Origin: a virus
DNA: 37,158 nucleotides
Virus record (IMG/VR): IMGVR_UViG_3300033145_001543
Span: 1 to 37,158 of that record
Reading direction: 5' to 3' (one strand)
The translations under genes were made by a program, and so were the position numbers. A model generated the notes under the pieces. It worked only from the letters and a program-made list of their open reading frames with translations. It was not told the origin of the DNA and ran no database searches. Shown piece by piece: positions 1-37,158 of this stretch. The number at the start of each line of letters is the position of its first letter. The first letter of the stretch is position 1.

Positions 1-36
1 GTCCCAGAAGCGGGCGCTGTATGTTTCCCATAGCCC

Positions 37-351
37 CTACCCTCTGCGCTCTCGCGCCTTCTTGCGTTCGTGACAGCTCCAACACAAGCTCTGAAGATTC
101 TCCGAGTCATGGAGCGCGCCGCCTTCGCTCAGCGGCGTTATGTGATCCACGACAGCAACCGGGACAATGATGTCACGCAACAGACACTCCTCGCAGAGCG
201 GGTTATCCAGCGCGTAATCTTTCCGCGTCTTGTCCCACGCTGGGCCATATCCTCGCTCCCTCGCCGAGCCACGATTCCGATCGTATGCCCTGTGCTTCTG
301 GGCAGAACTCACAGCCGCTGTCGGCTTATGCGTCTTCGGTGTCCACGGCAT
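37..351 (-). CDS. HNH endonuclease
   Basis: A 104-residue HNH nuclease. Zinc-binding CxxC pairs are at C53/C56 and C90/C93, the DH of the active site is D69-H70, and the N and final H are N85 and H94. Length and motif order fit small phage HNH proteins, which in HK97-type phages sit next to the terminase genes and assist packaging or end formation. If the window is circular, the next gene downstream is the small terminase at 37115, about 80 bases away. A GGGAG lies just upstream of the ATG. The family call is firm; the packaging role is inferred from family and position. Confidence 0.93.
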   Translation of the reverse strand: MPWTPKTHKPTAAVSSAQKHRAYDRNRGSARERGYGPAWDKTRKDYALDNPLCEECLLRDIIVPVAVVDHITPLSEGGALHDSENLQSLCWSCHERKKARERRG

Positions 352-394
352 TATCTAACACTCCCTATTCAGAATACGGTTTCGCAACATCCTG

Positions 395-613
395 TCAACT
401 CGTTCCAGCAGGTAGTCGAACAAAATCGTCCAGAATCTGGATATGTCCACAGCTCTTGCATTTCACCGAAAGGCGCTGCCGGATCTCCGACAGAAAGGTC
501 AAACCACAAGACGAACACTTCCGACGTCGACGTGGTTTCTGCGTCCGAACGATAGGCACCTTGTCGCAACCACAACGAGGACAAAGCACCGGTATCTCTG
601 TCACAATCAGCAT
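395..613 (-). CDS. double zinc-ribbon protein, Com-like
   Basis: 72 residues with three cysteine pairs (C11/C14 plus C16, C33/C36, C52/C55) and a basic stretch RRRRK between the first two. The last part, KCKSCGHIQ, resembles small phage Com-type zinc proteins that bind nucleic acid, but the match is short. The start ATG overlaps the stop of the upstream winged-helix gene as TGATG, so translation is probably coupled. It lies 43 bases before the HNH gene. Function is not known from sequence. Confidence 0.7.
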   Translation of the reverse strand: MLIVTEIPVLCPRCGCDKVPIVRTQKPRRRRKCSSCGLTFLSEIRQRLSVKCKSCGHIQILDDFVRLPAGTS

Positions 614-1227
614 CAGTCAAACATCCCCTCTGTCTGTTTTTTCCTCAAGGCTGCCTTTTGTCGTTCAGCTTCAGCTCGGGTATCGGGGATATCCTTTGCA
701 GTCCTGTTGAAGATCCCGGCAGCAAGGCCTTTGAGGTTTTCGACGATTCCCACCCGTACTTCAAGAATTCCTTCTTGAATTCCTTCGGGCGTCACAGGGA
801 CCGCCCTTTCTTGTCGCGTATGACGCCCTTTCTTGTCGCACATGACGCCCTTTTCATCCGTTAAGGGCGGTCCCTGTGACGCTGTTTCCTCTTCGTTAAG
901 GGCGGTCCCTGCGACGCTGTTTAGTGATAACCATGTCTGGGCGAACATGCGATAGACCACCGAGTGAGTGCGGCCACCCTTGTTACCTGTTCGTCGCACC
1001 ATTAAGCCTGCAGCGCACAGTCGACGTTGCGATCGCTGCACCGTCCGACGGTTGAGACCGGCCTTTTCCCCGACAGTCTTCACCGATGGCCACGAATCAC
1101 CCTGTTTGTTGGCGTGACGGCTCATTACTACTAACACCTTCACGTCGTTGCCTTGGAGGGCAGACAATTGATGATCGGCAACAAAATCAGGTATCCAGAA
1201 CCGCTTAAGACGTTTTTGTTCTGACAT
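613..1227 (-). CDS. winged-helix protein, probable replication initiator
   Basis: 204 residues. Residues about 45-80 form a helix-turn-helix of the type found in phage replication and plasmid Rep proteins (WPSVKTVGEKAGLNRRTVQR). Residues about 102-146 form a charged linker whose DNA carries iteron-like repeats, as lambda O carries its origin. The C-terminal part is charged and helical. The RBS TAGGAG lies 8 bases before the ATG, 9 bases after the preceding gene. No helicase loader or polymerase was recognised, so this phage probably relies on host replication enzymes. HTH is seen; initiator role is inferred from the embedded repeats and position. Confidence 0.6.
   Translation of the reverse strand: MSEQKRLKRFWIPDFVADHQLSALQGNDVKVLVVMSRHANKQGDSWPSVKTVGEKAGLNRRTVQRSQRRLCAAGLMVRRTGNKGGRTHSVVYRMFAQTWLSLNSVAGTALNEEETASQGPPLTDEKGVMCDKKGRHTRQERAVPVTPEGIQEGILEVRVGIVENLKGLAAGIFNRTAKDIPDTRAEAERQKAALRKKQTEGMFD
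791..922. repeat. iteron-like repeats, candidate replication origin
   Basis: Inside the winged-helix gene. Three direct copies of CGCCCTTT start at 802, 824 and 846 (exact 22-bp period), the first two continuing identically as CTTGTCGC. They are followed by two 27-base direct repeats at 861-887 and 896-922 that differ at one base (35-bp period). An 18-bp perfect inverted repeat links 791-808 with 863-880. Periods of 22 and 35 are not codon multiples, which argues for selection on DNA. The arrangement resembles the iterons of lambda ori within gene O. Confidence 0.6.
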
Positions 1228-1236
1228 TTCTGGCTC

Positions 1237-1440
1237 CTACCGGCCGGGTGATATCGTAGTGCAGAGCAGGATCCCGAACATCACACCCGCCCAGAACGAC
1301 AACGCACAGTAAAGAAATATCCGCCAACAAATAGGCAACTCGTCAAAAGTCCTCTTGCCCGAATGCTCTATTCCAATTTCCCGCTTGATCCTTTCGGCGA
1401 TTTCATCCCAGTTATCCGGATACTCGCCGCAGTTCTGCAT
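1237..1440 (-). CDS. small membrane protein
   Basis: 67 residues starting at the ATG at 1440 (an in-frame TTG one codon earlier is less likely). The N-terminal half is charged; residues about 38-60 form one membrane span (FLYCALSFWAGVMFGILLC). The start overlaps the stop of the mini-gene upstream as TGATG, and GGAGAGAGGA lies just before it. It sits between the integrase and replication genes, in the part of the early operon separated from the early promoter by attP. Function unknown; a holin role is possible but unsupported. Confidence 0.55.
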   Translation of the reverse strand: MQNCGEYPDNWDEIAERIKREIGIEHSGKRTFDELPICWRIFLYCALSFWAGVMFGILLCTTISPGR

Positions 1441-1559
1441 CAACTATCCTCTCTCCGCAACGCATTGCGGCTTATCACTTCGCGCTGTCCGTTCTCAAAT
1501 TCGACCACACAGCTATTCATCCGACCCCTCGCCAACACCCGGCAACGCCTTCCCTTCAA
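1440..1559 (-). CDS. mini-gene, about 39-54 residues, unknown
   Basis: An open frame ending TGA at 1440-1442, overlapping the next ATG as TGATG. With a TTG start at 1557-1559 (AAAAGGG five bases upstream) it encodes 39 residues including VVEFENGQREVISRNALRR, which reads like a compact beta-strand protein. The same frame stays open upstream to about 1604 and continues to look coding (WYIYRWGNNEKRATLKG), with AAAAGGAG near 1605-1612, but no ATG, GTG or TTG lies at the right distance; only an ATC at 1593-1595 does. The true start is therefore unsettled. An internal ATG at 1518-1520 would give 26 residues. Confidence 0.5.
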   Translation of the reverse strand: MKGRRCRVLARGRMNSCVVEFENGQREVISRNALRREDS

Positions 1560-1609
1560 TGTTGCCCTTTTCTCATTGTTTCCCCATCGATAGATGTACC
1601 AAACTCCTT

Positions 1610-1888
1610 TTAGAATTCCGTCACCGTTATCATCCTTCGCCTCGCAAAGAGACAGGGAAACTCCACGCCTTCTTCTTGCATTCTCTGCAGATGTTCTCGA
1701 AACGTACGCGATTGGCCGTCTTCATCGTGGTAGCGCAGCGTGTCCATTTGTTCTTCGGTCAATTCGCCTTCGAACCCGTCGACCACTTCATCTCGTGGCA
1801 GTCCGGTGTCTTTCATTTCTGCAGCGATCGCCTCTTCCAGGGTTTCCGCCGCGTACCATTCGTAATCATTCAACGAAAAGACCTTCAT
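1610..1888 (-). CDS. small acidic phage protein, unknown
   Basis: 92 residues from the ATG at 1888, which overlaps the integrase stop as TGATG. The N-terminus MKVFSLNDYEWYAAETLEEA and the acidic middle (DEVVDGFEGELTEEQMD) give it a compact, soluble look. Similar short proteins beginning MKVF.LND.DWYAA are familiar from phage and prophage early regions, with no assigned role. It is the first gene downstream of attP on this strand, so after integration it would become the first phage gene behind the host tRNA. Confidence 0.65.
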   Translation of the reverse strand: MKVFSLNDYEWYAAETLEEAIAAEMKDTGLPRDEVVDGFEGELTEEQMDTLRYHDEDGQSRTFREHLQRMQEEGVEFPCLFARRRMITVTEF

Positions 1889-3612
1889 CACCCGTCCTTT
1901 CTGCTGTCGATCACAAAGGACTTGATAGCGGCCCACATCTCGGCAGCCATCTTGTAGATAGGCCCCTCGAATGAGCTGCAATCCTCGAATAGCGAATCGA
2001 GATGTTGGAACCGATCGTATAGATCAAGAATGCTCTGGGCGGTCCCTGGGCGGGGCGAACCGACACCGGCTGCACCCTCTTGCACACCAGTGCACTCGGG
2101 CGGTTGTTCTGAAATGGGCGTATCGCCTGCAAATTCGCGGGCAGAACGCGGATTCGGGTCAGAATCGTGCGATTCAGCGGTGGTAGTCCCAACGGGATTT
2201 GAACCCGTGTCGCCGGCTTGAAAAGCATTGCGTTCGACGCGGGTAAGCGCCTGGCCTGTCTCGCCCTTAGAGCTTCGGCCCTGTGTCTCTGGGCGGCTAT
2301 TAGGCGGGATTCGCTGCGTCGAACTGCACTTCTCTGCACGCCCTTGCACACTCGGCGCAGAATTTTCAGAAACGCATGTCGCTGGCCCATCGGTGCCGGT
2401 GGCGACGTTTTCGGCCGATTTTTCCTCGCTTTCCGCTTCATCTTCCGGCGAGATACTATCGAGATCATCCAGGGCGGCAGCCATCCGGCCCACGTCGCGA
2501 TGGACATAGAGCCCGAGCGACACAGTCGGCGTCGAGTGCCTCAAGAGGCCCTGGAGGACCTTAGGATCCGCGCCAGCATCGTTAAGCCGCTGGCCGAACG
2601 TATGGCGCAGCGAATGCAGGTCGACGGTCCTGCCGGCAGCGTCGCGCTTCGCGATCCCAGCGGCCTCGATGTCTCGATCGAATGTCCGCAGAATCGATGT
2701 CGGGACCTTGACCACGCGATCGCCGGGACCTGCCTGCGTTACCTTCTTCCACTCCTTGAGCGATTCGCGGATCTCGGCGCCCATGGGAAGCGTCGCGTTC
2801 CTGGCGTTCTTCGTCCAACTCTCCCGGCAGTAGATCCGGCGATCGTTGAGATCCACATCGGACCACGTAAGCGCCCGGAGCTCGTCGAGCCGCAGACCCG
2901 TCGCGAGCAGCATGCGATATATGAGGCAATTGCGAGACCCCATCTCGCGGGCCTTGACGTGGTCCTCGTGAGAGCGTTTCTCGCTGCCGGGGATCCGTGC
3001 GAGTCGTTGCACGGGTCCGCTGAGAGCCGCCTGCAGCAATCGCCGGCACTCGTCCGTCGAGAGCGGCCGCCGCTTGCGGACCTTGTGCCGCTCGCTGCGT
3101 GCCCGGACGGCGTCGAGCGGGTTGTACGGTATCAGCCTCCGCCGCACCGCCCACGTGAGCGCGCCCTTGACCGCCTGCAGGTATGTGTTGACCGTCCTGG
3201 CCGAGAGTCCTTGATCCTCGAGCTCGTCGAGCACCGCTTCGACAGCTTCCGGCCGGACATCGTCAACGAATAGCAGCCCAGCACGATCGACGATCAGCCC
3301 GATGCGATGTCTCACCCCCTTGACGTGGTCAGCGGTAACGTGACGCTCTCTCTCACGCAGATAATCCGCCAACAGTTTATCCAGACGGATCTCGCGCGCA
3401 CTGACACCCGGCAACCCTGCCTTCTCGCCGGCGACTGCCACTTCCATTTTCATGAGTGCCTGGCGGGCTTGATCTTTGTTCGGCCCGATCTTCCGACGCC
3501 TGGTCCTGCCCCTGGCATCGGTGTACTCGATGTACCAGGCCCGGGTGAGCTGCTCGACGGGCTGCCCATCCGGTCCTTTGACCTTATACTTCCGCTTGAA
3601 GACTCGTCCCAT
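1888..3612 (-). CDS. int: tyrosine-family site-specific integrase with attP-containing C-terminal extension
   Basis: 574 residues. An arm-binding beta domain occupies about 1-60, a SAM-like core-binding domain about 75-170, and the catalytic domain about 180-385. Catalytic residues are R241 (ATGLRLDEL), H333-x-x-R336 (HSLRHTF), H359 and nucleophile Y369 (LGLYVH). Known integrases usually end near here. This one continues for about 190 residues: a low-complexity stretch (390-520) encoding the attP DNA, then a helical end (525-574). The start has GAGGG upstream and lies out of frame inside the excisionase ORF by 163 bases. Recombination at the tRNA core would replace residues beyond about 478 with host-encoded sequence. 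Confidence 0.95.
   Translation of the reverse strand: MGRVFKRKYKVKGPDGQPVEQLTRAWYIEYTDARGRTRRRKIGPNKDQARQALMKMEVAVAGEKAGLPGVSAREIRLDKLLADYLRERERHVTADHVKGVRHRIGLIVDRAGLLFVDDVRPEAVEAVLDELEDQGLSARTVNTYLQAVKGALTWAVRRRLIPYNPLDAVRARSERHKVRKRRPLSTDECRRLLQAALSGPVQRLARIPGSEKRSHEDHVKAREMGSRNCLIYRMLLATGLRLDELRALTWSDVDLNDRRIYCRESWTKNARNATLPMGAEIRESLKEWKKVTQAGPGDRVVKVPTSILRTFDRDIEAAGIAKRDAAGRTVDLHSLRHTFGQRLNDAGADPKVLQGLLRHSTPTVSLGLYVHRDVGRMAAALDDLDSISPEDEAESEEKSAENVATGTDGPATCVSENSAPSVQGRAEKCSSTQRIPPNSRPETQGRSSKGETGQALTRVERNAFQAGDTGSNPVGTTTAESHDSDPNPRSAREFAGDTPISEQPPECTGVQEGAAGVGSPRPGTAQSILDLYDRFQHLDSLFEDCSSFEGPIYKMAAEMWAAIKSFVIDSRKDG
2071..2095. promoter_or_regulatory. left arm-type integrase sites, three TGCAC boxes
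   Basis: TGCAC occurs at 2071, 2081 and 2091, an exact 10-bp period, so all boxes face the same side of the helix. The same triplet, with the same period and orientation, recurs on the other side of the tRNA core. This is the expected layout of arm-type integrase binding sites. Assignment is by position and symmetry only. Confidence 0.65.
2181..2226 (-). other. attP: attP core: 3' half of tRNA-Glu(UUC)
   Basis: On the minus strand this reads as anticodon loop with UUC, anticodon stem 3' strand GCCGG, variable loop, T-arm (ACGGG-TTCAAAT-CCCGT), acceptor 3' strand TGGGACT, A73 and encoded CCA. Upstream of about 2226 the sequence no longer matches a tRNA: the 5' strand of the anticodon stem is broken after GC. 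It is thus a tRNA fragment, as expected for an integrase att core that restores the host tRNA after insertion. It is translated as part of integrase residues about 463-477. Confidence 0.88.
2325..2349. promoter_or_regulatory. right arm-type integrase sites, three TGCAC boxes
   Basis: TGCAC occurs at 2325, 2335 and 2345, matching the period and orientation of the set at 2071-2095. The two sets lie about 85 and 100 bases from the tRNA core. Sequence between boxes differs (CCTCT and ACCAG on the left, TTCTC and GCCCT on the right), so this is not a simple duplication. Confidence 0.65.
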
Positions 3613-3860
3613 GATTTTCCCTCAGACCTCCTTTCCCTCTTGATCATCGCCGCCGGCGGGCACCCCCTTTGCACCCAGGCCCGGACGGCCTCCGGATCGA
3701 ACCGAACGAACCGGCCCACACGCAAGAACGGTATGCTGCCCGGGTCCTCCGGATCCACTCGGAGAGCATAATAGATCCAACGCCGTGAGACTTGCAAGAA
3801 CTCAGCAGCCTCACGAACGGTCCACAGACAATCCTTTGTCGTATTCGCCTCTTTTTCCAT
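3450..3860 (-). CDS. excisionase-like MerR/HTH_17 DNA-binding protein
   Basis: 136 residues. Residues about 11-65 form the compact winged-helix of excisionases (LWTVREAAEFLQVSRRWIYYAL, then a wing and FDPEAVRAWV). This directs excision by bending attP with integrase. The start ATG overlaps the preceding stop as TAATG. The remaining 60-odd residues are low-complexity (SSSSPGPGTSSTPMPGAGP) and out of frame with the integrase start, overlapping it by 163 bases. Typical excisionases are 65-80 residues, so either this tail is real or the frame has shifted near 3640. Function is confident, C-terminus not. Confidence 0.75.
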   Translation of the reverse strand: MEKEANTTKDCLWTVREAAEFLQVSRRWIYYALRVDPEDPGSIPFLRVGRFVRFDPEAVRAWVQRGCPPAAMIKRERRSEGKSWDESSSGSIRSKDRMGSPSSSSPGPGTSSTPMPGAGPGVGRSGRTKIKPARHS

Positions 3861-4048
3861 TACGATTCGAAGTCGAGCTCGGCCTGGTGGTCGATCTCGA
3901 TCCGTGTTGTAATATCATATTGCGCGGGTTCCGCCTTCTTGGTTTGTTTCGAATACTTCGTGACAACAAGGCGCTTCCCGCAGTTAGGGCAGGCTCCTTC
4001 GATCTTCTCCTTCAGCTTTAGAGCATCGTCATTCTTTTCATCTGCCAT
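3860..4048 (-). CDS. small protein with single CxxC
   Basis: 62 residues from the ATG at 4048 (MADEKNDDALKLKEK), with AGAGGGG upstream. An ATG at 4069, overlapping the previous stop as ATGA, is an alternative that adds seven residues. A single CPNCGKRL motif at about residue 19 suggests half of a zinc ribbon; no second pair is present in the chain, so a zinc site would need a dimer. Followed directly by the excisionase (TAATG). No function assigned. Confidence 0.55.
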   Translation of the reverse strand: MADEKNDDALKLKEKIEGACPNCGKRLVVTKYSKQTKKAEPAQYDITTRIEIDHQAELDFES

Positions 4049-4065
4049 CGTCCTGCCCCTCTTCG

Positions 4066-4449
4066 TCATTGTCCCCGGCCCTGCCTCTTTGTGATTACGT
4101 GTCCAAGCGGGTAACCGTGATAATGCTCCCACGCCCACCCATTCCATCGCCAATCAGGAGAACACAAAAGAGGATCGTACTCCTGTCCGCAGTCACATAC
4201 CCAACGTTCAAGTCGATCCGGATACATCAACCCGTCGTTGTGTTGATGTGCCGCCTCCTTCCCTGACTTACTACCATGCTCTACGGCGGCACACTCCGCT
4301 CTATGTTCCTCATCTGATACCCATTTGATAATTTGCAATGCAAACTGGCGATCATCATCCATAACCTCGTCTGCGTATCGAAGCATTGCACAACGAGACG
4401 CCTTGGCATAAAGATCAGTGCCTCTCGGCTTCAAAACAAAAAACTTCAT
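4066..4449 (-). CDS. unknown early protein with Cys/Trp-rich end
   Basis: 127 residues from the ATG at 4449, with AGGGG six bases upstream; an ATG at 4467 overlapping the ParB-like stop (ATGA) would add six. The N-terminal half looks globular ([19 protein letters not shown], then [26 protein letters not shown]). The C-terminal part has [14 protein letters not shown] and [18 protein letters not shown], a cysteine- and aromatic-rich segment that could bind a metal. I do not recognise a family. It is tightly packed between the ParB-like gene and the small CxxC gene. Confidence 0.6.
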
Positions 4450-4463
4450 CACCAACCCCTGCT

Positions 4464-6104
4464 TCATTTCGTCACCTTGGCCGGCTTCGGTTTTGGAATC
4501 TTGATTGTCTTTGGAGTTCCATCGGCCTTGAGGTTCGCCCAGGTTTTCGGTTCGAGGAATCCCTTGCGATCGCAAACATCCTTGTACATGTCGTCGACCG
4601 GGAGCCCGAGCAGCTTACCGATCGCGCGCGCCTCTGGGACATGGCCGCTCGATGGAATGCTGCCAACGTTGCAATAGGCATGTAGCCGGTCATCAATAAC
4701 GCCACAGACTTGCGCCCAGAGATCCTTAACGCCTGACCCGTCATGCAGAACCTTCTTGATCCGCTGCCAAGCAGACGGACCCCGATCAAAGTTCCTTCTA
4801 TTATTCGTTCCGAGAACCGCAGCAATCGCACACACCAGAGACAACGAATCCTTTGCCTTGAGAGTCTTCAGCACGAACATCGACGGCTCGCTTTTGGAAA
4901 CCATCTTACGAAGCTCCACGAGGACCTGCGCCCAGCGTCTTCCCTCGAGCGCCCGCCGGCGATCCTTGAGCGGCGTGGGACCCGCTTTGACCTTCGACCG
5001 ACCGCTCCCGTTGCCACCGGTTCCGTGAGGCAGAACATATGTAAGCGAACCCGCTCGCGCACCGCTGACGACCATGGCCGGCAGCGCGCCCTTGTCGTTC
5101 TTCTTCGCCGGCTTTACATCGTGCCATTCCTTCTTGCTGCACGTTTTCAACTTGAGCCCCAGGGCCTTACGCAGACGCTCCTTCTCGTAGAAATCCACCA
5201 CTCCATCAACGATAGGCAGCAAGTTCGGATGCTCCTTCTTGAGCTCCGCCTGCATGCGCTGCACAAAAGCGACCTCCTTCTTCTTCCAGCACGTCCTATC
5301 CAGGCAACGCGCGGGCCCTGCCTTCTTGCCGGCATCTTCCCAAAGCCCTTGTTGCTTGTCGGTGTCGCTGCGCTTCTGACACTCCGAGCACGCACCCGCC
5401 GCCGGCACCAACGCAGCGTCGGCAGAATCCCATCGACAGCCATCGAGCGATCGAGTGTGCCCCTTGATCGCCGCCGCCAACGCCTTCACACTTATCAGCT
5501 TGCCGTGATAGGTCCTTAGTTGACAATCTCTGTCTTGACGGATAGCGTCCTGCGTCGCCTCTGGCAATCGTGCTACAAGCTCGAGATGCGCCACCGTGGC
5601 CTGAGACTCCGGAGAGGCAGGATTCTCCACCGCTTTGCGCCAAGCGGGTGAAAGCTTCTCCAGACGCATGCGCATATGGACAGCCTGTTCGGTCCACCCG
5701 AGCTTCGATGCTACCGCCGGCACGTCGCCATCGTATCGCTCCAGGAGAATCCTTACGGCCTTGGCTTGCTCGAGCGGCTTGAGATCCTCGCGCCCGAAAT
5801 TCTCAATAAAGGTGATATCGAAAGCTTCTTTGTCCGACATCTTCATGTCGACCACTGCCGGAATCCATTCGCGCTCCGCTGCTTTGGCCGCAGCATAGCG
5901 CCTCGCACCGGTACGCAGGTCCCATTTACCTTTTTGTTTCGGATGTGGCCGGGCACTCACCGGCACACATACGCCTGCTCCCTTCACCGACTCCAGTAGT
6001 TCCAGAAATGCCGCAGCGCTTGTGTCCAACGTCCGCGGGTTGTCCGGTGTCGGAATCGTGTCCGCCACCAGAATGTCCATCAACAACTTACCGTTCTTTC
6101 CCAT
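4464..6104 (-). CDS. ParB/Spo0J-like protein with cysteine-rich extension
   Basis: 546 residues. The ParB N-domain occupies about 1-110, with the GARR box at 66-69 (family consensus GERR) and ENFGRED at 101-107. A helix-turn-helix follows at about 126-150 ([22 protein letters not shown]). These are the CTP-binding and DNA-binding parts of ParB. The remaining 350 residues include a cysteine cluster near 235-275 ([12 protein letters not shown]) and a basic region. No ParA gene is present in the window. In phages such proteins may act in replication or transcription rather than partition; which applies here cannot be told. Confidence 0.85.
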
Positions 6105-6119
6105 AAGCCCTCCCCTGTA

Positions 6120-6314
6120 TCAGTCCTTGAAACCATAGTGCTGTAGAATAAAGTTCCGGTATGCGTTCACCACTTCCTTGCGCGTCTCGAATTCCATGTT
6201 ATCGGGGAAATACATCATGCACTTCTTGTTCTTGCAAGACAGTTCCCAGAAATTGAAGTCCGTCTTATGAGCAACCAAAGTGTTCTTCTGACAGTCTGTG
6301 CAACGCAACACCAT
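6120..6314 (-). CDS. small zinc-ribbon protein, Lar-like
   Basis: 64 residues. Zinc ligands C5/C8 and C27/C32, followed by FETRKEVVNAYRNFI, an ending that resembles the eAi.aWN tail of Lar-type restriction-alleviation proteins. AAAGGGGGG lies directly before the ATG. Anti-restriction function is only a family-level guess from the cysteine spacing and length; it may simply bind nucleic acid. Ends 15 bases before the ParB-like gene. Confidence 0.6.
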   Translation of the reverse strand: MVLRCTDCQKNTLVAHKTDFNFWELSCKNKKCMMYFPDNMEFETRKEVVNAYRNFILQHYGFKD

Positions 6315-6397
6315 TCCCCCCTTTCATCTCTCCCTCCAAACCCGATTGAATTCATCAAGGCGCTAATCCAGGGCGGGCGGTTCGTGTCGGCTTCCAT
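6215..6397 (-). CDS. doubtful small ORF overlapping the Lar-like gene
   Basis: 60 residues from an ATG at 6397 with GGGTAGAG just upstream, two bases after the previous stop. The first 28 residues (MEADTNRPPWISALMNSIGF...) cover a stretch otherwise without a gene. The last 33 run out of frame through the Lar-like gene by 100 bases. Either this is a genuine overlapping gene or only its beginning was once coding. Low confidence. Confidence 0.25.
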   Translation of the reverse strand: MEADTNRPPWISALMNSIGFGGRDERGEWCCVAQTVRRTLWLLIRRTSISGNCLARTRSA

Positions 6398-6399
6398 CT

Positions 6400-6696
6400 C
6401 TACCCGCCCGGCCGGTCCGACTTCCGGCCGCACAATCGGCGCCCCGGATTAGCGTCTTGATCGACTATCGGGCATCCTTCCCTCCCCTCCCCAGGCCTAC
6501 GTTGACGTTCCTTGCGGTCGCCCTCCCGCGGGCGCGTAGACCCAAGGATGGGAACATGTCCTTTCAACTTTTCGATTTCCTTCTCTCTCAACCTGAGCAA
6601 CGTCCTCAAGCCTGCCCTCTCACCGTACACGTCTCGGTAGATCCGCTGATAGTGTTTGACCTGCTCCACCAGCCTGTCACAGGTCTCACAGCTCAT
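6400..6696 (-). CDS. coiled-coil early protein
   Basis: 98 residues from the ATG at 6696, which overlaps the previous stop as ATGA. It begins MSCETCDRLVEQVKHYQRIY with a CxxC, followed by a helix of heptad character to about residue 45 (RTLLRLREKEIEKLKG). The rest is basic and low-complexity (RPREGDRKERQRRPGEG). Such small CxxC coiled-coil proteins are common in phage early operons and have no assigned role. A longer frame from 6798 is rejected as it overlaps the neighbour. Confidence 0.5.
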   Translation of the reverse strand: MSCETCDRLVEQVKHYQRIYRDVYGERAGLRTLLRLREKEIEKLKGHVPILGSTRPREGDRKERQRRPGEGREGCPIVDQDANPGRRLCGRKSDRPGG

Positions 6697-6908
6697 GCCT
6701 TTCGTCCCATCCTGAACCGATCGACCTCCGGACACGTCGCGTGGTGCGGCATGTACGTGTCGACCAACTGCCACGCCCCGGGCCTCATCTGGACCCAACG
6801 CTTCTCCGGGATCGCATCAAGCGGCGCACGCTTCCCGGCCGGCGTAACTATCCAGATAATAATCGCATGGCATCCAGCACACTTGCGGATCGAATCCTTC
6901 AAAACCAT
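6693..6908 (-). CDS. small zinc-finger protein
   Basis: 71 residues with CAGCHAIIIWIVTPAGKRAPLD near the start and HHATCPEVDRF near the end. The CxxC at 10/13 and the later H and C can form one zinc site. The pattern C..C...I.W..T..GKR.PLD....H...CP is familiar in short phage proteins found close to RusA, with unknown function. Start has GAAAGGCG upstream and overlaps the previous gene by ten bases; the stop overlaps the next ATG as ATGA. Confidence 0.65.
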   Translation of the reverse strand: MVLKDSIRKCAGCHAIIIWIVTPAGKRAPLDAIPEKRWVQMRPGAWQLVDTYMPHHATCPEVDRFRMGRKA

Positions 6909-7285
6909 CGCCTTTCAGTCATATTCACCCAGGAAATCATCTCACTGGCGTCCGTAACGTCGCGGTTCAGCCCTTGGATTCTCCGGAGCAGGCTTTGCTT
7001 GTACGTCACGACGTCCTCGACGCTTGTCGCAATGTAGAATCCCTTGGAGCACGACACGATGGGGATCCGCATCTGCATCGCCAGCTTCTTGACGGCAGCA
7101 CGCAGCCTCTCGTTCGTTGCCGTCGGCGTGTATCCCAGGCATCTCATAATCTGCGTGGAGGTCCTCACTCGATCCCGGCCGATCATGTATGGGAGCATGC
7201 GCTCGAGGCCCTTCAGGAGCCGGGACATGCTGATTCTTTCCCTGGCGCTATCGGGAACACTTGAGTGCAGCTGCTCCATTGTCAT
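6899..7285 (-). CDS. unknown helical early protein, possible winged helix
   Basis: 128 residues from the ATG at 7285 that overlaps the RusA stop as ATGA. The central part (TSTQIMRCLGYTPTATNERLRAAVKKLAMQMRIPIVSCSKGFYIATS) reads like a winged helix: helix-turn-helix, then two strands forming a wing. The C-terminal part is a helix with YKQSLLRRIQGLNRDV. DNA binding is inferred, not shown by a specific family motif. It could regulate the operon or act with RusA. Confidence 0.55.
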   Translation of the reverse strand: MTMEQLHSSVPDSARERISMSRLLKGLERMLPYMIGRDRVRTSTQIMRCLGYTPTATNERLRAAVKKLAMQMRIPIVSCSKGFYIATSVEDVVTYKQSLLRRIQGLNRDVTDASEMISWVNMTERRWF

Positions 7286-7719
7286 TCCTCGCCCGGCTCC
7301 AACTGCTGCCACCACTGAACGATCACATGCGTTCCCGGAGCGTCGCTGTATGATTTTGTAACATGCAACAGAACGACCTGCGCGTCGTCCTTCCAGAACA
7401 TACGGTTCATCGCATCCAATACGAGCTTGGCCATATTGTCGATATCAGGTCTTCCCGTAGGCAAAATCTTGTTATCGATCATAAGCATGCGTTCTTTTCT
7501 TGATGCTCCCCGAGGAAGCGGCAGATCGAAATCGATCCATAATCGTACCGGCCCCTGCAATGGTGTTGCAGGCTTGTGCTGCGAGGCCTGCAGCCGGAAG
7601 TCTCCCTGCACGGAGCTCGTCGCTTCCGGCGTATAGGTCCTGGCCCTTCGTCGATCAAACCGCGCTCGCCCTTTCGCCTGAGGAGTGCCCGGAATAACGA
7701 ACTCGATAGCACGTCTCAC
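7282..7719 (-). CDS. rusA: RusA-family Holliday junction resolvase
   Basis: 145 residues from a GTG at 7719 that overlaps the previous stop as GTGA; a start at 7788 would overlap the neighbour by 73 bases and is less likely. The family core GRPDIDNMAKLVLDAMN carries acidic D92 and D94 and lysine K98, with D111/D112 in WKDDAQVV completing the metal site. The N-terminal GTPQAKGRAR is also typical. RusA cuts four-way DNA junctions, resolving recombination or replication intermediates before packaging. Length agrees with the family (about 120-145). Confidence 0.93.
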   Translation of the reverse strand: MRRAIEFVIPGTPQAKGRARFDRRRARTYTPEATSSVQGDFRLQASQHKPATPLQGPVRLWIDFDLPLPRGASRKERMLMIDNKILPTGRPDIDNMAKLVLDAMNRMFWKDDAQVVLLHVTKSYSDAPGTHVIVQWWQQLEPGEE

Positions 7720-7934
7720 GCGGCACCGCTTGACTGCGCCCGCCTGGCATCTTCGCGCCGGAGATAGTTCGCGTGATCCGTTTTCCATTGCCGGATCACC
7801 AGCTGAGGGTCCACACCGTCCGGCAGTTCCAACCCCCTGACGACTACGGCACTGTGCATCCGCAAAACAACACGCCGTCCATCCTCAAGCGTCGCGACTT
7901 CGTATGCCTCCACTACCTCACCGCCGATTCCCAT
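7716..7934 (-). CDS. small early protein, unknown
   Basis: 72 residues. The first half is strand-rich (YEVATLEDGRRVVLRMHSAVVV), the second helical with RQWKTDHANYLRREDARRA. The stop overlaps the GTG of rusA. The start lies inside the end of the upstream membrane-protein gene by 22 bases, with GGGAATC-type spacing but no strong RBS. No family recognised. Confidence 0.5.
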   Translation of the reverse strand: MGIGGEVVEAYEVATLEDGRRVVLRMHSAVVVRGLELPDGVDPQLVIRQWKTDHANYLRREDARRAQSSGAA

Positions 7935-8152
7935 GAGCCACCCTCCTCGCTACTCGCCCACGCCACCAAAAGCACATACCCGACCAAACAAGTCGCTGAA
8001 ATTCCCCCAAGAACCCACCATGCAGCAACCCACCCCAGCCCAACGGCGCCAACAACGCCAGCCGTCAAAGTGAGAGCCCGGGCGGCGGACTTGCGCCCTG
8101 CCCGCCCGGGTCTCCGTGGCAATAATCGCTCAAGCTCGATCGGCCTATGCAC
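7913..8152 (-). CDS. small protein with two membrane spans
   Basis: 79 residues from a GTG at 8152 with GAAGGG upstream, overlapping the preceding stop by eight bases. A basic N-terminus (RLLPRRPGRAGRKSAAR) precedes two hydrophobic stretches (ALTLTAGVVGAVGLGWVAAWW and ATCLVGYVLLVAWA). The layout would fit an inner-membrane protein with both ends inside. Two-span small proteins include holins, but this one is in the early region, so superinfection exclusion is at least as likely. Both ideas are inference. Confidence 0.5.
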   Translation of the reverse strand: MHRPIELERLLPRRPGRAGRKSAARALTLTAGVVGAVGLGWVAAWWVLGGISATCLVGYVLLVAWASSEEGGSWESAVR

Positions 8153-8399
8153 GACAGACCCTTCGTGTTCCCTTGCCTGCCGGCGACACCCCCTTGCCGC
8201 GTGCGGCAATAGGCTCGATCCTGTCCATTGGCACATGTATCTCCCTTCGCGGCACCCCACCCGTACACACGACAATTGCCATCCCGAATTTTCGCCCTTG
8301 TTCGACCACCCGCTCGAACGTACCCGTCCGCCACTGACACTTCACCTCGTGATACCACCACACCGAATCTCCACGTCGAAGCGATGCGACCGACTGCAT
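8145..8399 (-). CDS. small beta-rich protein, unknown
   Basis: 84 residues. The start overlaps the previous stop as TAATG. It begins MQSVASLRRGDSVWWYHEVKCQW and continues with alternating strands, resembling a KOW or SH3-like small barrel, though no family motif is clear. The C-terminal 20 residues are basic. Function unknown. Confidence 0.55.
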   Translation of the reverse strand: MQSVASLRRGDSVWWYHEVKCQWRTGTFERVVEQGRKFGMAIVVCTGGVPRREIHVPMDRIEPIAARGKGVSPAGKGTRRVCRA

Positions 8400-8626
8400 T
8401 ACAGGCCTCCTAACCGTGTATGGAATTCATTGAGTCGTTCGAGCAGGCTATTGCGTAAGTGCTCCACGTAATCCAGCGAGATCTCATCCCGGTCGCTCAA
8501 CTCTCGCAGCATACCGCCCGCGTTGCCTCCAGCCATCTGCATGTCGAGAGCCAGGAGCTTCATTTCACGCGCTCGCTCCCTAAGGGATACCGTCGATCTT
8601 TCCATTACCCCTTCACCTGGTGACAT
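8399..8626 (-). CDS. small helical protein, unknown
   Basis: 75 residues from the ATG at 8626, chosen because AAGGAGG lies seven bases upstream; an in-frame ATG at 8605 is weaker. It is almost wholly helical and charged (SLRERAREMKLLALDMQMAGG, LDYVEHLRNSLLERLNEFHTRL). Its stop is coupled to the next gene by TAATG. No family recognised; such proteins may form coiled-coil dimers. Confidence 0.6.
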   Translation of the reverse strand: MSPGEGVMERSTVSLRERAREMKLLALDMQMAGGNAGGMLRELSDRDEISLDYVEHLRNSLLERLNEFHTRLGGL

Positions 8627-9141
8627 GATTCAACCTCCTTATTCCCGTCATCTATCTCAGACATATCTGATATTCGCTCATCCGGCCGCGGCCGCCTCCG
8701 CGATGCGTCTGCGTCACAATCCCGCGCTGCCGGAGCCTGGCTACCGCACGCATCACCGTGCGCGCCGAACACCCCAGCATCATGCCGACTTCGCACATCG
8801 ACATCGTCACGCGCCCCCGCGCGTCTCCGGCAGCACACAACGTCAGCAACACCATGGCGGCCGTCTGCCCTATAGCTGTTACCTGCACCGCGATCGCGCC
8901 GGGTACATCCTCCACTGAGTATCTCACGCGTCCCATAGACCCTCCCACCTGAACCGACAAGAACATTTCCCCAACACGTAAGCTTTCGCTGCAACCTGCG
9001 CCGGGATACATCAACAACCGCGCTATCGTGCCCGCGCAGAATCTTCCTCTCCAGCATCGCTGCTGTCAGACGTATTTCTCGGAGTACGTGGCTGAGTCCT
9101 TTCAGCCGCGTTGCATCGAGCTGCGATAAAGAATCAGACAT
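8605..9141 (-). CDS. ORF after cro; only the first third is likely coding
   Basis: From the ATG at 9141 (GGGGGT seven bases upstream). Residues 1-65 (MSDSLSQLDATRLKGLSHVL..., VSRRRLQRKLTCWG) look like a genuine helical protein and fill 205 bases that otherwise lack a gene. The frame then runs out of phase straight through the winged-helix gene for 285 bases with unlikely, Arg/Asp/Gly-rich composition. Possibilities are a true overlapping gene, a lost stop, or a frameshift near 8940. Treat the end coordinate as unreliable. Confidence 0.35.
   Translation of the reverse strand: MSDSLSQLDATRLKGLSHVLREIRLTAAMLERKILRGHDSAVVDVSRRRLQRKLTCWGNVLVGSGGRVYGTREILSGGCTRRDRGAGNSYRADGRHGVADVVCCRRRAGARDDVDVRSRHDAGVFGAHGDACGSQAPAARDCDADASRRRPRPDERISDMSEIDDGNKEVESCHQVKG
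8652..8936 (-). CDS. winged-helix regulator
   Basis: 94 residues from the ATG at 8936 with GGGAGG four bases upstream; earlier in-frame ATGs lack that signal. Residues about 42-75 form a clear helix-turn-helix of the MarR/HTH_36 kind (TMSMCEVGMMLGCSARTVMRAVARLRQRGIV) followed by a glycine- and arginine-rich wing. It is the second or third gene of the early transcript, the position of cII in lambda-like phages. A role in the lysis-lysogeny decision or in early transcription is inferred from position alone. Confidence 0.7.
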   Translation of the reverse strand: MGRVRYSVEDVPGAIAVQVTAIGQTAAMVLLTLCAAGDARGRVTMSMCEVGMMLGCSARTVMRAVARLRQRGIVTQTHRGGGRGRMSEYQICLR

Positions 9142-9157
9142 TTGAGCGACCCCCAAT

Positions 9158-9187
9158 GGACTGACCGCTTGCGCAAGCGGTCAGTCC
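9158..9187. repeat. perfect 30-bp palindrome after cro
   Basis: Two 15-base arms abut without a loop (GGACTGACCGCTTGC and its exact complement). It starts at the last base of the cro stop codon and ends before the next ORF. No U-run follows on either strand, so it is not a standard intrinsic terminator. It lies where lambda has the tR1 terminator. It could be a pause or attenuator hairpin, or a dimeric protein site. Confidence 0.85.
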
Positions 9188-9378
9188 TAATTCAAAAAAA
9201 ACCATACGTCGACTCTCAAAGCCTGCGCAACCTTCTGCAAGCTCCCAATGCTTGGCGTTCGCTTTCCCTTCTCCCAACAATGCCACGTAGATGGATCCAC
9301 GCCACACAGACGCCCCATTTGCTCAAGCGACAACTTGTGCTTTCTTCTTAGCCGTACCAGTTTTTCCCTGCGAAACAC
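9187..9378 (-). CDS. Cro/CI-family repressor, cro-like
   Basis: 63 residues from a GTG at 9378 with AGGGAGG five bases upstream; a longer frame to 9477 would run into the operator. It is a single HTH_3 domain (LRRKHKLSLEQMGRLCGVDPSTWHCWEKGKRTPS) and no more, as in Cro proteins. It is divergent from the CI-like gene across a 158-base control region, the standard lysogeny switch. It is expected to repress the CI promoter and begin the early transcript. Confidence 0.88.
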   Translation of the reverse strand: MFRREKLVRLRRKHKLSLEQMGRLCGVDPSTWHCWEKGKRTPSIGSLQKVAQALRVDVWFFLN

Positions 9379-9412
9379 AGATCCTCCCTTACTTCCGCTT
9401 CGGCAAACGGTA

Positions 9413-9443
9413 ACTATACTACAGGCCCCGGGTGGCTTGTCAA
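9413..9443 (-). promoter_or_regulatory. early (PR-like) promoter
   Basis: On the minus strand the -35 is TTGACA (9438-9443) and the -10 is TATAGT (9413-9418), 19 bases apart; TAGTAT three bases closer gives a 16-base spacer. The -35 lies within the CTTGTCAAG palindrome, so a bound repressor would block it. Reads into the cro-like gene. Confidence 0.65.
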
Positions 9444-9478
9444 GACCCATGTCAAGAAAACCTTGAAAATTCGTCAAG
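9436..9478. promoter_or_regulatory. repressor operators with GTCAAG repeats
   Basis: GTCAAG occurs three times, at 9439, 9451 and 9473. The first is in the perfect palindrome CTTGTCAAG (9436-9444), the second in CATGTCAAG (9448-9456), and the third pairs with CTTG at 9462-9465. Three sites between divergent cro-like and CI-like genes, overlapping the early -35, are what a phage operator set looks like. Which repressor binds which site is unknown. Confidence 0.6.
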
Positions 9479-9507
9479 TGACCCCCACCCCCAGCCGATA
9501 TATCTCG

Positions 9508-9518
9508 TATAATATAAT
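9508..9518 (+). promoter_or_regulatory. -10 region of the CI-like gene
   Basis: Two overlapping TATAAT hexamers at 9508-9513 and 9513-9518, about 20-30 bases before the start codon. No good -35 is found at 16-18 bases upstream, where the sequence is C-rich. As with lambda PRM, the promoter may need activation by repressor bound at 9473-9478. The RBS GGGGAGA follows at 9527-9533. Confidence 0.5.
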
Positions 9519-9536
9519 GGCGTTACGGGGAGAGCC

Positions 9537-10274
9537 ATGACCACCAAAAACATCACCCGACCGACGTTTAGGGAAGTGTTTAGCGAGCTTCTTGCAGATC
9601 GCTTGCCGAAAACGAAATACTCGACACAGCGCGAAGTCGCCGCAGCAGCAGGCATTGCGGAGTCGAATATCTCCCGATTAAAGAAAGGGATCTACGAGCA
9701 ACCAAAGGCAATCGTCCTCGAGCAGCTATCGCAAACGCTCGGCCTGTATCCCGCCTACCTCCAGGACCTCTGGAACTGGTGCAAGGGGATCTCCGATATA
9801 CACCCCAACAAGATGGATAAGCTGCGAACGGAACTGCGTGTCAGCGAGCGCACTTCCGACGTGATCTACAAAACCGAGCATCGGGTCCCGGTCTACACGG
9901 CCCAATGCGGCGACTTCATCGACTGGACGGACGGCTCGCATCCTGCCGGCCATTCTGACGAGTATGCGCTATCGAACACCAAAGACCCCAACGCCTTCTT
10001 CGTTCGGGCGACTGGAGAGTCTATGACGAATCCGAACGGAGGCATCAACGAAGGGGACCTGCTCTTGGTTGAACCCAGCCAACCGATTGAGAATGGGGAC
10101 ATCGTGTTTTGTCGTCACGACGAGGAAGGCTGCAGCGTGAAACGATACTTCAAACAAGACGACGACACGGTGGTCCTGGCCCCGATGAACGAAAGATATC
10201 CGCCGTACCTGCTGGCCGCCGGTGACGAATGCCGGTGTTTTGCGGTCGTTGAAGTCCGGAGGCGGCTGAAGTAG
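9537..10274 (+). CDS. CI-type repressor with S24 (LexA-like) self-cleavage domain
   Basis: 245 residues. The N-terminal helix-turn-helix (about 28-70, STQREVAAAAGIAESNISRLKKG) binds operators. The C-terminal LexA/S24 peptidase domain (about 115-240) has nucleophile S162 (ATGESM), general base K202 (CSVKRY) and a probable cleavage site C124-G125, Cys-Gly as in UmuD. Spacing of these residues matches the family. RecA-stimulated self-cleavage would induce the phage after DNA damage. It faces away from the cro-like gene. This marks the phage as temperate and SOS-inducible; the latter follows from the family. Confidence 0.95.
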   Translation: MTTKNITRPTFREVFSELLADRLPKTKYSTQREVAAAAGIAESNISRLKKGIYEQPKAIVLEQLSQTLGLYPAYLQDLWNWCKGISDIHPNKMDKLRTELRVSERTSDVIYKTEHRVPVYTAQCGDFIDWTDGSHPAGHSDEYALSNTKDPNAFFVRATGESMTNPNGGINEGDLLLVEPSQPIENGDIVFCRHDEEGCSVKRYFKQDDDTVVLAPMNERYPPYLLAAGDECRCFAVVEVRRRLK

Positions 10275-10277
10275 GCA

Positions 10278-10382
10278 ATGGCTAACCTACAAGGCCGACG
10301 ACGCTGTAACAACTGCAAGAAGCAGACCTTCTATGAGCGAGAGGTGTTCAGAAAGGAGGAGTCTTCGGTAGCCAAATGCTGA
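10278..10382 (+). CDS. 34-residue ORF with CxxC, doubtful
   Basis: Begins four bases after the repressor stop: MANLQGRRRCNNCKKQTFYER... ending ...AKC. It has one CxxC and a final cysteine, which looks like the first half of a zinc ribbon cut short. No good RBS is visible. It may be a remnant or a tiny gene translated with the repressor. Confidence 0.3.
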   Translation: MANLQGRRRCNNCKKQTFYEREVFRKEESSVAKC

Positions 10383-10402
10383 AATATCTTAAGCCTAAGG
10401 GA

Positions 10403-10430
10403 TTGACGGTGCCACACAAAACGGTATACT
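10403..10430 (+). promoter_or_regulatory. promoter for the small protein and dCTP deaminase
   Basis: TTGACG at 10403-10408 and TATACT at 10425-10430 with a 16-base spacer. A short inverted repeat CCTCA-GGCG-TGAGG (10446-10459) follows near the start of the transcript and could be an operator or leader hairpin. This gives the pair 10488-11322 expression separate from the repressor, in the lysogen or constitutively. Confidence 0.65.
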
Positions 10431-10487
10431 GTGGCAGATATAACTCCTCAGGCGTGAGGTGACCATAGGAAATGAAGGAGGAAATCC

Positions 10488-10772
10488 ATGTCTTTCGATA
10501 AAGGATGCACGGTGTGGCTTCCCTGTGAAGTCAAGCCGGGCCCATTTTCAGACGAACGCCTCGTGAAAGTACAGTCTCCCGACGGAAACATAATAGCTTT
10601 TGTAAACGTGCGCTTTCTCAAGAATCCGATAGAATCGGGACCAACCGAAGTGCGCGCAAAGGTTGTGGATATAACAGACGACTCTTTTTCTGCACGATTG
10701 CCGGGCCACTCCGTAACATCTAATCGCTTCACAGGCGAACGTAATCGAGTGGCTCAACTCAATGCTGTCTAA
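10488..10772 (+). CDS. unknown protein encoded with dCTP deaminase
   Basis: 94 residues with AAGGAGG upstream of the ATG. It is strand-rich and begins MSFDKGCTVWLPCEVKPGPF, with FVNVRFLK and VRAKVVDI further on; it looks like one or two small barrels. No family recognised. It has its own promoter and overlaps the deaminase gene by 11 bases, so the two are translated together and probably work together. It carries no signal peptide or membrane span. Confidence 0.7.
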   Translation: MSFDKGCTVWLPCEVKPGPFSDERLVKVQSPDGNIIAFVNVRFLKNPIESGPTEVRAKVVDITDDSFSARLPGHSVTSNRFTGERNRVAQLNAV

Positions 10773-11322
10773 GCCTGATATCCTCAAGTCTATCCGTGAA
10801 GGGGGGCTGGAAATCCACCCCCAGATTGATGAAGCAGATATCAATCAAGTATCCGTGGATCTACGATTGGGTCAGAAATTCACTACATTCAAACCACCCG
10901 CCCACATGGCGGCGATTCAAATGGACGAGGCGTTATGGGATGCCTCGGAGATGTGGGATACGAGAGAAGAGACCGATCGATACCTTCTTGAACCACACAG
11001 CTTTATCCTGGCCCATACGCTGGAATCCGTTACCATCCCTGGAGATCTGGTCGGCCTGGTTCATGGGCGAAGCCGGTATGCTCGCATTGGTTTGTCTATT
11101 CACGTTACAGCGCCCAAGATAGACCCCGGCTTTTCCAACACGATCACTCTTGAGATGTTCAACCACGGAGATATCCCGATTGTGCTCAGACCCAAAGTCG
11201 ACAAGCCTGCTCAATTAGTGCTGTTTCGGCTGAGCCAGGCATTGCCCGAGACAGAGTTGTATGGTTGCCGCTCAACAGATATCTTCCAATACCAGAATGG
11301 GACGCTTCCCCGGAAGAAGTAA
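10762..11322 (+). CDS. dcd: dCTP deaminase
   Basis: 186 residues, close to the E. coli enzyme (193). Family signatures are VSVDLRLG (30-37), GRSRYAR (102-108), HVTAPKIDPGF (114-124) and ITLE with catalytic E131. The enzyme turns dCTP into dUTP. In lytic phages it serves nucleotide supply, but here it is on the lysogenic side, downstream of the repressor with its own promoter. Known bacterial dCTP-deaminase defence proteins deplete dCTP to stop infecting phages; a similar exclusion role is plausible but not shown. No dUTPase or thymidylate synthase accompanies it. Confidence 0.92.
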   Translation: MLSKPDILKSIREGGLEIHPQIDEADINQVSVDLRLGQKFTTFKPPAHMAAIQMDEALWDASEMWDTREETDRYLLEPHSFILAHTLESVTIPGDLVGLVHGRSRYARIGLSIHVTAPKIDPGFSNTITLEMFNHGDIPIVLRPKVDKPAQLVLFRLSQALPETELYGCRSTDIFQYQNGTLPRKK

Positions 11323-11456
11323 TGAAGACAATAGAAGCCCTCCAAGAAAAGCCCGTGTGCTCGGCAACCCCTACTTTAGTTTGGCGTCGTCGAGACGGAC
11401 GCCGCCGATGGGCGATCGCCCGCCGTAAGGCCACCCCAGCTTCCAGTAGACGTTAA
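11322..11456 (+). CDS. 44-residue basic ORF, doubtful
   Basis: The ATG overlaps the deaminase stop as TAATG, which would allow coupled translation. The product is very basic (WRRRDGRRRWAIARRKATP). However, 86 of its bases are antisense to the end of the convergent secreted-protein gene, and the arginine run is what the reverse of that gene would give. Probably not a gene. Confidence 0.2.
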   Translation: MKTIEALQEKPVCSATPTLVWRRRDGRRRWAIARRKATPASSRR

Positions 11457-12132
11457 CTCTCTCGATCGTACCCGAACCCGAAAGCTTGTCACCCTCCTTG
11501 AGCTTTGCCAGCTTTTCCTCCACTGCCTTGAAAACATCTTTCCCGCGGCGCATTACCACTTTCAGGGGAAGCTTCACGTAATAGTCTCCGCCTACCAAAA
11601 TTACACAATTCAGTTCCATCACGTCCGCATCTTTGCCCTTTTCGTGCCACATCCCCTTCAGCGTCGCGTTACTGAAGGCAAACCGCTGTCCACCATACTT
11701 TTCCTTTACGTGTCGTCGCCACCGATCCCTCTGGATCGGGTTTGATGTGTCAACTTTGGCATACGCTTTCTGTTCGGCAACGATATCCGATACGCGGAAT
11801 GTGCGTAACCGCTTCTTTCCTTTTGCTTCACCTTCTTTCGCATCCTTCCGGGTTGGCTCCGCTTTGCTCTTGTCCGAATGTTTCGCCTGTTTTTCGATCT
11901 CGGCTACCGCCTTCTTCAGTCGCACGTTTTCTCTCTTCAATCTCGCGATCTCCTGAACAAGCTTTGACATCTTAATCTGGAGACGCTGTATCTCGGCCTC
12001 GAGGGCCTGGATCTTCTTCTCTGCGACCGTCGGAGAATCCTTCCGTGACGGACCAGGCCCGGCGACGACCAGGCTTGATGCGGCGAACGAGCACAGCACA
12101 GCCAACAGCGAGACTATCGTATACATCTTCAT
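11371..12132 (-). CDS. secreted coiled-coil protein, accessory
   Basis: 253 residues from the ATG at 12132 (GCGAGGAAC upstream). Residues 1-24 are a signal peptide (MKMYTIVSLLAVLCSFAASS, cleavage near VVAG). Residues about 40-85 form a coiled coil (IQALEAEIQRLQIKMSKL). A basic linker follows, then a C-terminal domain with LKEGDKLSGSGTIERVNVYW and RLDDAKL, which reads like an OB-type barrel. Signal peptide and coiled coil are seen; function is unknown. Secreted non-virion proteins beside the immunity region are often lysogenic-conversion factors altering the cell surface. No transmembrane anchor beyond the signal. Confidence 0.75.
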   Translation of the reverse strand: MKMYTIVSLLAVLCSFAASSLVVAGPGPSRKDSPTVAEKKIQALEAEIQRLQIKMSKLVQEIARLKRENVRLKKAVAEIEKQAKHSDKSKAEPTRKDAKEGEAKGKKRLRTFRVSDIVAEQKAYAKVDTSNPIQRDRWRRHVKEKYGGQRFAFSNATLKGMWHEKGKDADVMELNCVILVGGDYYVKLPLKVVMRRGKDVFKAVEEKLAKLKEGDKLSGSGTIERVNVYWKLGWPYGGRSPIGGVRLDDAKLK

Positions 12133-12167
12133 TGTTCCTCGCTCCTTCAAAACCCACGCGTTCTTCC

Positions 12168-12311
12168 TCACGATCCCTTAGCTCTTTCTGTTCGAGCTTG
12201 CTTCGGCTTTTCTCTATGACCGCAGACTTTGCAGATTACGGTTCCATCCTTATTTGTTCGAACCTGCTTCAAACCACAGGCCGCACACCTCGGACTATCG
12301 TTCAATTCCAT
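12168..12311 (-). CDS. 47-residue zinc-ribbon protein
   Basis: Begins MELNDSPRCAACGLKQVRTN and contains a second pair in CKVCGHRE, so four cysteines in a CxxC-N14-CxxC ribbon. The tail is basic (KPKQARTERAK). AAAGGGGG precedes the ATG and the start overlaps the upstream gene by 17 bases. It is followed 35 bases later by the secreted-protein gene. Reading frame, spacing and cysteine pattern together make it convincing despite its length. Confidence 0.65.
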   Translation of the reverse strand: MELNDSPRCAACGLKQVRTNKDGTVICKVCGHREKPKQARTERAKGS

Positions 12312-12537
12312 CACCCCCTTTCATATTTGCACCTTGCTCCGCTATCTCAAGGGCGCGGACATTATCGCCCTTGCGTGCATCGGCCTGTACCTCGACAATG
12401 CTCCGCATGGTACACCCGCGTGCCGCACCTGCTGCGAGATCATACGTGCGATGCGTGCTGATGATCTCATTGCGCTCGTACCCGCTATGCTCATACTGTG
12501 CCACCACCGCCCAGCGCGTCTCCGGCTCTCTACTCAT
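12295..12537 (-). CDS. small accessory protein, unknown
   Basis: 80 residues from the ATG at 12537, which overlaps the upstream stop as ATGA. Begins MSREPETRWAVVAQYEHSGY and continues as mixed strand and helix with a repeated TYDLAAGAARG helix. It looks like a small cytoplasmic protein of ferredoxin-like fold, but no family is recognised. Part of the accessory cassette. Confidence 0.6.
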   Translation of the reverse strand: MSREPETRWAVVAQYEHSGYERNEIISTHRTYDLAAGAARGCTMRSIVEVQADARKGDNVRALEIAEQGANMKGGDGIER

Positions 12538-12719
12538 ACGTTCGCCTCCAGCTCCTCGCGTGGCGCGTGGATACAATACCACGTGCCTCCATCATTAATA
12601 CTGGCGTACTCAGCCCCACACGGGCACGTACCCTGATAATGCTGGCCATGAGTTACGCCAATGTAGCATCTGTGCGTCCTGCCGCAATATCCACACCTGT
12701 GCATCTTATACGTCGCCAT
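12534..12719 (-). CDS. small zinc-binding accessory protein
   Basis: 61 residues. Ligand candidates are C9/C12, C18, C32/C34 and several histidines (RCGYCGRTHRC, GTCPCGAEY). GGAGGAG precedes the ATG. It is the second gene of the accessory cassette, 41 bases after the first. Zinc binding is inferred from cysteine spacing; function unknown. Confidence 0.65.
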   Translation of the reverse strand: MATYKMHRCGYCGRTHRCYIGVTHGQHYQGTCPCGAEYASINDGGTWYCIHAPREELEANV

Positions 12720-12760
12720 AATCCATCTCCTCCTCTGGCTGCTGTCACCGGCCGCAGCCT

Positions 12761-13393
12761 TTATGCGCTGCTCAGTGCAGCCGCCTCACGCTCTAACTTT
12801 TCCGCCTCCGCGACAAACTCATCGTGCCGCCGATGCTGCTCGGCATTATCAAGTGATCCATCCGCATCATATACCAGCGCGCCCGATGCCAGAGATCTCT
12901 TTTCCTCGGCCGCTGATCTCAACTCCTGCGCGTGCTCTTCCGTGGCCGCTGCCGGATATTGTTCTTTCCACGCCTCGAGGCGCGCCTTGGCCCGGCCGAG
13001 CAACCGGAAATAATCTCCGGGGTAGTCGCGGCAATCCTCTGCATCTGCATACATTCCCTCTATTTCATCTCGCTCGATCTGGGCGGGTGTGCGCGCCGCC
13101 AGCTTAGCCCGTACTCGATTATCGGTACGCTGCTCATGCTCATCAGCCGTGATAATCTCGAGCCCAGACTCGCTCATCCCCATCCGCCCGTATGCGCCCT
13201 TGGGAATGCTGGCCCAATCCTGCATCTTAACTGCTGCATTGATCGCATCAATACCTACATCCTTCGCGGCCTGGGATTGCCCATCGATCACCGGTATGCC
13301 ATTACACCATACTGTTCCGCCAGTGCGGATCTCCGCACCGGGAAGCACCAGCTTAACCTCTCCCTCCCTCAGCACTCTCACGGTTTCTTTCAT
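12761..13393 (-). CDS. unknown 210-residue protein, first gene of accessory cassette
   Basis: 210 residues from the ATG at 13393 with AGGGAGG five bases upstream; an ATG at 13417 lies too close to the promoter. The first 55 residues are strand-rich (VRVLREGEVKLVLPGAEIRTGG). The rest is helical, with charged heptad-like stretches from about 100 on and a clear coiled-coil end (FVAEAEKLEREAAALSSA). No catalytic motif or membrane span seen. It directly follows a consensus promoter with a palindromic operator, so it is controlled separately from the tail genes. Not recognised. Confidence 0.7.
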   Translation of the reverse strand: MKETVRVLREGEVKLVLPGAEIRTGGTVWCNGIPVIDGQSQAAKDVGIDAINAAVKMQDWASIPKGAYGRMGMSESGLEIITADEHEQRTDNRVRAKLAARTPAQIERDEIEGMYADAEDCRDYPGDYFRLLGRAKARLEAWKEQYPAAATEEHAQELRSAAEEKRSLASGALVYDADGSLDNAEQHRRHDEFVAEAEKLEREAAALSSA

Positions 13394-13425
13394 CTCTACC
13401 TCCCTATCGGTTATCAATCTACTAT

Positions 13426-13453
13426 ATTATATATATATATACGGGCGTGTCAA
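13426..13453 (-). promoter_or_regulatory. consensus promoter of the accessory cassette
   Basis: On the minus strand, TTGACA (13448-13453) and TATAAT (13426-13431) with a 16-base spacer, part of it alternating TA. Both hexamers match the sigma-70 consensus exactly. It reads into the gene starting at 13393, with a short leader. Confidence 0.85.
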
Positions 13454-13464
13454 GGGGAATTTAC

Positions 13465-13491
13465 TGCAGCAAAACGCTGCAAATTGCAGCG
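13465..13491. promoter_or_regulatory. palindromic operator upstream of the accessory promoter
   Basis: CGCTGCAA-A-TTGCAGCG is a perfect 17-bp palindrome (13475-13491). A further half-site TGCAGC at 13465-13470 forms a second inverted repeat with GCTGCA at 13476-13481. These lie just upstream of the -35 on the minus strand. Three half-sites on a strong promoter suggest a dimeric regulator; whether it is phage or host encoded is unknown. Confidence 0.6.
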
Positions 13492-13539
13492 AAACACTAC
13501 GAAAAGCCGGGCCGTCAAGGGGTTGGATCTGCCCTGCAC

Positions 13540-14406
13540 CTACTCCGGCACGGTGTAGGCGTCGCCCATGATGTTATGCCCGTGCGTCGGGGCGGCGAGC
13601 TGGGCGCTCAGGTCGAGCTGGTGGACGGTGCTGTTGCCGTCGTCGGCGTCGTCGGAATCGCGCCGGCAGCGGACTATGACGCGCACATCAGCCTCGAAGG
13701 AATAGGGGCCGAGCCCGTGAGCCAGGCGCTCGATGTGGCCGACCTCGGCCATGGCCACCTCCGTGGCAACATCGATCGCGGGGTCCGGATTGGTACCGTC
13801 GTCCCGATCGTAGATGTCCCAGACGTCGGCACGGTTGTCGCCGTCGGCATCCGGATAATAGAGCGCGGTGACAACAACCTCGAGCTCGTCCGTTTCCGCG
13901 ATGCTCACATCTTCCGGAGCGCTTGGGTCTGGAACGACAAGATCTCCGGCGTCGTCGATCGTGTAGCTGCGCGTGTATTGGTTCTGGCTCAGCAAGCCGT
14001 ACTCATTGCGGTACCGCAGGCAAAGCCTGTACTCCTTGGTGCCGGCGCCGGGCGGCGTGACGGCGTAGGAGAACGGCAGCGTCGCACTTACCTGCGCCGG
14101 CGCGGCCGTGAAGTCGGGATCGGCGTCCACCCCTACGTATAGTTCGTACTGACCGGCCGCGCCCTCCACCCGGTACTTGCCGGAGATCTCCTGCACATAC
14201 TCTCGCCAGGGCGGAGGCATCCCGCCGCGGCGGTCGACGCGGGAGAGCGCCCAGGGCATACGCGGTGCAAGAACTATTCGGCTGATTCCCCGAGCGATCG
14301 GCCCGGCCGGCGAATGGTTGTCGCGACGGACCACTCTTCCGAATGCTGAGGGCCCCCACGTGGGGGATGCCATTCGCCGTATTGCCGGAACGAGCTCGCC
14401 TGCCAT
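13540..14406 (-). CDS. last gene of the late operon, probable tail-fibre or surface protein
   Basis: 288 residues. The N-terminus (MAGELVPAIRRMASPTWGPSA) resembles the start of other virion fibre proteins; residues about 75-270 are strand-rich with fibronectin-like character (QYELYVGVDADPDFT, EYRLCLRYRNEYGLLSQNQYTRSYT, LEVVVTALYYPDADGDNRADVW). An Asp-rich DADGDNRADVWD stretch could bind calcium. No enzyme motif. Position after the other tail-tip genes suggests host contact; that is inference. Confidence 0.6.
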   Translation of the reverse strand: MAGELVPAIRRMASPTWGPSAFGRVVRRDNHSPAGPIARGISRIVLAPRMPWALSRVDRRGGMPPPWREYVQEISGKYRVEGAAGQYELYVGVDADPDFTAAPAQVSATLPFSYAVTPPGAGTKEYRLCLRYRNEYGLLSQNQYTRSYTIDDAGDLVVPDPSAPEDVSIAETDELEVVVTALYYPDADGDNRADVWDIYDRDDGTNPDPAIDVATEVAMAEVGHIERLAHGLGPYSFEADVRVIVRCRRDSDDADDGNSTVHQLDLSAQLAAPTHGHNIMGDAYTVPE

Positions 14407-14409
14407 GTT

Positions 14410-14577
14410 CTATTGCTCCTTGATTCGCACTCCGCAACCCAAAACCCACGCCGCGAGTTTAATCAGGGCCGTGAACATCGCGAACCGGATACGAAACCGG
14501 CGACCAGCCTTGACCCTTACCTTCAAGACAGTACCGTGAGGAAGACGATTGAACGTGATTTCCCTTGCCCCAGCCAC
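14410..14577 (-). CDS. 55-residue basic amphipathic protein
   Basis: GTG start at 14577 with GAGGAG seven bases upstream, directly after the previous stop; the stop lies three bases before the next ATG. The first half is basic strand (ITFNRLPHGTVLKVRVKAGR), the second a hydrophobic helix ending in LGCG (FAMFTALIKLAAWVLGCGVR). It fills an otherwise empty gap with good start, spacing and composition. It may be a membrane-active peptide or a small virion part. Function unknown. Confidence 0.6.
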   Translation of the reverse strand: MAGAREITFNRLPHGTVLKVRVKAGRRFRIRFAMFTALIKLAAWVLGCGVRIKEQ

Positions 14578-14581
14578 GACA

Positions 14582-15028
14582 CTACTCCTCGAAACGCATC
14601 CGGACCTTGGCGTTCACCCCTGCGGCAGCCGTTACCGCAAGCCCAAGACGACCTCCACCTTTGATAATTATCTCGTCGCCAGGCCTCGCTTGCCAGGTGT
14701 AACCACCTTGCGGATGAACATCCTCACCCATGATCTCCGTCGTGCCGGTAGGCTCGGCCGTGGCTGTATGCCCCGCCGTTGTCTGCAAGGTTTCATCATC
14801 GGTTTCGTCGATCTTCTGACATGTGAGACCCGTCACAGTTCCTGCATCCGTCTGGCGCAATAACTGCACGAGGATCGGCTGCGCAGTGTTCGACGTACCG
14901 TCAAAACCGATACTGACCTCCGTAACCACCACACGATGATTCGCCGCAGCGATAAGTTGCAAGAGGGTCTTCTTGTTCGTCCCCGTTGCGATTTCCGCTG
15001 TCTGTGCTACTCCACGCACTCCTGCCAT
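14582..15028 (-). CDS. small virion-type beta protein
   Basis: 148 residues, almost all strand (VVVTEVSIGFDGTSNTAQPI, YTWQARPGDEIIIKGGGRLGL, VRMRFEE). The start MAGVRGVAQTAEIATGT and the overall beta-sandwich look are common to small decoration or tail accessory proteins. It resembles in style, not in clear sequence, the head-side proteins at 27139 and 28639. Gap to the upstream gene is 53 bases. Confidence 0.6.
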   Translation of the reverse strand: MAGVRGVAQTAEIATGTNKKTLLQLIAAANHRVVVTEVSIGFDGTSNTAQPILVQLLRQTDAGTVTGLTCQKIDETDDETLQTTAGHTATAEPTGTTEIMGEDVHPQGGYTWQARPGDEIIIKGGGRLGLAVTAAAGVNAKVRMRFEE

Positions 15029-15081
15029 TTCCTGCCTCCTCCCTATTGTCCGAAACTTCCGATACTACTCCCAATGGTTCG

Positions 15082-15435
15082 CTATTCCGACGTCCCGGTA
15101 TACTGCAACCGGAAGCAGCCCTTTAATCTTCTGTTGGATCCCCAGTCCACCGTTAAGATGCAGAAGAGCAATCCCGAAAAGTCGCGATCGTCGTCGTCGA
15201 GATTCACGGTCAAAATCTCGTCGTTATCACCGGAGACCGCGAAATCATCAAAAACCTTCTCGAACTGGTAATCCGTCCCGCCGAAACCTTTCCTTTTTCC
15301 ATCGAGCGTGATGTCCGTGGCCGCAGAGCAATCGACAACACTCCCAGCCCCATCGTAAACCGTGATCCCCATGTCCGCCGCTTCCTTCTGGAAACCCTGA
15401 TACGTTAACGGTGCCGTTACCGTGCTCCTGCTCAT
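15082..15435 (-). CDS. tail-region protein, unknown
   Basis: 117 residues. The start overlaps the stop of the beta-helix gene as ATGA, so the two are coupled. Strand-rich with acidic turns (VNLDDDDRDFSG). Two cysteines. Could be a cap, chaperone or accessory domain for the beta-helix protein encoded just before it, as such pairs are often adjacent. No family recognised. Confidence 0.55.
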   Translation of the reverse strand: MSRSTVTAPLTYQGFQKEAADMGITVYDGAGSVVDCSAATDITLDGKRKGFGGTDYQFEKVFDDFAVSGDNDEILTVNLDDDDRDFSGLLFCILTVDWGSNRRLKGCFRLQYTGTSE

Positions 15436-16577
15436 GTTATTTCCACCTCCAATTCCAAGCCTTCGGTCGACAGTTCGATCTCTGCCGAAGTCTCCACGGT
15501 TATAACATCCAGCGTTCCGGTCTTGGCGACTCCACGATCAACATAGCTGGTTGCCAGGAGGACCTTTCCCTCAACCGGAATGTCCTTGAAGATTCCTTGA
15601 TCGGGTCCGATATCGATTCCATAATCGAGTCCCTGCAAGCCAATATGTGAGAATCCAAGGTCATCGAGATTTGATCCGGTTCGACGGTAGTCCAGATTCG
15701 CAGGGTCTTTGAATTGGGGATCGAGCTCATGGTAAGTGCCTACTACACTCATATCATTGCATTTGTTAGGTACGTTGTAAAAATTGTTATTCCTAATGAA
15801 GTGCGATTTGTCCCCGGATGCTAAAGATATCGCGTAACCAGCCCCGACAGCGTGGTTAAGAAAAATGTTATTCCATATCAACTGTCCACGTACGGTTTCA
15901 ACCTGTAGGAAATGCCCGGCACCATTGGAGGCATTGTCGAAAATACTATTTAATACAGTGGCAGGTCTACGCATTCCTACCCCACCACTAATGTTCTTCA
16001 TAATACAAGTGTCGAACCGGCTGCATACATAGATTATTCCATACGCTCCAGCAGTACAGTCGGCTATTATACAATGATAAAATATTGCATAACCGTATAT
16101 CGCAGTACAGTCATGGATATAACAATTTATATAATAATTGTACCTTGGATAGAGTGTATACCCACTGGTATTGTTCTTGAACTCACAGTTGATAACCCAA
16201 AGGATGTAGTTATAACCGTTAAAACCACCACTTCCTTCGCTGTTCATGTCAAAAGTGAAATTTTTGTATCGCCGGTAGGCGGCTGTTGCAACTATAAAAT
16301 AACCGGAACCACCCGTCCTTTGGAATGTAGCTCTTCCATTATCTCCTATTGCAGAAGTATATCCCTCCCATCTGGTATGAAGACTTGTGGTTCCAGCAGC
16401 AGTTATAGTTATCGATCCGTTCTTCTGATAGACTCCATCTGCCTTGAACCAGACTGTATCACCTTGCCCGACTGTTCCATTGCCATCAGCAGTAATAGCC
16501 TCATCAAGGCTCCAAGGGCTGCCCTTGGAACCGTCACCACCCCCATCAGCCCACGCGCTCACGTACCAATAAGCCAT
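15432..16577 (-). CDS. right-handed beta-helix protein, candidate tailspike or receptor-binding protein
   Basis: 381 residues. Begins with the typical entry of beta-helix proteins (a GSKGSPWSLDEAI repeat-like cap and GQGDTVWFKADGVY) and continues through about 90-300 with short repeated strands rich in N, Y and I (NYILWVINCEFKNN, NYYINCYIHDC, LIWNNIFLNH). The last 60 residues form a separate small domain. Base composition between about 15720 and 16560 is visibly more AT-rich than neighbouring genes, which suggests exchange of the host-binding region. No catalytic polysaccharide lyase or hydrolase residues could be identified. Confidence 0.75.
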   Translation of the reverse strand: MAYWYVSAWADGGGDGSKGSPWSLDEAITADGNGTVGQGDTVWFKADGVYQKNGSITITAAGTTSLHTRWEGYTSAIGDNGRATFQRTGGSGYFIVATAAYRRYKNFTFDMNSEGSGGFNGYNYILWVINCEFKNNTSGYTLYPRYNYYINCYIHDCTAIYGYAIFYHCIIADCTAGAYGIIYVCSRFDTCIMKNISGGVGMRRPATVLNSIFDNASNGAGHFLQVETVRGQLIWNNIFLNHAVGAGYAISLASGDKSHFIRNNNFYNVPNKCNDMSVVGTYHELDPQFKDPANLDYRRTGSNLDDLGFSHIGLQGLDYGIDIGPDQGIFKDIPVEGKVLLATSYVDRGVAKTGTLDVITVETSAEIELSTEGLELEVEIT

Positions 16578-16939
16578 TACAGTCTCTCCATGATCTGATC
16601 CACAATGTGCCCGTCATACCCCACCAACCTCGGTAGGATGAAGTCCTCCTGCGACGGGACAATGAGCACCTTCTTCTCGCCTTCTCTAAGAATCTTCGCA
16701 CCCGGAGAGGCCTTCAGCAATTCAATGAACCCGCCCGCACCTTCAGGGCCATTGCTCTGGAAGGAACGAGTGATGGGCAGATCCCTGCCTCCACGAGTCG
16801 CCACGACGTATTCAACTTCATAGGTAGCGTATTGATTCAACACGTCGGCCGGCTCCTGGAAATTGACGATCTTGCAGAAATCCGCCTTGCTTACACGATG
16901 CGTCGTCCGTTTCGGGACCTGCACGTCTTCTGGCCTCAT
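16577..16939 (-). CDS. tail-region protein, unknown
   Basis: 120 residues. Starts MRPEDVQVPKRTTHRVSKAD and ends KVLIVPSQEDFILPRLVGYD...MERL; mixed fold with strand. Its stop overlaps the next ATG as TAATG. It lies between two tail genes and shares their late transcript, so a structural or assembly role is likely. Not recognised. Confidence 0.55.
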   Translation of the reverse strand: MRPEDVQVPKRTTHRVSKADFCKIVNFQEPADVLNQYATYEVEYVVATRGGRDLPITRSFQSNGPEGAGGFIELLKASPGAKILREGEKKVLIVPSQEDFILPRLVGYDGHIVDQIMERL

Positions 16940-16960
16940 CCTAACAACCCTCCTCTCAAT

Positions 16961-17998
16961 CTATTCATCAGCCCCCCAGTAGACCAGGTTGAGCACGTTG
17001 CGCAACTCGATAGCCTCCTCGCCGCCGGCCGGAAACTCTCGGTGGATCCACAGGCCGTAATTGTGCGAGACGTCGAGCGTTACGATAGAGAGCCCCGCCG
17101 CCTGCGTGATCGACGTGTTCCACGATACCGCCGCCGGCGCGGTATCTTCATCGGCGATCGTCTGGATCTTGCCATCGCTATCCTCGTCTTCGAGGTCTAT
17201 CCGGATCCCCGGGACTGCATCCATCGTATCGTCGGCAGCGCCGGCGGCGGCAGTCGTCCCAAGCAGCTCCCTGTGATCGGCTGAGCTGATCGTCAGAGTG
17301 GTGGCAGTGCGCGAGCTGTAATGGACAATCTCCCGCAGCGTTCCGTCAGCCTGGCGGATTTGACAGAAGCCTACCTCCGGCCAATCAGCGAGAGATCCGG
17401 TGGTCTGTATGGTGCCGGTACCCGCAGCGCCAAGCTGAGCTGCATCGCTCACACGTTGCGTTCCGAGCGTCGCGATCCAGATATCGATATCGAGCACGCC
17501 GTAGGCTCCATGGGGACGCAGCATCAACGCCCCGTATTTGTCGGCGCCGGCTGCACGTTCCGCATTCGCCAGGTTCGGACCCGCAACAACAGCGTTCAGC
17601 TGCTCCACGAGATCAAGCGACATGCTCCCATAGATGCTTCCCGTACCGTCGCGAGTAACTCTCACCGCCTCGTCCCTGTCGGTACCCTCGACAAGCTTCG
17701 TCTCTCCGTCGGCGATCGCCACGGCTGCACCCTCGCCGGCACCGTAAGGCGTTAGATACACGTTGCCGTCGTGATCCCCACGGATAACCGCCTCGCCCTG
17801 GCCCACGATAGGCAATACTCGCTCAACAACGATCGGAGGTATGGCGTCCTCGATCAGCCCGGCCAGGATGGACGCCTCCGTGCTCGATCGGTAGTTCCCG
17901 AAAGACGCCTCCGGCGATGGTTGTGCCCCGCCGTCGCTCGCCGCTCCTGTGAGGTAAAGCCCCAGCGCGTCCGATCTGCTCTTGCTTATCGCCATCAT
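16961..17998 (-). CDS. tail or baseplate structural protein
   Basis: 345 residues. Strand-rich and acidic, with glycine-rich turns (DHDGNVYLTPYGAGEGAAVAIADGETK) and a middle segment of KYGALMLRPHGAYGVLDIDIW. The ATG at 17998 overlaps the preceding stop (ATGA), with a second ATG next to it. The end is also strand. Composition and place between other tail genes argue for a virion component; no family assignment. Confidence 0.6.
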   Translation of the reverse strand: MMAISKSRSDALGLYLTGAASDGGAQPSPEASFGNYRSSTEASILAGLIEDAIPPIVVERVLPIVGQGEAVIRGDHDGNVYLTPYGAGEGAAVAIADGETKLVEGTDRDEAVRVTRDGTGSIYGSMSLDLVEQLNAVVAGPNLANAERAAGADKYGALMLRPHGAYGVLDIDIWIATLGTQRVSDAAQLGAAGTGTIQTTGSLADWPEVGFCQIRQADGTLREIVHYSSRTATTLTISSADHRELLGTTAAAGAADDTMDAVPGIRIDLEDEDSDGKIQTIADEDTAPAAVSWNTSITQAAGLSIVTLDVSHNYGLWIHREFPAGGEEAIELRNVLNLVYWGADE

Positions 17999-18525
17999 GC
18001 CGCCTCTATATCTATTTCGCTATTCGGCTTGTCGTACGACATCGCTATCTCCGGAGCATCAGGGTTGCGCACGATCGTAACGACGAACTCGATATCGTCG
18101 GTCTCGTTGTCGTATTCATCCAGGGCAACAACGCGCCACAGTTCGTCAGCCAGGTCATCGAGGACATCGCTCTGGTATGTGTAGTAACCGGCTCCGGATT
18201 CGTAGACATGCGCGATCGTCTCCCACGCGGCATCAACATAACGCTTGATCCGGTACCGCTCGGCGCCGTCTACCGCTCTCCACTGCAGAGTCATGCGCGG
18301 GGAGTACTGCATCTGCCCCGCCTGGCCCGTATCGTTTGCGTCGAGTATTTCGAGGATAGGCGGCTCGGCGGTCGCGCCCGGGTACTCGATAACATACTCG
18401 GTGTCGGTGACGCTCTCGATCAAACGTCCCCGGTGATAGACCCGGTACGGCGCCGTGGTGGCCGACCAGGAATATTCCCAGGAAATGACTCCTACCTTCC
18501 TGATTGAAGTCACTGCGATTGACAT
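17995..18525 (-). CDS. fibronectin-like tail protein
   Basis: 176 residues. Two stretches with the strand pattern of fibronectin type III: about 10-50 (VGVISWEYSWSATTAPYRVYHRG) and about 80-160 (MTLQWRAVDGAERYRIKRY and DELWRVVALDEYDNETDD). Domains of this kind occur on phage tail tips and bind surface sugars weakly. Overlaps the preceding gene by 16 bases and the next by ATGA. Confidence 0.6.
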   Translation of the reverse strand: MSIAVTSIRKVGVISWEYSWSATTAPYRVYHRGRLIESVTDTEYVIEYPGATAEPPILEILDANDTGQAGQMQYSPRMTLQWRAVDGAERYRIKRYVDAAWETIAHVYESGAGYYTYQSDVLDDLADELWRVVALDEYDNETDDIEFVVTIVRNPDAPEIAMSYDKPNSEIDIEAA

Positions 18526-19280
18526 CGCAACTTCCCTTCCTCAGCTTCCATTAGAAAAAGACGGGCATCAAATCCCTCTCCCTTCCATGGGCCTTCTTCA
18601 TCCGTCTCTGTCACATAGCTGTCAAAACCAGCTACAGTCACCCCAGTCGCCCATCCGGTGTAAGCGGCATACAAATTTATTTCCAACTCTCCTCCCAATT
18701 CAACCCCTCCGCACGTAGTTCCTGCCGGTATCATGAAAGCTATTATGAAAGGTTGTTCCCCTTGAACACTTCCCGAGTCTCGATATGAAGCCGCTGAATA
18801 ACTGAACTGAGCATTATAAGGATAGGAGTCGTTAGGAATGTTTGAAAGAATTTCGCAATCCAGCACATCAATACTATAGGCAGGCACGCGCGGAGGAGGA
18901 TTGGACCACGTATAGGAATCGTCGCTGCCCGTACTACACAACCATATTTTGAACACATGCCGCAGGGAAGTAGCAAATAACGTCACCCATCTTGAGGCCG
19001 AAATCAACCCACCTCCACCAACAGGCAACATGAGAGCGCAGTAAGTATCCTTTTCAAAAGTACGGCCGAGCCCTGACTCAAACCAAAGGTATGAATGACG
19101 CAAACACTGTTCGACATCGTCTATGCTGGAAGACCATGGGGTAAGAACAGCCTCCTTGAGCCCTCCCGTGGCATCATCCCTATCCAAACTCCACACTCCT
19201 GGTCCAGCCCCAAGATCCGTAGTCAAATCATATCTGATCTCCTCAGCAGAAAGGAATGTGTATGGAGGATGAATACTCAT
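18510..19280 (-). CDS. tail-tip protein, possible paralogue of the next upstream gene
   Basis: 256 residues from the ATG at 19280, coupled to the preceding stop as ATGA. It contains DSYTWSNPPPRVPAYSIDVLDC, which lines up with ESYAWDNLPGGSINACNT of the gene before it. Both genes are similar in length and unusually AT-rich compared with flanking tail genes. An early duplication with divergence is possible. Function unknown; position suggests tail tip. Confidence 0.6.
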   Translation of the reverse strand: MSIHPPYTFLSAEEIRYDLTTDLGAGPGVWSLDRDDATGGLKEAVLTPWSSSIDDVEQCLRHSYLWFESGLGRTFEKDTYCALMLPVGGGGLISASRWVTLFATSLRHVFKIWLCSTGSDDSYTWSNPPPRVPAYSIDVLDCEILSNIPNDSYPYNAQFSYSAASYRDSGSVQGEQPFIIAFMIPAGTTCGGVELGGELEINLYAAYTGWATGVTVAGFDSYVTETDEEGPWKGEGFDARLFLMEAEEGKLRCQSQ

Positions 19281-20056
19281 GTGACAAGACCTCCTGAGCT
19301 TTGAAGATACCAACCCTCTGTTCCAAACTTCCATGTCTTTGGATCTATTTCTCCCCGTGCTCGATAAGACCCGAACTTGTAAGTCAAGGAATCAAACACA
19401 TCCTCATCCATATGGCTTATCACCGGTCGTATTTCATACCCCCACCAATCTTGAGTTGGCAAGAACCATTGAAGAAAGGCATAGAAAGCGAAAAGGCCTT
19501 TAACATCCCCCATGGTGAAACCCACCCCTGTGATTCCATTGCTCACACAATTGGCAGCGGTGACGTAAGAACTTATCCCTCGTTGTTGAGTGTTGCAAGC
19601 ATTTATGCTGCCCCCTGGCAGATTGTCCCAAGCATAAGATTCATCGTATTTCGACGTTAAGGCATAAATATCAATAGCGCCAGAAATCCCGTCAGCCCCT
19701 ACTGGAGAGGCCGCCAAATCCCAATCCATTCTCCACTTTGAATTGTCTCCCTCTGGGAACTTGCTCCATACATAATGATTTGGCAATCCTTTCTTCGCAA
19801 AGCAATAAATCCTTTGCTCTTCAGATTTGTAATAGCCTCCGCTGCAGGCTTCTTGCTTTGCATAGCAATCAAGTGGACTGAGCAAAGAGGAGTATATAGA
19901 GGTGCCACTGATAGGTGTACCGGAAACATCATACTCTATACGGATAGCATAGGTATCGAATGGAAGGGCACAATATCCACCTCCTCCTCGTACCTGCAAA
20001 CCGGAAGCGAGAAACGCCTGCAGCCCTGACCCATCGAACGCCTGCAGATTGCTCAC
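19277..20056 (-). CDS. tail-tip protein
   Basis: 259 residues from a GTG at 20056 with AAAGGAGG six bases upstream; the longer frame to 20128 overlaps the neighbour and lacks an RBS. It begins MSNLQAFDGSGLQAFLAS, with short repeated LQAF elements, and is rich in aromatics and glycine. Nine or more cysteines are scattered, unusual for a phage tail protein. It may be related to the following gene (shared SYxWxN motif). No family recognised. Confidence 0.6.
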   Translation of the reverse strand: MSNLQAFDGSGLQAFLASGLQVRGGGGYCALPFDTYAIRIEYDVSGTPISGTSIYSSLLSPLDCYAKQEACSGGYYKSEEQRIYCFAKKGLPNHYVWSKFPEGDNSKWRMDWDLAASPVGADGISGAIDIYALTSKYDESYAWDNLPGGSINACNTQQRGISSYVTAANCVSNGITGVGFTMGDVKGLFAFYAFLQWFLPTQDWWGYEIRPVISHMDEDVFDSLTYKFGSYRARGEIDPKTWKFGTEGWYLQSSGGLVT

Positions 20057-20057
20057 G

Positions 20058-20630
20058 CTATGCCTCCTTTGCCCAGAAGCGGCCGGCCGTGTTGAGGTCC
20101 ATCCACTGGATGGCGATCGTGGTTGCACCCTTGGTTGCAGTCAGCCCGGTACCGCCGGCAATGTTGCGTATAGCGAGGATGATATCGCCCTCGTAGTAAT
20201 CGGGCGTCATCACCTGCGTCTCGCTCGAGCTGCCGTCGTCGGCGCTACGCTTTCGGTCGTCCACGTATGTATACTCGACGCTTTGCCCGTTAGCATAAAC
20301 GATGATCTCCCCGTCGAACGGCGTGCGCTGCAACTGATACGGCCTGGCGACGAAGACGACTTGGGTGCCGGCCTCGGCGTCGACGGCGTTGTAGAGATAG
20401 CATTCGAGATGATCGTCAAAGATGTCATATATTTCCATCATCTGCACCAGGCCCAAGTCCCGGCCGACGCGATTGGCGTTTCTGATCGTGACTTCCTGGC
20501 CGGCCACGCGAACGGTTACTCCTGGCCCACCGCGTAGCGTGCGAACCTGATTCTGTTGGATGCGGTTCAGGCGGCGCGCCGTTACCGGCGCACCTCGGCG
20601 CCAAGGTGGCAACGCCTTGTGTTCAGCCAT
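20058..20630 (-). CDS. tail protein, unknown
   Basis: 190 residues from the ATG at 20630 (AGAGGAG upstream), starting MAEHKALPPWRRGAPVTARR. Residues about 30-60 contain RIQQNQVRTLRGGPGVTVRVAGQEVTIR, and the rest alternates strand and turn, with a possible beta-sandwich at the end. Follows the gene after the tape measure, where distal-tail proteins usually are, but no Dit signature is visible. Confidence 0.55.
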   Translation of the reverse strand: MAEHKALPPWRRGAPVTARRLNRIQQNQVRTLRGGPGVTVRVAGQEVTIRNANRVGRDLGLVQMMEIYDIFDDHLECYLYNAVDAEAGTQVVFVARPYQLQRTPFDGEIIVYANGQSVEYTYVDDRKRSADDGSSSETQVMTPDYYEGDIILAIRNIAGGTGLTATKGATTIAIQWMDLNTAGRFWAKEA

Positions 20631-20634
20631 CGAC

Positions 20635-21468
20635 TTACTCCTCTCTCGGAGTCCCCAGAATACCGAAGTCTTGCAGACTGTAGGCATTCACGGTCTTCCA
20701 CCCGGTGCCCTTCACGAGACCAGGTGGTATCTTGCCGGTCTCCGGGTCTACGAAAGCTACGATAGGGGGCCAACCTTCTTCTTTGTATTCGAATTCATAG
20801 TGGAATTTACATTTGCTGCTCACCCTATCGTGCACGGTGTAATCTGCCTTAGTGCAGAGCAACGTGCCGGCGGCACACCCTGCAATCCACTCACCATCGT
20901 TTACCGTGTTCAGAAGAGCACTGTATTTACTGCCATCGCCCGATTTTGTGGTCAACACACCCCTCAGCGTTATGCGCTTCCGCGGTACCGTAATCTGGAT
21001 CTCTCCTCCCTGCACAATGGTGCGCCCTGGTTGGGTAGCGTGATCATCCGGGTAAGTGTGCTCCACAGACAACAATTCATCGTTAGCCAGCTCAAACGGC
21101 TTCGCTTTTGGTGTCGTGATTTGTTCGATGGCCGTTTCTACTGTTATGAGAGGCCACGTCTCCTGACCGATCGGCTGCCATTCGTTTTCGGCATAATGCA
21201 CGTACTGCAGCTCGACTTCGACCTTCCCGGGATCCCCCGGAACAATCGAAGGCCGGCGTTCGACAAGTACGACATTGTTATAGTCCCCGGGAATGCTGCC
21301 TTGCTTGTGGCCGGCTTTGTCCAGTTCAGCAAGCGCAGAATCCAGCACGCCAAGGTTGCCGTCCGTAAGCCCCACGACAAGCGCCTCGCGTGTAAGCTCT
21401 ACAACCACTCCCGCACGCTCCACGCAAGAGAGCGTCGTTACCCTATCGATATAAACCTTTGTCGCCAT
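20635..21468 (-). CDS. tail protein following tape measure, possible distal-tail component
   Basis: 277 residues. The first gene after the tape measure in transcription order, the usual place of the distal tail (Dit) protein. Strand-rich throughout (TKVYIDRVTTLSCVERAGVV, PGKVEVELQYVHYAENEW, IQITVPRKRITLRGVL). Clear Dit or galectin-like motifs cannot be pointed to, so the role is inferred from order. It ends a few bases before the next gene. Confidence 0.55.
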   Translation of the reverse strand: MATKVYIDRVTTLSCVERAGVVVELTREALVVGLTDGNLGVLDSALAELDKAGHKQGSIPGDYNNVVLVERRPSIVPGDPGKVEVELQYVHYAENEWQPIGQETWPLITVETAIEQITTPKAKPFELANDELLSVEHTYPDDHATQPGRTIVQGGEIQITVPRKRITLRGVLTTKSGDGSKYSALLNTVNDGEWIAGCAAGTLLCTKADYTVHDRVSSKCKFHYEFEYKEEGWPPIVAFVDPETGKIPPGLVKGTGWKTVNAYSLQDFGILGTPREE

Positions 21469-21484
21469 ACTTCATTCCTTTCGT

Positions 21485-22885
21485 TTAGCCGGCAACGGGC
21501 ACGCCGTGCTGTTGTCCTCGAACGATCTGCCGGAGCAACGCATTCGTCTCCGCCACCTGTCTCGAGCGGATCTCCACGGGCCGCATCGCTCCTCCGCCTG
21601 AGCCCCCGAGAGCAAGCTCGTATATGCTGCCGGTTTTGAACTGGCCGGTCTTTTTCCCTGCCGCCGCGGCCATGATCGATCCGGCTGCGGACCCGCCTCC
21701 TGCGGTTTTCTTCGCTATCTTCTCGGCCGCAGTTGCAGCGCGCTTCTGCGCCCGCTCCATCCACTCACCGACTCGCTTCTCGGTATCGCGTGCCTTGATG
21801 CGATCCCACGCGAGCAGGACCTCCGCCTCCGACTTGGCGGCCTGATCACCAAAGGCCTTCGAGAGTCTTCCCACCGCAGTCGCGGCCGAGTCGATCTTCT
21901 CGGCAAGATTGGTACCCAAAACATAATCGAGAGCCTTTGCCACCTTGCCGAGCCCGGATAGAAACAACTCGAGTCCGCCGGTCCATAGCTGAAGGCCTCG
22001 TCTCCCGGTCGCCATCAAGCCGTGCCAGCCCATCCGCAGCAGGTTTATTCCATTCGACACAAACGCAACGCCGCGGGCAACACTCTGGAACGCCTCTGAG
22101 ACCTTCACGCCGGCGCCTTCGCCTTCCGTGCCGAATGCAGTGATGCGATCGGTTATATCCAGGACATACGGCGCAAGCTGTATCGCAAGAACGTTGAACG
22201 CTCCGGTGAACGATGCCTTCATTCTGACGATAGCATCGTTGGCGAGCTCGACCTTCGCTGCATCGATTCGGGTGAAAGCGATACCGAGCTTGTCGGCTTC
22301 CGCCTGCATCCTCTCGAGCCCGCCGGATCCGAGATTGAGCGTATTGATAAGCGCCATACCGGCACGGCCGAACATCTTCTGCGCAACGAACGCCTTCTCG
22401 GATGTCGTCGTGAGCTTGCTCATCTTGTCTGCAATGAGCGCAAACTTCTTATCCGCAGGCAGGTTTATCAGTTGTTCAACGGACAGGCCCAGGCTGTCGA
22501 GAGCGTACTTCGCCTCACCTATGCCGAGCGCGGCCTCGCCGAGACCTTTCTCCATGTACTGCAGGCCCTTGTTGAGGATCTGAGTGCCGGCGCCGGTGAT
22601 CTCGGCAGCGTGCTGCAGTCCCGCCAGCTTGTCGGTTGCAATGCCGATTCTGTCGGACAGCTTCGCGGTGGCGTCGATACCCTCAAAACTGCGCTTCGTG
22701 AATATGGTGAGGCCGCCGACTACTGCGGCTCCGGAAAGCGCGCCGCCAAGAGTGAGCACACGCCTGGAGATACGGGAGGCCGCTCGGCCGAAGCCCCGCA
22801 GAACCTTGCGGCCGCGACGCATGCCTTTCTCGAACGCTGCCGTGCGCGCGCTGAGCCCTATGGAAATGTTTCCAATGGTAGCCAT
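21485..22885 (-). CDS. tail tape measure protein
   Basis: 466 residues. Starts MATIGNISIGLSARTAAFEKGM, the typical N-terminus of tape measures; helical repeats and KLSDRIGIATDKLAGLQHAAE follow, then hydrophobic stretches (about 40-65, 225-245, 290-330). It directly follows the G/GT chaperone genes, as in lambda. The protein sets tail length; by the usual scaling of about 0.15 nm per residue, a tail near 70 nm is expected, short for a siphovirus. That estimate is inference. No transglycosylase domain visible. Confidence 0.88.
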   Translation of the reverse strand: MATIGNISIGLSARTAAFEKGMRRGRKVLRGFGRAASRISRRVLTLGGALSGAAVVGGLTIFTKRSFEGIDATAKLSDRIGIATDKLAGLQHAAEITGAGTQILNKGLQYMEKGLGEAALGIGEAKYALDSLGLSVEQLINLPADKKFALIADKMSKLTTTSEKAFVAQKMFGRAGMALINTLNLGSGGLERMQAEADKLGIAFTRIDAAKVELANDAIVRMKASFTGAFNVLAIQLAPYVLDITDRITAFGTEGEGAGVKVSEAFQSVARGVAFVSNGINLLRMGWHGLMATGRRGLQLWTGGLELFLSGLGKVAKALDYVLGTNLAEKIDSAATAVGRLSKAFGDQAAKSEAEVLLAWDRIKARDTEKRVGEWMERAQKRAATAAEKIAKKTAGGGSAAGSIMAAAAGKKTGQFKTGSIYELALGGSGGGAMRPVEIRSRQVAETNALLRQIVRGQQHGVPVAG

Positions 22886-22899
22886 CGGCTATATCTTCC

Positions 22900-23702
22900 T
22901 CATTGCGATTGTGCCTTGCGTCGCTCGGCGAACCTGACAGCCGATTCTATAAGCATGCGCATCTCTCCGACTGTCTTGCGCGGCCCCGAAGACTCGGGAG
23001 CCTCCGACTTGATGTCGTCTTGCTCGATAACCTGCCCGAGCTCCGGCATGAAGTCGATCGGCCTGTGCCGATCGCCGGCGATCAACCCGGCCAGACGTGC
23101 AGCGGCAACGCCGATCCGAAGATCCGCACGGGCTTCTCCAAAGGGTTCGATATCCGAGTACGCCATCCATTCCGCAAACTCCCTGCTATCGATACGCGCC
23201 TGAGCTTCTGCGACCGAACAACCCAGTTCCTTCGCTAACCGGAACCAGAAGAGGCGCTCCGGTCGCCGTCTGAGTTTCCCTCCAGTTCCTTAACGTCCTT
23301 CGCCGTAAGACCGCTCAGATCGCAGGCAACCCCGAAGACGCGATCGAGCGCGGCAGCCGACTTCGCCCCGAGCGCCCCCGCGTCACAATCTTTGAACAGC
23401 CTGTTGCCATCGTCGTCGCAGATCGCCAGCACAGCCAGGCGCGCGCGAAGGTTCTCGAGCCGCTTCACCCGGTCGCCAAGCTCCTCATCATCCGTCGGCT
23501 TGGCGGTGACTGCCTCGAACGAATCCCGTTCGGTACCGGACAGCACTCTGACATTGACGTACCCACCCCACTCCGGGACCTCAACAAGCACAATCGTCTT
23601 ATCGTTCGCCTGGAGAATGCCGTCTTTCCCCAGAACCGTCCGCACTTCCTCCGGCCCCATCTCCGGAGCCGATCCGACTATCTCACATTTGCCGTCTGTC
23701 AC
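22900..23702 (-). CDS. GT-type tail assembly chaperone, made by -1 frameshift
   Basis: Starts with the G gene at 23702, shifts at GGGAAAC (23274-23280) and continues in the -1 frame to 22900. The T part reads RRRPERLFWFRLAKELG, then VAEAQARIDSREFAEWMAYSDIEPFG, the pattern of lambda gpT-type proteins. No stop lies between the shift site and the gene end in this frame. The extra domain is made on a minor fraction of ribosomes and guides tail tube assembly on the tape measure. Counting only from the ATG at 23166 would lose half of the T domain. Confidence 0.85.
23235..23702 (-). CDS. G-type tail assembly chaperone
   Basis: 155 residues from a GTG at 23702 with AAGGAGG six bases upstream; a longer frame to 23894 overlaps the tail tube gene and is rejected. 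VNVRVLSGTERDSFEAV is a common element of gpG-like chaperones, and the C-terminus is charged and disordered (GNSDGDRSASSGSG). It binds the tape measure before tail assembly. Its last codons contain the slippery heptamer that gives the GT form. Confidence 0.85.
   Translation of the reverse strand: MTDGKCEIVGSAPEMGPEEVRTVLGKDGILQANDKTIVLVEVPEWGGYVNVRVLSGTERDSFEAVTAKPTDDEELGDRVKRLENLRARLAVLAICDDDGNRLFKDCDAGALGAKSAAALDRVFGVACDLSGLTAKDVKELEGNSDGDRSASSGSG
23274..23280 (-). promoter_or_regulatory. -1 ribosomal frameshift heptamer GGGAAAC
   Basis: In the G frame this reads G GGA AAC, the X XXY YYZ form; lambda uses GGGAAAG at the same place. It lies 13 codons before the G stop and the -1 frame leads straight into the T domain. 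Confidence 0.85.
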
Positions 23703-23752
23703 AACCAACCTCCTTACGTTAGCTGCCCTCGCCACCCAGCCTACAACGCCGA

Positions 23753-24145
23753 TTACTCCTGCGCCGGCAGTACGGCACCCGCAACCTTGAGCGTAGCCGT
23801 GGCGGTCATTCTCTCGCCTATTGCCGCACGCGGACGGAAGTTCGTCAGAAATCCGCTGAACGTCGACTTGTACCCGGTGCCGGCGCCGGCCCAATCGATT
23901 ATGATTTCCTCAGCCGGCTGGTCGATCGGGGGATCATCGCTGCCCAGATATTCGAAAGTCAGACCCACGTCGCCGCCGTCAACAAGAGATGCCTCGAGCG
24001 ACTCGATTTCCGTGCTCGCCATGTGCGTGACATCGATCGCACCACGCTCCTGCCCCGGTCCATCGACGTCGATCAAGTTCGCTGCAAAGGCGCTCGTGCC
24101 GAACGTGATGGTCGTGCCGGTTCCATCTTTTGCCGTTATAGCCAT
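23753..24145 (-). CDS. major tail (tube) protein
   Basis: 130 residues with AGGAGG upstream. Begins MAITAKDGTGTTITFGTSAF, contains DVTHMASTEIESLEASLVDGGDVGLTF and ends in strands (MTATATLKVAGAVL), a pattern of small tail tube proteins. It lies between the tail terminator and G chaperone genes, as usual. It polymerises into the tail tube. Short but within the family range. Confidence 0.85.
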   Translation of the reverse strand: MAITAKDGTGTTITFGTSAFAANLIDVDGPGQERGAIDVTHMASTEIESLEASLVDGGDVGLTFEYLGSDDPPIDQPAEEIIIDWAGAGTGYKSTFSGFLTNFRPRAAIGERMTATATLKVAGAVLPAQE

Positions 24146-24169
24146 GCCATACCTCCTCTCGTTTTCCTG

Positions 24170-24607
24170 CTACACAAATGTCGGCACGGACTCTTCGTGC
24201 CAGACCTCAAAGTCCTGCGTTATTACATGCTTGCCATTGTCCTCGGCAGTCGCCGGCGGGATGTATCCATCGCGATCGCCCGCGAGGCTGATCTCCTGCA
24301 CCACGAGATTCTCGTTATTGATCGACAGCGTTCCGGCGTACCCGTCGAGCGCCTCACGATTCGCCTCGGCCATAGCCTTTACCTCTTCCCAGGACTCAGA
24401 CACGCTGTCGAGCTGGACTATGACCTTCACGAGCCCGCTTGCCGCGGTCATGTGTCTCTGGTGATCCCCATCGATCCGGCGAAACACTTCATACGGCAAT
24501 GCGCCGCCCTGCGGAGCACGCTGCGGATGCACCCGCGTATCCACCAATGCCGCAACGGTGGCATCGTTAATCAACAGATATCGGACTCCATGTTCCGCTA
24601 TTCGCAT
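24170..24607 (-). CDS. tail terminator / completion protein (DUF3168-like)
   Basis: 145 residues from the ATG at 24607, two bases after the preceding stop; a longer frame to 24709 has a poor N-terminus. ATVAALVDTRVHPQRAPQGGALPYEVFRRID is characteristic of minor tail proteins that cap the tube and join it to the head. Strands and a helix (WEEVKAMAEANREAL) follow in the expected order. Position just before the tube protein fits. Confidence 0.85.
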   Translation of the reverse strand: MRIAEHGVRYLLINDATVAALVDTRVHPQRAPQGGALPYEVFRRIDGDHQRHMTAASGLVKVIVQLDSVSESWEEVKAMAEANREALDGYAGTLSINNENLVVQEISLAGDRDGYIPPATAEDNGKHVITQDFEVWHEESVPTFV

Positions 24608-24608
24608 T

Positions 24609-24917
24609 TCAGAAACCGAACCTCGCCGACAATCTCCACAGAAGAAGCCACACACACCCCAGCCCGACGCCCAGGCAAACAAGCATCCGTGCACAGACCT
24701 GCGCGACAACCTGCCACTTCGCCTTGATCCTGCCCTCTTTTTCTGCCGCTCGCTCCCGGAGGATCCGCTTCATGTCCTGACACGGTTGCTCGGGCGGCTT
24801 GAAGTCCTCCAGTTTTGTCGCAACCGCGATCACGGTATCACGAGTACTCTGGAGATCGCTGCGCAATTCGCGCATCTCCGTCCAGACTATATTCAGATCC
24901 TCTTTTGTCACCGCCAT
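24609..24917 (-). CDS. coiled-coil protein with C-terminal membrane span, holin-like
   Basis: 102 residues. A long charged helix (about 5-70, with EMRELRSDLQSTRDTVIAV) precedes one membrane span near the C-terminus (MLVCLGVGLGCVWLLLWRL). This resembles XhlA-type holin-associated proteins in topology. No endolysin lies beside it, so the role is open. It is unusual to find such a gene between head-tail connector and tail terminator genes. Confidence 0.55.
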   Translation of the reverse strand: MAVTKEDLNIVWTEMRELRSDLQSTRDTVIAVATKLEDFKPPEQPCQDMKRILRERAAEKEGRIKAKWQVVAQVCARMLVCLGVGLGCVWLLLWRLSARFGF

Positions 24918-24929
24918 GCCGTCCCGCCT

Positions 24930-25154
24930 CTACTTGGGCTTGTTCTTCGCCTTGTTCTTCTCCATCGCGGCGAGCTGCTCCTTGCGCTTCGCCAGCAGGT
25001 CCTCCGTGTACTTCTTCCCGACATTCTGGAGCGCCTGCTCCGAGAAATCGGCCATCGGTCTCGACGGACCAGCCTCGAGCCGCAAACAGCTCGGCACGGC
25101 AGGCACCAAGACATTCAACCGCAGATCCATGCTCTCATAACTCACCTTGCTCAC
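24930..25154 (-). CDS. small Lys-rich protein, unknown
   Basis: 74 residues from a GTG at 25154 with GAGGAGGAG upstream. The first half is strand (MDLRLNVLVPAVPSCLRLEAG); the second is a charged helix ending in KNKAKNKPK. It sits in a late-gene block between connector and tail genes. Not recognised; a small assembly protein is plausible. Confidence 0.5.
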   Translation of the reverse strand: MSKVSYESMDLRLNVLVPAVPSCLRLEAGPSRPMADFSEQALQNVGKKYTEDLLAKRKEQLAAMEKNKAKNKPK

Positions 25155-25181
25155 AATGCTCCTCCTCTCTTCTCGACGTCC

Positions 25182-25655
25182 CTATTCGAACTGCTCCTTA
25201 AACACTTTGGATATGGCAGCCCGGCCGAAGACCTTTGCCGCAACGCCCGCCAGGTTCTTCCCGTTGATGAACCGCCGCCAGAAACGCTTGATTGGCGGCG
25301 CGGTCGACTTAGGATCCACCTGTATACGGATCGCATTCTCCGCGTCTAAGACAGCAGGATCGAGCTGCGCCGTGTTCTTGACCGTAGCGTGGACCATCCG
25401 CTTCACATAATGCACTGGATCCCTGTAGACCTGCGTCTCCTTTTCCTTCTCCCAGGCACCGCTATCGATCTTACTACCGGCCTCTTCGATCGCCGAATAG
25501 CAGATGTGCCCCACCCTGGAAAATGCCACTGCAGCCCTCTTCCACTTCTTGCTGCGCAACATAAGCCCCATCGTAAACGCTGCACTTACGACCTCGAGCA
25601 CAAGACGCCAGTTCTCCCGCAGGAGGTCCACGATTTCCAGCAAGTTTTCGAGCAT
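25182..25655 (-). CDS. single-span membrane protein, unknown
   Basis: 157 residues from the ATG at 25655 (GGGGAGG upstream). Residues about 15-35 (LRENWRLVLEVVSAAFTMGLML) form one span, followed by a basic, helical remainder (KKWKRAAVAFSR, FWRRFINGKNLAG). It lies between the gp10-like connector and tail genes, where a membrane protein is not expected. No similarity recognised. Together with 24609 it forms a membrane-protein pair that might replace a lysis cassette. Confidence 0.5.
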   Translation of the reverse strand: MLENLLEIVDLLRENWRLVLEVVSAAFTMGLMLRSKKWKRAAVAFSRVGHICYSAIEEAGSKIDSGAWEKEKETQVYRDPVHYVKRMVHATVKNTAQLDPAVLDAENAIRIQVDPKSTAPPIKRFWRRFINGKNLAGVAAKVFGRAAISKVFKEQFE

Positions 25656-25659
25656 ACGA

Positions 25660-26223
25660 CTACCCTCCCCTTCCCAGTTTCCGCGCTTCCTTCTCGATTC
25701 CAAGCACCACCTTGCGCTCGTAACGTTTCACGACGTTCATCCGCTGCGAGTGATACGCCGGCCGATAGACGGGCTTTGCCGCCGATCCAGGATGCTGCAC
25801 CGTACCCGAAACAAGCACGACGCCGAGATTGAGTGTGCCGCCCTGGAAGCGACTGGAGATCTCGTGCGGCGCTGTGCCGTATTCCACAAGGTGACTGTAG
25901 TTCGCCGGGTTCTTCTTCACCGTCTTGCCGTTTTTCTGTCGAACGATCACCTTGTCCTCGGGCCCCACCAGCACGAATATCACTCCCTGCGGTTTGTACA
26001 CCTTGCGCTTCTTGATGGTGCTGGCCGCGAGATCACCGTCGTCGGCAACCTGCTGCGCGTTGGCCCGGGCGGCCTTCAGTACCGGGGTCATGGCGTAGCT
26101 CGCCGCGCCCTTGCAGACGCGCTCGAACGCACGCTCGGGCAGCAGCTTCATCGCCCGGTCGACCTGCTTGATTGTCTGCGGATCCAGTTTCATCCCTATC
26201 GCAAAATCTCTTGAGCCGGCCAT
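25660..26223 (-). CDS. HK97 gp10-like head-tail protein
   Basis: 187 residues from the ATG at 26223, coupled to the previous stop as TGATG. Contains ANYSHLVEYGTAPHEIS and HPGSAAKPVYRPAY, both hallmarks of the gp10-like family (the second is the HPG..a.PFlrPA motif). These proteins form part of the head-tail interface or tail completion. Length is a little above the usual 130-170. Order between adaptor and tail terminator agrees. Confidence 0.88.
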   Translation of the reverse strand: MAGSRDFAIGMKLDPQTIKQVDRAMKLLPERAFERVCKGAASYAMTPVLKAARANAQQVADDGDLAASTIKKRKVYKPQGVIFVLVGPEDKVIVRQKNGKTVKKNPANYSHLVEYGTAPHEISSRFQGGTLNLGVVLVSGTVQHPGSAAKPVYRPAYHSQRMNVVKRYERKVVLGIEKEARKLGRGG

Positions 26224-26543
26224 CACAAGGCCTCCTTGCATAAGAGCTCGAGCTCGATGTTGCGTTCGTTGACATTCAGTGGGAATTCGATCCCGAAGAT
26301 CCGCGAATTGAAACGCAGGCGATGCGCCGACGTAATCCTGGAGTCGTAACGCAGATTGACCTTGTGAGTTGCCTGCGGTGATACCTGCGAAGCCTCGAAG
26401 CGCTCAGTCCCGCGCATCGGCCGGATGGATCCCCACACCGTCTCGATGGTTGTCCATTCCCTCGTGACCTCACCCGACACTGAGTCGGTCGATTCTGTGA
26501 CCTTCTGGATCTCGATGCGGTGTCTCAGCTTGCCGGCACGCAT
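26223..26543 (-). CDS. head closure protein, SPP1 gp16-like
   Basis: 106 residues from the ATG at 26543 (TGATG); the adjacent ATG at 26546 is equally possible. RAGKLRHRIEIQKVTESTDSV and TVWGSIRPMRGTERFEA are typical of the head-tail joining family. The protein closes the portal channel after packaging. Ends in the family's usual LELLCKE. Confidence 0.88.
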   Translation of the reverse strand: MRAGKLRHRIEIQKVTESTDSVSGEVTREWTTIETVWGSIRPMRGTERFEASQVSPQATHKVNLRYDSRITSAHRLRFNSRIFGIEFPLNVNERNIELELLCKEAL

Positions 26544-27130
26544 CATAGCTGCCCGACGCAATTTTGATTCAGGAGAGATTGCACACTAAGCGGCAGTTCA
26601 CTTGCAGTGGTGCCGACGATAACAGCCTCACGATTCTCGTACCAGTGCCCGACAGTCAGAAGTATCGCCTGGCGGATCCCTTGCGGCACGTCGGAGCCGG
26701 CATCGCCGAAACCGGCATCGAATTGGATCTCGACGGCATTGAACCTCTGAGACTGCACCGTCGGCCAGGTTGCGTTCTTCTCGGGCATGATGCGCCCGAA
26801 CAGCGAATCGGTATCGACCTGATAGTCGTCGACCGAGATCGTCTGCAGGTCGCCGGCGCCGTCGTAGTACTTGATGTGCGTTACGGACTGCAGCGGCGGA
26901 TACGGAAGCTCTATGATTCCAGAGCTGCCCGGAAAGTTATCCAGGAAGAGCTTCCATGTGGCCGTGATGAGCTGCCAGCCGGTATGATCCTCCGCCATCC
27001 CGCGAGCGGCCTTTATCAGGCCGTCCAGGAGATCGTCGTCGTCGAGAGTCGTAACGCGGCAATGTTTCCGGACCTCGTCCTCGACCGTTACCGGCTCGAC
27101 CGCCGGCGGAGTCTCGAGTGTCGTGCCCAC
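26543..27130 (-). CDS. head-tail connector (gp6/gp8-like adaptor)
   Basis: 195 residues. EDEVRKHCRVTTLDDDDLLDGLIKAA, then TATWKLFLDNFP and IRQAILLTVGHWYENREAV match the connector family (phiE125 gp8-type). It forms a ring below the portal. RBS is weak, but the start is eight bases after the previous gene. Good agreement in length and order. Confidence 0.9.
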   Translation of the reverse strand: MGTTLETPPAVEPVTVEDEVRKHCRVTTLDDDDLLDGLIKAARGMAEDHTGWQLITATWKLFLDNFPGSSGIIELPYPPLQSVTHIKYYDGAGDLQTISVDDYQVDTDSLFGRIMPEKNATWPTVQSQRFNAVEIQFDAGFGDAGSDVPQGIRQAILLTVGHWYENREAVIVGTTASELPLSVQSLLNQNCVGQL

Positions 27131-27138
27131 AAGTCACC

Positions 27139-27567
27139 TCACATCGGGATCGCGGTTACGGAAAACGTGAACGTAGCATCGCTGTCGCCATCGACCTGCA
27201 CGTGATTGACCCGCCATTCATCCCCAAGCAGGTTCCGCACGCTGCCGGCTGCAAGCGCCGCGTCTTTGAACATCGCTTCCGCTGCCGACGCAGAGATCTT
27301 CGCCACGTGTTTCAGCGCGCCGCCGTCACCGAGCACCTGCGTAAAGGCCACCACGTCGACCCAGTTCGTGCCGTCGAGCATCGTCTGGACCTTAACATCT
27401 AACGTATCGGCCGCATCCGTAGCCGCAGCGGTAACGCTAAGAATGAATACAACTGCATTCTGAATTGCAGGCAAGCGTATTGCAGCGCCGTTTGTGTCGA
27501 CCGCGCCGGCCGGGGTTGTCGTAGACGCCAGAAGCGTTACGACATCGTGTGCCTTCTTCTTCTCCAT
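27139..27567 (-). CDS. small head-side beta protein, probable decoration protein
   Basis: 142 residues from the ATG at 27567 with GAGGAGG five bases upstream. Strand-rich with small residues (VDTNGAAIRLPAIQNAVVFILSV, TLDVKVQTMLDGTNWVDV). Shares the NGAAI...VFIL pattern with the protein at 28639, so the two are probably related. Proteins like this decorate capsids. Assignment from composition, pattern and position near the capsid gene. Confidence 0.6.
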   Translation of the reverse strand: MEKKKAHDVVTLLASTTTPAGAVDTNGAAIRLPAIQNAVVFILSVTAAATDAADTLDVKVQTMLDGTNWVDVVAFTQVLGDGGALKHVAKISASAAEAMFKDAALAAGSVRNLLGDEWRVNHVQVDGDSDATFTFSVTAIPM

Positions 27568-27594
27568 CTCAACCTCCTCGCGTATCTGAGGGAA

Positions 27595-27628
27595 GGGGGG
27601 AACGGTTTTACGGGGGCCCGTCCCCCCC
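27595..27628 (-). other. GC-rich hairpin between virion genes
   Basis: Six or more G residues at 27595-27600 pair with C residues at 27622-27628, extended by ACGG/CCGT inside. No U-run follows on the minus strand. One of three such hairpins downstream of highly expressed virion genes; may set mRNA stability or relative expression. Confidence 0.5.
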
Positions 27629-27644
27629 ACTCATGGGATTCCGA

Positions 27645-28559
27645 CTATGTTGCGACCGGCTCCAGTATCGCGCTCAGATCCTCGGAGACAACGCCATAGT
27701 AGTTCTCGGCGACTGCGCAGGCCGTTGCTGTTATTCCGTTGGCCTGTGCCGCTGCGCCTCCGCAAAGATTCCGCATCACAATTCCGGTGGTGGTAGCCGC
27801 CAGATTGATGCAAGAATCGTTATCGGATGCTTGATTGGAGATCTTATTATCCACAATCGTGATGAACGTGACGATCCCAGCGCCACCTATCGCCATCGTT
27901 CCCCAGTCACCTATGAGGATGTTGTCCTTGACCACATGCCCGTCGCCTGTCCCGGCGAAGTTCACGAAGTGCGTGTTGGCCGCATCGGGCTGCAGTGCAT
28001 AACAGTCCGTGATACTGATGCGATCGGACGTGGTCCCTGCCGCATCCTGCACGCAGATCACGAAATTCATGTTGGTCGCGGCACACGTAAACCGGCACTT
28101 GCGGATCGTGAAGTCGTCGGCATTCACGTCAATGGCCGCCGCGATGTCGGCGTAGTTCGCCACGAAGTTGATGTTCTCGATCGTGATGTCGGCCGCATCC
28201 ACGTCGACATCAGCCGTGTTCGCCGTGTCGAGTGTCACCGTGGGCTGATTCGCTCCGCGCCCTATGCCCCGAATCGTGATGCCGGCAACATCAAGAGCCA
28301 GCCCGGCGGCGGCCGAAACGGTCTCGGCGTGGTTCGGCATGACAATGATAACGTCGCCCTTGTCCGCCGTACATAGCCCGACGGCGTAATCGATCGACGC
28401 CAAGGGCGTGTCCGGATTGTAGCCACGGCCAGATCCATCCGTGCCCGTAACCGAATCGACAAAGAGCCTTATGCCTGTGGTGATCATCTGATCTGCAATG
28501 ACCATACTACCAGCGAGCCACGCGGCGAAAAGCGCCGTCTTTCCCTTCCTGTTACTCAT
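27645..28559 (-). CDS. right-handed beta-helix virion protein
   Basis: 304 residues. After a short N-terminal helix (LFAAWLAGSMVIADQM) comes the entry motif of pectate-lyase-like beta-helix proteins (FVDSVTGTDGSGRGYNPDTPLASIDYAV, then KGDVIIVMPNHAETV), followed by about eight coils of the form ITIENINFVANYAD, FTIRKCRFTC, ISITDCYAL. It is placed between two small head-side proteins directly downstream of the capsid gene. It may be a head fibre, binding to surfaces from the capsid. No catalytic residues recognised. Confidence 0.75.
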   Translation of the reverse strand: MSNRKGKTALFAAWLAGSMVIADQMITTGIRLFVDSVTGTDGSGRGYNPDTPLASIDYAVGLCTADKGDVIIVMPNHAETVSAAAGLALDVAGITIRGIGRGANQPTVTLDTANTADVDVDAADITIENINFVANYADIAAAIDVNADDFTIRKCRFTCAATNMNFVICVQDAAGTTSDRISITDCYALQPDAANTHFVNFAGTGDGHVVKDNILIGDWGTMAIGGAGIVTFITIVDNKISNQASDNDSCINLAATTTGIVMRNLCGGAAAQANGITATACAVAENYYGVVSEDLSAILEPVAT

Positions 28560-28602
28560 GTCCTACTCCTTTCGTTGCCCGGATCTCTCCGGATAGGATC
28601 AC

Positions 28603-28625
28603 GGGCCCGGATGGGTACCGGGCCC
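28603..28625 (-). other. perfect GC hairpin between virion genes
   Basis: GGGCCCGG (28603-28610) and CCGGGCCC (28618-28625) are exact complements with a seven-base loop. No U-run follows on the minus strand. Lies between the genes ending at 28639 and starting at 28559. Confidence 0.6.
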
Positions 28626-28638
28626 AGTCCCGGAATTG

Positions 28639-29172
28639 TTAGTCCGCGATCGCCGAGAGCTGCAGCTCGGGGCTCGCCGGGTATTTCGGATCCATGAGCA
28701 TGTAAAGCAACCCGACAACCTTCGCCGCGCCGGGATCCGCCACGTCGGCGCGGAGACAATCGAAATTGTTGTCCGCGTCGAAGTCCGATGCCATCACCTC
28801 GAGACCCCAGAGGTTGACCTGCTCTCCGGAGTCCGTGTCCGTGTACTGCTCGTCGGCAGTCGGCTGCGTCTCTTTTGTGAACTGTCCGACGCCCGCGAAG
28901 GTCGACGCATGCTGCTTCGTGAAGATCCTGTCCGTCTCCAGACAGTTGAGGACCTTCGCCCCTGTCCCGGATACGTCCGACGCCTGGTACAGCTTCACGT
29001 CGAGATCCCCGCCGGCAGTTCCGTCGCCCGCATATACCAGCACCAGGCACCGGCGATAATTTTTCAGCGACACGTAGTCGCCCGTTATTGCGGCACCGTT
29101 GATGTCCGCAGGTCCGGCCGCCTGGCCGGGTACTATCTGCATTCGCTCGAGACACAATGCGTTCGGGTTCAT
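28639..29172 (-). CDS. head-side virion protein, probable decoration protein
   Basis: 177 residues with AGGAGGAGG upstream. First gene after the capsid. Strand-rich (RRCLVLVYAGDGTAGGDLDVKLYQ) with acidic turns (ADEQYTDTDSGEQVNLWGLE). The pattern NGAAI...LVLVYA resembles that of the protein at 27139. Position, strong RBS and beta content fit a capsid decoration protein; the fold itself is not certain. Confidence 0.65.
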   Translation of the reverse strand: MNPNALCLERMQIVPGQAAGPADINGAAITGDYVSLKNYRRCLVLVYAGDGTAGGDLDVKLYQASDVSGTGAKVLNCLETDRIFTKQHASTFAGVGQFTKETQPTADEQYTDTDSGEQVNLWGLEVMASDFDADNNFDCLRADVADPGAAKVVGLLYMLMDPKYPASPELQLSAIAD

Positions 29173-29229
29173 CCCTTCCTCCTCCTGTTACTTGTTTCTG
29201 GCGGCAATTCCGCCGGATATACAACAGTC

Positions 29230-29253
29230 TCGGGCGCCGTTACCGACGCCCGA
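29230..29253 (-). other. hairpin after the capsid gene
   Basis: TCGGGCG (29230-29236) pairs with CGCCCGA (29247-29253) around a ten-base loop. On the minus strand only a weak T content follows, so it is not a clear terminator. Lies just after the capsid stop. Confidence 0.5.
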
Positions 29254-29266
29254 TGTTTCCACTTGC

Positions 29267-30664
29267 TTACGCGCGTTCCGCTATTTTGACGAACGGGCTC
29301 TCGCGCTTCGCCGCCGCACCCTTACGAGGCTTGAGCGACTGCGCATAGTAAGGCTGCCCGTCGAGCTCGACGATCGAACGGAACGCCGTCTCCGCATAAT
29401 CGAACCGCAGATGCACGGACATTGCCGTCGCGACCTTGAGACTGCCGGCCTCGGTTGCACCGCGTACGCCGAGGACGTACTTCGAGAAGTCGCCGAGACA
29501 GAAGTCCCCGGCATCTCCGAGCGCTTCGCAGTGATTCGTCTTCGTGGCAGGACGGCCCATGATGGTCTTGGCCGCGCGATCCGTGCCGCCGCCGGCAACC
29601 ACCATGACGGGAACGCCACCGGTGCCCACGTTCATCACCATAACCATGATCTGCGGGAAACACTCCGCGTTGTAGAAGTACTCCGCGCCCTCTCCAGACT
29701 CCTCCGCGAGATCTGCTTCCATCTCGATCACGTTCTCGAAAAGGACGCTGCCGGCGAGCTGTCCCGTTTCCTTGGTAACCGAAATGCAGCAAGGCGAGTT
29801 GAAAGCACCCTGCGGCTGTCCCACACCCGTCCCGAACATGAGCAGCTCGTTCGTGGTGTCGCCGATCGCGCCTGCGTGCGCGTTCAGCAAACGGTCGCCC
29901 AGGTTCACCACTGAAGCAATCTCCTCTTCCGTGGCAAACGACAACGCCGCCATCTTGGCCAGGCGCAGATCGATGTTCCGCGACTTGATCTTGCTGCGGG
30001 TTATCTGGTCGGCTTCGCCCACGAAATAGACAATCACTCCGCCGTAGCGATAGGCCGTGACGCTCCGATCGTGATCCTGCAACCCGGTGAGTCGAAGCGC
30101 GTTTGATGTCATCGACACCAGGTCGCACTTCGCTATCAGGTCCATCCGCTCGCCCATCCTCGTGAGCATCCGGTTCGAGTACTCGGGTGCTACCATGAAG
30201 CCGCCCTCGGAACCGACCTCGGTGTTCTGTCCGTACGCGGCGTTGAGGATCCTCAGCCTCTCGTCCGGCTTCGCGCCGCGCGCGCTGCCGGCAACGACGG
30301 CCTGGCAGAAGGCGCCGTAATCCACGAATCCGCCCTTCGCGTCGTCGAGCACGTTCTCGCGAACCGTCTCGGCAACGGGCTTCTCGGGCATGCCGGCATC
30401 GGCCTTCGGTGCCTCCGGCTCCGTGATGCGGCCGGTGGTCGTCGAAAGGAACTCGCCCTCGGCGTCCACTCTTGCCGCGCGCGCCGCCGATGTCTGCTTC
30501 TTCTCGAGCTGAGCCTTCAGCCCGTCGTATTCCGCAAGCAGCTCCTCGAGCTGCGTCTCTTCCTCCTCCGTGAGATCTCTCTCTTCGGCCTTCGCTGCGG
30601 CGTTGAGCGCCTTCATCTGCTCGTGCAGCTTCGCCAGTTTCTCGCGCATCTCCTTCTCGTTCAT
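29267..30664 (-). CDS. major capsid protein, HK97 fold
   Basis: 465 residues from the ATG at 30664 with GGAGGAGGA eight bases upstream; a longer frame to 30751 would read through the terminator hairpin. Residues 1-65 are a coiled coil (MNEKEMREKLAKLHEQMKAL), the scaffold-like delta domain removed by the prohead protease. The mature part begins near 120-150 and has family features such as GSEGGFMVAPEYSNRML and a C-terminal VELDGQPYYAQSL. The protease gene is two genes upstream, as expected. Confidence 0.93.
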   Translation of the reverse strand: MNEKEMREKLAKLHEQMKALNAAAKAEERDLTEEEETQLEELLAEYDGLKAQLEKKQTSAARAARVDAEGEFLSTTTGRITEPEAPKADAGMPEKPVAETVRENVLDDAKGGFVDYGAFCQAVVAGSARGAKPDERLRILNAAYGQNTEVGSEGGFMVAPEYSNRMLTRMGERMDLIAKCDLVSMTSNALRLTGLQDHDRSVTAYRYGGVIVYFVGEADQITRSKIKSRNIDLRLAKMAALSFATEEEIASVVNLGDRLLNAHAGAIGDTTNELLMFGTGVGQPQGAFNSPCCISVTKETGQLAGSVLFENVIEMEADLAEESGEGAEYFYNAECFPQIMVMVMNVGTGGVPVMVVAGGGTDRAAKTIMGRPATKTNHCEALGDAGDFCLGDFSKYVLGVRGATEAGSLKVATAMSVHLRFDYAETAFRSIVELDGQPYYAQSLKPRKGAAAKRESPFVKIAERA

Positions 30665-30700
30665 GTTGATTCCTCCTCCAGACCCACACGCCGCGAAGCC

Positions 30701-30731
30701 AAAAAAAAACACAGCCCTCGTCAGAGGACTG
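30701..30731 (-). terminator. strong intrinsic terminator upstream of the capsid gene
   Basis: On the minus strand CAGTCCTC-TGAC-GAGGGCTG forms an eight-base-pair stem (ten with wobble pairs) followed by TG and nine T. Its U-run ends 37 bases before the capsid ATG, so capsid expression needs readthrough or antitermination, or the hairpin ends a separate small RNA. Confidence 0.85.
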
Positions 30732-30916
30732 CGCAGTGACTCCGCACACACAGTATTCTGTAAATCCCAGCGCCGCTACGAACTCCGCGCAACGAACGCC
30801 ATCAAGAATGTCACAGTCTGCCGGGCTCCCCGCGTACTCCGCGCGGTTTCACCCTCGCACCGACCGGGCTCTCCCTGAACTCCGCAGAGATCCCCGCGGC
30901 CGGCACTAACCTATCC
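30701..30916 (-). ncRNA. candidate small RNA with four CGGAGT-loop hairpins
   Basis: No gene lies in 30665-30958. From a promoter at 30923-30950 a transcript of about 215 bases would end at the intrinsic terminator. It contains hairpins at 30872-30890 (stem TCTCTG/CAGGGA), 30830-30846 (CCGCG/CGCGG), 30774-30794 (CGTTGCG/CGTAGCG) and a weaker one at 30736-30747 (GTG/CAC). Stems differ while the loop stays CGGAGT plus T or A, as expected for repeated protein-binding sites. GGA in hairpin loops is the mark of CsrA/RsmA sites. It may also act as a leader for the capsid mRNA. Confidence 0.6.
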
Positions 30917-30922
30917 GCTTAC

Positions 30923-30950
30923 ACTCTACGGCCGCCGATTGCAATGTCAA
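30923..30950 (-). promoter_or_regulatory. promoter of the capsid leader or small RNA
   Basis: TTGACA at 30945-30950 and TAGAGT at 30923-30928 on the minus strand, 16 bases apart. It lies directly after the stop of the gene at 30959. The -35 is perfect and the -10 matches at four of six positions. Confidence 0.6.
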
Positions 30951-30958
30951 CCCCGCCC

Positions 30959-31135
30959 CTAACGCCCGCTTACAGATTCGTCCAGATTCTGGATGCGGCG
31001 AGTGAGTCGAGACATCGCTTCGCCGAATGCCTTCACCTGCTCACATGCCACCTTAACGCGCTTTAGCCCAGCGACAAGCTTTGCCGCAGAAGCACGCAAT
31101 TCCTTGTCCCATCGCGCAATACTCTCTTCTGTCAT
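30959..31135 (-). CDS. small helical protein between protease and capsid genes
   Basis: 58 residues from the ATG at 31135 with GGAG five bases upstream; a frame from 31159 overlaps the protease. It is one long charged helix (TEESIARWDKELRASAAKLV, FGEAMSRLTRRIQNLDESV). Position next to protease and capsid recalls small scaffolding proteins, which are helical, but the capsid already has its own delta domain. Function unknown. Confidence 0.55.
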   Translation of the reverse strand: MTEESIARWDKELRASAAKLVAGLKRVKVACEQVKAFGEAMSRLTRRIQNLDESVSGR

Positions 31136-31146
31136 TCTCGCTCCAA

Positions 31147-32058
31147 TCAGTTGAGCCATACTCGATCGATCATCTCAACTGCCGCCCGCACGCTCCTCTT
31201 CCGGCTGCGCCAGCCGGCGAACAGATCATCGAGACGCTTCACCCCGTCGCTCAGCCCGATCGTCTTCGCCTCCGGAGCACCCCAGATCCGCCCGTCGGCG
31301 TATTCCTTGAGCTGGGCCTTCGTCATACCGCGACCTCGAGCAACAGCATTCATGAAGTCACCGAAGTAGAAGTCGACGATCTTCTGGAACTCAGCCTTGT
31401 GCGCTTCCGTAACCTCCGTCCCCACGATCCCGGCGCCCTTGTATTCGCCCGTCGCGATCACAACCGGCTTGATGCCTTCCTTCGCAGCCCAGGCGGACCA
31501 ATCGTAGAGAGCCATAATCGTACCGATCGATCCTATAAGGGCGGTGCGCTCGGCATAGATCTGCTCTGCGTAGCTTGCGATGTAATACGCTGCCGAGCAT
31601 CCCATGCCTTCGATGTACGCGAACACCGGTTTCTTCGCCTTGACGTCGTTCAGGGTATCCCCGAGCTCGGAGAGACCGTTCACGGATCCGCCCGGCGAGT
31701 CTATCCGCAGCAGGATCCTCTTGACGTCCTTGTCGGCCACCGCCGCCCAAAGCGCCCGCTGCACAAACTGTATGCTCGTCCCACCGAACAGCATCAAGAA
31801 GAAACTTCCGCGCTTTTCGATCGGTCCCAGAATCGGTATCACTGCCGTTTGGTCTCGCACCTCGACCGGATATCCGGCCTGCTCGAGATCCGCAACCGGC
31901 CCGGACGCCGGCTGCACATTGTCACCCTCCACCTTGAAGGACACCTCGCGCATGTGGCTGCGAAACTCCCCGAGCATCTTGTCCAGGCTCGGAGGATATA
32001 TGCTCCAGTAGATCTCCGGACTACACGACAACATCGAAACTCCACTCTTCTCCGGCAT
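31147..32058 (-). CDS. S49-family (SppA-like) prohead protease
   Basis: 303 residues from the ATG at 32058, with AAGGAAGGGG upstream. The peptidase core has DSPGGSV at 120-126, nucleophile S155 (GMGCSAAYYIAS) and general base K207 (TGEYKGAG), in family order. Lambda protein C belongs to the same group. It matures the capsid by cutting off the delta domain. The C-terminus carries a helical extension of about 60 residues. Placed between portal and capsid as usual. Confidence 0.92.
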   Translation of the reverse strand: MPEKSGVSMLSCSPEIYWSIYPPSLDKMLGEFRSHMREVSFKVEGDNVQPASGPVADLEQAGYPVEVRDQTAVIPILGPIEKRGSFFLMLFGGTSIQFVQRALWAAVADKDVKRILLRIDSPGGSVNGLSELGDTLNDVKAKKPVFAYIEGMGCSAAYYIASYAEQIYAERTALIGSIGTIMALYDWSAWAAKEGIKPVVIATGEYKGAGIVGTEVTEAHKAEFQKIVDFYFGDFMNAVARGRGMTKAQLKEYADGRIWGAPEAKTIGLSDGVKRLDDLFAGWRSRKRSVRAAVEMIDRVWLN

Positions 32059-32059
32059 A

Positions 32060-32254
32060 TCAGTCCCCTTCCTTTGGCGCATCGACCAAGTGAACAACGC
32101 GCATGTCTGTCTCCTCATCCCGCCAGATCTGCAACAGAACACCAGCTGAACACATCACCTGGATATCCGTATCCGCCGGCACCTTAGCAAGCAACTCCCT
32201 AAGGGATCCGACCGTCTCGGGATTCTTCTTCTCCACTTCCAACACTAACGCCAT
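32060..32254 (-). CDS. small protein between portal and protease
   Basis: 64 residues from the ATG at 32254. Contains SLRELLAKVPADTDIQVMCSAGVLLQIWRDEETD, a helix followed by strands. It overlaps the previous gene by 56 bases and ends just before the protease. Could be a cargo or regulator of the protease, but nothing specific is recognised. Confidence 0.5.
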   Translation of the reverse strand: MALVLEVEKKNPETVGSLRELLAKVPADTDIQVMCSAGVLLQIWRDEETDMRVVHLVDAPKEGD

Positions 32255-32390
32255 CCTCGTCCTCACTCTTCTTCTGTCCAGCGAACGCCTTCCGAAACAC
32301 GTCGATCGTCTTCGCGCCCCACACCTTCCGCTTCTCCGCAGCACGCGCCTTCCGCTCTGCCCTGGCGCCTCTCTCTGTTACCAATGCCAT
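32199..32390 (-). CDS. small basic protein following portal
   Basis: 63 residues with GGAGG upstream of the ATG, directly after the portal stop. Begins MALVTERGARAERKARAAEK and is basic, then acidic at its end (KKSEDEDGVSVGSGEEESRD). Overlaps the next gene by 56 bases out of frame. The start signal is good, so it is probably a gene. Function unknown. Confidence 0.45.
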   Translation of the reverse strand: MALVTERGARAERKARAAEKRKVWGAKTIDVFRKAFAGQKKSEDEDGVSVGSGEEESRDGRIP

Positions 32391-34181
32391 TCATGCCTCC
32401 GAAGGCAATACTTCCTGGACAATCGACTCCATGACAGCTTGAGCGATCCGCGTAGGAGCTTCCTCCTCTCGTTGCCGGCAGCACTCCGACACCTCGAGGT
32501 TCCCATACGCGATAGAATACGCCTTGCGCGCCGCGGCCGATTCCTGTTCACACGTTGCCGTCAATTGCTTGTGTACAGCTCGCACATCATCATTCGTCCG
32601 CGCAGTAACGCTCAGCAGGGAACATAGCGCATCGACAGGCGCTCCAAAGGCTTCCACCATCTCATCGGCATGCTTGCGATAGAAACCTTCCTGCCACGCC
32701 TCGAAGCCCGCAACGTCGCCGGCGTATCGCTTTCCCGCACGAACGTGAGCCTTGCCTTCTTTTCCGACAAGCCACTTCGCCGCGCTTTCGAAAATCCCGA
32801 AGTGCGCCTCGCGGTACTGCTCGACCGCCACCTCAGCAGCCTTCGATCCGCCGGACGAATCCCCGCGCTGCAGCAGCTCCAGCATATTGTTGACAACACC
32901 GACCAACGCCTCGCTCGTATTCGAAACACCGCCGGGAACCGCTTTCTTCGCTCCCGTGTTCCCGTCCTTGTACGCCTGATCGATCGATACAAGATTCATC
33001 GGCACGAAATGCATGTCGCCGGCCGGCCCGATCGGATTGCGGTCCTCCAGCGACAGTATGTCGTTCGGCGAATAAGCACCCAGCGAAAACATTATCTTGT
33101 AGAACACGCCGCGCGTCTTCATGTCTCCACGCATGAATTGGTTGACATTCATCTTCGTTGCCAGCTCCGGACGCTTTGCCGGCAACAGCTTCATGTTTGC
33201 CTCCTCTTCCATGCGACTCACCCAGGGCATAATCGTATCGGTTATAAAGCCCACGTTCTCCGCTTCAATGGTTGCTTTCGTCCCCCCCGCAGGGTCCGAC
33301 ACCTTGGAAGGTGACATCCGAAACCATCTACAAACCTCCCGTACTTGATGCACTCGCGACTCCAGAAACTGAGAATCCTCGGGTGTTATGCTGAAGGTCT
33401 CGAGCTTCATTCCCTCCCAGAGAATCAGCGGCCCGCGCGCTTTTTTCGCTCCGCCATGCTGCGCTGTGAGTTCTTCGCGCATCTTCTTACGTGCCTCGAA
33501 CTTCGGCTTTCCCGGATGCTCGAGCGCCAATCCGGGCCAACACCCATTGCCGAAAAACGATGCCCCGAAGGCTTCCATTGCCAGCCCGAGCGAAATAGAC
33601 TCACGCGCAAGTTTGACGATGCTCCAGCCCACAATGCCGTCCGGAGAGGGTCCCCGCAGGTGGAACATCCGCTCCGCCGGCAGGATCTTCGGTTCCTCGC
33701 GTCCCTGCCGGACCTCATAGATCAAGGCCCCCGACTCGTCGCGCTTCGGGGTTACACTCGCCGAGTTCAACGGCCACAACGCAAGAGGGTCTCCGTTACC
33801 GGCACGCTCTATTTCCGCGTATCCGTTGCCGCGCAGCAGCATCCAAATCGCAAGCACCTCCTTGGCTGTTCGGGCCCCCATCTCGGGATTAGCTTTGCGG
33901 CTCAGCAATACGTCGGCAGCTTCTTTCGGCTCCCGGAACCGGTACCGACCTGCGCTTCGAAACACGTGCCACGGCAATTGTGCAAGCGTCTCCGAAATGA
34001 TCTTAACGCAGTCGAAAAAGACCGAGTACGTCAAGGCCGTCTCCTGCGTAACCCGGATACCGGCCACCGGCCGGCCTACGAGATCAAACGAGGATCCCGC
34101 CGGTTCGCTGGGCGCCGTCATCCGCCCCGACGCCACAGCGCCCACGGCAAGATCCAACATGTCTTCGCATAGCACAAGCAT
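32391..34181 (-). CDS. portal protein, HK97 type, with long C-terminal extension
   Basis: 596 residues from the ATG at 34181, coupled to the previous stop as TGATG. Core elements of HK97 portals are SVFFDCVKIISETLAQLPWHVF, a GNGYAEI strand, GIVGWSIVKLARESISLG, and the clip-wing part EVCRWFRMSPSKV. Portals of this family usually have about 400-430 residues. Here about 170 further residues follow, helical and charged (SKAAEVAVEQYREAHFGIF and so on), with several cysteines at the end. The extension could be a separate internal domain, not recognised. Confidence 0.9.
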   Translation of the reverse strand: MLVLCEDMLDLAVGAVASGRMTAPSEPAGSSFDLVGRPVAGIRVTQETALTYSVFFDCVKIISETLAQLPWHVFRSAGRYRFREPKEAADVLLSRKANPEMGARTAKEVLAIWMLLRGNGYAEIERAGNGDPLALWPLNSASVTPKRDESGALIYEVRQGREEPKILPAERMFHLRGPSPDGIVGWSIVKLARESISLGLAMEAFGASFFGNGCWPGLALEHPGKPKFEARKKMREELTAQHGGAKKARGPLILWEGMKLETFSITPEDSQFLESRVHQVREVCRWFRMSPSKVSDPAGGTKATIEAENVGFITDTIMPWVSRMEEEANMKLLPAKRPELATKMNVNQFMRGDMKTRGVFYKIMFSLGAYSPNDILSLEDRNPIGPAGDMHFVPMNLVSIDQAYKDGNTGAKKAVPGGVSNTSEALVGVVNNMLELLQRGDSSGGSKAAEVAVEQYREAHFGIFESAAKWLVGKEGKAHVRAGKRYAGDVAGFEAWQEGFYRKHADEMVEAFGAPVDALCSLLSVTARTNDDVRAVHKQLTATCEQESAAARKAYSIAYGNLEVSECCRQREEEAPTRIAQAVMESIVQEVLPSEA

Positions 34182-34348
34182 CAGAGTTCCTCCTCCAATT
34201 TCTTGAGATCCACACCAATCACCACAACCTGGGCGTATCCTCTCTTGCGACCGATTTCCCTGCACTCAGCAACTTCAGGCGTGGGACATCTACGATCGGG
34301 ACGACGGTGCCAATCCGGACCCCGCGATCGACATGGATTCCACGGCAT
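34181..34348 (-). CDS. 55-residue Cys/Arg-rich protein
   Basis: From the ATG at 34348 with GGGAG nine bases upstream; earlier in-frame ATGs lack an RBS. Begins MPWNPCRSRGPDWHRRPDRR and has CPTPEVAEC and a final helical strand region VVVIGVDLKKLEEEL. Three cysteines and one histidine could bind zinc. Coupled to the portal gene by TGATG. Function unknown. Confidence 0.5.
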   Translation of the reverse strand: MPWNPCRSRGPDWHRRPDRRCPTPEVAECREIGRKRGYAQVVVIGVDLKKLEEEL

Positions 34349-34349
34349 A

Positions 34350-34559
34350 TTATTTTCTCCCGAACTTCTTGACCGTTTCGAATTTCTCCTTGAGCGCACG
34401 CGACAACGACGAATCAGGTGAACACAGATGCCGCATCCGCTGCCTGGCGTAGTACCGCTCCCGGTGATCCATGCTGTTCCAACCTTCCTTGAGCTCGTGT
34501 TCAGATTTGCCGGTCCACAAAGCAAACCGTTTCAACAGTTTTGCCGTCGGCGAATTCAT
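34350..34559 (-). CDS. small helical protein before portal
   Basis: 69 residues from the ATG at 34559 with GTGAGGGA upstream. Helical and basic (NSPTAKLLKRFALWTGKSEHE, RERYYARQRMRHLCSPDSSL). It ends just before the next gene. Small basic proteins here may assist packaging, but no family is recognised. Confidence 0.55.
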   Translation of the reverse strand: MNSPTAKLLKRFALWTGKSEHELKEGWNSMDHRERYYARQRMRHLCSPDSSLSRALKEKFETVKKFGRK

Positions 34560-34563
34560 TCCC

Positions 34564-34764
34564 TCACTCGCTCCTCGCCGGCGCTCTCGACAGCCAGATA
34601 ATCGCCTGGCCTCCCAACTGCCCGAGGACATACGCCCCGATAACCCAGCCCCAACTCTTGGGCTCCAGCCCCCAGCCGTGGATCATTACCGCAACGCTCG
34701 TCCCTGTCGCCACGGCGATCCCCGCCAACACCATCACTCCACGACGCAACATCTCAATCGACAT
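34564..34764 (-). CDS. two-span membrane protein, holin-like
   Basis: 66 residues from the ATG at 34764 (GAGGGG upstream; the GTG at 34770 is too close to it). Two hydrophobic stretches: GVMVLAGIAVATGTSVAVMI and WVIGAYVLGQLGGQAIIWL. A short charged tail follows. The size and topology fit class II holins, although a place between terminase and portal is unusual for one. Only topology supports the call. Confidence 0.5.
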   Translation of the reverse strand: MSIEMLRRGVMVLAGIAVATGTSVAVMIHGWGLEPKSWGWVIGAYVLGQLGGQAIIWLSRAPARSE

Positions 34765-34773
34765 ATTCACCCC

Positions 34774-36609
34774 TCACAGAAATAGTGACTCTCCGTCATC
34801 TCCGTCGTACACACTGTCGCCTTCCTCGGCTTCCTGACACGTTGCCCTGCCGAGTGCCATGATCGCCGAGACGATCCCGTCTATTTTGTACGGGCTGTTC
34901 TTGCCCGGCTTGATTGGCTTCATGTTGCCCGCTTCGTCTTCCTTCACAGAAACGTTCGACGCCATCCAGTTCAGCACCGGGTTATTCCCGTGCCGCAACC
35001 GTCCCGACACCACGCGCTCGAGAAATTCTTTCGCTGGTGCGGCCATCGACAAGAACCCCTGCCCAAAAGATATAATCTCGAGGCCGTCGGACATGAGCTG
35101 CGTGCAGAGGTGCGCGCCCTGGAAGATCCGGTCTACCGCAACCTCTCGTATACCGAACGAATCTGCGAGCCCATCCTTGTCGGGCTTGCCTGACCCATCG
35201 TGCACCCCTGCGATGTCAACTCGTATCTTGTCGTAATCCGCGGTATTCCCTTCGGTGCCGGTGACGAACCCCTGCCGGATCCATGTCGCATACAGATCCG
35301 CATGATGCGGATCCTTTCGACGGAGTCCCTCGCTCGGCATCCAGAACCATGGCAGCAACAGGAACACGTCGCTGTCCTCGGGATCCTCGAAGAGCAACAT
35401 CAGGGCAGTCAGATCCGAAGTGCTGCCGAGATCCAGACCACCGTAACACTGCTGCCCTCGAAGCTCCTCTATCACAGCCTCGCGCCAAAATATCGGATCA
35501 GCTGTCTTGTCCCCAGCGCACGACGCCCAATCCTCCATCGATATCCAGCGGTTCACCTGTTCGGTGACAATGTTGAGATGCAACCGCTTGAAGCTATTCT
35601 CGAGGATTGGCCTCTTCTGTGCCTCCTCGCATTCGTGCCGCAGAAAGTCTTCGCTTATCGTAACGCCGAGGTTAGGGTTCGCCTTCCGCCACGTTTTCGG
35701 GTTTCTCCAGTCATCCTTCGCCGTAGCCTCATAGATAACAGGCAATAACTCCTCGTCCGAGACGGCGCCATCGCGCACCTGGCGCGCGTAAAACAAAAGC
35801 TCGTTACACAACGATTCCCGAGCGAAATCAGCCGTAGTCGCGTAGACCATAAGCGGCTGCCGGCGAGCAGCCATGGACTTCTTCAGCACGTCCACCAGTT
35901 CGCGTTTCTTGTGTCGATGCACCTCGTCCACGAACACCATGTGAGGGTTCGAACCGTCTGCGGTATGCACATCCGCCGCAAGTGGTTTGTAGCTCGACCT
36001 CGTTCGAATGTAGACGATGCTCTTATTCTGTCCGCCACCACTGTCGCCAAAGACCTCCAACCGATTCGCCAGTTCAGGTTCCAAAGCCACCATGCCCGCA
36101 GCATGCGAGAACACAAGAGCAGCCTGCTCCTTCGAGCATGCCGCAGAATACAACTCCGCCCCCAGCTCGCCATCGCAGGCGAGCATGTAGATAATAACCC
36201 CAGCGCCAAAGGCCGTTTTTCCGTTCTTCTTCCCCACGTAGAGCAGTGTCGCGCGATAGCGGCGCGAGCTATCTGGACGCTTCCAGCCGAACAAGTTCGC
36301 GACAACGGCCGCTTGCCAAGGCTCCAACACAAACGGCTCGCCAGCCTTGGGCCCTTTGACGTGCCGGAGACACTCCGGAAAGAAGTCCAACGCACGCTGC
36401 GCCGCCTCGGGATCGAAGTAACACTTGCCGGCAGTCTCAATCGAGTTGTATTTCGGGATCCCCAGCAGGACCTTGCGCCACTTCTGCGGGATCTTCGACG
36501 CCGCAAAGCATCCCGCCGGGACAGGCCCCTTCTTGGGCTTTCGGCCGGCGCTGCGAGCCTTGCCTTGTTTTGTGCTGCGTGATCTCTTGGGTTGCTGCAG
36601 AGTCTTCAT
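34774..36609 (-). CDS. terL: terminase large subunit
   Basis: 611 residues, start coupled to the small subunit as TGATG. ATPase: Walker A VGKKNGKT at 125-132 and Walker B HMVFVDEV with D228-E229. Nuclease: D393 (GGLDLGSTSD), D493 and D578 (KIDGIVSAIMAL) are the likely metal ligands. Family is Terminase_1, as in HK97-like phages. It cuts concatemers and pumps DNA into proheads. An unusual basic N-terminus of about 30 residues (PKRSRSTKQGKARSAGRK) may bind DNA. Confidence 0.96.
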   Translation of the reverse strand: MKTLQQPKRSRSTKQGKARSAGRKPKKGPVPAGCFAASKIPQKWRKVLLGIPKYNSIETAGKCYFDPEAAQRALDFFPECLRHVKGPKAGEPFVLEPWQAAVVANLFGWKRPDSSRRYRATLLYVGKKNGKTAFGAGVIIYMLACDGELGAELYSAACSKEQAALVFSHAAGMVALEPELANRLEVFGDSGGGQNKSIVYIRTRSSYKPLAADVHTADGSNPHMVFVDEVHRHKKRELVDVLKKSMAARRQPLMVYATTADFARESLCNELLFYARQVRDGAVSDEELLPVIYEATAKDDWRNPKTWRKANPNLGVTISEDFLRHECEEAQKRPILENSFKRLHLNIVTEQVNRWISMEDWASCAGDKTADPIFWREAVIEELRGQQCYGGLDLGSTSDLTALMLLFEDPEDSDVFLLLPWFWMPSEGLRRKDPHHADLYATWIRQGFVTGTEGNTADYDKIRVDIAGVHDGSGKPDKDGLADSFGIREVAVDRIFQGAHLCTQLMSDGLEIISFGQGFLSMAAPAKEFLERVVSGRLRHGNNPVLNWMASNVSVKEDEAGNMKPIKPGKNSPYKIDGIVSAIMALGRATCQEAEEGDSVYDGDDGESLFL

Positions 36610-37115
36610 CAGCCGGCAATTCCTATCTGAAAAAAGCGCGCCTTGCCCTTCGGTTTCCGTTTCGGCGCCGGTGGCTGCACGACGCCGGCAGCCGTCGACC
36701 GCATCACACCAGCCCGAGCGCTCGGTGTCAGTCCGAATTCAATCATCAGCTTGTACCACCGCTGGAAGGCCTCGTTCATGATCGTCACTTTCGGGTTCTT
36801 CGCCAGGTAGCCAGTGCTTGTTTTGAAGGTCTCGCCTTCCTTCTTCACTTCGCGTTTCAATCGCAAGAAGTCTGACCATGCCTGACACATCAAAGCCAAG
36901 GCCGACCGATCGGTGATCGCCAGCACCGTCATCTCATCGAGCAACTTGCTCACCCGGCGCCACTCTGCCTTTGCTTCGCGGTCCAACCAAGTCGGCGCCG
37001 TGGGGATCCCGAGCTCCGGAGACGCTTCTTTCGCGCGCTTCCCGTACCGCGCTCGCTTGCTTCCACGCAGCTCCAGGATGGCTTTCGGCGTAGGACGCGG
37101 ACCCCTCTTACCCAT
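36609..37115 (-). CDS. terS: terminase small subunit, P27 family
   Basis: 168 residues. The start MGKRGPRPTPKAILELRGSK is a well-known signature of P27-type small terminases, which select phage DNA for packaging. Helical centre and basic tail (KRKPKGKARFF) agree. RBS GAGAGGGGG upstream. First gene of the packaging-head block; HNH lies upstream across the window ends if circular. Confidence 0.94.
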   Translation of the reverse strand: MGKRGPRPTPKAILELRGSKRARYGKRAKEASPELGIPTAPTWLDREAKAEWRRVSKLLDEMTVLAITDRSALALMCQAWSDFLRLKREVKKEGETFKTSTGYLAKNPKVTIMNEAFQRWYKLMIEFGLTPSARAGVMRSTAAGVVQPPAPKRKPKGKARFFQIGIAG

Positions 37116-37158
37116 TCAACCCCCTCTCGCCAAGAACCCGGGAGAAAAAAAGCATGAC
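37116..37158. other. window end upstream of terS, possible packaging-end region
   Basis: Together with bases 1-36 this would form about 79 bases between HNH and terS if the ends join. It contains a run of seven A and GAGAGGGGG, the RBS of terS. In HK97-type phages the cos site often lies here. No cos motif could be identified directly and the two window ends do not share an obvious overlap. Confidence 0.4.

Follow-up and report, generated by a model that had tools for sequence, protein, structure and literature searches.

A phage attachment site inside an integrase coding sequence and its counterparts in Planctomycetota

Introduction

The phage attachment site attP of lambda is not part of int, and the integrase protein is the same before and after integration. 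In Mx8, integration gives int a new 3′ end; the enzyme is not inactivated, and its specificity is changed (PMC6070905). The archaeal SSV-type (suicidal) integrases of SSV1, pTN3 and pT26-2 have attP within int, and the gene is split upon integration (PMC8371274). A review from 2021 described self-disrupting recombinases as exclusively archaeal (PMC8371274). The authors of Islander allowed for such overlaps, naming Mx8 and SSV (PMC4383910). A literature search for planctomycete cases of attP inside int, with a coverage made up mostly of papers outside subscription, returned nothing on point.

Here we analyse an IMG/VR virus record of 37,158 bp, called the window throughout. A preliminary description made from its letters had read attP as lying inside the integrase coding sequence, and the analysis below supports that reading.

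Results

The phage and its integrase

The record is classed as linear and has no end repeats; circularity is thus not demonstrated. Most of the recognised genes are on the minus strand. They comprise the small and large terminase subunits, portal, S49 protease and capsid, together with a ParB-like protein, an O-like replication protein, an HTH excisionase-like protein and the integrase. The plus strand holds an HTH-S24 repressor-like gene. This set of structural, replication, repressor-like and integrase genes therefore identifies a temperate tailed phage. The terminase genes are at one end of the contig and HNH is at the other, a layout that fits the free, non-integrated form. A planctomycete is the likely host, because relatives of the integrase sit nearly all in Planctomycetota genomes.

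The O-like replication gene (613–1227) contains a perfect 20-nt inverted repeat, GCGTCACAGGGACCGCCCTT / AAGGGCGGTCCCTGTGACGC, at window positions 784–922, plus a further copy at 95 %. By analogy with lambda-type phages, this repeat inside the initiator gene may be the replication origin. Beside its integrase, the phage has the ParB-like protein (4464–6104). None of the contigs of phages related by portal carries an integrase.

Pfam assigns residues 225–373 of the integrase to Phage_integrase (PF00589, 4e-22). The R..H-x-x-R..Y pattern of tyrosine recombinases is present, with R241, H333, R336, H359 and Y369 invariant in the family alignments, and lambda integrase on att DNA is the best match among solved structures. 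The AlphaFold2 model predicts an N-domain of three strands and one helix, which presumably binds the TGCAC boxes described below. The body is modelled with confidence to about residue 370 and is followed by a less certain stretch to residue 405. The features of the gene are collected in Table 1.

Table 1. Features in and around the window integrase gene.
Feature	Position	Strand	Remarks
C-terminal tail, residues 529–574	1891..2028	−	two predicted helices; coding signature back; severance by integration predicted
Linker, residues 406–528	2029..2397	−	predicted disordered; without codon-position GC signature; whole attP inside
P′ arm, three TGCAC boxes, 10-bp period	2071..2095	−	residues 506–514; GTGCA in int sense
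attP core, 3′ half of tRNA-Glu(UUC)	2181..2226	−	sense to int; residues 463–478
P arm, three TGCAC boxes, 10-bp period	2325..2349	−	residues 422–430; GTGCA in int sense
Catalytic tyrosine Y369 codon	2506..2508	−	invariant column in alignments A3 and A4
Integrase (tyrosine recombinase) ORF	1888..3612	−	574 aa; from translation and Pfam; whole attP inside
HTH_17 / excisionase-like ORF	3450..3860	−	overlaps int start, as uoi overlaps int in Mx8

attP lies in the integrase frame

The preliminary description had reported two triple TGCAC arrays with an exact 10-bp period on either side of a tRNA-Glu 3′ half, all in the integrase frame and past the catalytic tyrosine; each of these features was confirmed. 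The pattern TGCACN5TGCACN5TGCAC occurs exactly twice in the window, in the same orientation. We also ran a test free of any motif, which accepts any 5-mer in three copies at a period of 9–13, in two arrays at most 600 bp apart. The TGCAC pair was the sole paired array in the window, and 0 of 200 dinucleotide shuffles gave a pair of any kind. TGCAC overall is not enriched (69 seen, 75 expected). Complete tRNA-Glu genes in L003 and L005 end in the same 29–30 nt as the tRNA half, and the loop TTTTCAA of the half corresponds to the anticodon UUC. ARAGORN found zero whole tRNAs in the window, as expected for a half. We infer that the phage recombines at tRNA-Glu(UUC). The exact 43-nt half had no match in the GTDB representative genomes, and no integrated copy of the window phage itself was found. 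The arms and the tRNA half together take up residues 422–514, so that the core, flanked by arm-type boxes on both sides, is inside the ORF and downstream of Y369.

The same region could be read differently: the window would be a prophage cut out of chromosomal sequence, and the C-terminus of int would be a hybrid junction instead of attP. The missing end repeats would allow this, and such hybrids do occur in most chromosomal relatives. The core, however, is only a tRNA half and has the same triple box on both sides, and the genes on its far side are phage genes (the O-like replication protein and HNH). The terminase at one end and HNH at the other also fit a free genome. We reject the chromosomal junction as highly improbable and treat the region as attP.

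A predicted disordered linker and a conserved tail

The AlphaFold2 model predicts residues 406–528 to be disordered (pLDDT about 30) and residues 529–572 to form two helices with moderate confidence. The helical fold of the tail is tentative, since the alignment is shallow (22 rows). The codon signature, obtained by subtracting GC at the second codon position from that at the third, was calculated for 16 att sites including the window, with the tail taken as the last 35 codons. The mean signature was +0.31 in the catalytic core, 0.00 in the linker and +0.26 in the tail (Wilcoxon p 3e-5 for linker against tail). By this sequence measure, the tail bears the marks of a protein under selection.

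Most of the tails, including those of elements whose ends were rejoined (see below), have a common motif of the kind DLxxVIxxWPxLPxxIKAGIxAMV. The tails of G003, G009, L198, L205 and the window are unlike it. In L093, the closest relative among the matches listed (48 % identity), the common motif is out of the int frame. There it stands directly after a sense tRNA half (L093:3534-4090), and the frame shift may be an assembly error, decay or real variation.

Extensions with tRNA sequence in relatives

Single-protein scans of IMG/VR gave no relatives, and distant phage integrases, once aligned, offered no sufficiently conserved stretch. With an alignment as guide, the search gave 69 viral loci and, as the best 80 from bacteria, loci that lie nearly all in Planctomycetota. 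Alignment A2, the guide for one scan, included three invented pattern rows; no conclusion rests on A2, and its matches were confirmed against the real query. Among the matches listed, 122 integrases were scored, 68 with a long extension (at least 65 aa past the catalytic tyrosine) and 54 with a short one. The preliminary description had named extended relatives devoid of a tRNA segment or periodic boxes as evidence against itself, and this objection was not borne out. A T-arm lies inside the ORF of 60 of the 68 long-extension integrases and of 0 of the 54 short ones among the matches listed (Fisher p 2e-26, for related sequences that are not independent). The density of T-arms in this set is 2.4 per kb in the extensions versus 0.25 in the integrase body.

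The tRNA part is antisense to int in most relatives listed; the window, L093, L136, L213 and others form the sense minority. Targets among the matches listed are the tRNAs for Ser, Arg, Pro, Thr, Cys, Lys, Phe, Gly, Leu, His, Met, Tyr and SeC. Integrases of this class use tRNA-SeC (selC) repeatedly (L118, L125, L133, L144 and L151). Three very close integrases of one metagenome-assembled genome (L121, L128 and L152 in MAG24), on short tree branches, have ORFs that reach into different tRNA genes, Ser(GCT), Arg(TCT) and Ser(TGA), which looks like recent target switching. The long extension of L191 is without a T-arm and has repeats of TGCGACG-type boxes on either side; the layout may be the same one, aimed at a target other than a tRNA. 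On the tree, the tRNA-in-ORF trait is clustered yet switches often, with at least 14 changes on well-supported branches. Given so many changes, a single origin of the trait is not supported.

Integrated copies and rejoined sites

A complete tRNA gene lies within the int ORF at 43 of 51 chromosomal loci versus 3 of 17 viral contigs among the matches listed (p 1e-6). When 16 loci were tried, a second copy of the tRNA part (29–101 nt) was found 6.2–37.9 kb upstream of int at 11 of them. There was no second copy in the fetched range for G011, G015 and G018, G004 had only a 16-nt repeat as second copy, and int was not located in G012. A twelfth element (G023/L136) spans 43.8 kb in the window's own orientation; its far end bears an intact tRNA-Ser, and the 3′ part of this tRNA lies inside int. 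In L118 and L148 (G013 and G014), the repeated core is the tRNA 5′ part instead of the 3′ part.

In all 12 resolved integrated copies, the junction lies inside the int ORF, where the preliminary description would have it, and the catalytic domain is intact. The ends of the elements were then rejoined by script, which yields a predicted and not an observed molecule. In 12 of 12 cases, the int ORF was open through the core and ended in the tail. The rejoined frames thus show that integration cuts the tail off the catalytic part in these 12 integrated relatives.

These results bear on the possibility that attP is truly just downstream of a normal integrase, with a frame open by chance and a tail that is non-functional read-through. 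Phages often have their att site beside the 3′ terminus of int, and GC-rich DNA keeps frames open by chance. Another frame of the window att region has a single stop only, so the open frame alone is weak evidence in such DNA. The tail, however, is conserved between elements and has a protein-like codon signature that the linker is without, each of the 12 rejoined sites runs in frame into a tail, and the tail of the window is predicted to be helical. We therefore reject chance read-through as unlikely and regard the tail as part of the protein.

The preliminary description had also proposed that the protein was extended to carry its own recombination site. The ORF does hold the site, but it is more than a carrier, with a tail beyond the site that has a normal coding signature, is predicted to be helical and is cut off by integration. 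Such an ORF may have arisen by extension over the site or by fusion of a tail across it.

Arm boxes

The left and right arms of each site share boxes specific to the element. G014, for example, has ACTGTACCGGAAACTGTACCGGA in both of its arms, and G013 has CTTGGCGTCCTGCTTGGCG. The match score between a site's own arms has a mean of 18.8, versus 10.4 (sd 1.9) between arms of different elements. Shared arm boxes were absent from 2 of 20 sites (L181 and L213). The ungapped score of the window is a modest 14, because its boxes are short. Most att sites of the relatives have periodic arm boxes, with a best tandem period of 12 bp in 24 of 40 arms versus 9 % in shuffles. The window, with three boxes and a 10-bp period, is unlike most relatives. 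In G003, G006 and G009, the two arms carry near-identical boxes and differ in the frame in which these are read; the DNA is therefore what is conserved. The earlier view that the repeats are selected as DNA is better borne out by these boxes and by the lost codon signature of the linker. Its argument from a 10-bp period that is no multiple of a codon is peculiar to the window, as the relatives mostly have 12 bp, or four codons.

Discussion

We are confident in the following reading of the locus. The window would be a temperate tailed phage in its free form, with a planctomycete as the probable host and a complete attP in its int, and integration at tRNA-Glu would split off the tail and leave a hybrid with altered activity or specificity. 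The integrase N-terminal domain would bind the TGCAC boxes of both arms, and the tRNA-Glu half would recombine with the host tRNA-Glu(UUC) gene. With the core placed after the catalytic domain and before the C-terminal tail, integration would split the gene. The catalytic part would fuse to host DNA and gain a host-encoded end, with the tail left at the other end of the prophage; excision would rejoin the two. The full-length protein would be the integration form. The hybrid without the tail probably behaves differently, judging by Mx8, and this could help to keep the prophage in the chromosome, as is reported for that phage. The att DNA is tolerated in the protein because it is located in a linker predicted to be disordered. 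Integration splits off the tail, as seen from the sequences of the 12 relatives.

Alternatively, the site may be in int for compactness, as a one-piece module, with a tail that the protein needs and whose loss has no regulatory role. A compact int–att module is easy to exchange, as argued for the archaeal suicidal integrases (PMC8371274), and regulation is not shown by any measurement here. On the other hand, every lysogen would lose the tail, and yet the tail is conserved; it therefore matters in the free form. The Mx8 integrase, moreover, changes its specificity after integration (PMC6070905). Compactness as the whole explanation is possible but somewhat doubtful, and we prefer integration that alters the enzyme.

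More broadly, and as something close to an even call, Planctomycetota may harbour a large class of mobile elements in which integration itself is the switch. The site would sit in a disordered linker, a conserved tail would be swapped for a host-encoded one, and the state of the DNA would reversibly set the form of the enzyme and its direction. Of the 122 planctomycete-type integrases among the matches listed, roughly half have the layout, with many different tRNA targets; this share is not a census for relatives mostly from metagenome-assembled genomes and a bacterial set of the best 80. This bacterial breadth runs against the description as exclusively archaeal (PMC8371274). The layout gives a clear example of a site for DNA recombination inside a coding frame, apparently accommodated by a disordered linker. 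It suggests a simple, testable route by which integration could control its own reversal, and would account for the odd, variable C-termini of such integrases in chromosome annotations.

Comparison with known systems

The window shares the fold, the catalytic residues and the arm boxes flanking the core with lambda-type integrases that have a tRNA attB, but here attP is inside int. In SSV-type integrases, the N-terminal part is separated from the catalytic part, whereas in the present layout the loss is confined to the tail and the catalytic domain remains intact. The window also differs from them in being a bacterial phage with a lambda-like fold and arm boxes. Membership in the SSV type was rejected, with the core behind Y369 and the catalytic domain intact in all integrated relatives.

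Mx8 IntP (NC_003085) resembles the window in having attP inside int behind the catalytic domain, with part of a tRNA in the ORF. The same box (GTGACAGCG) flanks its core on both sides, a tail with a coding signature lies beyond the core, and an HTH gene overlaps the start of int. The two are distant in sequence (26 % over the N-terminal part, E 0.005). Unlike in the window, the T-arm in Mx8 is antisense to int, there is one box on the right arm and an 11-bp period on the left, and the tail is unlike the tails found here. The layout thus matches that of Mx8 and is hence not categorically new; in bacteria, it is known essentially from that phage. The new points are its wide occurrence in Planctomycetota, the tail motif shared by most elements, the evidence from the codon signature and the triple 10-bp arrays of the window phage.
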